Shown here piece after piece: positions 1-55,438 of a stretch of DNA of 55,438 nucleotides (its first letter is position 1; the number at the start of each line of letters is the position of its first letter). The DNA lies in assembly GCA_035316325.1 (NCBI GenBank), contig DATHJB010000069.1:1-55438 (forward strand), in the 5' to 3' direction. The stretch comes from Acidimicrobiales bacterium. Lineage in GTDB: Bacteria > Actinomycetota > Acidimicrobiia > Acidimicrobiales > VFJN01. The translations under genes were made by a program, and so were the position numbers. A model generated the notes under the pieces. The model saw only the letters and a program-made list of their open reading frames with translations. It ran no database searches and was not told where the DNA came from.

Positions 1-1
1 C

Positions 2-457
2 ACGACCGATACCCCCCAGGCAGGCGACGCTTCGGCCGCTCCTGCCGGCACCGAACCGCTGCTCTTCGCCGGCACCTACGAAGGGTCCGACCGCTACACG
101 CTCAGCTCCGAGGGCCCGTGCGACCTCGACCACGACGACGAGGCCACCTTCACGCTCACCGACGGATCGACCTGGCAGTTCCAGCACGACCAGTGCGCCC
201 AGGTCGTCGGGAACATCTGGTCGGCCACGGGCACCTTCACGTTCACGCTGCCCGACGGGGCCACGCTGAGCGGCACCAACGTCCAGGACGGGGTGCCGCT
301 GCCGACCACCGGTGCACCGTTCGACCTCGACATCACCGACGGGTCGGGCCGCTTCGCGGGCGCCACCGGGTCGTGCACGCTCGACAACCACTTGGAGGAG
401 ACCACGCTGGGCCAGCAGAGGCTGTACGGCACCTTCACCTGCGATGTGACGACGTAG
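2..457 (+). CDS. 3' end of a hypothetical, probably secreted protein
   Basis: The reading frame is open from the left edge and ends at TAG 455-457, leaving about 151 residues with the start outside the window. The visible part is rich in Thr, Asp and Gly with alternating hydrophobic residues, as in beta-sandwich extracellular proteins, and has a few cysteines (such as Cys in the GPCDLD, DQCAQ and GSCTLD stretches) that could form disulfides. It begins with an Ala/Pro/Thr-rich stretch that could be the linker after a signal peptide. I do not recognise a family. Third-position GC is high throughout, so it is a real gene. A small hairpin just after the stop (CCCGA/TCGGG, 469-481 region) is a weak terminator candidate. 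Confidence 0.75.
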   Translation, partial: TTDTPQAGDASAAPAGTEPLLFAGTYEGSDRYTLSSEGPCDLDHDDEATFTLTDGSTWQFQHDQCAQVVGNIWSATGTFTFTLPDGATLSGTNVQDGVPLPTTGAPFDLDITDGSGRFAGATGSCTLDNHLEETTLGQQRLYGTFTCDVTT

Positions 458-512
458 CGCCTCTCCCGAAACTCGGGTGCGGGCAGCGGGGCGGGGCGGC
501 GACCATGGAGCC

Positions 513-1097
513 ATGGCCCTGCCGCTGACCACGTCGCCCGCACCTCCCGAGCTCCCCGAGGTGGTCGACACGGGGCTCGTGACGCTGCGGCCGTGGCGGC
601 CGGACGACGTCGGGGCCATGGCGCGGGCGATCGCCGAGAGCGTCGAGCACCTGCGGCCGTGGATGCCGTGGGCCGCCGCCGAACCCCTCTCGCTGGCCGA
701 CCGCACGCAGCTGGTCGCCGAGTTCTGTCGCCAGTGGGCCACCGGCGAGTCGTACGTGTACGGGATGTTCGCCGGCGGCAAGCCCGTGGGCGGCACCGGG
801 CTGCACCCCCGCATCGGCCATGGCGGCATGGAGATCGGCTACTGGGTGCACCCGGCGTGGACCGGTCGGGGTGTGGCGACGTCCACCACGAGGGCGCTGA
901 CCACCGTGGCGCTGGGCCTGCCGGGGATCGTGCGCGTCGAGATCCACCACGACAAGGCCAACGCCGCCAGCCGCCGGATCCCCGAGAAGCTCGGCTACAA
1001 GCTGGTCGCCGAGGTGCCCGAACCGCCCGAGGCGCCCGCCGAGACGGGCGTCGAGTGCCGCTGGCGCATGACCCGGGAAGAGTGGGAATCCCGATAG
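513..1097 (+). CDS. GNAT family N-acetyltransferase (RimJ/RimL-like)
   Basis: 194 residues if translation starts at ATG 513; an in-frame GTG at 477 would add a Gly/Arg-rich tail that does not look coding. The N-terminus has the LRPWRPDD-type beta1 region of RimJ/RimL acetyltransferases. The acetyl-CoA loop is WTGRGVA (about residues 116-122), preceded by the EIGYWVHP strand, and KLGYKLV lies near the end of the fold. The family transfers acetyl from acetyl-CoA to an amine, often a protein N-terminus or small molecule; the substrate here is unknown. The stop is 10 nt before the CoA-transferase start, so the two may be co-transcribed. Confidence 0.85.
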   Translation: MALPLTTSPAPPELPEVVDTGLVTLRPWRPDDVGAMARAIAESVEHLRPWMPWAAAEPLSLADRTQLVAEFCRQWATGESYVYGMFAGGKPVGGTGLHPRIGHGGMEIGYWVHPAWTGRGVATSTTRALTTVALGLPGIVRVEIHHDKANAASRRIPEKLGYKLVAEVPEPPEAPAETGVECRWRMTREEWESR

Positions 1098-1107
1098 AAC
1101 GTCGGGC

Positions 1108-2421
1108 GTGACTGGGAACGTGACGCCCGAGGATGCTGCCAGCCGGCTCCGGCCGACCGACACGCTGGGGTTGGGGCTCGGGCCGGGGCAGCCGCCGGCG
1201 TTCCTGCAGGCGTTGGGCGCCCGCACCGACTGGGAGGAGCTGCGGGTGTCCGGCGCCTTCCTGGCGGTGTTCACCGAGCTGTTCAACCACCCGAACGTCC
1301 ACTACCTCAGCTCGTTCTTCGGTCCGCTCGACCGCATCCTGCGTGACAGCGGCGCCAACATCGGCTTCGCCCCCGCCGACTACCGGCGCTTCACCCGCAT
1401 GCTCCACGACCTGCGGCCCCGGGTGGTCGCCACCGCCGCGGCGCCGCCCGACGCCGACGGCTGGTGCAGCCTGTCGCTCCACGCCGGCCACACGGTCGAC
1501 GACCTGCACGCGGCCGGCGCCGACCCCGACCGGCTGCTGGTGGTGGAGGTCAGCGAGGGCTTCCCCCGCACCTTCGGCCTCCCGCCCGAGCACCGCCACG
1601 CCGTCCACGTCGACGAGATCGACGTGCTGGTCCGCAGCGACGCCGCGCCCCTCCCGCTGCCGGAGACGCCGCACGACGACGTCGACGGGGCCATCGCCGC
1701 CAACGTCGTCCCGCTGATCCCCGACGGGGCCACGCTGCAGACCGGCATCGGCGCCATCCCGTCGGAGATCGTCACGCTGCTGGCGAAGGGCGACGGCGGC
1801 GACTACGGCATCCACTCCGAGATGTTCACCACCGGCCTCATGAACCTGCACCTGGCCGGCAAGGTGACCAACCGCAAGGGCCAGTTCGACGGCGTGTCGG
1901 TGGCGACGTTCGCGGGCGGCTCGCAGGAGCTCTACGACTGGCTCGACGACAACCGGGAGGTGGCCTTCCTGCCCGTGTCGGTGGTCAACTCGCCCGAGGC
2001 GATCGGCCGGAACCGCTCGACGGTCACCATCAACGGCGCCATCTCGATCGACATCCACGGCCAGGTGGTGGCCGACACCATCAACGGGCGGCAGTACTCC
2101 GGCATCGGTGGCCACGAGGACTTCGTGTCGGGGCCGGCGCTGTCGTTCGACGCCCGGTCGGTGCTGGTGCTGCCGTCGACGATCACCGTCGGGGGCGAGC
2201 TGCGGTCGCGGATCGTCCCGTGGTTCGCGGCCGGCACCGTGGTCACGACGCCGCGGCACCAGGTCGACACCATCGTCACCGAGTACGGCGTGGCCGAGCT
2301 GCAGGGCAAGACCGCCCACCGGCGGGGCCAGGCCCTGGCCGCCATCGCCCACCCGTCGTTCCGCGACGAGCTGCGGGAGGCCGCCGAACGGGCGTCGGGC
2401 GGCAACTCCCCCGTCGTCTGA
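1108..2421 (+). CDS. Acetyl-CoA hydrolase/transferase family (4-hydroxybutyrate CoA-transferase-like)
   Basis: 437 residues from GTG 1108. It matches the two-domain acetyl-CoA hydrolase/transferase family, which moves CoA between carboxylic acids through a glutamyl-CoA thioester. GIGAIPSEI (about 213-221) is the CoA-binding glycine loop. The GIHSEMF motif puts the expected catalytic Glu at residue 238, the same number as in characterised 4-hydroxybutyrate CoA-transferases. The GIGGHEDFV block (about 333-341) and TEYGVAEL near the C-terminus are further family signatures. The length is normal for the family. TAGAAC at 1095-1100 lies 7 nt before GTG and overlaps the stop of the GNAT gene, so a leaderless internal promoter is possible. 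The true acyl substrate cannot be read from sequence. Confidence 0.9.
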   Translation: MTGNVTPEDAASRLRPTDTLGLGLGPGQPPAFLQALGARTDWEELRVSGAFLAVFTELFNHPNVHYLSSFFGPLDRILRDSGANIGFAPADYRRFTRMLHDLRPRVVATAAAPPDADGWCSLSLHAGHTVDDLHAAGADPDRLLVVEVSEGFPRTFGLPPEHRHAVHVDEIDVLVRSDAAPLPLPETPHDDVDGAIAANVVPLIPDGATLQTGIGAIPSEIVTLLAKGDGGDYGIHSEMFTTGLMNLHLAGKVTNRKGQFDGVSVATFAGGSQELYDWLDDNREVAFLPVSVVNSPEAIGRNRSTVTINGAISIDIHGQVVADTINGRQYSGIGGHEDFVSGPALSFDARSVLVLPSTITVGGELRSRIVPWFAAGTVVTTPRHQVDTIVTEYGVAELQGKTAHRRGQALAAIAHPSFRDELREAAERASGGNSPVV

Positions 2422-2469
2422 AATTGCGTCCGAAAACCCGCACATAGCGGGCAGATCGACGCAATTTCA
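2419..2469. terminator. Nested palindrome between convergent genes, probable bidirectional terminator
   Basis: A perfect 12-bp inverted repeat: TGAAATTGCGTC at 2419-2430 pairs with GACGCAATTTCA at 2458-2469. A second 5-bp stem, CCCGC 2437-2441 with GCGGG 2447-2451, sits inside it. The left arm includes the stop codon of the CoA-transferase, and the SDR gene ends 20 bp away on the other strand. The AT-rich arm ends would give U-rich tails in both directions. Confidence 0.6.
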
Positions 2470-2488
2470 GAAGGGCCCCAGCACTCCC

Positions 2489-3259
2489 TCAGTTGACGGT
2501 CAGGCCGCCGTCGACCACGAGCACGTGGCCGGTCATGAAGCTGGCGGCGTCGCTGGCCAGGAACAGGGCGGCCGGCGCCATCTCGTCGGCGCGGGCCATG
2601 CGGTCGATGAGCTGGCCGGCGACCATCACCTTCTGCATCTCGGGCGTGGTGTTGCGGACCATGTCGGTGTCGGTCGTGCCGGGTGCCAGCGCGTTGACCC
2701 GGATGCCGTCGCCGGCGAACTCGTGGGCCATCGACCGGGTGACGCTCAGCAGCGCGGTCTTGGCGGCCACGTAGATCGCCATGAACCCGCCCTGGGTGAA
2801 GGCCCCGGCGGTGATCACGTTGACGACGGCGGCGTGGTCGCTCTTGCGCAGGTGGGGCAGGGCCTGCTGCACCAGGAACACGGGCGCCCGCAGGTTGGCG
2901 TCGAACGACTTCTGCCACGCCTCGGGCGTGATCGACCCGTACGGGAGGGCGAGGGCGTTGGCGGCGTTGTTGAACACGATGTCGACGCCGCCGAACGCCT
3001 CGACGGTGCGCTCCACCAGGGCAGCGAGCTGGTCGAGGTCGCCGACGTGGGTGGGGACGGCCAGCGCGGTGCCGCCAGCGGCCTCGATGTCGGCGACGGC
3101 CCGGTCGCAGGCGTCGGCCTTGCGGCTGGCGATCACCACCTTGGCGCCCACCGCGGCGAAGCCCTCGGCGACCGCCCGCCCGATCCCGCGGCTGCCGCCG
3201 GTCACGATCGCCACCCGGTCGGTCAGGTCGAAGCGGCCGAGCAGTTCGTTGCGATCCAT
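2489..3259 (-). CDS. SDR family NAD(P)-dependent oxidoreductase
   Basis: 256 residues, the usual classical-SDR length. The cofactor glycine motif TGGSRGIG is at about 20-27, NNAAN (the NNAG equivalent) at 97-101, Asn122 in ANLRAP, and Tyr163-x3-Lys167 in YVAAK. The position 13 residues before Tyr, where the catalytic Ser normally sits, is Thr150. The C-terminus has the usual GHVLVVDGG ending. An AGGGGGA ribosome-binding site precedes ATG 3259. The family reduces or oxidises carbonyl/hydroxyl groups; many 3-oxoacyl reductase-like members look like this, but the substrate is not visible. It is convergent with the CoA-transferase gene. Confidence 0.9.
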   Translation of the reverse strand: MDRNELLGRFDLTDRVAIVTGGSRGIGRAVAEGFAAVGAKVVIASRKADACDRAVADIEAAGGTALAVPTHVGDLDQLAALVERTVEAFGGVDIVFNNAANALALPYGSITPEAWQKSFDANLRAPVFLVQQALPHLRKSDHAAVVNVITAGAFTQGGFMAIYVAAKTALLSVTRSMAHEFAGDGIRVNALAPGTTDTDMVRNTTPEMQKVMVAGQLIDRMARADEMAPAALFLASDAASFMTGHVLVVDGGLTVN

Positions 3260-3278
3260 GCGGTTCCCCCTGGTCGGT

Positions 3279-3932
3279 TCACGCCCGTTCGAGGGCGACC
3301 TTCACGCCGATGCCGACGAGCAGCGTGCCGGCGACGGCGTCGAGACGCTGCCGCGTCCGGGGGCGGCGGAGCAAGCGGGCGACCGGGCCGAGCAGGAGGG
3401 AGAACGCCCGCCACCAGCACACGGCGATGGCGAGGAACACGACGGCCAGGGTGGCTGTGGTCCGCAGGCGGGGCTCGTCGCTGCCGACGAACTGCGGTAG
3501 CAGCGTGAGGAACAGCAGGGCGATCTTGGGGTTCAGCAGGTTGGTGAGGAGCCCCTGCCGGAACGCCTCGCCGCTGGTGGTCGTGGCCGCGGCCGTGGCC
3601 GCGACGGGAGCCCGCATGTCGTCGGCCTCGGCCTCGTCGGGGTCGGGCCGGAAGGCACTGCGCAGCAGCTTGAGGCCCAGGTAGGCGAGGTAGAGGGCGC
3701 CGATGGTCTTCACCACCATGTAGGCGCCGGCCGACGCCGCCAACACGGCGGACAGGCCCAGCACCGCGGCCGTGGCGTGGCCGGCGATGCCGAGGCAGCA
3801 GCCCAACCCGGTGAACCAGGCCACCTGCGGGCCACCTCGCAGCCCGTTGCGCAGCACCAGCAGCATGTCGGGCCCGGGCGTCACGGTGAGGACGGCGACC
3901 ATCCCGAGGAAGGGCACCAAGAGCTCCGGCAC
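3279..3932 (-). CDS. LysE family translocator (amino-acid exporter)
   Basis: 217 residues from GTG 3932; the frame extends 38 codons further upstream, but that part is an Arg-rich non-coding stretch overlapping the divergent gene. The N-terminus FLGMVAVLTVTPGPDMLLVLRNGLRGG is the hallmark of the LysE/RhtB family. About six hydrophobic segments alternate with a Thr/Ala/Asp-rich cytoplasmic loop in the middle, and TNLLNPKIALLFL is the second family motif. It exports amino acids or related metabolites across the inner membrane; the substrate is unknown. It lies 19 bp downstream of the SDR start on the same strand, upstream of it in transcription, so the two could form an operon. Confidence 0.88.
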   Translation of the reverse strand: MPELLVPFLGMVAVLTVTPGPDMLLVLRNGLRGGPQVAWFTGLGCCLGIAGHATAAVLGLSAVLAASAGAYMVVKTIGALYLAYLGLKLLRSAFRPDPDEAEADDMRAPVAATAAATTTSGEAFRQGLLTNLLNPKIALLFLTLLPQFVGSDEPRLRTTATLAVVFLAIAVCWWRAFSLLLGPVARLLRRPRTRQRLDAVAGTLLVGIGVKVALERA

Positions 3933-3942
3933 GCCATCACCG

Positions 3943-3948
3943 TAGGGT
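3943..3948 (+). promoter_or_regulatory. -10 element TAGGGT for the esterase gene (leaderless)
   Basis: TAGGGT ends 7 nt before GTG 3956, with no ribosome-binding site in between. This spacing places the transcript start at or next to the start codon. Confidence 0.45.
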
Positions 3949-3955
3949 TCCGGGC

Positions 3956-4648
3956 GTGTACGACGACGCTCGGCTGACCTTCGTGGTGCGGAAGAGCACC
4001 GGCGACTTCGAGCCGGGCATCGACGAGCCGCTCGGCCTCGACGCACCCCGGGACGGCGTCCTCTACGTCCCCGACACCGCCGAGCCCGGCGCTCCCCTGC
4101 TGGTGTTCCTCCACGGCGCCACCGGCTCCGGCCGGGCCCACCTGCGGGCGGTGCTGGCGGCCGCCGACCGCTACGGCGTGATCCTCGTCGCCCCGGACTC
4201 GCGGGGCGGGTCCTCCTGGGACCTCATCGAGCAGCAGGGTTTCGGGCCCGACGTCGCCTTCCTCGACCGGGTGCTCGACGAGGTGGTCGACCGGGTCGAC
4301 GCCGACGTCGAGGGCCGGCTGGCCATCGGCGGGGTGTCCGACGGCGCCTCCTACGCCCTGTCGCTCGGCCTGGCCAACGGCGACGTGTTCTCCACGGTGA
4401 TCGCCTTCTCGCCGGGGTTCCTGGCCGTGCCCAGCGCGGTGGGCCGGCCGCGGGTGTTCGTGTCGCACGGCACCGCTGATCCGATCCTCCCGATCGACGC
4501 CTGCAGCCGCCGGCTCGTCCCGCCGCTGCGGGAGGCCGGCTACGAGGTGCAGTTCACCGAGTTCGACGGCGGCCACACCATCCCTCCCGCGGTCGCCGAC
4601 GAGGGGCTCCGTTGGTGGCTCGACGGGAGCGCGATCGCGGACCGCTGA
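3956..4648 (+). CDS. Alpha/beta hydrolase (phospholipase/carboxylesterase-like)
   Basis: 230 residues from GTG 3956. It has the layout of small esterases: oxyanion motif FLHGATGSGR (about 51-60), nucleophile elbow GVSDG with Ser128, catalytic Asp175 in HGTADPILP, and His207 in GGHTIPP. There is no signal peptide, so it should act in the cytoplasm on a soluble ester or thioester; the substrate is unknown. It is divergent from the LysE exporter with only 23 bp between start codons. The 108 bp after its stop contain no convincing gene. Confidence 0.85.
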   Translation: MYDDARLTFVVRKSTGDFEPGIDEPLGLDAPRDGVLYVPDTAEPGAPLLVFLHGATGSGRAHLRAVLAAADRYGVILVAPDSRGGSSWDLIEQQGFGPDVAFLDRVLDEVVDRVDADVEGRLAIGGVSDGASYALSLGLANGDVFSTVIAFSPGFLAVPSAVGRPRVFVSHGTADPILPIDACSRRLVPPLREAGYEVQFTEFDGGHTIPPAVADEGLRWWLDGSAIADR

Positions 4649-4756
4649 TGCAGGTGGTCGCCCGGCCCGGAACCACTCGGCCCGCCCGGCCGCCGGTCAC
4701 CACGGATCCTGCTTGCTGTGCTCATGTGGCGGCGAACTGTGGGTGTGCAGGTGGGG

Positions 4757-5095
4757 TCAGCCCGGCTTGCTGCGCTGGATCCGCTCGGCGATCCGCTTGA
4801 TCCGCTGCAGCCGGGCGTCCCAGGTCGCGCCGACCGCGGACAGCTGGGCGACCGCCCGGGCGACCTGGGCCTCGTCCACCTCGTAGCGGCGCTCGCGCCC
4901 CGCCGGCGTCACGTGCACCAGGCCGACGCGGTCCAGCACACCGAGGTGCTTGGCGACCGCCTGCCGGGTGACGGGCAGCCGCTCGCTGAGCGTGGTCGCC
5001 GTACCGCCTCCGTCGGCGAGGAGCAGGTCGAGCATCCGTCGGCGGGTCGGGTCGCCGACCGCGGACCAGAGGTCGTCGTCGATCGCGGTGCTCAC
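4757..5095 (-). CDS. ArsR family winged-helix repressor
   Basis: 112 residues from GTG 5095, whose first bases overlap the stop of the SRPBCC gene (GTGA overlap). The fold reads AVGDPTRRRMLDLLL (first helix), then the recognition helix TRQAVAKHLGVLDRVGLV and the wing GRERRYEVDE. Metal-binding cysteines are absent, as in the subfamily that sits beside SRPBCC proteins and senses small molecules. Translational coupling to the SRPBCC gene and the repeats upstream of that gene suggest it represses its own operon. Confidence 0.9.
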   Translation of the reverse strand: MSTAIDDDLWSAVGDPTRRRMLDLLLADGGGTATTLSERLPVTRQAVAKHLGVLDRVGLVHVTPAGRERRYEVDEAQVARAVAQLSAVGATWDARLQRIKRIAERIQRSKPG

Positions 5096-5553
5096 GGCCG
5101 TGCGACCAGCCGGTTGGCATACGTGACGAGGCGCGGGAGGAAGTGGTCCCAGCCGCGGACGTGGTCGAGGTAGGCCTCCTCCAGCACGGCCGCCTCCCAC
5201 CCGCGCTCGCGGAAGCCGGTCTCCTTGAAGCGCAGCAGCGTGCCGTCGCCGGACGGAACGAGGTCCAAGGTCACCAGGAACGAGTTCGTCTCGGCGGCCG
5301 CGCCCTCGTCGTACGCCCAGCGGAACGCGAACCGGCGGGGCGGGTCAGCCTCCAAGACGGTGAGCGGCACGATCGTCGCGTCGGGTGCCGTCGGGTCGCC
5401 GAACGTGATCGCGCCAGTGGCGCCGGGGACCGGGTCGAGCTCGGCGCCGTCGGGCCACCACTCGCGCAGGTGCTCGGGAGAGCTGATCACCTCGAAGACC
5501 ACCTCGGGGGTGGCGTCGATGCGAAGCTCCCGCTCGATGCTTCCGTACTCCAT
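5092..5553 (-). CDS. SRPBCC (AHSA1-like) domain protein
   Basis: 153 residues from ATG 5553, preceded by an AGGAGG ribosome-binding site; an upstream in-frame start lacks one. The protein is a single START/Bet-v1-like domain: ATPEVVFEVISSPEHLREWWPDG at the N-terminus, the F-RW strand in the middle (FAFRW) and the closing helix WDHFLPRLVTYANRL. Such proteins bind hydrophobic ligands in a cavity; the exact role of these ArsR-linked versions is unknown. It is the first gene of a two-gene operon with the ArsR repressor. Confidence 0.88.
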   Translation of the reverse strand: MEYGSIERELRIDATPEVVFEVISSPEHLREWWPDGAELDPVPGATGAITFGDPTAPDATIVPLTVLEADPPRRFAFRWAYDEGAAAETNSFLVTLDLVPSGDGTLLRFKETGFRERGWEAAVLEEAYLDHVRGWDHFLPRLVTYANRLVARP

Positions 5554-5571
5554 GTGACCCTCCTGGCCTCG

Positions 5572-5625
5572 ACGCAACCTGTGGTTGCACGTCAACCTAT
5601 CGGGCACGCCCCACTAACGCAACCT
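5572..5625. promoter_or_regulatory. Repeated ACGCAACCT sites, likely ArsR operator region
   Basis: ACGCAACCT occurs at 5572-5580 and again at 5617-5625, with a near-copy ACGTCAACCT at 5589-5598. The first copy is half of a palindrome, GCAACC 5574-5579 with GGTTGC 5583-5588, and GCAA/TTGC halves flank the last copy (5619-5622, 5630-5633). They lie 20-70 bp before the SRPBCC start, where a repressor would block transcription. Confidence 0.5.
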
Positions 5626-5728
5626 TTCATTGCGCAGACGGTTTTCGGAGCTGACGGGGGCCACCGCCCGACGGTGCCCTGACGCGGAACGACGCCGGGC
5701 GGAGTGCCGGGCGTCGGTCCACGGGTTC

Positions 5729-5764
5729 GGTCGGGTTGGTCGGGTTGGTCGTGTCGGTCGTGCG
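5729..5764. repeat. 9-bp tandem repeat, four copies
   Basis: GGTCGGGTT is repeated at 5729-5737 and 5738-5746, followed by two diverged copies (5747-5755, 5756-5764). It ends just before the stop of the small gene at 5774 and may form part of its terminator region. Confidence 0.7.
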
Positions 5765-5773
5765 CGACCCCCA

Positions 5774-6004
5774 TCAGCAGTCCGCCAGGACGCCGGTCAC
5801 CTCGGGGCAGGGCGACGGGGTGGCGACCGAGGCCAGGCGACGGGTGGTCAGCTTGCGGACGGCGCCGCCGAGCGAGGCGATCCGGCTGGTGCGGCTGGGC
5901 TTCGAGGCCCGCACGCTCCGCTCGAGGCGGAGGTTGGCGGCATCGGCCATCAAGGTGTTGCGGCGCTGGTCGGCGAGGGCGTTGCGGGTGCTGGTGGAGT
6001 GCAT
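5774..6004 (-). CDS. Small basic hypothetical protein
   Basis: 76 residues from ATG 6004, which has GGAG 7 nt upstream. The sequence is basic and Ser/Arg/Ala-rich (NLRLERSVRASKPSRTSRIAS) with a Cys near each end of the C-terminal CPEVTGVLADC. No family recognised. It is divergent from the large ATPase regulator. Codon bias is moderate, so the call depends mainly on the ribosome-binding site. Confidence 0.45.
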   Translation of the reverse strand: MHSTSTRNALADQRRNTLMADAANLRLERSVRASKPSRTSRIASLGGAVRKLTTRRLASVATPSPCPEVTGVLADC

Positions 6005-6147
6005 CTTCGGCTCCTGTGCTCGGTGCTTCCTGGTGAGACCAGCATCCGACGAACCGGCTTCCGGCACATCCGTGCCCAGCACGGATCCACCACGTACGGA
6101 CCACGGACCGACCACGGATGGACCACCGAACCCGGCAGAATCACTGC

Positions 6148-9060
6148 GTGACCATGGAGACGCCGACGCTCGCGGGGTCCGGCGTCTCGGACCGGGAGGC
6201 CGAGGTGCTCGCCCTGCTCGGGGAGCACCTGACCAACGCCGAGATCAGCGCGCGCCTCTTCATCTCGGTCCGGACGGTCGAGAGCCACGTGTCGTCGCTG
6301 CTGCGGAAGCTGGGCGTCGCCGACCGCAAGGCCCTGTCCCACTTCGCCGAGGACATCAGCCGTGACCGCGCCGTCGTGTCGCCCGTCCGGAGCCTCGCCC
6401 GGCCCACCCTGCCGGCGCCGCTCACGTCGTTCGTCGGCCGCGAGGCCGAGCGCGCCGCCCTCGCCGAGGCCCTCGACGGCCAGCGGCTGGTGACCGCGGT
6501 CGGCCCCGGCGGCATCGGCAAGACCCGGCTGGCGCTGGCCGTCGCCGCCGACCTGGCCGGCCGGTTCGACGACGGCGTCTGGTACGTCGACCTGGTGCCG
6601 GTCACCGACCCGGCCATGATCGCCGGTGCCGTGGCCGCCGTGCTCGGCCTGGGCGAGCAGTCGGGCCGCTCGATCGAGGACACCGTGCTCACCCACCTGG
6701 CGTCGGCCCACGTCCTGCTGGTGCTCGACAACTGCGAGCACCTGGCCGACAGCGTCGTGGTGTTCGTCGAGCGGCTGCTGGCGGCGAGCCCCCGGTCGTC
6801 GGTCCTGGCCACCAGCCAGGCCCGGCTGCTGGTGCCGTTCGAGCGGGTGTTCCCGGTGGCGGGGCTGTCGCTGTCGGCCGACGACGGCAGCGCCGACGCC
6901 GTCGCCCTCTTCGTCGAGCGGGCCGAGGCGGTGGGCAACCCGCCGCTCGCCGACGACGACCTGCCTCGCGTCGCCGCCATCTGCGCCCAGCTCGACGGCA
7001 TGGCGCTGGCCATCGAGCTGGCCGCCGCCCGCCTGCCCACGCTGGGCCTCGACGGCCTGGAGGCGGGCCTGGCCGACCGCCTCGACCTGCTCGCCGGGCG
7101 GGCCCGGGTCGACGACCGGCACAGTTCGCTGCGGGCCGCCATCGACTGGAGCTACGCCCTGCTCGAGCCGTCCGACCAGGCGGTGCTGCGCCGGGTGTCG
7201 ATGTTCGCCGCACCGTTCCGGGCCGACGACGCCGCCCAGGTCGTCGGGTTCGCCGCGATCGCGGCGGGCGACGTGGCCCGCTCGCTGGCCCTGCTCGCCG
7301 ACCAGAGCCTGCTCGTGGTCGTGCCGGGCAACCCGGGCCGCGGCGCCGGCAGCGGCACCCGCTACCGGGCGCTCGAGACCATCCGCCAGTACGGCGGCGC
7401 GGTGATGGACGAGGCCGGCGAGCTGGCGGAGGTCCGCCGCCGCCACCTGCTCTGGTCGTGCGACGCCGCCCGGCGCCTCCACGACCCCGTCGCCACCCAC
7501 GGCTCGGCGATCCCACCGGTCGACTGGGTCGACGACTTCGACCGCACCGCCGACGACCTGCGGGCCGCGCTCGGCTGGGCCGCCACCGACGCCGCCTGTC
7601 GAGCCGACGCCCACCAGCTGGCCACGACGCTCGGCGACCTGACGTTCGCCCGCGGCCTCACCAGCGAGGCCCAGCGCCGCTACCTGCAGGCCGCCGACCT
7701 GGCCGCCGACGACGTGGCGCGGGCGGTCGAGCTGCGCCGGGCCGCCAGCGCGGCCCAGAGCCGGCACCTGGGCGACGAGTCCCTCCGCCTCACCCACGAG
7801 GCCGCGGAGATCGCCCTGCGGGCCGGCGACAAGGAGCTGGCGGCCGAGTCCCTCGCCCACGCGGCGATGTTGATCCAACGCTGCCCGGGCACGCTGTCGC
7901 ACGTCCCGTCCGACGAGGAGATCGACGCGCTGCTGACCCGGGCCCATGCGCTCGCCGTCTCGCTGGCCCAGCCCAGCACCCGCCTCGACGCCGTGCTGCT
8001 CATCGCCGAGGCGTTCCGGCAGGAGGAGCGCGACCCCGTCACGGTGCTCCTGGCCGAGCGCGCCGTCGATCTGGGGCGCCGGCTGGGCGCCGTGGAGGTG
8101 GAGAGCGCGGCGCTCGACGCGCTCACGTCGGTCCAGCTGGCCATCGGCAACGCCTACGAGGCGGCGGCGACCGCCCGCCGCCGCACCGAGATGCTGCTGA
8201 CCATGCCGACCAGCGCCGCGACCGGCTTCGAGCTGCCCGACGCCCTGCAGATGGCCAACGAGTGCAGCATCGCCACCGGCGACCTGCGCGCCGCCCGCGA
8301 CTTCGGCGAGCGGATCCTCGCCCTGCCGCTCTACCACGGCGAGGGGCACCTGGCGACGCCCCGGCTGATGGTGGTCGAGGCGCTCGCCGGCAACTGGGAG
8401 CTGGTGCACTCGTTGGGGCGCCGCTTCCGCGACGAGTGGCTCCGGGCCGGGCGACCACCCACGTCGAACCTGGCCATGGGCGCGAGCGCCGCGGCCATGG
8501 TGCACGGCCTCCAGGGCGACGACGAGGCCTACGACGATTGGCAGTCCATCGTGCGGGACCTGCGGGCGGCGCTGGTGGCCCGCTACGGCTCCGACATGCG
8601 GGCGAACCCGGCGTTCGACGCCGTGGTGCTGCTGCACCGCGGCGACGCCGAGGGAGCGCTGGCGGTGCTGGCCGACGGGCCCGAGTCGTTCCGCACGTGG
8701 CACGCGGGCCGCCTGCGCCAGTGGTACGCCGGGCTGTGGGCGGAGGCCGCGGTGCTGGGCGGCCACCCCGAGGCGCCCGAGCGGCTGGAGCGGGCGCGGC
8801 TGGCGACCACGGCGAACCCCATCGCCCGCGCCCTGGTCGACCGGGCGGCGCTCCTCGCCGAGGCGGGTGACCCGAGCGAACCGAGCGAGAAGGGCCTCCT
8901 CGACTTGGCCGAGGCCCTCGACGCGGCTGATTGCCACTACCAGGCCGCCCGGACCCGGGTGTTCGCCGGCGGCGCGGCCCGCACCGAAGGCGAGGCGGCG
9001 CTGGCCCGCATGGGAGCCATCGTCATGGTCGTCCCGACAGGATCCGGTCAGAATTCTTAG
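6148..9060 (+). CDS. LuxR-type HTH/NB-ARC-like ATPase transcriptional regulator
   Basis: 970 residues from GTG 6148 (ATG 6154 is equally possible). A CAGAAT hexamer ends 6 nt before GTG, suggesting leaderless translation. Unusually, the LuxR-type HTH is at the N-terminus (SDREAEVLALLGEHLTNAEISARLFISVRTVESHVSSLLRKLG, about residues 10-52). It is followed by a linker and a STAND-type ATPase: LTSFVGREAE, Walker A GPGGIGKTRL (about 118-127), Walker B VLLVLDNCEHL (near 190) and the TSQARLL sensor. The C-terminal half is an alpha-helical TPR-like repeat region. Proteins like this sense an unknown signal through the repeats and use nucleotide state to switch DNA binding. Targets are unknown; the downstream subtilisin is a candidate. 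Confidence 0.88.
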   Translation: MTMETPTLAGSGVSDREAEVLALLGEHLTNAEISARLFISVRTVESHVSSLLRKLGVADRKALSHFAEDISRDRAVVSPVRSLARPTLPAPLTSFVGREAERAALAEALDGQRLVTAVGPGGIGKTRLALAVAADLAGRFDDGVWYVDLVPVTDPAMIAGAVAAVLGLGEQSGRSIEDTVLTHLASAHVLLVLDNCEHLADSVVVFVERLLAASPRSSVLATSQARLLVPFERVFPVAGLSLSADDGSADAVALFVERAEAVGNPPLADDDLPRVAAICAQLDGMALAIELAAARLPTLGLDGLEAGLADRLDLLAGRARVDDRHSSLRAAIDWSYALLEPSDQAVLRRVSMFAAPFRADDAAQVVGFAAIAAGDVARSLALLADQSLLVVVPGNPGRGAGSGTRYRALETIRQYGGAVMDEAGELAEVRRRHLLWSCDAARRLHDPVATHGSAIPPVDWVDDFDRTADDLRAALGWAATDAACRADAHQLATTLGDLTFARGLTSEAQRRYLQAADLAADDVARAVELRRAASAAQSRHLGDESLRLTHEAAEIALRAGDKELAAESLAHAAMLIQRCPGTLSHVPSDEEIDALLTRAHALAVSLAQPSTRLDAVLLIAEAFRQEERDPVTVLLAERAVDLGRRLGAVEVESAALDALTSVQLAIGNAYEAAATARRRTEMLLTMPTSAATGFELPDALQMANECSIATGDLRAARDFGERILALPLYHGEGHLATPRLMVVEALAGNWELVHSLGRRFRDEWLRAGRPPTSNLAMGASAAAMVHGLQGDDEAYDDWQSIVRDLRAALVARYGSDMRANPAFDAVVLLHRGDAEGALAVLADGPESFRTWHAGRLRQWYAGLWAEAAVLGGHPEAPERLERARLATTANPIARALVDRAALLAEAGDPSEPSEKGLLDLAEALDAADCHYQAARTRVFAGGAARTEGEAALARMGAIVMVVPTGSGQNS

Positions 9061-9145
9061 GGAACTCCTAGGTGTGCGTCTGATGTGACCGGGTAGGTGG
9101 CCTCCGGCACGGACAGGATGGGGACGACCACGAAGGGGGACCCCC

Positions 9146-10441
<1,296 letters not shown>

Positions 10442-10480
10442 CGATGTCCTCCCAGCCCTAGCTCCGACTCCGACGCCCGG

Positions 10481-10519
10481 TCGTGCTCGGGCCGCCCCTT
10501 CAGGTGGGCTCGAGCACGA
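10481..10519. terminator. Bidirectional terminator hairpin
   Basis: TCGTGCTCG 10481-10489 pairs with CGAGCACGA 10511-10519. The hairpin lies between the convergent subtilisin and ribonuclease genes, and its right arm is within the last codons of the ribonuclease gene. Confidence 0.5.
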
Positions 10520-11951
10520 TCTGGCGTTGGACGGGGTCGGCGGACGCGATCCGGACCGTCACCTCGTCGCCGAGGCCGAGGGTGTGGCCGGCGATGCGCG
10601 ACTGGATGGCGGGGTCGCGGCACACGACGGTCGAGCCCTCGTCGTCGGCGGCCACCACCGACACCCGGATGGTCCGACCCACCATGGGCCGTAGCACCAG
10701 CGCCTCCACCAGGTCGACGGCGGCGCGGGCGGCGCCCGACTCCCGGCTGCCGGTGGACTGCAGGGCGTGCGGCAGGTCGGGTAGGCGCTCGGTCGCCCAG
10801 GCCGGCGGGGTGTCGCCCGCTTCCAGCGCCAGGCACACCTCGATGGCGTAGCGGTCGCCCAGCCGGCGCAGCGGAGCGGTGACGTGGGCGTACTGCGCGG
10901 CGACGGCACCGTGCTCCATGTCGGGCCCGGACGCAGCGGCGGCCGGGAGCGCCAGGTAGCCGGCGCCCCGCAGGCCCCGCGCGGCCAGCGCCAGCAGGGC
11001 GGCCTCGTCGGGGATCTCGCTCCTCAGGCTGCGCACGAGGTCGGCGTAGGTGGCGCCCTCGGGCCAGCCGACGTGCAGCGCCCGGGCGGTGCGGCGCACC
11101 TGGGCCAGCACCTTCTTGCCCGCCGGCGGCATGGTGCGCAGCAGCCCCACGCCGGCCGCGGCCATCCGCTCGGCCGCCACCATCCCGGTGAGCAACGACA
11201 CCTGGGCGTTCCACCCCATCGACGGCAGCGTCGTCTCGAAGTCGATGCGGTAGCCACCGTCGTCGGCCTCCACCTGCTGGGCGGGCAGGTCGAGGCTGAC
11301 CCCGCCCCGGGCCACCTCCTGCCGCATCCGCACCTGGCCGACCTCCCGCAGCAGCACCAGCGTCTGCTCCGCGTGGCCCTGGTCGACGGCGTGCTGGACC
11401 TGCTCGTAGGTGAGCTGGGCGCGGCTGCGGACGACGGCCCGCTCCACGGTCGCCGACTCGACGGCGCCGTCGGCGTCGAGGTCGACGGTCCACAGCACCG
11501 CCGGGCGGTCCTCGTCGGGCAGGAGGCTGGCGGCGCCCTCGCCGAGGGCGGGCGGGTGCAACGGGGCGCGGCCGTCGGGCAGGTAGAAGGTGAGACCGCG
11601 GTCCCAGCAGGCGGCGTCGAGGGCCCCGCCGGGCTCGACGAAGGCGGCCACGTCGGCGATGGCGTAGTGGACCCGCCAACCGGGGCCGTGGGCTTCGATG
11701 TGCAGGGCCTGGTCGAGGTCGCGGCTGCCCGGCGGGTCGATCGTGACGAACGGCAGGTCGCGGGCATCACGCCGCCGGCCGTCGCCGATGTCGCCGTCGA
11801 GCCCGCCCAGCACCCTCGGCGCCGCCGCCTCGGCCTCGGCGGCCACCTCGGGCGGGTGCGGCCCCGGCACCTTCTGCTGCTGACGGATCAGGGCGAGGCC
11901 CTCGACCACGGTCGGATCGTCGACGGCGATGTGCAACGGGACGTTCGGCAC
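10500..11951 (-). CDS. RNB-domain exoribonuclease (RNase II/R-like, short form)
   Basis: 483 residues from GTG 11951. The RNB core starts with FVTIDPPGSRDLDQAL, giving metal-ligand Asp at about 72, 78 and 80; the fourth position of the canonical D-x5-D-x-D-D pattern is Gln81. HYAIADVAAFV and YLPDG are further RNB blocks, and APLRRLGDRYAIEV resembles the region around the RNA 3' end. It lacks the N-terminal cold-shock domains of RNase R and ends in a short S1-like tail (LGDEVTVRIASA). The family degrades RNA 3' to 5' in the cytoplasm. TAGGGT ends 8 nt before the start, so the mRNA is probably leaderless. Confidence 0.88.
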   Translation of the reverse strand: MPNVPLHIAVDDPTVVEGLALIRQQQKVPGPHPPEVAAEAEAAAPRVLGGLDGDIGDGRRRDARDLPFVTIDPPGSRDLDQALHIEAHGPGWRVHYAIADVAAFVEPGGALDAACWDRGLTFYLPDGRAPLHPPALGEGAASLLPDEDRPAVLWTVDLDADGAVESATVERAVVRSRAQLTYEQVQHAVDQGHAEQTLVLLREVGQVRMRQEVARGGVSLDLPAQQVEADDGGYRIDFETTLPSMGWNAQVSLLTGMVAAERMAAAGVGLLRTMPPAGKKVLAQVRRTARALHVGWPEGATYADLVRSLRSEIPDEAALLALAARGLRGAGYLALPAAAASGPDMEHGAVAAQYAHVTAPLRRLGDRYAIEVCLALEAGDTPPAWATERLPDLPHALQSTGSRESGAARAAVDLVEALVLRPMVGRTIRVSVVAADDEGSTVVCRDPAIQSRIAGHTLGLGDEVTVRIASADPVQRQIVLEPT

Positions 11952-11959
11952 GGTGCGGG

Positions 11960-11965
11960 ACCCTA
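11960..11965 (-). promoter_or_regulatory. -10 element TAGGGT for the RNB ribonuclease (leaderless)
   Basis: On the minus strand TAGGGT ends 8 nt before GTG 11951 with no ribosome-binding site between. Confidence 0.45.
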
Positions 11966-12016
11966 CCCAGAGAGCTAACTTGCCTCGACGCAAGTATGTG
12001 ACGACGGGGGGAACCG

Positions 12017-13096
12017 GTGTCCGAGACGCAGGCCGAGCTCGCGCTCGGCGCGACCACCGACGTGACCGCGGCGTGGTGCACCGCCGCACTGGCCGACCAC
12101 CTCGACGGCGCCCGCGTCACGGAGTGCACCACCAGCCCGGTCGGCACCGGCCAGGTGTCCGACACGCTGCGACTGCGCCTCGGCTACGACCCGCCCGGCG
12201 CCGGACCTCCCAACCTGGTCGCCAAGGTCACCGCCGCCGCCGAGGCCAGCCGGGCCGCGGCCCTCATCGCCCGCACCTACGAGATCGAGGCCGCGTTCTA
12301 CCGTGAGCTCGCCCCGACGCTGCCGGTCCGCACGCCCCGCTGCTACCTGTCGGCCTACGACCCGCCGGGCAACACCTACACGGTGGTGCTGGAGGACCTC
12401 GCCCCGGCCCGGCAGGGCGACCAGATGGCCGGCTGCAGCCTCGACGAGGCCGAGCTGGCGCTGGCCGAGATGACGCTCCTCCACGCCCCTCGCTGGGGCG
12501 ACGCCCGCCTGACCGGGCTGCCCTGGCTGCACCGCATCGCACCCGACACCCCCGAGCGGATGGCCGGGCTGGTGGGCGCGTTCTCCGGCGGCTTCCTCGA
12601 CCGCTACGCCGACGGCCTCGAGCCCGAGGTCGTCGCCCTGGTCGAGCGGTTCGTGCCCCGGATCGCCGCCTACGTCGCCAACCAGCCGGAGCCGTGGAGC
12701 GTGGCCCACGGCGACTTCCGGGTCGACAACCTGCTGTTCGGCGGCGACGACGGACGGGTGGCAGTGGTCGACTGGCAGACCGTGGTGCACGGACCGGGGC
12801 TCGCCGACCTGGCCTACTTCCTCGGCGCCAGCCTGCCGATCGCGGTCCGGCAGGACCACGAGCGCGCCCTGGTCGCCAGCTACCACCGCCGGCTCGCAGC
12901 TCTGCACGTCGACCTGAGCTTCGACGACTGCTGGACCGGCTACCGCCGCTACGCCTTCGGCGGCCTGATCATGGCGATCGTCGCGTCGGCGCTGGTGGAG
13001 CGCACCGCCCGGGGCGACGAGATGTTCACCACCATGGGCAACCGCCACGGTTGCCACGCCCTCGACGTCGATGCGGAGGCCTTGCATTCGTGCTGA
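12017..13096 (+). CDS. Phosphotransferase family protein (aminoglycoside/choline-kinase fold)
   Basis: 359 residues from GTG 12017, with GGGGG just upstream. The kinase-like fold shows the nucleotide-lobe lysine in LVAKVT (about 68-72), the catalytic loop HGDFRVDNLLF (His231, Asp233, Asn238) and the metal-binding Asp252 in VVDWQTV. This arrangement is closest to the EcKinase/APH-like group that phosphorylates small hydroxylated molecules; the substrate is unknown. The stop overlaps the next small gene, and a TetR regulator follows, so the three form a compact unit that may handle one compound. Confidence 0.87.
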   Translation: MSETQAELALGATTDVTAAWCTAALADHLDGARVTECTTSPVGTGQVSDTLRLRLGYDPPGAGPPNLVAKVTAAAEASRAAALIARTYEIEAAFYRELAPTLPVRTPRCYLSAYDPPGNTYTVVLEDLAPARQGDQMAGCSLDEAELALAEMTLLHAPRWGDARLTGLPWLHRIAPDTPERMAGLVGAFSGGFLDRYADGLEPEVVALVERFVPRIAAYVANQPEPWSVAHGDFRVDNLLFGGDDGRVAVVDWQTVVHGPGLADLAYFLGASLPIAVRQDHERALVASYHRRLAALHVDLSFDDCWTGYRRYAFGGLIMAIVASALVERTARGDEMFTTMGNRHGCHALDVDAEALHSC

Positions 13097-13293
13097 CGTT
13101 GGCAGGGGGTGACATCATCGGCGGGGAGGCTGACGGGCGCTGGGCGCAGCGCTACGGTCCCCTCGGAGGCGGGCTGAACCAGGTCCGGGTGCGGACGGAC
13201 GACGGCCGGGAGGGGACGGCGATCATCGAGCTGACAGGCGCACACCAGCATCGGTACTTCCCGGTGGCCCGAGCGGACGACCTTCCGGCGTGA
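13090..13293 (+). CDS. Small protein, possibly a C-terminal remnant of a larger protein
   Basis: 67 residues from GTG 13090, overlapping the phosphotransferase stop by 7 bp and the TetR start by 4 bp (GTGA). Third-codon-position GC is as high as in neighbouring genes, so the frame is or recently was translated. The protein has the feel of a domain end: GGGLNQVRVRTDDGREGTA, then ELTGAHQHRYFPV and a short tail. There is no hydrophobic core of its own at the N-terminus. It may be a genuine small subunit, or the surviving 3' end of a protein whose front was deleted. I could not assign a family with certainty. Confidence 0.6.
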   Translation: MLTLAGGDIIGGEADGRWAQRYGPLGGGLNQVRVRTDDGREGTAIIELTGAHQHRYFPVARADDLPA

Positions 13294-13913
13294 CGACGTT
13301 CCCGCCCGCATCGAGGGTCCGGCGCACCCAACGGGAACGTTCGTCGGCCTCGGCCAGCCGCCTGCTCGACGCCGCCATCGAACTGATCGCCGCCCAGGGC
13401 TTCGCCGCCACCACCCAGGCCGACATCGGCACCCGCGCCGGCTACAGCCGGGCGATGGTGCGGGAGCGCTTCGGTTCGGCCGAAGCCTTGCTCGACGCCC
13501 TGTTCGAGCGGCTGGTCGACCGCTGGCACCTCGAGATCGCCCCGCTGCTCGAGGGCCACACGGGCCCCGAGCTGCTGTCCATCGCTCTGGAGGCGTTCCG
13601 CGACCGCCTGCGCGACCGGCCCGTGGAGGCCCGCGCCCTGTTCGTGCTGCAGTTCGAGGCCACCGGACCGATGGCGGTGCTGCGGGAACGGGTGGCGGCG
13701 GTGAACCAGGCACTGCTGGCGTCGATCGCTGCGAGGCTGAGCGAGGGCCAGGCCGCCGGCACCGTCCGCCCCGACGTCGACCCGGAGACCGCCGCCCTCG
13801 ACTGGGTCGCCACCCTCCGCGGCGCCACGTTCCTCTGGCTGATCGACGAGGACTTCGACCTCGACACCTTCGTCGCCCGCTGGTCGCAGCAACAACCCAC
13901 CCTCTACGGCTGA
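13290..13913 (+). CDS. TetR/AcrR family transcriptional regulator
   Basis: 207 residues from GTG 13290. The DNA-binding domain is typical: RLLDAAIELIAAQGFAATT, then the HTH QADIGTRAGYSRAMVRERFGSAEALL (about 42-67). The ligand-binding C-terminal half is all-alpha with Leu/Ala-rich helices. The start overlaps the preceding small gene, so it is co-transcribed with the phosphotransferase cluster and probably controls it in response to a small hydrophobic ligand. Confidence 0.9.
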   Translation: MTTFPPASRVRRTQRERSSASASRLLDAAIELIAAQGFAATTQADIGTRAGYSRAMVRERFGSAEALLDALFERLVDRWHLEIAPLLEGHTGPELLSIALEAFRDRLRDRPVEARALFVLQFEATGPMAVLRERVAAVNQALLASIAARLSEGQAAGTVRPDVDPETAALDWVATLRGATFLWLIDEDFDLDTFVARWSQQQPTLYG

Positions 13914-13933
13914 CATCTTCGGCCTCCTCAGCA

Positions 13934-15130
13934 CTATCGATCGGGGAGCAGGGGGACCGTGAGGTCGGGGTCGTGGCCCAGGAGCACCGCGCGGGTGATG
14001 GCGGTAGAGCCGAAGCGGGTGCGGACGTCGTCGAGGGTGGCGTCGAGGGCGCCGCCGCTGCCCCGGCGGAACGGCAGCACCAGCTGCACGGCGGAGGCGT
14101 CGGACAGGTTGCCGACCGCCACGCCCACCAGCGTGATGCCCTGCCGGCGGACCAGCGGCTGGGCCTTGGCCATCAGGTCGCGCGCCACTCCCAGCACGGT
14201 GCCGGTGTGGGCGGTGGCCCGGTCGAGCGTGTGCGACCGGGTGGCCCGGGTGAAATCGTCGAAGCGGAGACGCAGGACCACCGTGCGCCCCACCCGCTGG
14301 GCCGCCCGCAGGCGCCGGCACACCCGGTCGACCAGCGCCACCAGCGACTCGTCGACCAGCCCCGCCGCCTTGGGCCGACTGCCCAGCGCCCGCTGCGCCC
14401 CCATCGAGCGACGCCGCCGCCCCACCACCACCGGCCGGGGGTCGCGGTTGTGGGCCAGGGCGTGGAGGTGCCGACCGCCGGCCGGCCCCAGCATCGCCAC
14501 GAGCGCCGACTCGGGCAGCTCGGCCACCTCGCCCACGGTGTGGACGCCCCGGGCCTGCAGCTTGTCGGCGGTCACCGGCCCGACACCCCACAGCCGGCGC
14601 ACCGGCAACGGGTGCAGGAACGCCAGCTCCCCCTCCGGCGGCACAACCAGCAGCCCGTCGGGCTTGGCGACCGCACTGGCCACCTTGGCGAGGAACTTCG
14701 TGCGGGCCACACCCACGGTGATCGGCAGCCCCACCCGCCGCTGCACCTCCGCCCGCAGCCGCACGGCGATCTCCCGCGGGGTGCCGGCGATGCGCCACAG
14801 CCCGGCGACGTCGAGGAACGCCTCGTCGATGGACAAGCCCTCCACCAGCGGCGAGGTGTCGTCGAACACCCCGAACACCGCCTTGCTGGCCTCGGAGTAC
14901 ACCGAGAACCGGGGCTCGACGACGACGGCCTGCGGGCACAGCTGCCGGGCCTGCCGGCCGCCCATCGCCGTGCGGACGCCGAACGCCTTGGCCTCGTAGC
15001 TGGCCGCCAGCACCACGCCCCCGCCCACCACGACCGGCCGCCCCCGCAACTGGGGACGGTCCCGCTGCTCCACCGACGCGTAGAACGAGTCGAGGTCGGC
15101 GTGCAGGATGGTGGCCTGCCCGGCGTTCAC
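13934..15130 (-). CDS. dinB: DNA polymerase IV (Y-family translesion polymerase)
   Basis: 398 residues from GTG 15130; ATG 15148 would add six residues, but that codon lies upstream of and beside a LexA-type box, so the internal GTG is favoured. The palm acidic residues are in ATILHADLDSFYASVE (Asp12 by this start) and in LSIDEAFLDV (Asp102, Glu103). The helix-hairpin region GVGPVTADKLQARGVHTVGE and the little-finger domain follow. QLVLPF near the C-terminus resembles a beta-clamp-binding motif. The enzyme copies past DNA lesions at low fidelity. It is convergent with the TetR gene, with 20 bp between stops. Confidence 0.93.
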   Translation of the reverse strand: MNAGQATILHADLDSFYASVEQRDRPQLRGRPVVVGGGVVLAASYEAKAFGVRTAMGGRQARQLCPQAVVVEPRFSVYSEASKAVFGVFDDTSPLVEGLSIDEAFLDVAGLWRIAGTPREIAVRLRAEVQRRVGLPITVGVARTKFLAKVASAVAKPDGLLVVPPEGELAFLHPLPVRRLWGVGPVTADKLQARGVHTVGEVAELPESALVAMLGPAGGRHLHALAHNRDPRPVVVGRRRRSMGAQRALGSRPKAAGLVDESLVALVDRVCRRLRAAQRVGRTVVLRLRFDDFTRATRSHTLDRATAHTGTVLGVARDLMAKAQPLVRRQGITLVGVAVGNLSDASAVQLVLPFRRGSGGALDATLDDVRTRFGSTAITRAVLLGHDPDLTVPLLPDR

Positions 15131-15143
15131 GAACACATGTTCG
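15130..15143. promoter_or_regulatory. LexA/SOS box at the dinB start
   Basis: CGAAC 15130-15134 and GTTCG 15139-15143 separated by 4 bp form the actinobacterial-type LexA box CGAAC-N4-GTTCG, a perfect palindrome. It touches the GTG start of the polymerase gene on the minus strand and is 54 bp before the VOC gene on the plus strand. Confidence 0.65.
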
Positions 15144-15182
15144 CACATCCTGAGGCGTCACGGAAACACCGAAAGGGAGCCG

Positions 15183-15188
15183 TAAGGT
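15183..15188 (+). promoter_or_regulatory. -10 element TAAGGT for the VOC gene (leaderless)
   Basis: TAAGGT ends 8 nt before ATG 15197, and the gap has no ribosome-binding site. Confidence 0.45.
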
Positions 15189-15196
15189 CGAACGCC

Positions 15197-15568
15197 ATGG
15201 ATTGGAAGATCGAGCTCATCGCCATCCCCGTGACCGACGTCGACCGGGCCAAGGCCTTCTACACGGAGCAGGCCGGCTTCAACGCCGACCACGACCACCA
15301 GGTGAACGACGACCTGCGCTTCGTGCAGCTCACGCCGCCGGGGTCGGCCTGCTCGATCACGATCGGCACCGGCGTCACCGACGCCCAGCCCGGCTCGGTG
15401 AAGGGCATGCAGATGGTGGTCGCCGACATCGAGCAGGCCCATCAGGAGCTCAGCGACCGCGGCGTCGACGTGAGCGAGGTCCAGGACTTCCCGTGGGGCC
15501 GCTTCGTCTTCTTCAGCGACCCCGACGGCAACTCCTGGGCCGTCCAGGCGATGCTCCCCCAGCCCTGA
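15197..15568 (+). CDS. VOC family protein (glyoxalase/bleomycin-resistance fold)
   Basis: 123 residues. IPVTDVDRAKAFYTEQAGF is the first beta-alpha-beta half and VVADIEQAHQELSDRGVDV the second; FFSDPDGNSWAVQ is the closing strand typical of the family. The fold supports metal-dependent lyases, dioxygenases and ligand-binding resistance proteins; function here is open. It is a close relative of the VOC protein at 26757-27179 (same PVTDVDRAK, LRFVQLTPPGS and DDPDGNSW-type blocks), so the two are probably paralogues. The 3' end is followed by a strong hairpin. Confidence 0.87.
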   Translation: MDWKIELIAIPVTDVDRAKAFYTEQAGFNADHDHQVNDDLRFVQLTPPGSACSITIGTGVTDAQPGSVKGMQMVVADIEQAHQELSDRGVDVSEVQDFPWGRFVFFSDPDGNSWAVQAMLPQP

Positions 15569-15575
15569 CGCGGGT

Positions 15576-15606
15576 GAGTCCCCGCCCGGGGAGCGGACGG
15601 GGACTC
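15576..15606. terminator. Hairpin between VOC and ABC permease genes
   Basis: GAGTCCCCG 15576-15584 pairs perfectly with CGGGGACTC 15598-15606. It lies between convergent stops at 15568 and 15618, as expected for a shared terminator. Confidence 0.5.
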
Positions 15607-15617
15607 GCGACAAGGGG

Positions 15618-16496
15618 TCAGCTCACGGCGGAGCGGGTGAAGACCCTCACGCTGACCGTCGTGAGCACCAGGGCGAACAGGGCCACGACCCCGAGGCTGA
15701 GGGTGGCCATGGCGGTGGTGTTGGTCATGCCCCAGATGTCGTGGAGGCCGGCGCCGCCGTCGTCGAGCAGGCCGTACCGCAGCAGCGCCAGGGTGTGGGT
15801 CAGCGGGAGCACCTTGGCGACCGCCGTGAGCCCGGCCGGCAGGGCCGTGATGGGGAACAGCGAGCCGGCGAAGAACCACGGCACGATGGCGAGGCCGGGC
15901 AGGGCGCCGGTGAACTCCTCCACCGACGGCATCCGGTTGGCGACGGCCTCGGCGACCCCGTACATGGCCACGGCGAGCAGCAGCGAGGCGCCGACCACCC
16001 AGCCGAGCCCGGACACCGTCACGTCGTACTCGGCGCCCCGCAGCACCGACGCCACCAGCAGCACCCCGAGCTGCAGCCCGGTGATGGCCAGGGCGACGAC
16101 GAAGTTGCCGGCGACCAGCAACGACCGCGGGATCGGCGCCGCCAGCAGGTCGCGCCGGGCGCCGCTGTCGCGGTCGACGATCACCCCGACCCCGGAGAAC
16201 AGGCAGTTCAGGGGGATCAGCAGGCCGGCGGTGCCGAGGGCGGCGTAGCTCATGTAGTCGATGCCCGGCACCGACGGCCCGATCGAGTCGAGCGCCGGGG
16301 CGATCACCAGGGCGAAGAGCACGGGCGTCGACAGCGGGACGAGGATCTCCCGGGGCGTCCGGGCGGTGAGGGCGAAGCGCCGGGCGGCCAGGGTGCGCAG
16401 GGCACCGAGGAGGCCGGGCCCGGACCGCGGCACCGCTTCGGGGCGAACCGGGCGGGCCGTCACGACCGGGGTGGGGGTGGAGACGACGGTGGTCAT
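15618..16496 (-). CDS. ABC-2 type transporter permease
   Basis: 292 residues. After a cytoplasmic Pro/Val-rich N-terminus there are about six hydrophobic segments, including LVPLSTPVLFALVIAP, the GTAGLLIPLNCLFSGVGVIVDRDSGARRDLLAAPIPR coupling region and LGVVALFALVLTTVSV at the end. This is the DrrB-like family that pairs with one ATPase to export drugs, lipids or polysaccharides. The gene follows the ATPase gene with a 31-bp gap holding an AAAGGAG-type ribosome-binding site, so both form one operon. Confidence 0.88.
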   Translation of the reverse strand: MTTVVSTPTPVVTARPVRPEAVPRSGPGLLGALRTLAARRFALTARTPREILVPLSTPVLFALVIAPALDSIGPSVPGIDYMSYAALGTAGLLIPLNCLFSGVGVIVDRDSGARRDLLAAPIPRSLLVAGNFVVALAITGLQLGVLLVASVLRGAEYDVTVSGLGWVVGASLLLAVAMYGVAEAVANRMPSVEEFTGALPGLAIVPWFFAGSLFPITALPAGLTAVAKVLPLTHTLALLRYGLLDDGGAGLHDIWGMTNTTAMATLSLGVVALFALVLTTVSVRVFTRSAVS

Positions 16497-16527
16497 CGGA
16501 GGAGCTCCTTTGAAACGTTGGGGGAGG

Positions 16528-17511
16528 TCATGCCGCGGCCGCGGGGGTGGCGAGGGAGCCGCCGGTGAGGCGCAGGTAGACGTCGTCGAGAGTGGGCCGA
16601 CGGGTGGTCACGGCCGTGGGCGTGACACCGGCGCGACCGAGCGCGTCGAGGGCGTCGGCGGCGGGACGGCCGTGCAGGGGCACGGTGACGGTGGAGCCGA
16701 GGGCGAGAACGTCGTCGCCGGCGAAGCCACCGGCCCGGAGTCCGCTCAGCGCACGAGCGGCGGCCGGCGAGGAGTCGACCCGCAGCTCCAGCACGTCGAT
16801 GCCGAGCCCGGCGAGCAGGTCGGCCGGCGTGTCGAGGGCGACGATCTCGCCCTCGTGCATCACGCCGATGCGGTCGCACAGCCGCTCGGCCTCGTCGAGG
16901 TAGTGGGTGGTGAGCAGCACCGTGAGGCCGGACCGCTCCCGCAGGCCGCCGATGAGGTCGAGCAGCTCGTAGCGGATCCGGGGGTCGAGGCCGACGGTGG
17001 GCTCGTCGAGGAACAGCACCCGGGGCCTCGACAGCAGCGACCGGGCGATCTCCAGCCGCCGCCGCTGCCCGCCGCTGTAGGTCGACACCGGGCGGTCGAG
17101 GATGCCGGTGAGCCCGAAGCCGTCGACGTGCTCGTCGATCCGCGCCGCCGCGTCCCGAGCGCCCACGCCCCACAGGCGGGCGTGGAGGAGCAGGTTGCGG
17201 CGGCCGGTGAGAGCCCGGTCGACGACCGGGTCCTGGAACACGACGGCGCTGGCGGCCCGGGCCTGGATCGGCTGGTCGGACACGTCGAAGCCGTCGACGT
17301 GGGCCCGCCCGCCGGTGGGCACCACGGTGGTGGTGAGCATGCCGATGGTGGTGCTCTTGCCGGCGCCGTTGGGACCGAGGAGGCCGAAGACCTCGCCGGG
17401 AGCGACGTCGAAGTCGACGCCCTTCACGGCTTCGACGCCGCCGGGCCAGGTCTTGCGCAGGCCGTGGACGCCGACCGCCGCCGGGGGGAGCTGGTCGGTG
17501 GTGTGGTTCAT
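16528..17511 (-). CDS. ABC transporter ATP-binding protein (DrrA-like)
   Basis: 327 residues from ATG 17511; the frame is open further upstream, but that part lies over the sigma-type promoter. All ATPase motifs are present: Walker A GPNGAGKST, Q-loop VVFQDPVVDRALTGRRNL, signature YSGGQRRRLEIA, Walker B VLFLDEPTVGLDP and H-loop TTHYLDEAE. A C-terminal domain of about 90 residues, typical of DrrA-like exporters, ends in RRPTLDDVYLRLTGG. It energises the permease encoded next to it. The gene is divergent from the ECF sigma factor, and its promoter shares that gene's -35 element. Confidence 0.92.
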   Translation of the reverse strand: MNHTTDQLPPAAVGVHGLRKTWPGGVEAVKGVDFDVAPGEVFGLLGPNGAGKSTTIGMLTTTVVPTGGRAHVDGFDVSDQPIQARAASAVVFQDPVVDRALTGRRNLLLHARLWGVGARDAAARIDEHVDGFGLTGILDRPVSTYSGGQRRRLEIARSLLSRPRVLFLDEPTVGLDPRIRYELLDLIGGLRERSGLTVLLTTHYLDEAERLCDRIGVMHEGEIVALDTPADLLAGLGIDVLELRVDSSPAAARALSGLRAGGFAGDDVLALGSTVTVPLHGRPAADALDALGRAGVTPTAVTTRRPTLDDVYLRLTGGSLATPAAAA

Positions 17512-17520
17512 GGCCCAGAC

Positions 17521-17547
17521 GACAAGACGGCGGCCCCGGATGTGACA
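17521..17547 (-). promoter_or_regulatory. ECF41-like promoter of the ABC operon
   Basis: On the minus strand TGTCACA (17547-17541) is followed after 16 bp by TGTC (17524-17521). The TGTCACA -35 element matches the one described for ECF41 sigma factors. The transcript would start only a few bases before ATG 17511. Confidence 0.55.
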
Positions 17548-17618
17548 CGGCGGCTTGCATGTCACCCATCCAACCACCCGCCGCCGCCCCAAACGGTGGA
17601 GGCGGCAAGCCGCTCCGC

Positions 17619-17646
17619 TGTCACATTTTGGGGGTCCTGTCTTGTC
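17619..17646 (+). promoter_or_regulatory. ECF41-like promoter of the sigma factor gene
   Basis: TGTCACA 17619-17625, 17-bp spacer, TGTC 17643-17646. The flanking GTCTTGTCGT is shared base for base with the divergent ABC promoter, suggesting that one sigma factor reads both and regulates itself. Confidence 0.55.
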
Positions 17647-17685
17647 GTGTGGGGTGACCGGTACGTTTGCCCCTGGGAGAACCCC

Positions 17686-18579
17686 ATGCCCGACCCTCGC
17701 CTCGACGTCGCCTGGCGCGACGACCGCCGCTACCTCCTGAGCCTGGCGAAGCGCACGCTGGGCGACTCCGCCGCCGCCGAGGACGTGGTGCAGGAGGCGT
17801 TCGGCGCCCTCGTCAAGATGCCGCCCGGCGAGGTGGACGACGTGCGGGGCTGGCTGACGGTGGTCGTCCGGCGGCTCAGCCTCAACCGCCTCCGCTCGGC
17901 GTACAGCCGCCGGGAGTCGGTCGCCGACACCCTCCCCGAGGACGGCGGCACCGACGACCCCGCCGACCGGGTGACCCTCGACGACCAGGTCCGTCAGGCC
18001 CTCGCGGTGGTCCTCGACCGCCTGTCACCGGCGGAGCGCACGTCGTTCGTGCTCCACGACGTGTTCGGCTTCCCGTTCGGCGCGGTGGCCGAGATCGTCG
18101 GCCGCACCCCCGCGGCCTGCCGCCAGCTCGCCAGCCGGGCCCGACGCTCGGTGCGCGCCGGCGACGACGTCGGCACCGACACCGACGACACCGACGGCAC
18201 CAGCACCGACGGCGAGCGGCACCTGGTCACCCCGGCCGCCGCCCGGCACAGCCTGCTGGCCGAGCGGTTCGTGGCGGCCGCCTCCGGGGGCGACCTCGCC
18301 GCGCTCGTGGAGGTCCTCGACCCCGACGTCGCCGGCGACGCCGTCCTGGTCGGCCACGGCCCGTTCGTCCACGCCGAGGGGTTCGACCAGGTGGCGGGCC
18401 GGCTGCTGCGGCTGTTCGGCCCGGCCACCGGCATGGACCTGGTGCCCTTCCCGGTCGAGGACCAGGCCGGGGTCGTCGCCGTGATCAAGGGCCGGGTGCA
18501 TGCCGTGATCCTGCTCACGGGCACCGACACCGTGCGCCTGATCCAGGCCTACGTCCTCCCCGCGGCCCACCAGCCGTAA
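17686..18579 (+). CDS. ECF sigma factor with C-terminal SnoaL-like domain (ECF41/SigJ-like)
   Basis: 297 residues from ATG 17686, which has GGGAGA 8 nt upstream. Sigma region 2 is RRYLLSLAKRTLGDSAAAEDVVQEAF with the RGWLTVVVRRLSLNRLRS helix; region 4 is LDRLSPAERTSFVLHDVFGFPFGAVAEIVGRTPAACRQLASRARR. After an Asp/Thr-rich linker (about 160-180), roughly 110 residues resemble the SnoaL-like extension that controls activity in ECF41 sigma factors, which need no separate anti-sigma. The NPDKL-type end of that family is not obvious, so membership is approximate. Matching TGTCACA promoters before this gene and the divergent ABC operon point to autoregulation and control of export. Confidence 0.85.
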   Translation: MPDPRLDVAWRDDRRYLLSLAKRTLGDSAAAEDVVQEAFGALVKMPPGEVDDVRGWLTVVVRRLSLNRLRSAYSRRESVADTLPEDGGTDDPADRVTLDDQVRQALAVVLDRLSPAERTSFVLHDVFGFPFGAVAEIVGRTPAACRQLASRARRSVRAGDDVGTDTDDTDGTSTDGERHLVTPAAARHSLLAERFVAAASGGDLAALVEVLDPDVAGDAVLVGHGPFVHAEGFDQVAGRLLRLFGPATGMDLVPFPVEDQAGVVAVIKGRVHAVILLTGTDTVRLIQAYVLPAAHQP

Positions 18580-18604
18580 GTCCTCCGACCCCGGAGACCC
18601 CCGA

Positions 18605-18820
18605 CTACATCGCGTCCGCCAGGTCGTCGAACTCGCCGGCCTTGCAGCCGTTCACCCAGGCGGCCAGCTCGGACCGGGTGAACTCGATGGTCCCGGCGTC
18701 GGGGCGGTGGCTGTTGCGCACGAGGATCAGGTCGCCGACCTCGCACACCTCCACGCAGTCGCCGTTCTGCCCGCTGTACGTCGATTTTCGCCAGCTGGGC
18801 CTATCAGGATGGTCGCTCAT
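18605..18820 (-). CDS. DUF397 domain protein
   Basis: 71 residues from ATG 18820. It carries the whole DUF397 pattern: WRKSTYSGQNGDCVEV, then VRNSHRPDAGTIEFTRSELAAWVNGCKAGEFD. DUF397 proteins are small actinobacterial partners of XRE regulators (the WhiJ/AbaA-type pairs), several linked to development or antibiotic control. The start overlaps the stop of the XRE gene by 4 bp (ATGA), so both are translated together and probably interact. Confidence 0.92.
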   Translation of the reverse strand: MSDHPDRPSWRKSTYSGQNGDCVEVCEVGDLILVRNSHRPDAGTIEFTRSELAAWVNGCKAGEFDDLADAM

Positions 18821-19665
18821 TGGTATCGCTCCTCGGCGATGTTGCGGATGAGGTCGACCGACTCCGTGAGCGAGAGGGAGTGCTCGCACAGGTGGTCGAA
18901 CACCTCGACGTGGGCGTCGACGGCGTGGGGCCCCTCCAGGTACCGGACCCCGGTCCGGTCGGTGACGCAGGCCATCTGAGCCGTCGTCGCTCCGGGCGAC
19001 GCCAGCAGCGTGAACGCCCCGAACGAGGCCGCGTGCACGCCCGCCACCAGCGGCAGGATCCGCAGGTCGACGTTGGGTTGCTGCGCCATCGCCGCCAGGT
19101 GGGCGAGTTGCGCGGCCATCACCACCGGCCCGCCCGTGAGGCGGAGGAGCACCGACTCGTCCAGCACGACCGCCAGCTGCAACGGATCGGGCTTCCGTAT
19201 CAACACGCCCTGGCGGGCCAGGCGCAGCTCGACGCGCCGCGCCACCCACTCGTCGCTCGCCGGGCGCGGCCCCACCCGCTCGACCGCCCGGGCGTAGGCC
19301 GGCGTCTGCAGCAGGGCGTGCACCGTCATCGGCTGGAACGCCCACAGATGGGAGGCACCCTGCTCCAGCGAGGCGTACAGCGTCAGCCACGTCGGCACGG
19401 CCTGACCGCTCGGCGCCGCGACGGCACCCCCGCCCTCGGCCTCGCCGTTGGCGTTGGCGTTGGCGTTGAGGTAGGAGTCGACCTCCACCAGCGACACGTC
19501 GAGCCGTTCGGCGAGCCGCGGCCGGAACCCGACCCGCGGCGTCGACAGGCCGCGCTCCCACTCCCGGTAGGTCGACGTGGCCACGCCGATCGAGAGCGCG
19601 AGCTGCTCCTGGGTCAGACCCTGTTGCTCCCGCCGTGCCTTGAGCCGGTGGCGTGCCATCGCCAT
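18817..19665 (-). CDS. XRE family HTH regulator with DUF5753 domain
   Basis: 282 residues; ATG 19665 follows GGGAGGA. The HTH is at the N-terminus: LKARREQQGLTQEQLALSIGVATSTYREWERG. A linker contains Asn-Ala repeats (NANANANGEAEGGG) coded by a 6-bp tandem repeat. The rest fits DUF5753, the ligand- or partner-binding domain of these regulators: the leading LEQGASHLWAFQPMTVHALLQTPAYARAV and the PLVAGVHAASFGAFTLL core. It should repress or activate targets together with the DUF397 partner encoded immediately after it; the signal is unknown. Confidence 0.92.
   Translation of the reverse strand: MAMARHRLKARREQQGLTQEQLALSIGVATSTYREWERGLSTPRVGFRPRLAERLDVSLVEVDSYLNANANANGEAEGGGAVAAPSGQAVPTWLTLYASLEQGASHLWAFQPMTVHALLQTPAYARAVERVGPRPASDEWVARRVELRLARQGVLIRKPDPLQLAVVLDESVLLRLTGGPVVMAAQLAHLAAMAQQPNVDLRILPLVAGVHAASFGAFTLLASPGATTAQMACVTDRTGVRYLEGPHAVDAHVEVFDHLCEHSLSLTESVDLIRNIAEERYQ
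19447..19468. repeat. 6-bp tandem repeat in the XRE gene
   Basis: GTTGGC is repeated more than three times in a row (19447-19468). It encodes the Asn-Ala repeats between HTH and DUF5753 and, being in multiples of three, can change linker length without breaking the frame. Confidence 0.75.
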
Positions 19666-19891
19666 GGCTGTCCTCCCGTACCCCCGTGCTCCCCCGAGCA
19701 GTTGCCGGTCCTGTCCCCGGAGAGGCCACAGTACCCACCCCGGGCCGACGCGAAAACCCTGCCCATACGGGCCTTTCCGCGCTCAGGCCGCGCTACTTCG
19801 GGGGCCAGCACTCTGGTCATCGCCGGGGTGCCGGCCCGACACTACGCAACGTGTACGCGACTGCACCGACGGGACCGACGGGAACGGCCCG

Positions 19892-20113
19892 ATGAGCCGC
19901 CGCCGACCGGTCGACGTGAAGGCCCGCCTGCGCGTCGACGTCGACCACGACGAGTGCCGCTACTGGGTGGAGCTGGAGGCGACCGACGGCCGCACCTGCC
20001 GGCTCGACATCCCCACGGCCAGACGGCTGGCGACGCAGGTGCAGGCGAAGGTCCGCGTGGCAGAGCGGATGGCCGCCGACCAGGCCAGAGCCCCGATCCT
20101 CAGCCACGAGTGA
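19892..20113 (+). CDS. Small hypothetical protein
   Basis: 73 residues from ATG 19892. Highly charged: a basic start MSRRRPVDVKARLRVDVDHDE, a YWVELEA strand, then a long amphipathic helix (TARRLATQVQAKVRVAERMAADQAR). Third-position GC is high. No family recognised and no signal peptide. No clear ribosome-binding site is visible, so the start is uncertain. The region between it and the XRE gene (19666-19891) holds the two divergent promoters and nothing else I can support. Confidence 0.6.
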   Translation: MSRRRPVDVKARLRVDVDHDECRYWVELEATDGRTCRLDIPTARRLATQVQAKVRVAERMAADQARAPILSHE

Positions 20114-20175
20114 GCGTCGACCGGGAGCCGGTCGGGCCGTGGCTCTCCCACGGCCCGAACCGGTGCCTCCCGGAA

Positions 20176-20223
20176 TCAGTCGGTGATCAGTCGGTGATCA
20201 GTCGGTGATCAGCGGGTGATCAG
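20176..20223. repeat. 11-bp tandem repeat covering a stop codon
   Basis: TCAGTCGGTGA occurs at 20176-20186, 20187-20197 and 20198-20208, then TCAGCGGGTGA 20209-20219 and a partial TCAG 20220-20223. Each unit joint creates the palindrome TGATCA. The stop codon of the polyester-hydrolase-like gene on the minus strand is at the array edge (20220-20222). Confidence 0.85.
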
Positions 20224-21083
20224 AACGGGCAGGTGCTGCGGACCTCGTTGAGCGTCCCGCCGGCGACGGGCCTGGAGGCGCCGCACGTCCACGGGTCGTA
20301 GCGGGTGTCGCCGTCGAGCCAGCGCTTGAAGAACGCCACCGCGTACTTGCCCGGTAGCCCCGAGCCGAACGCCGGCGAGTTGGCGCAGAAGTGGTCACCA
20401 CCCGCCAACGAGATGTACTGCTTCTCGCCGGCGAGCGAGTTGTACATCGGCGAGGCGTGCGAGGCGACCGCAGCGACGGCGTCGTTCTGGCAGGCGATCA
20501 CCAGGGCCGGCTTGTTGACCGTCGAGAAGCTGCTGCTGCCGTTCCACGGCGCCAGCGGCACGGCGACGTCGACGTCGGGGTCGTCCCGCAGCGAGATCAG
20601 CGACCCGCCGCCGCCCATCGAGTGGCCGGCGACCCCTTGGCGGGTGCCGTCGACCTTCCCGAACACCGGGCTCCCCTGGGTGTTGCCCTGGTTGACGACG
20701 TAGTCGAGGGCCTGGCGCTGCTCGGTGGAGCGCTGCTCCGGCTGGATGAACGAGTTGGTGGTGTTGATGGTGATCGCCACGAAGCCGTGCGACGCCAGGC
20801 GCGGGCCCCACGGGGCGATGGCGTCCTGTGCCGACAGGAAGCCGGGGGAGATCGAGATGACGGCGAACGGCCCTTCCGACGTGTTCGCCGGGTAGTAGAG
20901 CGTGCCGCCGCCGAAGCCGGCCGAGCTGGGAACGGCCACCGAGCCGACGGCGTACGGCCCCGACGAGGCCATGAGGACGGCCTCCGTCGGCTCGGGCCCG
21001 CGCCAGTCGCAGGCCGCGAGCACGAGCGTCAGGACCAGCCCTACGGCCGCGCGACGCCACGGGATGCTGCGAATCGAGATCAC
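20220..21083 (-). CDS. Lipoprotein of the PET-hydrolase/cutinase-like family
   Basis: 287 residues from GTG 21083, preceded by GGGGGG. A lipoprotein signal (IPWRRAAVGLVLTLVLAAC) puts the lipidated Cys at 25, so the enzyme should be anchored outside the membrane. The body follows Ideonella PETase closely: RGPEPTEA at the start, GPRLASHGFVAITI, GKVDGTRQGVAGHSMGGGGS with Ser155, Asp201 in CQNDAV, His231 in GGDHFCANS, and DTRYDPWTC. Trp180 in APWNGS is kept. Cys198/Cys233 match the extra active-site disulfide of PETase (type II), and Cys267/Cys285 the C-terminal one. His154 and Phe232 replace PETase Trp159 and Ser238, as in cutinases. The substrate is likely a polyester or lipid ester; PET activity is only inferred. 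Confidence 0.88.
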   Translation of the reverse strand: MISIRSIPWRRAAVGLVLTLVLAACDWRGPEPTEAVLMASSGPYAVGSVAVPSSAGFGGGTLYYPANTSEGPFAVISISPGFLSAQDAIAPWGPRLASHGFVAITINTTNSFIQPEQRSTEQRQALDYVVNQGNTQGSPVFGKVDGTRQGVAGHSMGGGGSLISLRDDPDVDVAVPLAPWNGSSSFSTVNKPALVIACQNDAVAAVASHASPMYNSLAGEKQYISLAGGDHFCANSPAFGSGLPGKYAVAFFKRWLDGDTRYDPWTCGASRPVAGGTLNEVRSTCPF

Positions 21084-21142
21084 TGTGTGCCCCCCTAGGC
21101 AATGGAGCCGCCCAGTCAGGACGGCCACCTGCACCAGGTCAT

Positions 21143-21201
21143 AACCCGACATGAGTCAGTAAGTCAACGCTTTGCGTTCCATCCAGTCAGTAAAACCCGA
21201 C
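21143..21201. promoter_or_regulatory. Paired repeats upstream of the polyester-hydrolase-like gene
   Basis: AACCCGAC at 21143-21150 and 21194-21201, and AGTCAGTAA at 21154-21162 and 21185-21193, so the two motifs occur in mirrored order but same orientation. The cluster sits 60-118 bp upstream of GTG 21083, in a locally less GC-rich region, and looks like a regulator-binding region. Confidence 0.4.
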
Positions 21202-21240
21202 CTGACGCGCCGTCAGACAACAGGCAGTCAGGGGTCCGCT

Positions 21241-22014
21241 CTAGCGGCCGGACCAGTTGAAGGCGACCGGACGCGTCGGGCCGCGCACGGCCCGGACCAC
21301 CAGGCCGGCGAGGATGCCGAACACGAACCCGCCCACGTGCGCGGCCCAGGCCACGCTGTCGTTCGGGTCGGTGAAGAACTGCAGCACGAACCAGAACAGC
21401 AGCAGAACGGCAGCCGGGATGTCGACCACCACGAAGAAGACCAGCGTCCGGACCCTGGCCGCGGGGAAGAGCACCAGGTAGGCGCCCATCACCGCGGCGA
21501 TCGCACCCGACGCGCCCACCACCGGCACGGTGGAGTCCGGCTCGAGGGCCACGTGCGCGAGCGTGCCCACGATGCCGCCCACCAGGTAGAAGACCGGGTA
21601 GGCCAACCGTCCCATCACGTCCTCGACGTTGTTGCCGAAGACCCACAGGAACAGCAGGTTGCCGCCGATGTGCCACAGGCTGCCGTGCATGAAGATCGAC
21701 GTGACCACCGACAGCCACACGTTCTTGTCGGGGAAGACCGCGTCGGACTCGCCGTCGTCGACGTCGCAGGAGTCGACGTCGCCCAACCGGTAGGTGGCAT
21801 CCACCTCCTGCAGGTCGAGGGGGCGGCCCTCCCGCACCTCGCAGGGGATGGCCGCGTTCTCCAGGAAGAAGACCGTGTCGTCGCTGCTGTCCTGGTCGCT
21901 GCTCGCGAACGGGCCCGGCTGCCAGGCCAGGTAGGCGACGATGCAGGCCGCGATGATCAGCCAGGTGACGATCGGCGGCCGGCTGACCGGGTTCTCGTCG
22001 CGCAACGGCAGCAT
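21241..22014 (-). CDS. Rhomboid family intramembrane serine protease
   Basis: 257 residues. VTWLIIAACIVAYLAW is the first membrane helix, followed by a long acidic extracellular loop with three Cys. HGSLWHIGGNLLFLWVFG (about 110-127) is the rhomboid loop/helix 2, GASGAIAAVMG contains the catalytic Ser169, and AAHVGGFVFG contains the partner His226. It should cut substrates within the membrane; physiological substrates are unknown. GGGAG before ATG 22014 is the ribosome-binding site. Its promoter region is shared with no other gene; the small acidic gene upstream is on the same strand. Confidence 0.92.
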   Translation of the reverse strand: MLPLRDENPVSRPPIVTWLIIAACIVAYLAWQPGPFASSDQDSSDDTVFFLENAAIPCEVREGRPLDLQEVDATYRLGDVDSCDVDDGESDAVFPDKNVWLSVVTSIFMHGSLWHIGGNLLFLWVFGNNVEDVMGRLAYPVFYLVGGIVGTLAHVALEPDSTVPVVGASGAIAAVMGAYLVLFPAARVRTLVFFVVVDIPAAVLLLFWFVLQFFTDPNDSVAWAAHVGGFVFGILAGLVVRAVRGPTRPVAFNWSGR

Positions 22015-22078
22015 CGACTAGCTCCCGCCCACGCCCACAGGCCACGACATCCGCCTGACGGTACCGCCCGCGACCACG

Positions 22079-22264
22079 TCAATCCGGGTCGGCGTCGTCC
22101 TCCTCGTCGACCTCGCCGTTCCCGTTATCGCCGCCCTCGCCCTCGGCGCCGTCGTCCTCCACGAGGTCGTCGACGAACGCCGCCACCGCGTCGACCACGT
22201 CGTCGGGGGCGAGCGGATCGGGGTCGGCGGGGGCACCGGCCCCGACGGCGAGAGGCTCGCTCAC
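22079..22264 (-). CDS. Small acidic protein
   Basis: 61 residues from GTG 22264. Very acidic: APDDVVDAVAAFVDDLVEDD followed by a Gly/Asn/Asp/Glu tail that ends in EEDDADPD. TACGTT lies 7 nt before the start, consistent with leaderless translation. No family recognised. The amphipathic helix in the middle may bind a partner. It sits between two genes of the same strand, and could be part of a short operon with the rhomboid gene 64 bp downstream. Confidence 0.5.
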   Translation of the reverse strand: MSEPLAVGAGAPADPDPLAPDDVVDAVAAFVDDLVEDDGAEGEGGDNGNGEVDEEDDADPD

Positions 22265-22309
22265 AGGTCGCAACGTACGTACCCCGGCTGACCCCGGCAT
22301 CAGTAGGCG

Positions 22310-24982
22310 CTACGTAACCCGCGCTCCGGTGGTCCCCAGGGCGTGGGCCAGCTCGTGGCGGCCGTCGATCGACAGCTTGCGGTACACGCGGTGCAGGTGG
22401 GTGTCGACCGTGCGCACCGACAGGTACAGCGCCTCGGCGATCTCCGGGCTGGTGCGACCCGCCGCGGCGAGCAGCGCCACCTGGCGCTCACGGTCGGTCA
22501 GCTCCTCGCCCGAGGCCACCAGCAGCTCCAACGCCGACGACGACGGGTGCCCGCAGACGTCCAGCAGCTCCTCGGCCCGGCGCGCCGCCGCCGACGCCGA
22601 GGCGCCCAGGCCCTCGCGCCGGAGGGCGTTGGCCGCCGACCGGTACGCCTCCGCCGCCAGCAGGTCGGCGCCCAGCGCGGCGAAGTCGCCCGCCACCGAC
22701 GCCAGGCCGGCGGCGTCGCCCGTCGCCAGCGCCCGCGTGTGGCGGGCCATCAGCTGCACCAGCGGGCCGTCGACCACCAGCGCCAGGCGCTCCATCGCCT
22801 CCGCCGCGTCCGCCGCCCGACCCAGCCGGACCGCGGCGTGCAGGACCTCCACGGCGACGGGCTTGGCCACGAGCTCCATCGCCGTGGCCAGGCCCAGGCA
22901 CCGCTGGGCCGCCTCGGTGACGTCGCCGTGCGCCGCCAGCAGCCACGACCGCGACAGCTCGATGTACGGCAGCGTCCGGGCGCCCCGGAGCGGGTCGGCC
23001 CGGTAGGCGACGTCGGCGTCGCGGAGGGCGGCCTCGGCGGTGTCGAGATCGCCGGCGAACACGGCCGCCCGGGTGCGCATCGCCTCGGCCAGCGGGCGCT
23101 GCCCGAACCAGTCGTTCTCCTCCAGCGCCCGGGACGACCGCTGCAGCTCGGCCAGCGCGTCGGCGGCATGGCCCCGCAGCAGCAGGGCGCCGCCCCGGAA
23201 CCCCGCCAGGATCCCCCGCAGCGACGGCGGCGGGTGGACTACGTCGAGGCCCAGGTTGGCGACCGTGTAGGCGTCGATCTCCTCCACCCGGCCCGCCCAG
23301 TAGAGGGCCTGGAACTTGGCCATGCGCAGCTGCAGGTCGCCGTAGGGCACCTCGAGGCGGTGGCGCCGGGCGGAGGCGTGCAGGTCGTCGCCCAGCAGGC
23401 CCAGCGCCGCGTCGATCCGGCCGTCGGCACCCCAGGCGGTCACCGCCACGCTCACCGCCCGCACCCGGGCCGGCTCGGGCACGTCGGGCGATGCCAGCAG
23501 GGCGTCGGCGATCCCACCGGCCTCGTCGAGCCGCAGCGAGAACATGTACATCTGCGCCAGCACCGAGCGGCACTCCGCCTGCCAGCCGGGATGGCCGTCG
23601 AGCTCGTCGTCGGCGGTGCGCAGCACGTCGAAGGCGTCGCCGGAGCGGTCGAGGTGGAGGAACAGCTCGCTGGCCCGGGCGATGGCGATGCGCGCCACCA
23701 GCTCCGGGTCCGACGCCTGGAGGCCGGCCAGCGCGGCCTGGGCGTCGTCGATGCGGCCCTGCCCCGACAGCGCCTCGCCGAGCACGAGGCCGGCGTCGGC
23801 CCGCGCGGTGCCGCCGGCGGCCCGGGCCAGCCGCTCCGCCAGGTGGTGATCGAGGCGACCCATCGCCTCCCGAGCCAGCGGCAGCAGCTGCTCGGGGTCA
23901 CCGGGGTCGCCCGACTCGAGCCGCCAGGTGGCCAGTCGCAGGCGGTCGAAGTGCGGGTCGGCGTCGCGCTCCCCGACCGCCTCGACGAGGTCGCGCAGCA
24001 GTGCCCGCCGTCGCACCCGCGGCAGCCCTTCGGCCAGCACCTCGCCGTAGAGGGGGTGGGCCACCTGGACGATGCCGCCCCGGTCGGTGTCGACGATCTC
24101 GGCCAGACCCCGCCGCTCCAGCACCTCGAGGTGGGCGACGCCGGCCAGCCGCTCCGCGACGTCGAGTGGCACCTGCTCGCCCACCGCCACGATCTCCAGC
24201 GCAGCGCGGGCGTCGGGCTCGAGCAGCCGCAGGCGCTCCTCCACCAGCTCGCGCAGCCGCTCCCGGGTGCCCTTGGCCGGCAGCACGATGCGGCCGCCCC
24301 CGCCACCGGCGCCGCGGCGCTCGACCGCGGCGGTGACCAGCTCGCGGACGAACAGGGCGTTGCCCCGGCTCAGCTGCCAGATGCGGTCGAGCAGCGACGC
24401 CGGCACGCCCCCGCCCCCGCCGCCCAGCGCCGCCAGCACGAGGTTCTCGGTGGCGTCGCGGTCGAGCGGGCTCACGTCGACGCGGGTCAGCAGCTCGTCC
24501 TTCCACAGCGCCACCAGGCCGCGCGGCAGGTCCGGCTCGCCCGAGCGGACACTGAGCAGCACCCGGATGTCCGACTGCGTCACCGCCAGGTGGAGGAGCG
24601 CCACCGACACGTCGTCGAGCATGTGGGCGTCGTCGACGGCCAGCAGGAAGCGACCGCTGCCCGCCCGTTCGTGGAGCCGGGCCAGGGCGAGGTGGAGAAG
24701 GTCCTCGCGCTGGTGGGCCTCGTCGCCGGGGGCCAGCAGGTGGGCGAACGACCCGAGCGGGATGCGCTTGGCCGCCTCCGTCGCCCGCACCCACTCGACC
24801 GACGTCCCGCCGTTCCCGTCGTCGGCCTGCAGCTCCTCGATCACCTCGGCGACCAGGCGTGTCTTGCCGACGCCCGCGTCCCCGAAGACCGCGGCCCCCC
24901 TCGGTCCGCGGTCGGCTCGCAACAGTTGCCGCAAGCGTTCGAGCTCCACGTCCCGTCCCACCAGCGGCCAGCGCGTGACCAC
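22310..24982 (-). CDS. LuxR family regulator of the LAL type (large ATP-binding)
   Basis: 890 residues from GTG 24982. N-terminal AAA/STAND ATPase: LVGRDVELERLRQLL, Walker A GDAGVGKT (34-41), Walker B FLLAVDDAH (112-120). Then a long helical TPR-like sensor region, and a C-terminal LuxR HTH: LTDRERQVALLAAAGRTSPEIAEALYLSVRTVDTHLHRVYRKL. This is the MalT/LAL layout, usually an activator needing ATP and an inducer. Targets are not evident; the divergent His-rich membrane protein is the nearest candidate. TAGGAT ends 6 nt before GTG, so translation is probably leaderless. Confidence 0.93.
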   Translation of the reverse strand: MVTRWPLVGRDVELERLRQLLRADRGPRGAAVFGDAGVGKTRLVAEVIEELQADDGNGGTSVEWVRATEAAKRIPLGSFAHLLAPGDEAHQREDLLHLALARLHERAGSGRFLLAVDDAHMLDDVSVALLHLAVTQSDIRVLLSVRSGEPDLPRGLVALWKDELLTRVDVSPLDRDATENLVLAALGGGGGGVPASLLDRIWQLSRGNALFVRELVTAAVERRGAGGGGGRIVLPAKGTRERLRELVEERLRLLEPDARAALEIVAVGEQVPLDVAERLAGVAHLEVLERRGLAEIVDTDRGGIVQVAHPLYGEVLAEGLPRVRRRALLRDLVEAVGERDADPHFDRLRLATWRLESGDPGDPEQLLPLAREAMGRLDHHLAERLARAAGGTARADAGLVLGEALSGQGRIDDAQAALAGLQASDPELVARIAIARASELFLHLDRSGDAFDVLRTADDELDGHPGWQAECRSVLAQMYMFSLRLDEAGGIADALLASPDVPEPARVRAVSVAVTAWGADGRIDAALGLLGDDLHASARRHRLEVPYGDLQLRMAKFQALYWAGRVEEIDAYTVANLGLDVVHPPPSLRGILAGFRGGALLLRGHAADALAELQRSSRALEENDWFGQRPLAEAMRTRAAVFAGDLDTAEAALRDADVAYRADPLRGARTLPYIELSRSWLLAAHGDVTEAAQRCLGLATAMELVAKPVAVEVLHAAVRLGRAADAAEAMERLALVVDGPLVQLMARHTRALATGDAAGLASVAGDFAALGADLLAAEAYRSAANALRREGLGASASAAARRAEELLDVCGHPSSSALELLVASGEELTDRERQVALLAAAGRTSPEIAEALYLSVRTVDTHLHRVYRKLSIDGRHELAHALGTTGARVT

Positions 24983-24988
24983 GCCCGG

Positions 24989-24994
24989 ATCCTA
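24989..24994 (-). promoter_or_regulatory. -10 element TAGGAT for the LAL regulator (leaderless)
   Basis: TAGGAT on the minus strand ends 6 nt before GTG 24982, with no Shine-Dalgarno in the gap. Confidence 0.5.
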
Positions 24995-25036
24995 TGCGGG
25001 CGTCCTGTAAAGGCTCCCCGGGACACGCTCTGACCT

Positions 25037-25066
25037 CTACGTATCAGGTCGTGCACGAATACGTAG
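25037..25066. promoter_or_regulatory. Double palindrome, candidate operator
   Basis: CTACGTAT 25037-25044 pairs with ATACGTAG 25059-25066. Between them lies a second perfect palindrome, TCGTGCACGA (25049-25058). The element is 55 bp upstream of the LAL regulator gene and about 220 bp upstream of the promoter of the divergent gene. Confidence 0.5.
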
Positions 25067-25160
25067 GAGCTACTGATCCCCCGCGACGGGTGCCCGCGTA
25101 CCTTGCTGTCTTGGCGGTTGTTCCCAGCGCCAGCGGTAGCGGCTGTCGGACCCGGCGGAG

Positions 25161-25193
25161 CAGCCGGAGGGTCGGCGGCGAACCCTCCGGCTG
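25161..25193. other. Strong hairpin in the intergenic region
   Basis: CAGCCGGAGGGT 25161-25172 pairs perfectly with ACCCTCCGGCTG 25182-25193 over a 9-nt loop. No U-tract follows, so it is more likely a structured RNA or binding site than a simple terminator. Confidence 0.5.
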
Positions 25194-25219
25194 CGGCCCG
25201 GCGGCACGACCGCCAGCAA

Positions 25220-25253
25220 GAGGTCCTGGCCACGGTCCGGTGGTCAGGGCCTC
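25220..25253. terminator. 14-bp hairpin, terminator-like
   Basis: GAGGTCCTGGCCAC 25220-25233 and GTGGTCAGGGCCTC 25240-25253 pair along their full length when G-U pairs are allowed; TTT follows on the plus strand and CTTGCTGG on the other. With no gene ending here, it may end a short untranslated transcript. Confidence 0.45.
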
Positions 25254-25287
25254 TTTGGCTGTCGGCGCGTCTGTCACCTGTTCGCCC

Positions 25288-25315
25288 TTGACTGATAAGT
25301 CAGGTGTCTTACGGT
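25288..25315 (+). promoter_or_regulatory. Sigma70-type promoter of the His-rich membrane protein
   Basis: -35 TTGACT 25288-25293, 16-bp spacer, -10 TACGGT 25310-25315. The transcript would have a leader of about 35 nt before ATG 25358, which includes a GGGGG ribosome-binding site. Confidence 0.5.
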
Positions 25316-25357
25316 GGTACCGAGGCGGACGGGGGGTCCGTCGATGGGGGTTTCACG

Positions 25358-26653
25358 ATGACGGACGTTCTCGACCGAGAGGACGCGGCGCCGGCCGTCG
25401 CGTCCGCGGTCCCACCCACAGATCCGGATGCCGGCACCGGCTCCGGCGTCGGCGTCGAGCACTGGCTGCTCGCTGCCCTGCTCGGCGGCGCCGGCGCCAT
25501 CCACTTCGCCATGGCACCGTCGCACCTCGGCGAGTCGGCGGTCGAAGGCGCCGGGTTCGTCGCCGCCGGCTGGCTGCAGCTGGCGCTGGCCGTCGCCCTG
25601 GTGGTGCGGCCGGCCCGCTGGATGTACGGCGTCACGGCGGCGAGCGGCGTCGCGCTGATCGGCGCCTGGGCGGTGAGCCGCACCGCCGGCCTGCCGTTCG
25701 GCTCCCACTCCGGGCACGCCGAGTCGGTGTCGATCGTCGACGGCGTGTGCGTGGCGCTCGAGGCCGTCGCCGTGGTGGCCGCCCTGTCGCTGCTGGTGGG
25801 GCCGGGCGCCCGACTGTTCCGGTCGCGGAGCCTGGGCCTGGTGGGCGCGGTCGCCGCCGTGGTGTTCGCGACGGCCGCCGTCGCGTCGCCGTCGGCCCGC
25901 GACCACGCCTCGGGCAGCCACGGCTCGCACGCCGCCATGGACGCCAACGGCCACGACCACGGCGGCGCCGCCTCGGGGGCCGGGGCCGACGACAAGGGCT
26001 TCTCGGAGCTGTCCAACGGCCACCAGCACGAGCGCGGCCAGGACGAACCGCTCACGCCCGACGAGACCGTGGCGCTGTCGGGCCAGCTCGCCGCCACCGC
26101 CGACCTCGTGGCGAAGTACCCGACGCTCGGCGCTGCCGAGGCCGCCGGGTGGAGCCGGGCAGGCCCCTTCTCCCCCGGCCTCGGCACCCACTACATGAGC
26201 CCCGACTACGGGCTCAACAACGACGGCGACATGGATGCCGAGGACCTCGCCCGGCCGTTGCTGATCTACGACGGGCTCGCCTCCGATGCCCCGCTCGCCG
26301 GATACATGTTCATGGCCGCCGGGATGGACACCGAGCCCGAGGGGTTCGTCGGACCGAACGACCACTGGCACTACCACGAGCGGGTGTGCATCACGGCGTC
26401 CGCCGACGGCGGGATCGACACGCCGTTCGGCGCCGACCTCGAGGGCGTCACCGAGCAGATGTGCACCGAGGCGGGCGGCAACTTCATCGCGTTCACCGCC
26501 TACATGGTCCACGTGTGGAACGTGCCCGGCTACGAGTCGCCCGACGGGATGTTCACCGAGCTGAACCCCAGGATCACCTGCCCGGACGGCACCTACCACC
26601 GCATCCCGATCGCGGAGCTCGGCGACAAGGACACCGTCTGCCTCAATCCGTGA
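25358..26653 (+). CDS. Membrane protein with His-rich linker and metal-binding-like C-terminal domain
   Basis: 431 residues from ATG 25358. About five membrane helices fill residues 33-185 (for example WLLAALLGGAGAIHFAMAP, GWLQLALAVALVV, LGLVGAVAAVVFATAAVAS). A His-rich stretch follows (SHGSHAAMDANGHDHGG), then a soluble domain of about 210 residues, probably outside the cell, with THYMSPDYGL, a GPNDHWHYHERVC cluster, and two further Cys (EQMC, ITC) plus a C-terminal Cys. Clustered His/Cys suggests copper, nickel or zinc binding, but I do not recognise a named family. The preceding sigma70-type promoter and the divergent LAL gene are its context. Confidence 0.8.
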   Translation: MTDVLDREDAAPAVASAVPPTDPDAGTGSGVGVEHWLLAALLGGAGAIHFAMAPSHLGESAVEGAGFVAAGWLQLALAVALVVRPARWMYGVTAASGVALIGAWAVSRTAGLPFGSHSGHAESVSIVDGVCVALEAVAVVAALSLLVGPGARLFRSRSLGLVGAVAAVVFATAAVASPSARDHASGSHGSHAAMDANGHDHGGAASGAGADDKGFSELSNGHQHERGQDEPLTPDETVALSGQLAATADLVAKYPTLGAAEAAGWSRAGPFSPGLGTHYMSPDYGLNNDGDMDAEDLARPLLIYDGLASDAPLAGYMFMAAGMDTEPEGFVGPNDHWHYHERVCITASADGGIDTPFGADLEGVTEQMCTEAGGNFIAFTAYMVHVWNVPGYESPDGMFTELNPRITCPDGTYHRIPIAELGDKDTVCLNP

Positions 26654-26683
26654 GCGCAGCGTGACCAACCGTTGGCCAACCGG

Positions 26684-26723
26684 CGGCGGGTGAACCTGTC
26701 CTCGACGGCACGTTCACCCGCCG
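26684..26723. terminator. Bidirectional terminator hairpin
   Basis: CGGCGGGTGAAC 26684-26695 pairs perfectly with GTTCACCCGCCG 26712-26723. It lies between convergent stops at 26653 and 26757. A 10-bp palindrome GTTGGCCAAC (26671-26680) precedes it. Confidence 0.55.
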
Positions 26724-26756
26724 ACAGAGCCCGCCACCCCAAGCCGGGGCAGCTGG

Positions 26757-27179
26757 TCAGGCTGTCCCGGCGCGGGCGGTGATCTGCTGGACCACCCAGC
26801 TGTTGCCGTCGGGGTCGTCGAAGGACATGACGCCGACGTTGTCGAGGTCGGTGTCGGCTTCCGTGCGGGGCCGGAACCCGGTGGGGCCGGCGATCTGGAT
26901 CTCGCCCACGTCGACGCCCCGCTCGACCAGCTGGGCCCGGGCGGCGGGCAGGTCGCCGACGATCAGCTGCACGCCCTTGAGCGACCCGGGCTCCATGGCG
27001 TCGAGGCCCTTGCCGATCACGATCGAGCAGCCGGAGCCGGGCGGCGTCAGCTGCACGAAGCGGACGTCGCCGTGGTCGGTGTCGTGGTCGACGTCGAAGC
27101 CCAGCTGGTCGGCGTAGAACGACTTGGCGCGGTCCACGTCCGTGACGGGCACGATGACGACCTCGAGCGTCCAGTTCAT
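26757..27179 (-). CDS. VOC family protein
   Basis: 140 residues. The two beta-alpha-beta halves are VIVPVTDVDRAKSFYADQLGF and VQLIVGDLPAARAQLVERGVDV, closed by FDDPDGNSWVVQQ. It resembles glyoxalase/dioxygenase-fold proteins; the reaction is unknown. Its start overlaps the SRPBCC stop (ATGA), making it the third gene of an ArsR-SRPBCC-VOC operon. It is a paralogue of the VOC protein encoded at 15197-15568. Confidence 0.88.
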   Translation of the reverse strand: MNWTLEVVIVPVTDVDRAKSFYADQLGFDVDHDTDHGDVRFVQLTPPGSGCSIVIGKGLDAMEPGSLKGVQLIVGDLPAARAQLVERGVDVGEIQIAGPTGFRPRTEADTDLDNVGVMSFDDPDGNSWVVQQITARAGTA

Positions 27180-27682
27180 GGTGGAGTGTCTCCTTCGGTG
27201 GTGGTCAGGTCGCGGAGGACCCGGTCGAGGCGGGTGTAGCCCTCACCGACGCCGCGCTCCATGGGCGTGCGGGTGACGGCGTCGCGCACCTCGCGGGACG
27301 GGTAGGTCAACGTGGTGGTGAGGACGGTGCGGTCGCTCTGGTCGACCTCGGCCTCGGTGAGGACGGCGGTGACCAGCGCCTCGCCGGGGTACCACTGGTC
27401 GTCGTAGGACTCGGTGTAGACGAGCCGCTCGGGGGCGACGACCTCGCGGTACACGCCGCCGTGACCCATCGTCGCCCCGCCCGGCCCTCGGGACATGAAC
27501 CGCCAGGCGCCGCCGACACGCAGGTCGATGTCGCACTCCACCAGGTGCCACCCCTGCGCCCCGAGCCACCGCTTGAGCAGGTCCGGCGTGGTGAGCGCCC
27601 TGAACACGAGCTCCCGCCGCGCCCCGAGCTGCCGGGTGAGCACGAGGTCCGTCTCGTTCGGCGTCGTCACCCGCAGGCTCAC
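27176..27682 (-). CDS. SRPBCC (AHSA1-like) family protein
   Basis: 168 residues from GTG 27682, overlapping the ArsR stop by 4 bp. The fold reads RELVFRALTTPDLLKRWLGAQGW, LRVGGAWRFMSRGPGG, the ERLVYTESYDDQW strand and a C-terminal helix GYTRLDRVLRDL. It is the AHSA1-like single-domain type, a hydrophobic-ligand pocket; ligand unknown. As the middle gene of the operon it is expected to be controlled by the ArsR protein and to act with the VOC protein. Confidence 0.88.
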   Translation of the reverse strand: MSLRVTTPNETDLVLTRQLGARRELVFRALTTPDLLKRWLGAQGWHLVECDIDLRVGGAWRFMSRGPGGATMGHGGVYREVVAPERLVYTESYDDQWYPGEALVTAVLTEAEVDQSDRTVLTTTLTYPSREVRDAVTRTPMERGVGEGYTRLDRVLRDLTTTEGDTPP

Positions 27683-28068
27683 GGCTTGCCCTTCTTGCGG
27701 TCGCGGGACCGGCGGGCCTCAACGGCTGTCAGCTCGCCCAGCAGGCGGTCGAGGCGCTGGTAGCTGGCCTCCCAGTAGTCGCGGTAGTCGGCGAGCCAGT
27801 CGGTGGCGGCCTTGAGGGGGCGGGCCTCCAGCCGGCAGGGCCGCCGCTGGGCGTCGCGGCTGCGGGTGACGAGCCCGGCCCGCTCCAGCACCTTGAGGTG
27901 CTTCGACACGGCGGGCTGACTCATGGCGAACGGCTCGGCCAGCTCGGTGACGGTGGCCTCGCCCGACGCCAACCGGCCGAGGATGGCCCGCCGCGTGCGG
28001 TCGGCCAGCGCCGCGAACGTGGCGTCCAGCTGCTCCGGGCTCATCTCTTCATAACCGGCTAGTTCCAT
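27679..28068 (-). CDS. ArsR family repressor
   Basis: 129 residues from ATG 28068; an internal ATG at 28044 would give 121. The winged helix is FAALADRTRRAILGRLASGEATVTELAEPFAMSQPAVSKHLKVLERAGLV with wing RSRDAQRRPCRLE. No metal-binding Cys pair. The start codon sits inside a long palindrome, and a TTGACA/TAGATA promoter ends 11 nt upstream, so the message has almost no leader. It should repress the ArsR-SRPBCC-VOC operon by covering its -10 and start site. Confidence 0.9.
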   Translation of the reverse strand: MELAGYEEMSPEQLDATFAALADRTRRAILGRLASGEATVTELAEPFAMSQPAVSKHLKVLERAGLVTRSRDAQRRPCRLEARPLKAATDWLADYRDYWEASYQRLDRLLGELTAVEARRSRDRKKGKP

Positions 28069-28082
28069 AACTAGAAGGTTAT
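28051..28082. promoter_or_regulatory. Palindromic operator of the ArsR-SRPBCC-VOC operon
   Basis: Two nested pairs of arms share one centre: ATAACC 28051-28056 with GGTTAT 28077-28082, and CTAGTT 28059-28064 with AACTAG 28069-28074. The element spans the ArsR start codon and three bases of the -10 hexamer, the place a repressor would need to occupy. Confidence 0.7.
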
Positions 28083-28108
28083 CTAATGCCCGAGGCCGAC
28101 CGTGTCAA
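28080..28108 (-). promoter_or_regulatory. Promoter of the ArsR operon
   Basis: On the minus strand, -35 TTGACA (28108-28103), 17-bp spacer, -10 TAGATA (28085-28080). The -35 is a perfect match to the sigma70 consensus. Confidence 0.6.
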
Positions 28109-28172
28109 GCAATCGCCCCTGCTTTCACCAGGACGGATCCTGACGGGATCCCTACACTGGGCAGACTTTCAC

Positions 28173-29036
28173 GTGCCCGAAAGGCGTGAGTTGAGAGATC
28201 CGTCGAGCCCGAGCGACCACGATCGTGACCCGTTCGCGATCGATGGCGACGTGCCTCACGCCGCTCGGATCCAGAACTACCTCGCCGGCGGCGACGACAA
28301 CTTCGCCGCCGATCGTGACGTCGCCGACCGCATGAGCCAGGCACTGCCCGGCGGCGTCAAGACGGCGCAGGCCGCGGTGCGGACGCTGGGGGCGTTCGTC
28401 GGCCGATCGGTGCGCTTCCTGGCCGGCGAGGCCGGGGTGCGGCAGTTCCTCAACGTCGGCGTGGCCATCCCCAGCGACAGGAACGTCCACGACGTGGCCC
28501 AGATGGCGGCGCCCGACGCACGCGTCGTCTACGTCGGCAACGACCCGGTGGCGCTGGCCAAGTCGCACTGCCTGCAGGTCGGGTCGGACGAGGGCGCCAC
28601 CGCCTACCTGCACGGCTCGTTGCGGGACCCCCCGCTGATCCTGCGACAGGCGGCCGACACCCTCGACCTCACGCTGCCGGTCGGGGTGATCCTGCCGACG
28701 ACGCTCAACTTCGTCCCCGACGGCGACGACCCCCACGGCCTGGTGGCCCGGCTGCTCAAGGGGGTGCCGTCGGGCAGCTACCTGGTGATCGCCCACGCCG
28801 GCGACGACCTCGAGGCGGAGGGCATGCCCGAGGCCTCGGCCCGGCTGTCCGCGGCCCTGCGCGAGGCGTGGTCGCTGCGGGGCCACGCCGAGATCGCCCG
28901 CTTCTTCGACGGCCTCGACCTGGTCTCCCCCGGCCTCGTCCCCATCGACACCTGGCGCCCCACCGCCGTCGCCCCCACCCCTTCCCCGCCCACCCGCCTC
29001 ACCCCCATCTACGCCGCCGTCGCCCACAAGCCCTGA
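28173..29036 (+). CDS. SAM-dependent methyltransferase, DUF574 family
   Basis: 287 residues from GTG 28173. ATG 28086 is in frame with an AGAAGG upstream and would add 29 residues, but this stretch covers the divergent ArsR promoter and has poor coding bias. The family signatures are VPHAARIQNYLAGGDDNFAADRDVADR, GAFVGRSVRFLAGEAGVRQFLNVGVAIP (SAM loop), NVHDVAQMAAPDARVVYVGNDPVALA and GSYLVIAHAGDD. These are abundant in actinobacteria; substrates are mostly unknown. The SAM motif here reads NVGVAIP where the family usually has DIGTGLP, and GND where DND is usual, so cofactor binding may be altered. Confidence 0.87.
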   Translation: MPERRELRDPSSPSDHDRDPFAIDGDVPHAARIQNYLAGGDDNFAADRDVADRMSQALPGGVKTAQAAVRTLGAFVGRSVRFLAGEAGVRQFLNVGVAIPSDRNVHDVAQMAAPDARVVYVGNDPVALAKSHCLQVGSDEGATAYLHGSLRDPPLILRQAADTLDLTLPVGVILPTTLNFVPDGDDPHGLVARLLKGVPSGSYLVIAHAGDDLEAEGMPEASARLSAALREAWSLRGHAEIARFFDGLDLVSPGLVPIDTWRPTAVAPTPSPPTRLTPIYAAVAHKP

Positions 29037-29260
29037 CGGGCGCGGTTCAGGCGGTCAATGCCGTTCAGTTGGCGCCTTCTCAGCCTCGGTCGGGTCCCCG
29101 GTGGTGTTGTCGGGCTGTCGCCATCGTTGCGGTGTCGAGCGACCGTTTCGGTTCGTCGGCGCCGCAACGACCGTGCGGCCCCATGGCATCGGTCCGTCGC
29201 TTCCGCCTAGCCCGGGTCCGGCCCGCACCCCGCCGCCGGAGCTTCGAGGAGACCCGCCGC

Positions 29261-29266
29261 TAGCGT
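29261..29266 (+). promoter_or_regulatory. -10 element TAGCGT (leaderless)
   Basis: TAGCGT ends 7 nt before ATG 29274. The 237 bp between the methyltransferase stop and this gene hold nothing else I can support. Confidence 0.4.
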
Positions 29267-29273
29267 GGCCCGC

Positions 29274-29492
29274 ATGAGCGAGCGACCCGGAGCCGACGGC
29301 GTCGACCCGACGACCGTGACGAGCACGCCACCCCGGCCTCGTTCGACCGACTCCATCGCCGTCGGCCGGGCGATGATGGCCCTCGGCGAGTTCGTCGAGG
29401 GGAAGCCGCCACGCGACGCCTACGAGCACACCCTCGAGGGCGACCAGTCCGGCGAGCCCGACGACCCACGGGACCTGGTCATCGAGATCTGA
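29274..29492 (+). CDS. Small hypothetical protein
   Basis: 72 residues. A Pro/Thr-rich start (PTTVTSTPPRPRS) is followed by a helix SIAVGRAMMALGEFVEGKPPRDAYEHTLEG and an acidic end. Codon bias is high from about residue 20 on. No family recognised. Its last 14 bp overlap the end of the convergent VOC gene. Confidence 0.55.
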   Translation: MSERPGADGVDPTTVTSTPPRPRSTDSIAVGRAMMALGEFVEGKPPRDAYEHTLEGDQSGEPDDPRDLVIEI

Positions 29493-29895
29493 CCTCGTCG
29501 CCCCGCCGATCCCAGAACAGGGCGAGGGCGATCCCGTCGGGGTCCTTGAGGTTGAGGATGGCGCCCGGCGGGATCTCGATCACACCCGAGTGCTCGACGC
29601 CCGCCCCGGTGAGTCGCTCCGCCCACCGTTCGAGCTCCTCCTGGGAGGCGACGGTGAAGGCGAGGTGATCGAGGCCCTGGTGACGGTGGTCGAACCCGTC
29701 GCCCTCGCTCGGCCGGTGCTCGACCAGGGCCACGCCGTCGGCACCTCCGGGGAAGCGCATGACGCAGGCCCGTCGCGGCTCGGTCTCCTCCCGGAACATC
29801 TCCTCGAAGCCGAGGACCGTGGCGTACCACTCGACGCTGGCGTCGCAGTCGCCGACGGTCAGCGCGACGTGGTGGAACCCGAGGAGCTCGCTCAT
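29479..29895 (-). CDS. VOC family protein (glyoxalase I-like)
   Basis: 138 residues from ATG 29895; in-frame ATGs at 29907 and 29925 are alternatives and none has a clear ribosome-binding site. The fold starts FHHVALTVGDCDASVEWYATVLGFE and ends ILNLKDPDGIALALFWDRRG. HHVALTV gives one metal His and GLDHLAF another, with Glu in the VALVEHR strand, so a metal-dependent lyase or dioxygenase is possible. It is divergent from the quinone-oxidoreductase-like gene. Confidence 0.85.
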   Translation of the reverse strand: MSELLGFHHVALTVGDCDASVEWYATVLGFEEMFREETEPRRACVMRFPGGADGVALVEHRPSEGDGFDHRHQGLDHLAFTVASQEELERWAERLTGAGVEHSGVIEIPPGAILNLKDPDGIALALFWDRRGDEVRSR

Positions 29896-30003
29896 GCCGG
29901 CCAGCATGGCCGACCGGTCCGCCATGTCGACGGAATGAAGCCTCGGCCCCCACCGTTGGGCGCAGGTTGAACCCTCACGATCCGACGACGAAGGAGCGCT
30001 GCG

Positions 30004-30924
30004 ATGCCTCGAGCTGTCCGGTTCGACGAGTACGGCGGGATCGACGTGTTGCAGGTGGTGGAGGTCGAGCGACCGTCTCCCGGTCCGGGCCAGGTGCTGG
30101 TCAGGGTCGCGGCGGCAGCGATCAACCCCGGCGAGGCCGCCATCCGCCAGGGGTTCATGCGCGACCGCTGGCCGTCCACGTTCCCGTCGGGGCAGGGCAG
30201 CGACCTCGCCGGCACCGTCGAAGAGGTCGGCGACGGTGCCGAGGGCTTCGCCGTGGGCGACGAGGTGCTCGGCTTCACCTACGGCCGCGCCAGCCAGGCC
30301 GAGCTGGTCGTCACCGAGACCGACAAGCTGACCCACCGCCCGCCCGGCGTGCCCTGGGACGCCGCGGGCTCCCTGTTCGTCGCCGGCACCGCGGCCTACG
30401 CCTCGGTCCGGGCCGTGTCACCCGTCAAGGGCGAGACCGTCGTCGTCGCGGGTGCGGCCGGCGGCATCGGGTCCGTCGCGGTGCAGCTCGCTCGCAACAC
30501 GGGTGCCACCGTCGTCGGGCTGGCCAGCGAGGCCAACCACCGCTGGCTCGCCGACCACGGCGTCATCCCGGTCGCCTACGGCGAGGGCGTCGCCGATCGC
30601 ATCCGGGCGGCGTCGGGCGGGCACGTCGACGCCCTGGCCGACGCGTTCGGCGGCGGCTACGTGGAGCTGGCGATCGACCTCGGCGTGAAGCCCGACCGGA
30701 TCAACACGGTCATCGACTTCGCTGCCGCCCAGAAGTACGGGGTCAAGGCCGACGGCAACGCCGCCGCCCACGGCCCTGAGATCCTCGCCGAGCTGGCCCG
30801 CGACGTCGCCGAAGGCCGCCTGGAGATCCCCATCGCCCGGGTCTACCCCCTCGACCAGGTCCAGGACGCGTTCCGAGAGCTCGAGAAGCGCCACACCCAC
30901 GGCAAGATCGTCCTCCACCCGTAG
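30004..30924 (+). CDS. Quinone-oxidoreductase-like MDR enzyme (NADPH-dependent)
   Basis: 306 residues; AAGGAG lies 8 nt before ATG 30004. GroES-like N-terminal half (VLVRVAAAAINPGEAAIRQG, GSDLAGTVEEVGDGAEGFAVGDEV) and Rossmann half with AGAAGGIG (about 149-156). The Cys/His zinc ligands of alcohol dehydrogenases are missing, which fits the zeta-crystallin/quinone-reductase branch. It ends in the typical LEKRHTHGKIVLHP. It likely reduces quinones or enones with NADPH in the cytoplasm. Confidence 0.9.
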   Translation: MPRAVRFDEYGGIDVLQVVEVERPSPGPGQVLVRVAAAAINPGEAAIRQGFMRDRWPSTFPSGQGSDLAGTVEEVGDGAEGFAVGDEVLGFTYGRASQAELVVTETDKLTHRPPGVPWDAAGSLFVAGTAAYASVRAVSPVKGETVVVAGAAGGIGSVAVQLARNTGATVVGLASEANHRWLADHGVIPVAYGEGVADRIRAASGGHVDALADAFGGGYVELAIDLGVKPDRINTVIDFAAAQKYGVKADGNAAAHGPEILAELARDVAEGRLEIPIARVYPLDQVQDAFRELEKRHTHGKIVLHP

Positions 30925-30947
30925 CGCTCGGCCTCGGCCGCCACCGC

Positions 30948-31154
30948 TCAGGCGGGCACGATCCAGGTGATCTCGTCGAGGTCGATGAGGACGTCGGCGT
31001 CGTCGACCACGAACCACGCACTGCCCCTCACGCAGGAGAGCAGGGTGCCGCGGAGCAGGGCCGACGGGGTCCGCACGGTCACGGAGCCGCCGAGCAACGG
31101 TCGGAGTCGTCGGGCGGTCACCCGGGGTTCGTCGAGGACTGCGGTTGTGTCCAT
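30948..31154 (-). CDS. Small protein with Sm/SH3-like beta pattern
   Basis: 68 residues from ATG 31154. After a short N-terminus the sequence alternates like a five-strand small barrel: LLGGSVTVRTPSALLRGTLLSCVRGSAWFVVDD, then DVLIDLDEITWIVPA. This resembles Sm- or SH3-like folds, but no specific family is identified. A CACAGT hexamer 6 nt before ATG is a weak -10. It converges with the oxidoreductase gene. Confidence 0.6.
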   Translation of the reverse strand: MDTTAVLDEPRVTARRLRPLLGGSVTVRTPSALLRGTLLSCVRGSAWFVVDDADVLIDLDEITWIVPA

Positions 31155-31240
31155 GGCGACACTGTGCGCTCGCAACCGCCGTGGGTGATCGGGGGAGTCC
31201 CGCGGACGCCGACACCCCGATGGGGGATCGAACCTGAGAG

Positions 31241-31254
31241 TTAGGCTTGCTTAA
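31241..31254. promoter_or_regulatory. IdeR/DtxR-like iron box
   Basis: TTAGGCTTGCTTAA is a palindrome with one mismatch and matches the core and one half of the IdeR/DtxR box, 29 bp before the siderophore-binding lipoprotein start. A second GTTAGGC follows at 31263-31269. Confidence 0.45.
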
Positions 31255-31283
31255 TCCACATGGTTAGGCCAACATGCCGGCCC

Positions 31284-32336
31284 ATGGGCAGACGAACCGG
31301 GGTGCTGGTCGGAGCGTTGGCGTTGCTTGCAATGACGGCGTGCGGGTCCGACGACGATGGGAACGAGACATCGGCGGCCGACGACGGCACCGACGAAGCC
31401 ACTGCCGACGACGGGACCGACGAAGCCGCCGCCGACGACGGCTGGAGCTACGTCGACGGGTCGGGCCAGGAGACCACGCTCGACGCCGTCCCCGAGCGGA
31501 TCGTGATGCACGGCAGCTCCGCCGCGGCGCTGATCCCGCTGGGCATCCGCCCCGTCGGCATCTACGCCGACCAGGCCGTCGAGGAGGACCTGGCGCTCCG
31601 CAACCTCGACCTCGACGGCATCGAGATCGTCGGCGAGGAGTGGGGCATCGTCAACGTCGAGGCCGTCGCCGCCCTGCAGCCCGACCTGATCGTCGCCGAG
31701 TGGTGGCCGGTCGAGGAGGCCTACAGCGGCCTCGAGGAGGGCACGGGGGCGGCCAGCCAGCAGCTCCGGGAGATCGCCCCCATCGCGGGGCCGGCGCAGG
31801 GGCCCTCGATCCACACGATGATCGAGGACTACGAGGCGCTCGCCACCAGCCTCGGCGCCGACCTCGACGCCACCGAGGTGGTCGCCGACCGCGAGCGCTT
31901 CGAGACCGCGCAGGCCGACTTCACCGCCGCCACCGAGGCGCAGCCCGACCTCAGCGTCCTGGCGGTGTCACCCACCCCGGAGTCGCTCTACGTGGCCGTC
32001 CCCGAGGAGTCTGCCGAGCTGGCCGACTTCACCGCCTGGGGCCTCGACATCGTCGTCCCCGACACCCCCGACGAGGGCTTCGAGTACTGGGAGACCCTCA
32101 GCTGGGAGAACGCCGACAAGTACCAGGCCGACCTGCTCATCGTCGACCAGCGCGGCTACCCGGGCAACGTCGAGCAGGCCGCGCGCCAGCCCGGCTGGTC
32201 GTTCCTGAAGGCCGGCGCCGCCGATGCCACCGCGGTCTGGCCCGCCTACTGGCTCCGCAACTACACCGACTACTCCACGGCCCTCGAGGACCTCACCGAG
32301 GCGATCGAGTCCGCCGACCCCGACCTCGTCGAATGA
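31284..32336 (+). CDS. Iron-siderophore-type ABC substrate-binding lipoprotein
   Basis: 350 residues from ATG 31284. Lipobox ALLAMTAC puts the lipidated Cys at 20, followed by an Asp/Thr/Ala-rich linker with two DDGTDEA repeats. The mature domain has the FecB/FepB-like layout: VPERIVMHGSSAAALIPLGIRPVGIYAD, then GIVNVEAVAALQPDLIVAEWWP in the first lobe and ADLLIVDQRGYPG in the second. It would capture a ferric siderophore outside the membrane. No permease or ATPase lies beside it, so it must share a transporter encoded elsewhere. The iron-box-like site upstream supports this role. A GC-rich self-complementary stretch (about 32346-32380) follows the stop. Confidence 0.85.
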   Translation: MGRRTGVLVGALALLAMTACGSDDDGNETSAADDGTDEATADDGTDEAAADDGWSYVDGSGQETTLDAVPERIVMHGSSAAALIPLGIRPVGIYADQAVEEDLALRNLDLDGIEIVGEEWGIVNVEAVAALQPDLIVAEWWPVEEAYSGLEEGTGAASQQLREIAPIAGPAQGPSIHTMIEDYEALATSLGADLDATEVVADRERFETAQADFTAATEAQPDLSVLAVSPTPESLYVAVPEESAELADFTAWGLDIVVPDTPDEGFEYWETLSWENADKYQADLLIVDQRGYPGNVEQAARQPGWSFLKAGAADATAVWPAYWLRNYTDYSTALEDLTEAIESADPDLVE

Positions 32337-32394
32337 CCCCGGTCCCGCCGGCCCGCCGGCCCGGCGGCCCGGCGGCCCGAGAGCCTGACAACCC

Positions 32395-33087
32395 TCAGCC
32401 CCGAGGAGTGACGGACCGTCGGGCCAGCAGGTAGGTGCGGCGGGTGTCGCCCTCGTCGGGGTAGGGGCGGCGCTCGGCGGTGAGCTCGACGACGAACCCT
32501 GCCCGCTCGAGGCAGTCCCCCACCGGGCCGGCTTCGAGGAAGCGGAGGTCGAGGTCGACGTCCTCCCCGTGCCAGGTGTCGAGGTGTCGCACCTCCCGGC
32601 CGGTGTGGAAGGCGACGAGCAGCGGCCCGCCGGCGACGACGACCCGGGCCAGCTCTCCGGCGGCGACGTCCAGGGCGTGGTCGTCGAGGTGGATGAGGCA
32701 GTAGAAGCCCACGGCCCCGCCGAGCGATCCGGGGCCGTAGGGCAGCGCCGTCAGCGACCCGGCCACCGCCGGCAGCGCCATCCGATCGTGCGCCAGCGTC
32801 GCCATGGCCGGTGACAGGTCCAGCGCCGTCACCTCGGCCCCCACCCCGGCGAGGTACGCCCCGATCTGCCCGGGCCCCGCCCCCAGGTCCCCGATCAGCT
32901 GCGGCCCACCGCCCCGACCCGCCACGTCCTCCGCCACGACCGACAGCAGCGCCCGGTCGAGCGGCTTGCCCGCCAGCTCGCCGACGAACATCTCGGCGTA
33001 CCGCTCCGCCACCCGGTCGTACGACCGCTGCACCTGCGCGGGCTCGATCCTCATGTCAGGGTCGACATCGTCGGGGCGATCGGACAT
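32395..33087 (-). CDS. Class I SAM-dependent methyltransferase
   Basis: 230 residues from ATG 33087. Motif I is IGDLGAGPGQIG (about 65-76), the acidic ribose-binding residue Asp90 ends TALD, and LARVVVAGGPLLVAFH is the post-motif strand region. Substrate unknown. The start is 12 bp after the GNAT stop, so it is co-transcribed with the GNAT and the frameshifted LLM gene. Confidence 0.88.
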   Translation of the reverse strand: MSDRPDDVDPDMRIEPAQVQRSYDRVAERYAEMFVGELAGKPLDRALLSVVAEDVAGRGGGPQLIGDLGAGPGQIGAYLAGVGAEVTALDLSPAMATLAHDRMALPAVAGSLTALPYGPGSLGGAVGFYCLIHLDDHALDVAAGELARVVVAGGPLLVAFHTGREVRHLDTWHGEDVDLDLRFLEAGPVGDCLERAGFVVELTAERRPYPDEGDTRRTYLLARRSVTPRG

Positions 33088-33099
33088 CGCCACAGCCGA

Positions 33100-33615
33100 C
33101 TACAGATCGAGGCGCATGCACACGCGGACCTCCGGGTCGAGGCCATGGGCTGCCTCGCTGGCTCGAAGGGATCGGAGCTCGGGGCCGATCTCGTGCTCGG
33201 CCAGCACCCGGAAGCCGAGGTGTTGGTAGAGCGGGCGGTTCCACGGCACGTCGGTGAAGGTGGTCAGCGTGATCGCCGGCCGGCCGGACTCGACCGCCCA
33301 GGCCCGCACCTGGTCGAGCAGCGCACGTCCCACGCCCGCGCCCTGGTGGTCGGGCCGGACGCTGACCTGTTCGACGTGGGCGCAGCCGTCGACCACGTCG
33401 ACCAGCACGTAGCCCACGGCTCCTGGTGCGGCGTCGGTCGTCGCCACCCACGACCGGCGAGCCGCTGCGTAAGCGGCCAGGCTCTCCACCGAGCCCGGAT
33501 CGGCGTCGGCGATCTCGCTCATGCCGACGTCGCGGAACCGCTCGCCGGCCGTCCGCTCGATCTCCTGGAGAACGACGCCGTCGTCGGCCCGAGCCGGGCG
33601 GATCGTGATCGTCAC
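33100..33615 (-). CDS. GNAT family N-acetyltransferase
   Basis: 171 residues from GTG 33615, which overlaps the stop of the LLM gene (GTGA). The acetyl-CoA loop is DHQGAGVGRALL (89-100), preceded by VEQVSVRP; PLYQHLGFRVL is the later family motif. It acetylates an unknown amine. Its place between an LLM oxidoreductase and a methyltransferase suggests a small modification cluster. Confidence 0.88.
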   Translation of the reverse strand: MTITIRPARADDGVVLQEIERTAGERFRDVGMSEIADADPGSVESLAAYAAARRSWVATTDAAPGAVGYVLVDVVDGCAHVEQVSVRPDHQGAGVGRALLDQVRAWAVESGRPAITLTTFTDVPWNRPLYQHLGFRVLAEHEIGPELRSLRASEAAHGLDPEVRVCMRLDL

Positions 33616-34447
33616 ACTCCGCCGACGAGGGTGTCGCCGGCCGACTCGATGAGGTCGTCGACGGCTGAACCCTCCGAGGTCGGAGCCTGGAGGACCAGCC
33701 GGTGGACGCCGACGTCGACGTACCGGCGGGCCATGTCGACGTCGAAGCCAGCGGGTGGTGTGATCGTGATCTCGACGTCGCCCAGCTCGGCCGGACGCTC
33801 GTAGCGATCCCCGGCCTCGGCAAGGGCGCCCAGCGCACCGGCTGTCTGCTCAGGATCGAGCTCCCACCCGTACCAGCCGTTCGCGACCTGGACCGTGCGG
33901 CGATAGCTCGCCGGTGAGTGCCCGCCGCACACGATCGGCGGTGTGGCCTCTGGACCGGTCGCGGTCGTGCCACGACGCCGGAGAAGGAGACGAACCGCCC
34001 GGCGAACGAAGGCGTCGGCTCGTCCCAGAGCGCCCGCATCGCCGCCAGGTGCTCGTCGGTCCGGGCGCCACGATCGGCGACCGACGCTCCCAATGCCTCC
34101 AGCTCCGCTTCGACGTGGCCGACGCCGATGCCGACGATCAACCGCCCCTTCGAGAGGACGTCGATCGAGGTCAGCTGCTTGGCCAGCAGGACCGGGTGCC
34201 GCCCGGGGAGGACGGCGACGCCGGTCGCCAGCCGCACCCGGCTGGTCACCGCCGCCAGGTGGGCCAAGGTGACCACGAGCTCGAGGCGAGGTTCGTCGGG
34301 CGGGTCCGGGGCATCGACCGGGAGAGCCACGTGGTCGCCGATCCACAGGGACTCGAAGCCGGCGTCCTCGGCCCGCCGTGCCCGACGGGCCAGCACGTCG
34401 GGATCGACGCTGCTGCCCTTGTGGAGCCCGTACAGCCCCCACCTCAC
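33612..34447 (-). pseudogene. LLM-class F420-dependent oxidoreductase, frameshifted
   Basis: The front half (from GTG 34447) reads MRWGLYGLHKGSSVDPDVLARRAR, then the F420-LLM motifs GVAVLPGRHPVLLAKQLTSIDVLSKGRLIVGIG. The frame then breaks near 33938-33950: the sequence after PRPVQ continues as TPPIVCGGHSPASYRRTVQ only in another frame, which runs to the stop at 33612. Losing a single C in a C-rich run would explain it. The combined length is about 280 residues, normal for the family. Either a recent pseudogene or a sequencing error. The intact enzyme would use cofactor F420 to oxidise or reduce an unknown substrate. It leads the GNAT/methyltransferase operon. Confidence 0.8.
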
Positions 34448-34540
34448 GACGACCAGCCCCCACCGACGGCTCGTTGCATCACGTCGAGATGATGACAGAC
34501 CACCCGCCCCGACGAACGCGCTGACCCGCAGCCGAGCAGG

Positions 34541-35701
34541 TCACCTGGGGTGATCGAGGGAAGGAGCGGGCGGAGCGGCGAGGCCCGCGGCCTGATAGGC
34601 GGCGGTGGCTCGGGCGGTCAGGGCGGCGACCTCTCCCGTGGAGTCCGAAGCGGACCGGTCTGGTGCGAGGGAGCGCCAGAAGCGCAGGCTCCAGACCGGG
34701 TCGTCGTCGCCGTCGGAGACCTTCTCGGCGGGCAGGGGCGTGAACCACAGGTGGTCGGCCCGCCAGCTCGTGCGCCGCACCCGCGAGGGGACGTGCGCCA
34801 GGTGGTCGCACACCGAGGCGAGCGCAGCCGGGTTGCGAGCCAGCAGGACGGCGGCGACGTCGGCGATCTCGTCGCTCTCGACCCGCATGCTCTCCTGTGC
34901 GGCTCCGACCCGCAGATCCACCGCGACCGCGAAGCCCCCGATGAGGAGCGCGCCGGCGAAGGGGGTGAACAGGAACGATCCGCCTTCCAGCCCGAAGGCG
35001 ACGATCGCCAGCAACAGACCACCGACGCCCGCCAGCACGTGAGCGACTCCTCGGACACGTCCGAGCGACGCCGCCGCAGCGGTGACCCAGCGGGCGTCCC
35101 GGGCGTGGAGGTGGGCCAGCTCATGGGCGGCGACTGCCTCGAGCTCGTCCCGGGTGAGACGGAGCAGGCCGGACGTGACCACCAGGGTCTCGTCTCTCCA
35201 GCCGCGCACCGACAGGGCGTTCGCCGCGGGGTCGTCCACCAGCGCCAGCCTCGGCGGCGACACTCCCAGCCCGAGGGACAGCCCGTCGACCACGTTGTGG
35301 AGCCGTGTCACCAGCACGTCGTCCACGTCATCGACGTCGTCCACGTCGTCGACCCCGGCCGGCGGGTCGGAGTCCAACCGCACCGCTCCCACGTCACGCA
35401 GGATGAGCTCAGCGCCACGGCGCAATACGGAGAAGACGACCGAGGCGACCGCCAGCGCCAGGCCCGCCACGGCGAAGCCGGCGGCGACCCACCCGGCCCA
35501 TCCCCAGATCGGCAGGTCACGGAGCGGACGGTCGACGGCCAGGCTGACCAGGCGGCCCAGCATCCCCAGGACCACCAGCCCCGTGCCGGCCAGGGCGACA
35601 GCAAGGATCACGACGCCCAGCCCGAACCAGACAGGCGCACGCGCCCTGGCCCAACGCCGCCGGGCGTCGAGCCGGGCCAGCCGATCAGGCACCTCCCGCA
35701 T
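34541..35701 (-). CDS. M48 family zinc metallopeptidase, membrane-bound
   Basis: 386 residues from ATG 35701; TACGGT ends 7 nt upstream. Two N-terminal helices (VWFGLGVVILAVALAGTGLVVLG, GWVAAGFAVAGLALAVASVVF) anchor it. Zn ligands are His193 and His197 in AAHELAHLHARD with catalytic Glu194; SDEIADVAA supplies the probable third ligand. Two more hydrophobic stretches follow the active site, as in HtpX-like proteases. A DDV repeat (about residues 118-129) precedes the domain. It probably degrades membrane proteins or processes peptides. Confidence 0.9.
   Translation of the reverse strand: MREVPDRLARLDARRRWARARAPVWFGLGVVILAVALAGTGLVVLGMLGRLVSLAVDRPLRDLPIWGWAGWVAAGFAVAGLALAVASVVFSVLRRGAELILRDVGAVRLDSDPPAGVDDVDDVDDVDDVLVTRLHNVVDGLSLGLGVSPPRLALVDDPAANALSVRGWRDETLVVTSGLLRLTRDELEAVAAHELAHLHARDARWVTAAAASLGRVRGVAHVLAGVGGLLLAIVAFGLEGGSFLFTPFAGALLIGGFAVAVDLRVGAAQESMRVESDEIADVAAVLLARNPAALASVCDHLAHVPSRVRRTSWRADHLWFTPLPAEKVSDGDDDPVWSLRFWRSLAPDRSASDSTGEVAALTARATAAYQAAGLAAPPAPSLDHPR
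35318..35353. repeat. 9-bp tandem repeat in the M48 gene
   Basis: Four 9-bp units (35318-35326, 35327-35335, 35336-35344, 35345-35353), GTCGTCCAC and near-copies, encode the DDV repeat of the protease. Confidence 0.75.
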
Positions 35702-35708
35702 CGCCGAC

Positions 35709-35714
35709 ACCGTA
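35709..35714 (-). promoter_or_regulatory. -10 element TACGGT for the M48 gene (leaderless)
   Basis: TACGGT on the minus strand ends 7 nt before ATG 35701; an in-frame GTG at 35710 overlaps it and is therefore less likely to be the start. Confidence 0.45.
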
Positions 35715-35920
35715 ACCCCCGCCCACCGACGTGGGGCGTCGAGCGACCGAAGTGGTCGTCCCGAGTCATCTGTAGCCGCCAACCCACAGTCGAGTCGTTC
35801 GTCGTCGGAGACCGACCACAACCAACTCAAGAACGACTAAACGACCACAAACGACTCACCAACCCCTTTGGAACTCGTCATTCGACGCACCGGCGAGGTC
35901 ATATCGCTACGAACACGGGA

Positions 35921-36328
35921 TCACAGGCAGGACTCGTCGTCCTTCACTGCACCGAAATCGATCGTCGTGTCGGCGCTCGCCTGACTGCCGCCGGGCGGGC
36001 TTTGGTCACAGACGGTCCAGTTGCGGTCAGATACCTGGAAGCGATCCTGACCAGTCGCGTCATGGGACCTGAGGATGTAGAACCCCGCAGCCTGCATGGC
36101 GTCCTGCGCGGCTTGGAGATCCATGCCGACCGCGTCAGGCAACGTCATCAGATCCGAATCGCCGCTGGCAGAGGTCGGTGGTAGTGGTGGTGGCTGGCTG
36201 GTCGACGTCGACGGTGACGTCGACGGTGACAGTTCGGTGCCTGCTGTCGATGATTCATCGCCGCCGCTACTGCAGCCCGTGACGACGGTCGTACAGACAA
36301 GAGCCGCCACCAGGCGCCAAATGGTCAT
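35921..36328 (-). CDS. PASTA-domain lipoprotein
   Basis: 135 residues, GGAGG 8 nt upstream. Lipobox VVTGC makes Cys19 the lipidated residue. A Ser/Thr/Pro-rich linker (about 25-60) leads to a single PASTA domain: LPDAVGMDLQAAQDAMQAAGF and VCDQSPPGG, the pattern known from penicillin-binding proteins and PknB-type kinases that sense peptidoglycan. It is anchored outside the cytoplasmic membrane. The local GC is lower than in its neighbours (as is the whole 35.8-36.5 kb stretch), a possible sign of recent arrival. Confidence 0.82.
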   Translation of the reverse strand: MTIWRLVAALVCTTVVTGCSSGGDESSTAGTELSPSTSPSTSTSQPPPLPPTSASGDSDLMTLPDAVGMDLQAAQDAMQAAGFYILRSHDATGQDRFQVSDRNWTVCDQSPPGGSQASADTTIDFGAVKDDESCL

Positions 36329-36533
36329 CGCGATTGCCTCCGTAGCGGATCCAACGTTCGCGCGGGTTAGCCGACTGTGAACCCGTACGACATGCCGACT
36401 GACGACATCCCGCTATGACTTTCGCCGTTCGCCGCCGGAAACCCGCGAATGCCCGCATCATCGACCCTACGCGTTCGTGAAGGCCAAGGAGGTCGAACGT
36501 CGGGAAGATGTGTCCAATCGTCCTGGCCTGGGA
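36329..36533. other. Lower-GC intergenic region without a supported gene
   Basis: Neither strand has a frame with the codon bias of this genome or a convincing ribosome-binding site. It holds the promoter of the PASTA lipoprotein gene and the 3' end of the cellulase gene. Confidence 0.5.
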
Positions 36534-38846
36534 CTAACGGCCTCCGTTGTCCTGGTCGGCGACGAAGGAGGCCACCCATGAGAGCGTCGAGTTCCAGTTG
36601 ATCGTGATCTCGTTGGTGGACCACGACTCGATGTCGTCGATGTAGCAGAACTGCGGCGTCGCCGGGCAGTCGCTCAGCAGGGCCTGGGCCACGGGATCCT
36701 GGATGCCCGAGTTCGGGCCGCCGGCGATGAACCCGACGGGCGGGTTGGGCAGCTCGGCGTTGAGCTGATGGGCGTACATGCGGCTGTGCTGGTTCTGCGA
36801 GAACACGTCGCCGTAGCCCGTGACGTAGGAGATGTTCAGCGCGTTGCGTCCGAGCAGGAAGTCCATCCCCTCGATCACCGCGCCCTGGTACTCCTCGTCG
36901 CCCGTGAGGTCGTAGGCGGTGGCGATCACCACGAGGTTGTTGAGGATCTGGCTCGTGGAGCCCCAGGCCCAGAGGTTGTCGGCCGGCGCGTACGGCTGGC
37001 CCCACGGCTGCTGGCCCTGGAGTGAGAGCAGGGCATCGGCGCCGTCGACCACCGAGCGGCCCACCCGCTGACGGTCGGGCAGGTGGTTGGGCACGGTGGC
37101 CAGGTCGAGCCGGCCGAGCGCGGCCACATGGCCCCAGTCGAAGCCGTCGACGTCGAACACGTCGGCCCGGTGCAGCGGCGACGTCAGCACCGCGTCCTTG
37201 AAGCGCCGTTCGCCGGTGGTGACGTAGAGCTCGGCCGCGGCCCAGTAGGTCTCGTCGGTGACGTTCGTGTCGTCGTAGGGCCCACCGCCCGACGCCCCGT
37301 CAGCGACCGGTGCGTACAGCGGCGGGTTGGCGAGCGCGGCCGACCACGCCGTGCGGGCCGCGCCCAGCAGCCGGTCGGAGAACGCGCGGTCGTAGGGCTT
37401 GAAGATCCGCGCCCCCTGGGCGGCCACGGCTGCCAGGTTGAGGGTGGCGGCGGTCGACGGGCGATGCAGCTCGCGCACCATGGGGTCGGCTGCCGGGTCG
37501 AGCGGCAGGCCGGTCCACGCGCTGTCGTGGACCTTGTGGTGGACCATGCCCGCCAACGGCTCGCCGGCCGGCACCTGCATGGTCAGCATCCACTCCAGCT
37601 CCCAGCGGGCCTCGTCGAGGACGTCGGGCACCCGGTTGCCCCGCTCGGGGACCCGCAGGGTGCGGTCGCCCAGAGCGCCCCGGTCCGCGCTGCGGGCGGT
37701 GCCGTTGCGCTCCCAGGTGCTCATCAGCTGCGCCACGGAGATCCCGCCGTTGACCACGTACTTGCCGTGGTCGCCGGCGTCGTACCACCCGCCGACGACG
37801 TCGAGGGCGTAGTCACAGGTCCACGGCTCGCCGTAGACGGGCAGCGACACCTCGGGTGGCTGGCAATCCACGTCGAGGTCGCCCCGGTTCGGAGCGACGC
37901 CCACGTGGCCGGCGGCGCGGGAGTAGGCGTCGTCGCCGACGATGGTGCCGTCGATCGGCGTGCCGCTGCGCTGCGGGTAGTACACCGACAGGGCGTCGAC
38001 CCGCAAGCGCTCGTAGGCGTCGGAGGCGATGTCGAACGGGTGGCTGGTCTCGCCGTCGGCGACCAGCGTGTAGCCGCGGTCCGACCGGGTGACGTCGCCG
38101 AAGTCGATCGTGTGCAGGTTCAGGCCCGACGTGCGGTCGACGCCGGCCGGGCGGGTGCGGCCCCGCGCGACGACGTGGCCCCTCTGGTTCTCGAGCGCCC
38201 ACGGCAGCCGGTCGGTCGCCTCGGTGACGAGGGTGGCGCCCTTGGGGCCGTGCGGCAGGTAGCCGACCTGGTTCACGCGCACGCGTGGCCCGGTGTCGGG
38301 CACGTACGGCTCGGGCTCGGCTCCGCCGCGGAGCGAGACGTTGTCGAGGCAGACCGTGTGCGCGGTGCTGGCGCCGCCCAGCTGGAAGGCCACCTGGCCG
38401 TCCGGTGTCGAGGTGGGCTGCGTGAACGTGAAGGTGTAGGTCTGCAGCGACTCGCCGACGGTCGGGCTCTCGGCGAAGTAGGCGTCGAAGGGCGCCACCG
38501 CCAGGCCCACGACGGCTCGCAGGTTGGCGGTGGGCGTCGACGAGGCGTCGAACGACAGCTGGTAGGTGACGCCGGCTTCGAGCGCGATGTCGTTCTGGCC
38601 GACGATGGCGTCCCAGGGGTTGGCGAGCCCACCCGGGACGTCGGTGCAGAACACGCCGTCGGCGACGGTGCCGGCATCGGGGGACGAGAACCACGGAGCC
38701 ATCCCGGCCGAGAAGTCGCCGTTGACCACCTGCTCGGCCCCGACCTCCTGGGCCCGCACACCGGGCATGGCCCACACCGCCCCGACGAGCAGCGCCAGCA
38801 GCGCTCCGGCCGACCTCCGGACTCCGGTGCGACGAGAAGCCTGCAT
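36534..38846 (-). CDS. Secreted GH9 endoglucanase with CBM and Ig-like domains
   Basis: 770 residues from ATG 38846, behind GGAGGGGG. Signal peptide [20 protein letters not shown]; then a CBM4/9-like domain ([16 protein letters not shown] to the DNVSLRG strand, about 38-175); a CelD_N Ig-like domain ([18 protein letters not shown]); and the GH9 catalytic domain. [15 protein letters not shown] carries the base Asp356/Asp359, [10 protein letters not shown] the conserved His and [12 protein letters not shown] the proton donor Glu746. GH9 enzymes hydrolyse cellulose with inversion. A CebR/CelR-like operator lies 75 bp upstream. Confidence 0.94.
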
Positions 38847-38920
38847 CGGGACCCCCTCCCCCCTGGCACTGCACCCAGGAAATCGCTTCACCGTCGACAG
38901 TACCCCCGGCACAGTGCCTA

Positions 38921-38934
38921 TGGAAGCGCTCTCA
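38921..38934. promoter_or_regulatory. CebR/CelR-like operator
   Basis: TGGAAGCGCTCTCA matches the known TGGGAGCGCTCCCA repressor site with two changes. It is 75 bp upstream of the cellulase start and 91 bp upstream of the DUF1330 remnant on the other strand. Confidence 0.55.
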
Positions 38935-39024
38935 TGAACGGTCCGGTGCGGGTCGATACTTTGGTGTCTCCCTCGCCGACCTCCTCGCCAGGATCCACAC
39001 CCGTTTCACCACCGGAGGCGACCA

Positions 39025-39120
39025 ATGACCGGCTACATCCTCGCCCAGCTGTCGATCCACGACCCCGAGCGCCCCGAGCGCGACGCCACCGTGCTCGTTC
39101 TCTGCGGGTTCGCCCCGTGA
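39025..39120 (+). CDS. 31-residue remnant of a DUF1330-like protein
   Basis: ATG 39025 follows a strong GGAGG. The product begins MTGYILAQLSIHDPER, which looks like the start of DUF1330 proteins (about 95 residues), and ends DATVLVLCGFAP, which resembles the family end; the middle is missing. The stop overlaps the next gene by 4 bp (GTGA), so it may now serve only to deliver ribosomes to the methyltransferase start. A genuine leader peptide is the alternative. Confidence 0.5.
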   Translation: MTGYILAQLSIHDPERPERDATVLVLCGFAP

Positions 39121-39872
39121 CCGGGCAGGTCTACGACACGATCGGGGTCGGCTACGCCGAGCGGCGGCGGCCCGACTCGAGGATCGAGGCGCGGCTCCGG
39201 GCGGCGCTCGGTGATGCGGCGACCGTCCTCAACGTCGGTGCCGGTGCCGGCTCCTACGAGCCCACCGACCGCACGGTCGTGGCGGTCGAGCCGTCGGCCG
39301 CCATGATCGCCCAGCGTCCGGCCTCGGCCGCCCCGGCCATCCGAGCGATCGCCGGCGAGCTCCCGTTCCCCGACCGGGCGTTCGACGGTGCCCTCGTCGT
39401 GCTCTCTGTGCACCACTGGCCGGACGCCGCCGCCGGCCTCGCCGACGTCCGTCGGGTGACGCGCGGGCCGGTCGTCGTGTTCAGCTTCGACTACGCCGTG
39501 CACGCCCAGCAGTGGCTGGTCACGGACTACCTCCCGGAGATGGTCGGCCTCGACCGCGACCTGCCAACTCCCGACGCCGTCGCGACGGCGCTCGGCGGCG
39601 GCACCGTGGATGTGCTGCCCATCCCCCACGACTGCACCGACGGGTTCTGTCACGCCTGGTGGCGCCGCCCGGCCGCCTACCTCGACCCCGGCGTGCGGGC
39701 CGCGATCTCCGGGATCGCCCGCCTCCCGGCTCCCGTCGTCGACCGCGGCGTGGCCGCCCTCCGCCGCGACCTCGACGACGGCACCTGGCACCGCCGCCAC
39801 GCCGCCCTCCTCGCCGAGACCGAGATCGACGGCGGCTACCGCCTGATCCTCGCCCCCGGCGACCCCACCTGA
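39117..39872 (+). CDS. Class I SAM-dependent methyltransferase
   Basis: 251 residues from GTG 39117, translationally coupled to the short frame before it. Motif I VLNVGAGAGSYEP (38-50), acidic residue Glu58 in VAVEPS, motif post-I region FDGALVVLSVHHWPD and the TRGPVVVFSFD strand fit Methyltransf_11. The C-terminal part binds an unknown substrate. No signal peptide. Confidence 0.88.
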   Translation: MTGQVYDTIGVGYAERRRPDSRIEARLRAALGDAATVLNVGAGAGSYEPTDRTVVAVEPSAAMIAQRPASAAPAIRAIAGELPFPDRAFDGALVVLSVHHWPDAAAGLADVRRVTRGPVVVFSFDYAVHAQQWLVTDYLPEMVGLDRDLPTPDAVATALGGGTVDVLPIPHDCTDGFCHAWWRRPAAYLDPGVRAAISGIARLPAPVVDRGVAALRRDLDDGTWHRRHAALLAETEIDGGYRLILAPGDPT

Positions 39873-39921
39873 GGCGCCAGGGTCACCGTGCCGCCCTGAC
39901 GTGGAGATGACCGACGGAGAC

Positions 39922-39958
39922 GTGCTGGCCGGGCCCCACAGGGGGCCGCGACCAGCAC
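39922..39958. terminator. Bidirectional terminator hairpin
   Basis: GTGCTGG 39922-39928 with CCAGCAC 39952-39958, and inside it GGCCCC 39932-39937 with GGGGCC 39942-39947. It lies between convergent genes ending at 39872 and 40030. Confidence 0.5.
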
Positions 39959-40029
39959 ATCGTTCGGGTCGGCGGTTGATCCGGTAGCGGACGTGCGTGG
40001 CGTGGGTGGCGTGAGGTGGTCCGGTTGGG

Positions 40030-40509
40030 TCAGGGGCGAGGACGCCGGGCGGGCAGCGAGCGGACGATCACCGGCACGACGATGGCGGCCGCCACGACGT
40101 GGGTGGCGACGAGCACGACCTTGGTCGCCGTGTCGGCGTCGGCGCTGACCGACGGCACGAACGACACTGCGGTCAGCGCCACGGCAACCCAGGTGAAGGC
40201 GGCCCGCGGGCCCGGCGTCCACCGCTTCAGGGCGCCCGCCAGCAGGAGACCGACGGCCGAGCACAGCATGGTCATCACGGCAACCCCGGCGACCGGGATC
40301 TGCTCGCCCTCGATCGCGAGCGGCACGTCGACGGCCCGGGCCGCACCGGCGACCAGGGAGGTCGCCACGGCGGCGACCACGGCGGCGGTCAGGCCCGGAC
40401 GCCACAGGCCCGACGTCGGCGATCCACCGCCCTCTCGCCGGTGCGCCCGCTCGTGGTCCTGCTCGACGGCGGCCGCCTCGGTCACGGTGATGGCAGGGGT
40501 CATGGTCAT
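40030..40509 (-). CDS. DUF6069-like membrane protein
   Basis: 159 residues, GGAGGA before ATG 40509. After a 35-residue polar start there are four hydrophobic segments (LTAAVVAAVATSLVAGAA, GVAVMTMLCSAVGLLLAGAL, FTWVAVALTAVSFVP, VVLVATHVVAAAIVVPVIV), as in DUF6069 proteins. Function unknown; probably controlled by the divergent TetR regulator. Confidence 0.78.
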   Translation of the reverse strand: MTMTPAITVTEAAAVEQDHERAHRREGGGSPTSGLWRPGLTAAVVAAVATSLVAGAARAVDVPLAIEGEQIPVAGVAVMTMLCSAVGLLLAGALKRWTPGPRAAFTWVAVALTAVSFVPSVSADADTATKVVLVATHVVAAAIVVPVIVRSLPARRPRP

Positions 40510-40554
40510 GTGTCGTCCTCCACTCTCAGATGCCTGGCATCTCGCCAGGCTCCG

Positions 40555-40618
40555 GATACAGTGTCTATCGGTATCTGTTACCTGCAGATACTGTTTACCT
40601 CGGATACTGTTTCTTGTC
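40555..40618. promoter_or_regulatory. TetR operator array with 16-bp spacing
   Basis: GATAC at 40555, 40587 and 40603 and its reverse GTATC at 40571 are exactly 16 bp apart. The two last units share GATACTGTTT, and GTATCTG 40571-40577 pairs with CAGATAC 40585-40591. The array lies between the divergent DUF6069 and TetR genes. Confidence 0.6.
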
Positions 40619-40652
40619 CACCCCCTGCGATCCCACGAAGCGGAGCCCAGCC

Positions 40653-41390
40653 ATGACCCTCACCTCCCGCACCACTTCGTCGGTCGACGTGATCGACGTG
40701 CTCTGGAACCGGCGGCCCGGGGCCACCCGCGGACCCAAGGCCACCATCACCCTCGACACCCTCGCCACCGCGGCCGTGGAGATCGCCGACGCCGAAGGCA
40801 TCGACGCCGTGTCGATGCAGCGGGTAGCCGAGCGGCTCGGCTTCACCAAGATGGCCGTCTACCGGCACGTGCCCAACAAGGACGTGCTGATGGCCGCCAT
40901 GATCGACCGAGCCGTCGAGGCACCACCCGACCTCGACGACCAAACCGGCTGGCGGGCCAAGCTCACCCGCTACGCCGAGGAGCTGTGGGCCGTGTGGCAG
41001 CGGCACCCGTGGCTCCCCACCGTCACCCTCGGCACTCGGGTCATGGGCCCCAACGAAACGGGCTGGATCGAGTGCGCCGTACGCAGCCTGACCGACACCG
41101 GCTTGCCGGGAGATCAGCAGATCGACGCCGTGCTGCTCCTGTCGGCCCAGGTACGCACGGCGCACTCCCTGGCCACGGCCGGATCGTTCCCCTGGGACAC
41201 CAGCCGCCAGCTGACACCAGCGATGACCGACGTCGTCCGCGAACACGCCGACGCCTTCCCCGCCATCCTCGCCGCCACCTGCGAACCGACCGCCCGACCC
41301 CTCCAGGCCGTCACCGACGGCATCGGGCTCGACTGCGTGCTCGACGGCATCGAACGGCAAATTGGCCCCACCCGACGACGACCCCGATGA
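40653..41390 (+). CDS. TetR family regulator (TetR_C type)
   Basis: 245 residues from ATG 40653. HTH: ADAEGIDAVSMQRVAERLGFTKMAVYRHVPNKDVLM (about 47-80), with the AVYRHVPNK recognition helix typical of the TetR branch that controls efflux pumps. The C-terminal domain has the WRAKLTRYAEELWAVWQRHPWL helix. The upstream 16-bp array is its likely binding site, so it should repress both itself and the divergent DUF6069 membrane gene. Confidence 0.9.
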   Translation: MTLTSRTTSSVDVIDVLWNRRPGATRGPKATITLDTLATAAVEIADAEGIDAVSMQRVAERLGFTKMAVYRHVPNKDVLMAAMIDRAVEAPPDLDDQTGWRAKLTRYAEELWAVWQRHPWLPTVTLGTRVMGPNETGWIECAVRSLTDTGLPGDQQIDAVLLLSAQVRTAHSLATAGSFPWDTSRQLTPAMTDVVREHADAFPAILAATCEPTARPLQAVTDGIGLDCVLDGIERQIGPTRRRPR

Positions 41391-41460
41391 GTTTCGTTCG
41401 GGTGGGGGGTCTGAACGGACGACGCGAAGCTCACAGAACGACGATTGTCATGGAGGCATC

Positions 41461-42066
41461 ATGAGGAAGATCAGCGCAGGCCTGTTCATCTCGCTCGACG
41501 GTGTGGTCGAAGCACCCGAACAGTGGCACTTCCCTTACTTCAACGAGGAGATGGGCGCCGCCGTCGGCGCGCAGATCAGCGCCGCGGACACCTTGCTCCT
41601 GGGTCGCGACACCTACGAGGGCTTCGCCGGCGCCTGGCCCGAGCGGGAGGACGCCGGTGAGGACGACGCCGCGATGGCCAAGCAGTTCGGTGACATGCGC
41701 AAGATCGTGGTGTCGCACCAGGACCTGACCTTCACCTGGCGGAACTCCGAGCTGCTCAAGGGCGATCTCGCCGAGGCCGTGACCGCACTGAAGAACGAGC
41801 CGGGGGGCGACATCGGGATGAGTGGCTCGATCTCGGTCGTCCGCCAGCTCCTCGACGCCGGCCTGCTCGACGAGCTGCATCTGCTCGTCCACCCCGTCGC
41901 CGTCCGCAACGGCATGCGGCTGTTCGACGACGCCGGTTCGTCGCTGCCTCTCAAGGTGCTCAAGGCCGAGAGCTTCACGACCGGCGTGCAGTACGTGGTC
42001 TACGGCCCGGACGACTCGCCGCCCCAGGGCGGCTACGACGAGGCCATCAAGGCCTCCCAGAGCTGA
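41461..42066 (+). CDS. Dihydrofolate reductase family protein (RibD-C-like)
   Basis: 201 residues, GGAGG 8 nt before ATG 41461. Pattern of the YwjB/YyaP group: ISAGLFISLDGVVEAPEQW, DTLLLGRDTYEGFAGAWP, GDIGMSGSISVVRQLLDAGLLDELHLLVHPV. The family uses the DHFR/RibD reductase fold with NADPH; substrates are unknown and it is not the essential folate enzyme. A paralogue is at 46256-46903. A strong terminator follows. Confidence 0.9.
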   Translation: MRKISAGLFISLDGVVEAPEQWHFPYFNEEMGAAVGAQISAADTLLLGRDTYEGFAGAWPEREDAGEDDAAMAKQFGDMRKIVVSHQDLTFTWRNSELLKGDLAEAVTALKNEPGGDIGMSGSISVVRQLLDAGLLDELHLLVHPVAVRNGMRLFDDAGSSLPLKVLKAESFTTGVQYVVYGPDDSPPQGGYDEAIKASQS

Positions 42067-42099
42067 CCCCACCCGTCCCGACGCGAACGACGACAGCGT

Positions 42100-42132
42100 G
42101 AAGCCCTGCCCTGCCCATAGCGGCAGGGCTTC
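42100..42132. terminator. Bidirectional terminator hairpin
   Basis: GAAGCCCTGCC 42100-42110 pairs perfectly with GGCAGGGCTTC 42122-42132. It lies between stops at 42066 and 42179 of convergent genes. Confidence 0.65.
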
Positions 42133-42178
42133 CCCGCGCCGGCGAGGGCACTCCTCGGTGATCGCCTGAGGGTGAGGG

Positions 42179-42829
42179 TCAGAGGTGCGCGACCGCGTCG
42201 TCGATGGGCGTGTCGCCACTGACGAGCTCGAGGGTCTGGCGGATGCCGCGGCTGCCGGTCAGCAGGGCGGTGAGCACGGTGGCGACATCGTCGCGGCTGA
42301 TCTGGCCCCGAGGCACCGATGGCGCGAGCCGGACCCGACCGGTCCCCGGAGCGTTGGTGAGCCCACCGGGGCGCAACACGGTCCAGCCGAGGTTGCGGCG
42401 TCGAAGGTCGTCCTCGGCAGCCGTCTTGGCCTGCAGGTACGCGGCGAAGGTCTCGTCGGTGCCCGGTCGTGGCGGGGCGCCGGCGCCCATGGACGAGATC
42501 TGCACGAAGCGACCGACGCCGGCCTGCTCGGCGGCGTCGGCCAGCAACGCCGAGGCCCCACGATCGACCGTGTCCTTGCGGGCGACGCCACTGCCAGGTC
42601 CCGCCCCGGCGGCGAACAGGACCGCGTCGACACCGTCGAGGTGACCGGCCACGTCCTCGACCCGGGCATCCTCGAGATCCAGGACCAGCGCCTCGGCCCC
42701 GGTCGCCCGCACATCGTCGACATGCTGGGGATTCCGCACGATGCCGAGGGCGACGTGCCCCGCCTCGGCCAGCTGACGCTCGACACGAAGGGCGATCTGA
42801 CCATGCCCGCCGGCGACGACGATCTGCAT
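42179..42829 (-). CDS. NAD(P)-binding SDR-like protein (atypical SDR, NAD(P)H-binding)
   Basis: 216 residues from ATG 42829. VVAGGHGQIALRVERQLAEAGH is the Rossmann start (GxxGxxG variant GGHGQI), VLDLEDA is the second strand end, VLFAAGAGPGS the third, and FVQISSMG with YLQAKTAAEDDLR the catalytic-like Ser/Tyr/Lys region. These act as epimerase-like or NADPH-sensing proteins; the role is unknown. TAGCCT ends 7 nt before ATG. Confidence 0.88.
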   Translation of the reverse strand: MQIVVAGGHGQIALRVERQLAEAGHVALGIVRNPQHVDDVRATGAEALVLDLEDARVEDVAGHLDGVDAVLFAAGAGPGSGVARKDTVDRGASALLADAAEQAGVGRFVQISSMGAGAPPRPGTDETFAAYLQAKTAAEDDLRRRNLGWTVLRPGGLTNAPGTGRVRLAPSVPRGQISRDDVATVLTALLTGSRGIRQTLELVSGDTPIDDAVAHL

Positions 42830-42836
42830 GGTCGGG

Positions 42837-42842
42837 AGGCTA
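42837..42842 (-). promoter_or_regulatory. -10 element TAGCCT for the SDR-like gene (leaderless)
   Basis: On the minus strand TAGCCT ends 7 nt before ATG 42829. The same bases contain part of the ribosome-binding site of the divergent micro-gene. Confidence 0.45.
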
Positions 42843-42845
42843 ACG

Positions 42846-42977
42846 GTGCATCCCCGGCGACTGCGCCGACGCGACGAACGCATCATCCGCATCGGCGGAG
42901 ATGCCAGCCTGGCGGCCGGCATGGTGCTGATCGCCGTCGTGCTGGGCGCGTTCGTGGTGCTGCGCCTCCGCCGCTGA
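42846..42977 (+). CDS. 43-residue single-span membrane protein
   Basis: GTG 42846 is preceded by GGGAGG (42834-42839) at 6 nt. The product starts with a basic stretch (HPRRLRRRDERIIRIGG), then one membrane helix SLAAGMVLIAVVLGAFVVL and a short basic end. Almost every codon ends in G or C, as in real genes here. Positive-inside rule predicts both ends partly cytoplasmic; small membrane regulators and holin-like peptides look like this. It is divergent from the SDR-like gene and converges on the membrane gene at 42988. Confidence 0.6.
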   Translation: MHPRRLRRRDERIIRIGGDASLAAGMVLIAVVLGAFVVLRLRR

Positions 42978-42987
42978 CCGGACCGAC

Positions 42988-43668
42988 TCAGTCCGGGGAC
43001 GGCGAGGGCGGTGGTGACGGCGACGGCGACGGCGACGGGAAGCGGGGTGTGGCCTGGCGGGCCGCCGCTTCGAGGATGGGGCCGGCGCGTCGCACCCAGC
43101 CGACGATCGACGCCGCCGCGACGATCACGCCGACGACCGCCGCCAGCCAGAGCGGGAGATCGGGGATGGCACCGAGCGCCAGGGCCACCACGGCTCCGCC
43201 CACCACGCCGTTGACCACGGCGATCGCGGTCGAGAACGCGAAGGCCGGGCTCCGGCGGTCGGGCGCGACGCCCATGTTCAGAAAGACCCCGGCGGCGTCG
43301 TCGTGCCCTGAGAGGAGGAAGAGGTCGGCACGATCGTCGGCCAGCTCCTTGTAGTACCCCCGGATGCGGTTGATCGCCATGCCGTAGCGCAGGTCTTCGG
43401 CGCCGCACTCGACCAGCCGCAGGTACGTGGCGCATCCCAGGAAGTAGATGACGGGCAGGACGGTGAGGGCGAACACCTCGAAGACGGCGCCTTCACCGTC
43501 GGCGACCTGGCTGACGAAGCCCAGCGCCACGAGCACGCTGGACACCGAGTACATGTAGACGGACGCTCGCGCCGACGTCTCGCTCATCGTCTGTGACCTG
43601 GCGCCCTGGAGGGTGAAATGCTCGGTCGTGAGGGCCGTGAGCAGTTGCGCCGGGTCGGGGGCTCCCAT
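42988..43668 (-). CDS. Hypothetical membrane protein
   Basis: 226 residues from ATG 43668; TATCAT ends 8 nt upstream. About four hydrophobic segments (VSSVLVALGFVSQV, FEVFALTVLPVIYFLGCATYL, FSTAIAVVNGVVGGAVVALALG, LWLAAVVGVIVAAASIVGW). The soluble part between helices has GMAINRIRGYYKELADDRADLFLLSGHDD. The end is a Pro/Ser repeat coded by GACGGC tandem units. No family recognised with certainty. Confidence 0.75.
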   Translation of the reverse strand: MGAPDPAQLLTALTTEHFTLQGARSQTMSETSARASVYMYSVSSVLVALGFVSQVADGEGAVFEVFALTVLPVIYFLGCATYLRLVECGAEDLRYGMAINRIRGYYKELADDRADLFLLSGHDDAAGVFLNMGVAPDRRSPAFAFSTAIAVVNGVVGGAVVALALGAIPDLPLWLAAVVGVIVAAASIVGWVRRAGPILEAAARQATPRFPSPSPSPSPPPSPSPD

Positions 43669-43676
43669 TGCCGCGG

Positions 43677-43682
43677 ATGATA
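43677..43682 (-). promoter_or_regulatory. -10 element TATCAT (leaderless)
   Basis: On the minus strand TATCAT ends 8 nt before ATG 43668. Confidence 0.45.
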
Positions 43683-43722
43683 GGCACCCGCCGGTCGTCG
43701 TCCGGATGCGTACCCGCAGGCT

Positions 43723-43752
43723 CCAGCCCGCCCCAGCCCGCCCCAGCCCGCC
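43723..43752. repeat. 10-bp tandem repeat, three copies
   Basis: CCAGCCCGCC is repeated perfectly at 43723-43732, 43733-43742 and 43743-43752, in the region between two divergent membrane-protein genes. Confidence 0.85.
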
Positions 43753-43871
43753 CCGGCTCGGCGGTGGCGAACCACCCCGGGAACGGGTGATCGGCAGGAT
43801 GGATGCCCGTCGAACTGGGGAGCAGGGCCAGCTTGGAGCGACGGGTGACGGACTGTGAGGCTGCAGCCCTG

Positions 43872-44369
43872 ATGAGCGACACCGAGCGAGACAGGCTCGA
43901 GGGTCAGACCCGTGGTCTGCGGCATCTGGCCCGTGGCCTCCTGTTGATCCCTCTGACTCCGATTCTCCTGGCTTTCTGTCTGCCGATCGCCAGCGTGGAG
44001 TCTGGGGGCGGCGAGTCGGTGCCAGTCACCCTGCGCTGGTTGGTGGCCGAGTTCGGCTCCATGCGCAGCGCCACCGGTGTGAGGCCGGTTGTCCTGGTCC
44101 TGATCGTCGGGCTGATCACACTCTTCGTCGGCTGTTGCGCCGTTGCCGTCGGCAGCCTCGCTGAGGCTCGTTGGGCGGTTGTGATCGACGTCGCCGCTGT
44201 GGTCGTGGTCCTCGCTGCGCTGGTGCTTCCGCTCGTGCTCGGTGCGGCGGATCACGTTTCGAACGGCGGCTTCGAGGTCCACGCCCAGGGCTGGGCCTTC
44301 GCCCTGCTCGCCAGCGGCCTGTCGTTCGCCACAGTCAGGTTGAAGCGCGACCTCGACGACCAGCTCTGA
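43872..44369 (+). CDS. Hypothetical membrane protein, four spans
   Basis: 165 residues from ATG 43872. Hydrophobic segments: GLLLIPLTPILLAFCLPIASV, VVLVLIVGLITLFVGCCAVAV, AVVIDVAAVVVVLAALVLPLVLG and GWAFALLASGLSFATV. N-terminus is polar and charged. Start not certain, since no strong ribosome-binding site is visible. No family recognised. The 146 bp after its stop contain nothing I can support. Confidence 0.65.
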   Translation: MSDTERDRLEGQTRGLRHLARGLLLIPLTPILLAFCLPIASVESGGGESVPVTLRWLVAEFGSMRSATGVRPVVLVLIVGLITLFVGCCAVAVGSLAEARWAVVIDVAAVVVVLAALVLPLVLGAADHVSNGGFEVHAQGWAFALLASGLSFATVRLKRDLDDQL

Positions 44370-44515
44370 ACCGCAGCTCGCCCAACCGCCGGGCGCTACT
44401 CCGGCGGCCGAGATCCACCCGCATCAGCCGCCGGCAGCCGGCCGCCGGCTGGCCGACAGGGGCCTGTCCAACCCCGTCGACCGCCAGCTTGTGAACCGCT
44501 GCGGCGGCCCGAGGC

Positions 44516-44917
44516 TCACGAGCTCGGCCAGGTGGTGGTGACCTTGTCGGCCATGATCCTCGCGGTCACCCATTGCGGGTTCGGCCCGGCGAACCCGGGA
44601 TACGGCCCGCCCGTGTACTTGTGCGACAGCTGGTCGATCAGCGTGCCGTCCGGGTCGTCCTCGAGGGACGCGGTGCCCTGCACCTGAGCGCTCTCGTAGG
44701 GCCTGGCGGCATCGAAGGTCACCACAGCCACCCGGGGGTCTCGGTTCAGGTTGGCGGTCTTCCGGCGGCTCTTGGGCAGCGCGAGCACGATGTCATCTCC
44801 GTCGAGCGCCACCCAGACCACCGTCGAATGCGGCTTGCCGTCCGGTTCGAGCGTCGACAGCACGGCGAAGTTCCTGCCGTCGAACAGGGTGCGTACCTTG
44901 TCTGTGAGCTGTGCCAT
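44516..44917 (-). CDS. PPOX-class flavin/F420-dependent protein
   Basis: 133 residues, GGAGAAG before ATG 44917. Pattern of the split-barrel PPOX family: FAVLSTLEPDGKPHSTVVWVALDGDDIVLAL, then KTANLNRDPRVAVVTFD and QGTASLED, with the TGGPYPGF loop. Actinobacterial members of this size often bind F420. Function is probably a reductase. It lies 18 bp after the RidA gene and is co-transcribed with it. Confidence 0.9.
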   Translation of the reverse strand: MAQLTDKVRTLFDGRNFAVLSTLEPDGKPHSTVVWVALDGDDIVLALPKSRRKTANLNRDPRVAVVTFDAARPYESAQVQGTASLEDDPDGTLIDQLSHKYTGGPYPGFAGPNPQWVTARIMADKVTTTWPSS

Positions 44918-44935
44918 CAGCTTCTCCGTCCTGGG

Positions 44936-45331
44936 TCAGTCGACCGCGGTGGCTTCGAGTAGGACGAGCAGTTGGGGTGCGGCCAGCCGCGAGACGCCGA
45001 GCACGGTCGTGGCAAAGCGACCGTCGGCGCTGCTGAAGCGGTCCGGAAGCCTTGCGAAGTGCTCGAACAGCTCGTCGACGTCGGTGGTGTAGACGTTCAG
45101 CCGGACGATGTCGGCGAGCGTCATGTCGGCGGCGGCGAGGACGGCCTCGAGGTTGTCGACGGCCAGCTCGAGCTGGGCGGCCATGTCGCCCGGGTGCTGG
45201 GAGTTGCCGTCGGCGTCCACCGCGTCCTGGCCGCTGCAGAAGAGCTGCCGCTGGTGCCCCTCGACGAGCTGGGCCTGGTCAAACCCCAGATTGGTGGACC
45301 ACGACCAGGGGTTGATCGGCGTTCGTTCCAT
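44936..45331 (-). CDS. RidA family protein
   Basis: 131 residues from ATG 45331, GAGGGAG upstream. The fold shows the WSWSTNLGFDQAQLVEGHQRQLFCSGQDAVDADG start and DNLEAVLAAADMTLADIVRLNVYTTDVDE. The usual catalytic Arg of RidA near the C-terminus (IEV-A-R pattern) is not evident: the end is LLVLLEATAVD. RidA proteins remove reactive imines; without that Arg, this may be a diverged member. It is divergent from HxlR and headed by its operators. Confidence 0.85.
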   Translation of the reverse strand: MERTPINPWSWSTNLGFDQAQLVEGHQRQLFCSGQDAVDADGNSQHPGDMAAQLELAVDNLEAVLAAADMTLADIVRLNVYTTDVDELFEHFARLPDRFSSADGRFATTVLGVSRLAAPQLLVLLEATAVD

Positions 45332-45373
45332 GTTCGTCTCCCTCGTTTGGCTCGTCGCAGCATATGCTCGGTG

Positions 45374-45425
45374 ACTTGAAAAGATCAAGTAACTTTGCTT
45401 GGTAATTTCCAGCAAGTATGCTTGC
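45374..45425. promoter_or_regulatory. Three CAAG/CTTG palindromes, HxlR operator region
   Basis: ACTTGA 45374-45379 with TCAAGT 45385-45390; CAAG 45386-45389 with CTTG 45398-45401; GCAAG 45412-45416 with CTTGC 45421-45425. All lie in an AT-rich stretch between the divergent RidA and HxlR genes. Confidence 0.6.
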
Positions 45426-45428
45426 GGT

Positions 45429-46076
45429 ATGAAGTCGTACCGTCAGTACTGCGCTCTGGCACGAGGGCTGGACGTCATCGGCGACCGCTGGGTCCTCCTC
45501 ATCGTGCGCGAGCTGCTCAACGGTCCCCGCCGGTACGGCGAGTTGACCAACGGCCTGCCGGGCATCGCCACCAACCTGCTGGCCGACCGGCTGCGCACCA
45601 TGCAGGCCAGCGAGCTGATCGCCAAGACCGACGACGACCGCTACGAGCTCACCGAGTGGGGCGACGGACTGCACGAGGTGGTGTCCGCCATCTCCGGGTG
45701 GGCCGGCCCCCTGATGGGCCGCATGGCCGAGAGCGACACCTTCCGCAGCCACTGGATCACCCAACCCGTTGCTGCCCTGTTCCCCGGCATCGACCCCACG
45801 CGCCCCGAGCTGACCATCGAGGTGCGATGCGGCGACGAGCCCATGACCATCCGATCGGCCAAGGGCGAGGTCCACACGGACCGCGGCCAGGCCGCCGCAC
45901 CCGACCTCGTCCTCACCGGCCCGCCCGACGCCACCGTCGAACTGCTCGCCCACCGCATCGACCCCACCGAGGCCAAGTCCCGCGGGCTGGCCGTCACCGG
46001 CGACGTGCGGCTCCTACGCCGGCTCCGACCGAACCGCCCCGGCGCCCGACCCGCACCGGCCGAGTCGGCCCGATGA
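45429..46076 (+). CDS. HxlR family winged-helix regulator
   Basis: 215 residues from ATG 45429. HxlR domain: YCALARGLDVIGDRWVLLIVRELLNGPRRYGELTNGLPGIATNLLADRLRTM with wing DDRYELTEWG. A C-terminal extension of about 110 residues, rich in strands (LTIEVRCGDEPMTIRSAKGEVHTDRG), resembles the SCP2-like tail of this subgroup and may bind a lipid or other ligand. The CAAG/CTTG palindromes in front suggest it controls both itself and the divergent RidA-PPOX operon. Confidence 0.9.
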   Translation: MKSYRQYCALARGLDVIGDRWVLLIVRELLNGPRRYGELTNGLPGIATNLLADRLRTMQASELIAKTDDDRYELTEWGDGLHEVVSAISGWAGPLMGRMAESDTFRSHWITQPVAALFPGIDPTRPELTIEVRCGDEPMTIRSAKGEVHTDRGQAAAPDLVLTGPPDATVELLAHRIDPTEAKSRGLAVTGDVRLLRRLRPNRPGARPAPAESAR

Positions 46077-46255
46077 GGCGGGCTGCCGCGGGGTCAGACG
46101 ACTGACCATGCCCCCCGAACGCCGACTGTGGGCGCCCGACTGAAGGACTTACCCGTGTCGACGGGGTACGCCCGGAAGCTTGGCATTGGACCTCAAGACA
46201 TGGGCCAGCCATCATCGCTTCACGGCCGAGCTGATCCAACGAAGGAGCACCCGCC

Positions 46256-46903
46256 ATGTCACACGCCCGTGTCCAACAGATCTCCGTCTCGCTCGACGGT
46301 TTCGCCACCGGCGAAGGTCAGAGCCTGGACACACCGTTCGGTCACGCCGGCGAGCGGCTGCACGAGTGGATGTTCGTCACCCGGTCGTGGGGCGAGAGGA
46401 CCGGCCAGCCCGGCGGCAGCGGCGGCGTCGACGACGCCTTCCTGCGGCTGTTCCCCTTCGACATCGGCGCCGAGATCATGGGTGCCGGGAAGTTCGGCCC
46501 GCCCGGATGGCACGAGGACCCGGACTGGAAGGGCTGGTGGGGCCCCAACCCGCCGTTCCACACGCCGACCTTCATCCTCACCCATCACCCGCGCCCGTCG
46601 ATCGAGATGGAGGGCGGCACGACGTTCCACTTCCTCGACGCGTCGCCTGCCGAGGCGCTCGAGACAGCCCGCCAGGCCGCCGACGGTCAGGACGTGCGCC
46701 TCGGCGGCGGCCCCACCATGATCCGTGACTTCCTGGCTGCCGGGCTCGTCGACCACATGCACATCGCGGTGGTCCCGATCCTGCTCGGCCGAGGTGTCCG
46801 CCTCTGGGACGGACAGGAGGGCCTCGAGAAGGACTACGAGATCGAGGCCACCTCCTCGCCCAGCGGAGTCACACATGTGACGTTCACCCGTGCGGGTGCC
46901 TGA
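46256..46903 (+). CDS. Dihydrofolate reductase family protein (RibD-C-like)
   Basis: 215 residues, AAGGAG 9 nt before ATG 46256. VQQISVSLDGFATGEGQSLDTPFGHAGERLHEWMF, AEIMGAGKFGPPGW, DVRLGGGPTMIRDFLAAGLVDHMHIAVVPILLGRGVRLWDG follow the YyaP/YwjB-type pattern. A reductase with unknown substrate, paralogous to the protein at 41461-42066. The 179 bp before it hold no supported gene. Confidence 0.9.
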   Translation: MSHARVQQISVSLDGFATGEGQSLDTPFGHAGERLHEWMFVTRSWGERTGQPGGSGGVDDAFLRLFPFDIGAEIMGAGKFGPPGWHEDPDWKGWWGPNPPFHTPTFILTHHPRPSIEMEGGTTFHFLDASPAEALETARQAADGQDVRLGGGPTMIRDFLAAGLVDHMHIAVVPILLGRGVRLWDGQEGLEKDYEIEATSSPSGVTHVTFTRAGA

Positions 46904-46969
46904 ACCGCTCGGTCGAGAACCCTGGGCCAGCCGCGTGGCTACGGGTCTGTTCGGGCCATGTCGACGCCG

Positions 46970-46975
46970 TAGGTT
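46970..46975 (+). promoter_or_regulatory. -10 element TAGGTT for the GNAT gene (leaderless)
   Basis: TAGGTT ends 6 nt before ATG 46982. Confidence 0.45.
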
Positions 46976-46981
46976 CGGGAG

Positions 46982-47878
46982 ATGCGCCCGCTGCGAGAAG
47001 AACATCGGGTCGGTCTCCACTACTTGGAAGCTGTGACGGCGCTCCTGCAGCGAGTCCGCAGCGCTCACCCCACTGCAGGGTTGTACGAAGCCGCCGATCT
47101 GCAGTGGTGGTGGCGGGCACCGCGCTCAACCGACGTCCTCCCTCAGCTCTTCTGGTTCGATCACCTCGGTCGCCCGGAAGCCGCCGTGATCGCAACCGAC
47201 TGGGGCGACCGGATAGCGCTCAACCCGATCGTCATGCCCGACGCAACTCCCGACTGGGTTGCACATGTCATCGAGCGCGGGCTCGCCCACGCCGGTGAGT
47301 CCGGGTTCGAAGCCGTCGGCCTCGAGGTCGACCGTGCCGATGACGTCCTGCGTGAGGTGTTGGTCGGCCATGGCTTCGCGACCGAGGAAGACGGGCTGGT
47401 CGAAACGTGGCTGGCCGCAGACGCTCGACCCGAGATCAGCCCGCTGCACGAGGACTATCGGTTGTCCAGTCGCCTCGACGCGATGCAGCGTCCGCATCAC
47501 ATGATCAGCCACAAACGGAACCACCCCGACGTCGAGGCGCGTCTTCGTCAAACGTCGCTGTACCGCCCCGACCTCGACCTGGTGGTACACGACAGTCGCG
47601 ACAGCGTCGCAGCGTATGGGTTGTTCTGGAACGACCCCGAGACCGCCACGGGTCTCGTCGAACCGATGCGCACCGAAGACGATCACCAGCGACGAGGACT
47701 TGCCCGCCACATCCTCACCACCGGCATCGACCTGCTCGCGGAGGCCGGCGCAAAGCGCATCAAGATCTGTTACGAACCGGACAACCCGGCATCGAGGGGT
47801 CTCTACCTCAGCGTCGGCTTCGAACCCGACAGGCAGACCGTCGTCTTCTCGCGCCGGGCGAGCGGAGGAGCTTCGTAG
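46982..47878 (+). CDS. GNAT family N-acetyltransferase, two-domain
   Basis: 298 residues. The C-terminal half has the acetyl-CoA motif EPMRTEDDHQRRGLARHIL and the later YEPDNPASRGLYLSVGFEP block. The N-terminal half has a degenerate GNAT-like pattern (VIERGLAHAGESGFEAVGLEVDRAD, LVGHGFATEEDGLVETWLA), so it is a tandem GNAT with one active domain. The substrate is unknown. Confidence 0.87.
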   Translation: MRPLREEHRVGLHYLEAVTALLQRVRSAHPTAGLYEAADLQWWWRAPRSTDVLPQLFWFDHLGRPEAAVIATDWGDRIALNPIVMPDATPDWVAHVIERGLAHAGESGFEAVGLEVDRADDVLREVLVGHGFATEEDGLVETWLAADARPEISPLHEDYRLSSRLDAMQRPHHMISHKRNHPDVEARLRQTSLYRPDLDLVVHDSRDSVAAYGLFWNDPETATGLVEPMRTEDDHQRRGLARHILTTGIDLLAEAGAKRIKICYEPDNPASRGLYLSVGFEPDRQTVVFSRRASGGAS

Positions 47879-47961
47879 ACGGGCACTCTGCGCCTCATCG
47901 TCGAACGAACCGCCCAGAACGGCTGGCTGGGCCGCCCCAGAGGTCCCACCTCGCCGCCGGG

Positions 47962-48309
47962 TCAGTCGCCCGGGCCCTTCGCCTCCTGGTGGGCAGCTTC
48001 GGCCAGGCGCTTGATGACCTGGAGGCGCCGGTCCCAGTCGCCGGCGACCTGGGTCATGGCCCGGGTGGCATCGTCCAGGCGGTCGGGGTCGACGCGGAAG
48101 AGGACCTCGCGGCCCTCCTTGTGGCGGGCCACGAGCCCGGCGCTCTCGAGGATCGCGAGGTGCTTGGCCACCGCCTGACGGGTGAAAGGGACCTTCAGCG
48201 CCAGCGAGCTGGCGGTCGCCTCGCCGCTGCGCACCAGCAGATCGAGGACCCGGCGACGAGACGGATCGGCGATGGCCGACCAGAGCTCGTCGCCGGGATC
48301 GGTGCTCAT
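47962..48309 (-). CDS. ArsR family repressor
   Basis: 115 residues from ATG 48309, overlapping the SRPBCC stop (ATGA). ELWSAIADPSRRRVLDLLVRSGEATASSLALKVPFTRQAVAKHLAILESAGLV and wing KEGREVLFRVDP; helix DDATRAMTQVAGDWDRRLQVIKRLAEAA at the end. It is a paralogue of the ArsR protein encoded at 4757-5095, with the same gene order (SRPBCC first). Confidence 0.9.
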   Translation of the reverse strand: MSTDPGDELWSAIADPSRRRVLDLLVRSGEATASSLALKVPFTRQAVAKHLAILESAGLVARHKEGREVLFRVDPDRLDDATRAMTQVAGDWDRRLQVIKRLAEAAHQEAKGPGD

Positions 48310-48668
48310 CCCACCGGGCTGGCGAACAGGTCGACGAGGCGGCCGAGGAAGTTCGCCCGACCGTCGCGGTGCTCGTCGGCGTAGCGGGCCTTGTCGTCGT
48401 CGGGCCAGCCGATGGCGTCGAGGCCGGTCTCGGCCACCCGCAGTCGGGTCCGCTCGTCGCCCTCGGCGGTGAGGGTGAACTCCACCAGGACCGAGTTGCC
48501 CGGCACCGGTACCTCGCCGTCGGGATGGCCCCAGCGGAACGTGAACCGGTGCGGCGGGTCGACGGTCTCCACCACGAGCGCAGCGATGTTCGCCATGTGC
48601 TCGAAGACGAGGGTGCCCTTGCCGCCGGGCCTGGCGTCGAGCTCGACGCGATCGGTGAACCACCGCAC
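48306..48668 (-). CDS. SRPBCC family protein, apparently 5'-truncated
   Basis: 120 residues from GTG 48668. The fold begins in mid-domain (VRWFTDRVELDARPGGKG), and the frame continues upstream through LLRTITEPEQV to a TGA at 48711-48713, without a start codon. The first beta strand and helix (about 20 residues) are therefore missing. ATG 48714 is in another frame and joins this sequence only if a frameshift is assumed. The rest (TFRWGHPDGEVPVPGNSVLVEFTLTAEGD, TGLDAIGWPDDDKARYADEH) is intact and highly biased. It is coupled to the ArsR gene; it may be recently inactivated. Confidence 0.65.
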   Translation of the reverse strand: MRWFTDRVELDARPGGKGTLVFEHMANIAALVVETVDPPHRFTFRWGHPDGEVPVPGNSVLVEFTLTAEGDERTRLRVAETGLDAIGWPDDDKARYADEHRDGRANFLGRLVDLFASPVG

Positions 48669-48786
48669 GACCTGCTCGGGCTCGGTGATCGTTCGGAGGA
48701 GCCAGGTCTCTCATCGCCGCTGGCGAACGTCGTGCGTGCGCGTCTGTACGCCCCGATCGCACTTCAGGGACAGGTCATTCGGGTTG

Positions 48787-49137
48787 TCAGGAGTCGGACG
48801 GCACGGGCAGGGCGTCTCCTGGGAAGCTGTGGCACAGGTGAACCTCGCAGAGGATCATCCTCGCCCGTACACATGGGTCCCCGTCCATGATCTCTCGGGC
48901 TTCCTCGGGCGGCACGTTCATGATCGCGACGCCGGCCAGCGTCTCGGAGGCGACGGGACAGAGGATCGCGATCACTCCGTCAGCCCGCAGCGAGACCATC
49001 CGTCGTTGGTGTTCCAACTCCGTTGCCTCGGCGCCGTCCATGTGCCGTTCCGGACCCCACGACAGGAGCGCCAGGCTGTAGGGCTTCGCCGTTTCAGCCA
49101 ACTGTCGAATCTGCTCGTCGGTGACGGTTGTGTTCAT
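48787..49137 (-). CDS. YCII-related domain protein
   Basis: 116 residues, AGGAGG before ATG 49137. The pattern LEHQRRMVSLRADGVIAILCPVASETLAGVAIMNVPPEEAREIMDGDPCVRARMILCEVHLC fits YciI-like proteins: a His (LEHQRR) and Asp (DGDPCV) form the putative active site. Role unknown; some members are dehalogenase or lyase-like. Confidence 0.85.
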   Translation of the reverse strand: MNTTVTDEQIRQLAETAKPYSLALLSWGPERHMDGAEATELEHQRRMVSLRADGVIAILCPVASETLAGVAIMNVPPEEAREIMDGDPCVRARMILCEVHLCHSFPGDALPVPSDS

Positions 49138-49552
49138 GATGCCTCCTCGATTCTCCTCGCGAGTGCTGTCGATGTCTCGTCCCGTGCGGTGCGCGACCGA
49201 CGGAGTCCACGCCGCCGGTGATGGGGATCATCGTGCGTCCTCGTGGTGGAGGTGGGTCGCGCCTTCGTGGTCAGGGGGCGAACGTTGCTTAGCCGATCGG
49301 CGTCCGTCGCCGGGGGGCGGGAGCCGATGCCACGGCGGGTGGTCGAGTCGTTCGTCGGGGGCATTCGTACGCCGGCACGACGCTGCTCCGCGTGCCGTGT
49401 CGTCTCGTTCCGGTACCCGGCAGAGTGAACGGTGGGCCGGCCTCGGTCGGGGCTCCCGCCGCGGCAGGCCCACCGGTCAAAGGCCGGGGATAGGTCGGTG
49501 ACCGCAACCGTCGACGGCGAGATGAACGTCCTCGGCATCCTCGGAGCTTCGC
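49138..49552. other. Region without a supported gene
   Basis: Frames open on both strands lack coding bias, start signals and recognisable motifs. It contains the promoter of the YCII gene and the downstream end of the kinase gene. Confidence 0.5.
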
Positions 49553-50158
49553 CTATCTCGGCGCCCGGGACTGCCGCCTGTTTGCCGAGACCTCTGCCGC
49601 ATTCGGGAGCGGGCTACCGGGTCCGTCACCGGGGAGCCACCCCATCCATTCGAGGATCCCCCGCGCCAGGTCGCCGATGGGTTGGTCGGGATCGTTGTCC
49701 ACCGTGAGGTCCTCGACGTCGAGGTCGGCGATCTCCTTGTCGAGGCTGGCGGTAACGCCGAGCAGGAAAGCCCGAACCGAACCCGGTTCCCGATGCTGGA
49801 GGCGGGTGTGCAGCGTGTCGACCGAAGCCCCCAGCCGCACGACGGTGAGGTCGGAACCGGGGATCGCCGCCCGGTAAGCATCGAGAATCGCCGCCGATTG
49901 GACGATGCCGGCCAGGATGACACGCTCGACCCCCAGCGCCTCGTAGTTCGGCCACATGACCCGCAGGTTCGCAACGGTCAGCTCGGCCCACACCCCCCGG
50001 TCGGGCACCGCCGGCCGGACCCGGGCCAGCTCGTCGATGTCAACGACTGCGTGCGCCACCCCCGCATGGAACAACTGCTCGCCCATCTCCTTGACGAGCG
50101 TCGTCTTCCCCACACCGGGCGCGCCCGTCACCAGCAACACGGGTATCGACTTCCCCAT
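49553..50158 (-). CDS. P-loop ATPase/kinase-like protein
   Basis: 201 residues from ATG 50158; a CATCAT hexamer lies 6 nt upstream. Walker A GAPGVGKTT (12-20); VVDIDELARVRP resembles the substrate or Walker B-like strand, and a region around REPGSVRAFLLG is lid-like. Such proteins phosphorylate nucleosides or small molecules, or act as chaperones; no family is certain. The C-terminus is a short Arg/Pro tail. Confidence 0.75.
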   Translation of the reverse strand: MGKSIPVLLVTGAPGVGKTTLVKEMGEQLFHAGVAHAVVDIDELARVRPAVPDRGVWAELTVANLRVMWPNYEALGVERVILAGIVQSAAILDAYRAAIPGSDLTVVRLGASVDTLHTRLQHREPGSVRAFLLGVTASLDKEIADLDVEDLTVDNDPDQPIGDLARGILEWMGWLPGDGPGSPLPNAAEVSANRRQSRAPR

Positions 50159-50663
50159 CCCGCGATGATGACCTGCCCGACCTCACGTCGGAAGTCACCC
50201 CCGCTGGAACGCCTTCGCCTCACCTTCGATCGCTCGAAGTCCACCCGACTCCTTTGGTGGGCGTGCAATGCTGGGTGGCGAACACACGTACGATGTGGTC
50301 ACGGGATGACAAGCGGACAATGGATCGGGAAAGGACGAGGAGTTGATGACCTCTTCGAGCCGGGTGCAGGTACCTCCTTGGGTGGACGGCCGGTGAGCCG
50401 GTGGGCGGCGTGGCAGTGCCCTGAGTGCGGCCACGAGGAGCAGCAGCTGGCGGTCGCCGTAGCGGTCGGTCACCGCTGTCGACGGGTGCGGCGGATCGTC
50501 GATTTGGTCCGTCAACCAGAGCATGTGAGCCGAGGGCCAGCGGGGTCGTCGACGTAGGCGATGGCGGAACGGCTGGGAAGACGAGCTGGTCCGCTCCGTC
50601 GCCGATGCTGCCGCTCGTCGTCACGACCAGATTTCTGTCGCCTTGACACTCGGGACTGGGACC

Positions 50664-50860
50664 CAGCGCTCGGTAACCAATGACACCGTGCAGTCCTCGA
50701 GCACCTGAAGGTCGCGCTCAATGCCGTCGCCACCGGGGCGAGTAGCCGGCGCCGCCACTGCCGCGGCGGAGGCGGTAGCGCAGGACACGCATCGGGAAGG
50801 CGCGTTCGAGGGCCTCGATCGGTGTGTTCCGGGTGTTGGTGATCGGGCGCGACACGCCAA
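50664..50860 (-). pseudogene. Remnant of a hydantoinase B (HyuB) gene
   Basis: In reverse, [36 protein letters not shown] is followed, after an extra base in the G4 run at 50735-50738, by [23 protein letters not shown]. This is the MTNTRNTP...GGDGI block near the C-terminal end of N-methylhydantoinase/oxoprolinase B. The rest of the gene is absent on both sides. The flanks (50159-50663, 50861-51056) hold no other gene I can support. Confidence 0.7.
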
Positions 50861-51056
50861 CCCGACGTCCGTCCGGCTACCTGGGTAAGCCCAACAGAGA
50901 CCAGAGATTCCACGGCCTTCCCGCAAAGAGACACCGGACACACCTGGGCCATCCTCTGCGCCGCCCGAGATGCGCCGATGTGCACGTCCTGAACGGCATT
51001 TCGTGCCACAGCTGTGGCCAGGGGAAGGTTGAGCCGCCGGCCGGGCGGAGGCTGCC

Positions 51057-52280
51057 TCAGATGACCGCGGCGCCGTCCTTCCACACCCCGTCGATGCGCT
51101 CCGCGAGCTTGTCGACCTGGAGGGCGTCGCCGTCGACCACCACGATGTCGGCGCGCTTGCCCGGCTCGAGAGTCCCGAGCTCGTCGTCCACGCCGAGCAG
51201 CTCAGCGGCCGTGCGGGTGGTCGCCACCAGGCTCTGGGCGGGGGTCATACCCCGATCGACCATCAACTGGAGCTCTTGGAGGTTCTGGCCGTGGGGCGTC
51301 ACCCCGGAGTCCGTGCCCATGGCGACCTTGACTCCTGCGGCTATGGCCCGGCTGACCGAGTCGTCATGGGCCTCGACCACCATCATGGCCTTGCGGAGGC
51401 TCTCGTCGGTGAAGGACCCGCCGGCCGCCGCCATGTCGATCACGCCCCGGGCCGCCATGAGCGTGGGGACCAGGTACGTGCCGCGTTCGAGCATCATGCC
51501 GATGGCCTCGTCGTCGAGGTAGTCGCCGTGCTCGATCGAGCGGATCCCCGCTCGGATCGCCGCCTTGATACCGTCGGTGGCCATGGCGTGGGCCATCACC
51601 CAGCACCCGCTCGCCGCAGCCTCGTCCACGAGCACGTCGAGCTCGTCGTCGCGAAAATGGCCGTGGTGGGGATTGGAGCCGGGTGACAACACTCCCCCGC
51701 TGGTAGCCACCTTGATCACGTCGGCGCCCGCGCGGATCAGCTCGCGAGCCTTGCGGCGCATCTCGTCGGGACCGTCGACGATGGCGCTGGGTTTACCCGG
51801 GTGGGCCAGGCCGAAAGGCGTCGGGAAGGTCCCGCCGCAGACCATCCAGTCGTCGGCGTGGCCGCCGGTCTGGCTCAGCATGGTGATCGAGATCTGCATA
51901 CGGGGCCCGTTGACCAGGCCCCGTTCCACCGCGGTCTTGACCCCGAGGTCGGCGCCGCCGGCGTCGCGGATGGTGGTGATCCCGACCCTGAGCGTCGCTT
52001 CGAGGTTACGAGCGGCCTCGAAGAACTGCAGCGAGAACGGCGTCTGGGCCATCTTCCACATGTCGTAGTGGCTGCAGGTCACATGGGTGTGGCAATCGAA
52101 CAAGCCCGGGATCAGGGTCTTGCCCGTGCAGTCGAAAGCCTCGTCGCCGTCAAGGCCCGGCCCGATCTCTACGATGCGCCCGTCCTCGACCACGACATCG
52201 GCACCCCCTGATTGTGGGTCGGTGCCTCCCGTGCCAACCGCGTCGAACACCCGACCACCATGGAAGAGAAGCCGACCCAT
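51057..52280 (-). CDS. Amidohydrolase family protein (metal-dependent)
   Basis: 407 residues from ATG 52280; a GATAGT hexamer lies 6 nt upstream. The TIM-barrel hydrolase motifs are present: DCHTHVT with His64/His66, the carboxylated-lysine position Lys190 in DVIKVATSGG, His231 in VMAHAMA, His251 in SIEHGDYL and Asp324 in AMGTDSG. It ends with LGTLEPGKRADIVVVDGD. The pattern is that of imidazolonepropionase/prolidase-like enzymes that cleave amides; substrate unknown. The adjacent HyuB remnant makes an old hydantoin or peptide pathway conceivable. Confidence 0.92.
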   Translation of the reverse strand: MGRLLFHGGRVFDAVGTGGTDPQSGGADVVVEDGRIVEIGPGLDGDEAFDCTGKTLIPGLFDCHTHVTCSHYDMWKMAQTPFSLQFFEAARNLEATLRVGITTIRDAGGADLGVKTAVERGLVNGPRMQISITMLSQTGGHADDWMVCGGTFPTPFGLAHPGKPSAIVDGPDEMRRKARELIRAGADVIKVATSGGVLSPGSNPHHGHFRDDELDVLVDEAAASGCWVMAHAMATDGIKAAIRAGIRSIEHGDYLDDEAIGMMLERGTYLVPTLMAARGVIDMAAAGGSFTDESLRKAMMVVEAHDDSVSRAIAAGVKVAMGTDSGVTPHGQNLQELQLMVDRGMTPAQSLVATTRTAAELLGVDDELGTLEPGKRADIVVVDGDALQVDKLAERIDGVWKDGAAVI

Positions 52281-52375
52281 AGGGCCACTATCGCACCGTC
52301 GAACCGCCAAGCGTCTTGCGGGTACGACCTCTTCAGCTGCGACCGCTACCCGCTGTCGCAGCGTCGCCGACCTAG

Positions 52376-52561
52376 CTCATTGGTCGCTCGATCTCTGGAG
52401 ACGACCGCCTCGTCGTCCGAGTCGATGTCGCCCACCGCCACTGGGACAGCGTGTCCCAGGACCTCGACACCGACCAGAACCGGCCGATCTGCTCGCCGCG
52501 GGTCACCGATCGACGGGCGCGATGGGCGCCGATCGAGCGCCTGATCTCATTGGCCAACTGA
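52376..52561 (+). pseudogene. Coding-like fragment without a start
   Basis: A frame opens just after TAG 52373-52375 and runs to TGA 52561 with strong GC3 bias (62 codons, including VVRVDVAHRHWDSVSQDLD and RARWAPIERLISLAN). No ATG or GTG lies near its start. Likely the 3' part of a lost gene; no family recognised. Confidence 0.35.
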
Positions 52562-52663
52562 AGCGTCATGTGCAGCTGGGCTCGATTGGCCTTCGGGTTG
52601 GTGGTGCGCCGGTCGGTGGGGCGGGGACGGTGCTGGGGCTCGTTCGATCTCGACGAGGGGCCG

Positions 52664-53266
52664 CTATAGCGCGTTGAGGTGGGCGTAACGGTGCTGCCAG
52701 TCGTCGTACCAGGCGGCGAAGAAGCCGTGGCCCTGGGCCAGCGGGACCACCCGGTCGACGGTCTCGGCGTAGTAGCGGCGCTGGAAGTCGAGCGGCATTT
52801 GGTACAGCCGCTGCACGTTGCTCACCCTGTCGGCCAGCTTCACCCACACGGCCTCCGGGGGCGCGTCTGCGAACCGCTGGAGGTAGGCGCCCTTGGCGGC
52901 CCGCTTCTCGGCCTCGCTGCGGCCCTGCGTCGGGGGCTTGGTCAGCCAGTCCACGTACCCGGCGACCCCCGGACCGAACTGGGCCTCGACGTCGGCGACC
53001 GTGGCCGCCGTGTCCTCGGCCACGTCGTGCAGCAGCACCGCCGCCAGGACGTCGGGGTCGCTCACGCCGGCGCCCCGGACCAGTACCTCGAGCGCCTCCA
53101 GGAGGTGCTCGACGTAAGGCACGCCGGTCGGGCGGCGTTGGTCGCTGTGCCATTGCTGCGCGGCCTCGGTCGCCCGGGCCACGACGTCGTGCACCTCGGC
53201 CGGCAGCTCATCGGCCAACTCGGGGTCGGCATCGTCCCAAGCCTGCCAGCTCACGAACTCACGCAT
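52664..53266 (-). CDS. Small alarmone hydrolase-like HD protein (RelA/SpoT hydrolase domain)
   Basis: 200 residues from ATG 53266. The stand-alone HD domain fits (p)ppGpp hydrolases: QQWHSDQRRPTGVPYVEHLLEAL (His40, His54), VLAAVLLHDVAEDT with HD at 80-81 and ED at 84-85, FGPGVAGYVDWLTK, and VWVKLADRVSNVQRL (Asp146, Asn150). No synthetase domain, so it is of the MESH1-like type. It may remove stress alarmones or related nucleotides. CATACT lies 6 nt before the start. Confidence 0.85.
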   Translation of the reverse strand: MREFVSWQAWDDADPELADELPAEVHDVVARATEAAQQWHSDQRRPTGVPYVEHLLEALEVLVRGAGVSDPDVLAAVLLHDVAEDTAATVADVEAQFGPGVAGYVDWLTKPPTQGRSEAEKRAAKGAYLQRFADAPPEAVWVKLADRVSNVQRLYQMPLDFQRRYYAETVDRVVPLAQGHGFFAAWYDDWQHRYAHLNAL

Positions 53267-53447
53267 GGGCTCAGTATGTCCGTACGCCTGCCGGGTGCGT
53301 AGGTCACCCCCATAGAAGACGTCGCAGGTCGACGCCGATGAAGCCGCACAGAACGACAGGCTGTCACTGTGGCCCGACGGGCTGGCGGACGGCCATGCGG
53401 ACCTGCCCGCCCGCACCGATCGACCGTTGCGGAGCGGGGCGACAGGG

Positions 53448-53618
53448 TCATCGCTGCAGCACCTTGCCCGCCTCGGCGTAGATCTGCCGCGACACGAAGA
53501 ACGGGATGAGGACCTCGGCGTAGTGGCCGAGGTCGTCCTGGCGGGAGGTCAGGTAGTTCTCGTGGCAGCCGTGGGAGTTCCCGGCCGAGTCGGTGTTCTT
53601 GAACAGGTAGACGTTGCC
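53448..53618 (-). pseudogene. Fragment of a Pup ligase/deamidase (PafA/Dop) gene
   Basis: In reverse, [23 protein letters not shown], then [20 protein letters not shown] matches the ATP-binding part of PafA/Dop, where the family has [21 protein letters not shown] and VTRQLICGAGKVLQ. A TAG at 53619-53621 ends the frame upstream, and TGA follows KVLQR, so only about 57 codons remain. One Asn is missing. The remaining 53267-53447 and 53622-53843 stretches hold nothing else I can support. Confidence 0.7.
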
Positions 53619-53859
53619 CTAGACCCCGCCGGTGCCAGAGCCGGTCCAGCGGGCCCCGATCTCGGCTGGCTAGCTCCCCAGTTCACTCCTCGCCCCCTTC
53701 GGCTGACACACGGACCGGAGGGACGGCTAGCAGGTGGCTAACAGCGGGTCGTTAGGTATGGCTCGTGGCAGGAGACTCGGTGGAGATCGAGAGAGGATGC
53801 ATCGGGGAAGCCCGCAGGTTCCTCCCTGGTGATTTGCTGGGCCAAGGAGCGTGGAGCTG

Positions 53860-55032
53860 ATGCGCGGACGTATCTTCCGGGGTTTCGTCGTTCTCGCCAT
53901 GGCGGCGATGTTGATCTGGGGCGATGCCTCACCGGCCCTGGCGGCCGAGACATCGTGGAGCGTCACCAATCCCAACGCCGACGGGTCGTTCGCCACGACC
54001 GCCGGCACCCTGACGCTGGTCAACACCGACACAGGCGTCACCACCTCCTGCTCCTCGGCCCCCTTGTACGGGACGTTGCCGACCGCGGCCGGCGTGCACG
54101 AGCTGGGCTACATCTCTCACAGCGAGGCCACCGACTGCACCAGCAGTGGCGGATCGCCCGCCGTGGTCTTCATCGCGGGAGAGGTACCCCTCGCCGGCCG
54201 GTCGTACGACGCCCTCACCGGCCGGGCCACCGTGGACGGCGTGATGCTGATCGACTCGGTCGTCAGCCAGCCGGGGTGTGACTACTACGTGTCCGGCACG
54301 CTGAGGATGACCTACACGAACTCGTCGTCGGAGCTGGTGATCGACGACACCTCGTTCACGGTGACCTACGCGACGGGCTCGGGTTGCGGCGGTGTTGCTG
54401 CTGAGGGCGACACCGTCGGAGTGACCGGGAGGTACACGCTCACACCGGCCATCACCCTGGTGGCGGCGCCGCCGAGGTTCACGGTGACCGGCGGCAACGC
54501 CGACGGCGGGTTCACGACCACCCAGTCGGGTACGACCGTTCACACCCTGGGCGACCTCAACACCGGGAACCACAGCCGGTGCTCAGATGCGACGGTCGCC
54601 GGACGCATCCCCAACGGCAGCGACGTGCCCGCCGCCGGCATCGGCTCGGTGACGTCGGCCAGCCTGGGTCGGTGCACGCAGTTCCCCGACAACGACGGCG
54701 TGTTCACGGTCACCCCTGTGAACCTGCCCTGGCGTCTCGACGCTGTCTCGTACGTGGCGACCGACGGGGGCTATGTGTCCGGATCGATCGCCAACTTCGA
54801 GCTGTCCGTCTCTGGGCCAGGCTGCTCGTTCTCGGTCACGAACACCCCCTACGCCACCGACTGGCGGTACGGCGAGTTCAACGGCACGCCCGACGTGCTC
54901 CTGATCAACCTGCAACGCGCCGAGATCACCAACGTGCAGGGCTGCGGCGGTGGGTTCAACAACGGTGACCGGGCCTCGTACAGCAACGCCTACGCCGTGA
55001 GCCCCGCCACCCTGCAGGTCACCGGCCGGTAG
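53860..55032 (+). CDS. Secreted hypothetical protein with two similar halves
   Basis: 390 residues from ATG 53860 (GTG 53851 possible). Signal peptide: GFVVLAMAAMLIWGDASPALAAE. Two beta-rich halves resemble each other: SWSVTNPNADGSFATTAGTLTLV and RFTVTGGNADGGFTTTQSGTTVH; GYISHSEATDCT and GSVTSASLGRCT; QPGCDYYVSGT and GPGCSFSVTNT; SGCGGVAAEGDTVG and QGCGGGFNNGDRAS. Each has conserved Cys, so two disulfide-bonded domains are likely. No anchor. Related secreted proteins of unknown function occur in actinobacteria. Confidence 0.82.
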   Translation: MRGRIFRGFVVLAMAAMLIWGDASPALAAETSWSVTNPNADGSFATTAGTLTLVNTDTGVTTSCSSAPLYGTLPTAAGVHELGYISHSEATDCTSSGGSPAVVFIAGEVPLAGRSYDALTGRATVDGVMLIDSVVSQPGCDYYVSGTLRMTYTNSSSELVIDDTSFTVTYATGSGCGGVAAEGDTVGVTGRYTLTPAITLVAAPPRFTVTGGNADGGFTTTQSGTTVHTLGDLNTGNHSRCSDATVAGRIPNGSDVPAAGIGSVTSASLGRCTQFPDNDGVFTVTPVNLPWRLDAVSYVATDGGYVSGSIANFELSVSGPGCSFSVTNTPYATDWRYGEFNGTPDVLLINLQRAEITNVQGCGGGFNNGDRASYSNAYAVSPATLQVTGR

Positions 55033-55052
55033 CCGCCACAGGCCAGAAGTAG

Positions 55053-55438
55053 CCCAATCGTGACGCGGCGTTGGCGGCGACCGTCGATGCGGCCGAGCGG
55101 TCGCCCGGCGTCTTCGCCGTGGGTGAGCCGTCCGTCAACGAGGCCGGCGACACCGCCGTGGTCCCGGTGATCCCCGAGAGCGGGCCGGCGTCCGAGGAGA
55201 CCGACGACCTGGTCGACAACCTCCGCAGCGACGTCGTCCCCGCAACAGAGGCTTCGACGGGAGCGGAGATCTCCATCGCCGGACCGACAGCCGCCAACAT
55301 CGACCTGACCGACAAGGTCGGGGGCGCGCTGCCGACGCTCATGGCCATCGTGATCGGCCTGACGATGCTGCTGCTGCTGGTGTTCTGCTCGGTCCTCGTG
55401 ACGATCAAGGCCGCCTTCGGCATCCTGCTCAGCATCGG
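55053..55438 (+). pseudogene. 5'-truncated MMPL family transporter (runs off the window)
   Basis: A frame opens after a TAG at 55050-55052 and continues to the window end. It reads as the late part of an MMPL protein: GDTAVVPVIPESGPASEETDDLVDNLR, AGPTAANIDLTDKVGGALP and the membrane segment LMAIVIGLTMLLLLVFCSVLVTIKAAF. Family proteins are about 700 residues or more, and here roughly the first 450 are absent. Only TTG 55071 offers a start. It follows the secreted protein by 20 bp. Confidence 0.65.

Follow-up and report, generated by a model that had tools for sequence, protein, structure and literature searches.

The PETase-like gene and its surroundings

The window, i.e. the whole stretch of 55,438 nucleotides that was analysed, comes from contig DATHJB010000069.1 of an Acidimicrobiales bacterium (assembly GCA_035316325.1) and carries on its minus strand, at 20220..21083, a gene for a 287-residue alpha/beta hydrolase of the PETase-like family PF12740. 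Translation places the start of this frame at the GTG codon at 21083, and since a Shine-Dalgarno-like AGGGGGG (21090..21096, minus strand) lies 6 nt upstream, this codon was preferred to an ATG at 21152. At the other end of the gene, an 11-base tandem repeat (ATCAGTCGGTG, 4.5 copies, 20175-20223) reaches into the stop codon. The protein matches the PF12740 profile (PETase, PET hydrolase-like) with 293.9 bits (E 1.4e-87; residues 28-286 on profile positions 9-263), exceeding the curated cut-off of 28 bits. Its score of 251 bits against the NCBIfam equivalog for bis(hydroxyethyl) terephthalate hydrolase lies below the cut-off of 520, and its best sequence match in the PDB is 7cwq (E 2.5e-77).

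The neighbours of the gene encode a rhomboid protease, a large LuxR-type regulator and, at 18605-19665, an HTH-DUF5753 protein adjoining a DUF397 protein, a pair known mainly from actinobacteria; no PET or terephthalate gene was found among these neighbours. The window also encodes a subtilase that carries an inhibitor I9 propeptide domain (9146-10441) and a GH9 cellulase with CelD_N and carbohydrate-binding CBM_4_9 domains (36534-38912). Contamination of the assembly was considered and rejected, given the DUF5753/DUF397 neighbours and the G+C content of the gene (0.711), which is close to that of the window (0.717) and of stretches of other contigs (0.71-0.74). The genome (6.4 Mb, 97% complete) holds three close PF12740 proteins, namely the one described here and two type I paralogs on contigs 80 and 110, both with unusual residues: Leu119 and Phe214 in the first and Arg238 in the second.

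Active site, cysteine pairs and predicted lipid anchor

The residue states of the protein were read by alignment in IsPETase numbering, and the residue numbers of the original prediction (Cys25, His154, Ser155, Cys198, Asp201, His231, Phe232, Cys233, Cys267 and Cys285) proved exact. The catalytic triad is formed by Ser155, Asp201 (20481..20483) and His231, aligned on PETase positions 160, 206 and 237; these and the following coordinates all refer to the minus strand. The nucleophile elbow GHSMG, part of the longer GHSMGGGG, contains His154-Ser155-Met156 (20616..20624), with His154 at PETase position 159, and the triad histidine is followed directly by the aromatic residue of position 238 and by a cysteine of position 239 (His231-Phe232-Cys233, 20385..20393). 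Thus, subsite II consists of His159/Phe238, the cutinase-type pair that had been proposed for this enzyme. Positions 214 and 218 are occupied by His and Met, which is nearer to type I, and the Phe/Trp aromatic clamp is retained in the alignment.

Both cysteine pairs of PETase, also part of the original prediction, are present. Cys198 (20490..20492) aligns with PETase Cys203 and has Cys233 as its partner, at positions where the type I references have Ala at both 203 and 239; Cys267 and Cys285, in the C-terminal stretch at 20229..20285, align on 273/289 and are invariant in the alignment of relatives. We infer from these positions that Cys198-Cys233 and Cys267-Cys285 would form disulfides. The beta8-alpha6 stretch HFCANSPAFGSGLPGKYAVAF (20331..20393) is an extended loop of type II length by alignment, and the stretch after the catalytic His231 counts 20 residues, exactly as in IsPETase and in agreement with the PETase-length loop expected, vs 17 in LCC and the Thermobifida cutinase. 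An AlphaFold2 model built from a 15-sequence alignment of relatives (mean pLDDT 87.4, pTM 0.86) found its closest solved structures in IsPETase and its variants, with Z about 39 and rmsd 1.4-1.8 Å over 248-250 residues, including the IsPETase W159H/S238F mutant 7OSB (Z 38.9, 1.4 Å). The superposition on IsPETase that had been suggested as a check therefore gives a matching PETase-like fold, as far as the predicted model goes.

Residues 1-25 (21009..21083) form a predicted lipoprotein-type signal peptide with the lipobox LAAC and Cys25. They match the G+LPP lipoprotein pattern, so that the lipobox noticed originally is present and Cys25 is probably lipidated, tethering the enzyme to the cell. 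This predicted anchor is the least ordinary aspect of the protein, its actinobacterial branch being also less usual. No description of a lipid-anchored PET hydrolase was found in the literature, whose coverage was incomplete, so that absence is unproven; lipoprotein signals have been noted on plastic-degrader candidates selected through metagenomic annotation (PMC10997104). A lipid-anchored form, if true, would mean that a polyester hydrolase is naturally displayed on whole cells.

Taken together, these features make the protein probably an actinobacterial member of the type II PETase lineage that hydrolyses polyesters and is predicted to carry a lipid anchor; its natural substrate would probably be short esters or a polyester resembling cutin or suberin. 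According to the proposed mechanism, the Sec system would export the protein, Cys25 would receive the lipid and the enzyme would sit on the outer face of the membrane. There Ser155, activated by His231 and Asp201, would attack ester bonds in polymers or oligomers that lie in an open cleft, with Phe82-Met156-Trp180 lining subsite I and His154/Phe232 lining subsite II, and the two disulfides would make the active-site loop and the C-terminus more rigid. Hydrolysis of PET or of polyesters in general is a candidate function suggested by these features; PET may be a weak side activity.

The strongest competing explanation, which we consider rather unlikely, is that of a lipid-anchored esterase acting on small or cell-envelope esters and not on polymers. 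Tethering to the membrane under the cell wall would presumably limit access to bulk polymer, and the order holds four other relatives with lipobox-like starts, in which the residues of subsite II vary. Against this explanation, the open PETase-like cleft and the Phe/Trp clamp are retained here, and the characterised relatives in the PETase family act on polymers.

Position among type I and type II enzymes

Joo et al. (2018, PMC5785972) defined type II enzymes by an extra disulfide (Cys203/Cys239) and an extended beta8-alpha6 loop, which exceeds that of type I by three residues, and type IIa by the same disulfide and loop together with Phe238 or Tyr238. The protein of the window combines the GxSxG triad, the 203/239 and 273/289 cysteine pairs and the long loop with a grouping among type II enzymes in the tree, and is thus a new actinobacterial member of the type II PETase-like enzymes; type I, which lacks the 203/239 pair and the extended loop, does not accommodate it. 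Phe232 agrees with type IIa and not with type IIb, where Ser (or Thr) stands at 238, and the Trp159 that is usual in type IIa, without being part of its definition, is replaced by His154.

A maximum-likelihood tree, built from 35 proteins with CtPL of Caldimonas taiwanensis outside the sample, puts the protein inside the type II clade when all columns are used (support 99/99). As the cysteine and loop columns could themselves drive this grouping, the tree was rebuilt without them, and the phylogeny proposed originally as a check again gave type II: the clade including the protein is supported at 100/98, with L034, a protein from a different family within the order, as its sister (96/83). In this trait-free tree the protein stands outside the seven rows holding the IIa enzymes (98/90), a placement to be read with CtPL unsampled and with a long branch (0.7-1.2), which makes its exact place inside or beside IIa and IIb unsure. 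Hence, the protein can be called IIa by residue 238, its nesting within the IIa clade being unsure.

These trees also bear on the explanation that the protein is a type I actinobacterial cutinase that kept its own His/Phe and gained the extra cysteine pair and the longer loop convergently. The equivalents of His159, Phe238 and His214 are indeed type I states, the genome holds two type I paralogs, and in the AU test on all columns joining the protein to type I was not rejected (p 0.07). However, the same grouping was rejected on the trait-free tree (AU p 0.004), grouping with the genome's own paralogs was rejected with all columns kept (p 0.0002), and the Cys203/239 pair requires a minimum of one change on the trait-free tree, which makes convergence improbable. 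The minimum is two changes each for the loop and the lipobox, at least five for position 159 and at least nine for position 238 (F/Y or not). The few changes needed for the cysteine pair and the loop and the many for 159 and 238 suggest that the disulfide and the loop are marks of the lineage and that the two subsite positions are labile. Within the type II lineage favoured here, the His154/Phe232 pair would thus be type I-like either by retention or by regain, at positions that change often in the family.

Of the four other lipobox-like starts in the order, three (L015, L030 and L031) fit the G+LPP pattern and the fourth, L038, is weaker (GTAC) and fails the strict pattern; on the trait-free tree these four proteins form a separate deep group (94/87). 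A single group uniting them with the protein of the window was tried; the trait-free tree rejects it (p 0.005), and the full tree does not (p 0.09). The members of this group are diverse. L030 and L031, encoded about 5 kb apart on contig 2 of one genome (G017), combine a lipobox and the type II cysteine pair with His/Phe or His/Tyr and a short loop of type I; L015 (genome G047) has a lipobox, Ile159, Ser238, Trp87 and a 23-residue loop stretch. The start of L038 (genome G300), ..TACDWRGPAPT, resembles the AACDWRGPEPT of the window protein, and L038 combines Trp159 and Asn238 with a loop of short length and an insertion ahead of the His loop.

The original prediction held that the mixture of type II disulfides with a cutinase-type His/Phe pair was otherwise known from an artificial PETase double mutant. 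This proved wrong, since two natural cases, CtPL and L034, show that the mixture is not solely artificial. In a review (PMC11219463), CtPL is listed as a natural type IIa enzyme with His/Phe, and published accounts (PMC10991172, PMC11219463) describe engineered CtPL variants that hydrolyse PET and available structures, among them that of variant 8IAN. Matches at E 1e-25 or better occur in 13 out of 397 genomes of the order, and among the matches in these 13 genomes His/Phe together with the cysteine pair and the long loop occurs in the protein of the window and L034 only. A scan of contigs for relatives yielded a single one, a gammaproteobacterial Trp/Phe protein resembling type IIa. Other natural 159/238 pairs beside the cysteine pair are Phe/Asn (L055, L056), Trp/Phe (L033) and, in the proteins with lipobox-like starts, His/Phe and His/Tyr (L030, L031), Ile/Ser (L015) and Trp/Asn (L038). 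L055 and L056, which belong to the type II lineage and to the same class as L033, have in Phe159/Asn238 a pair that is absent from the published types used for comparison.

We tentatively suggest that the order may hold its own actinobacterial type II branch beside the proteobacterial one, with the disulfide, the loop and His/Phe and with one member as a surface lipoprotein, and that membrane-tethered hydrolysis of polyesters may have arisen two or more times in the family. How the 159/238 pair affects PET activity is debated: W159H and S238F lowered activity according to Joo et al. (2018, PMC5785972), vs the improved activity of the W159H/S238F double mutant reported by Austin et al., as cited in PMC11219463. 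The natural His/Phe enzymes (the protein of the window, L034 and CtPL), together with those carrying Phe/Asn, Trp/Asn and Ile/Ser, constitute an evolutionary test set for this question.

Substrate and comparison with known enzymes

The genome encodes, outside the neighbourhood of the PETase-like gene, one or more proteins of the tannase/feruloyl-esterase family, a match that does not imply MHETase identity; no PdxA-family gene of the terephthalate pathway was found in the genome. The tannase family is the family of MHETase and the PdxA family that of TphB. The GH9 cellulase and the tannase-family protein without PdxA fit a degrader of plant matter, in which a cutin-like polyester would be a plausible substrate, and the natural substrate is more likely cutin-like or a short ester than PET. 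That the protein is a dedicated PET-degrading enzyme, part of an Ideonella-like PET/terephthalate utilisation system, is very improbable in spite of the close fold match to IsPETase and the tannase-family protein, in view of the missing PdxA-family gene, the rhomboid, LuxR-type and DUF5753/DUF397 neighbours and the lower PET activity to which Joo et al. (PMC5785972) tied Phe238 and His159.

The lipid-anchored type II polyester hydrolase favoured here can be set beside several named enzymes. IsPETase of Ideonella sakaiensis (type IIb) shares its fold, triad, both cysteine pairs and loop length at 46-47% identity, whereas wild-type IsPETase has Trp159/Ser238 and Ser214 and is without a lipobox; in the W159H/S238F mutant 7OSB, the 159/238 pair is identical to that of the window protein. 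The IIb-like Burkholderiales cutinase 7CWQ is 48% identical and differs in Trp159/Ser238 and in not being actinobacterial. The type IIa enzymes 8OTU, LipIAF5-2/PET2 (7EC8) and PE-H (6SBN) share the two cysteine pairs, the extended loop and an aromatic residue at 238, and differ in Trp159. CtPL, compared through its published description, is reported as a natural type IIa enzyme with the same His/Phe at subsite II; it is a Caldimonas enzyme, described as thermophilic, and the accounts consulted mention no lipid anchor. Finally, L034 shares 51% identity, His159, Phe238, the cysteine pair and the 20-residue loop with the protein described here, from which it differs in starting with an ordinary secretion signal and in being extended at its C-terminus.
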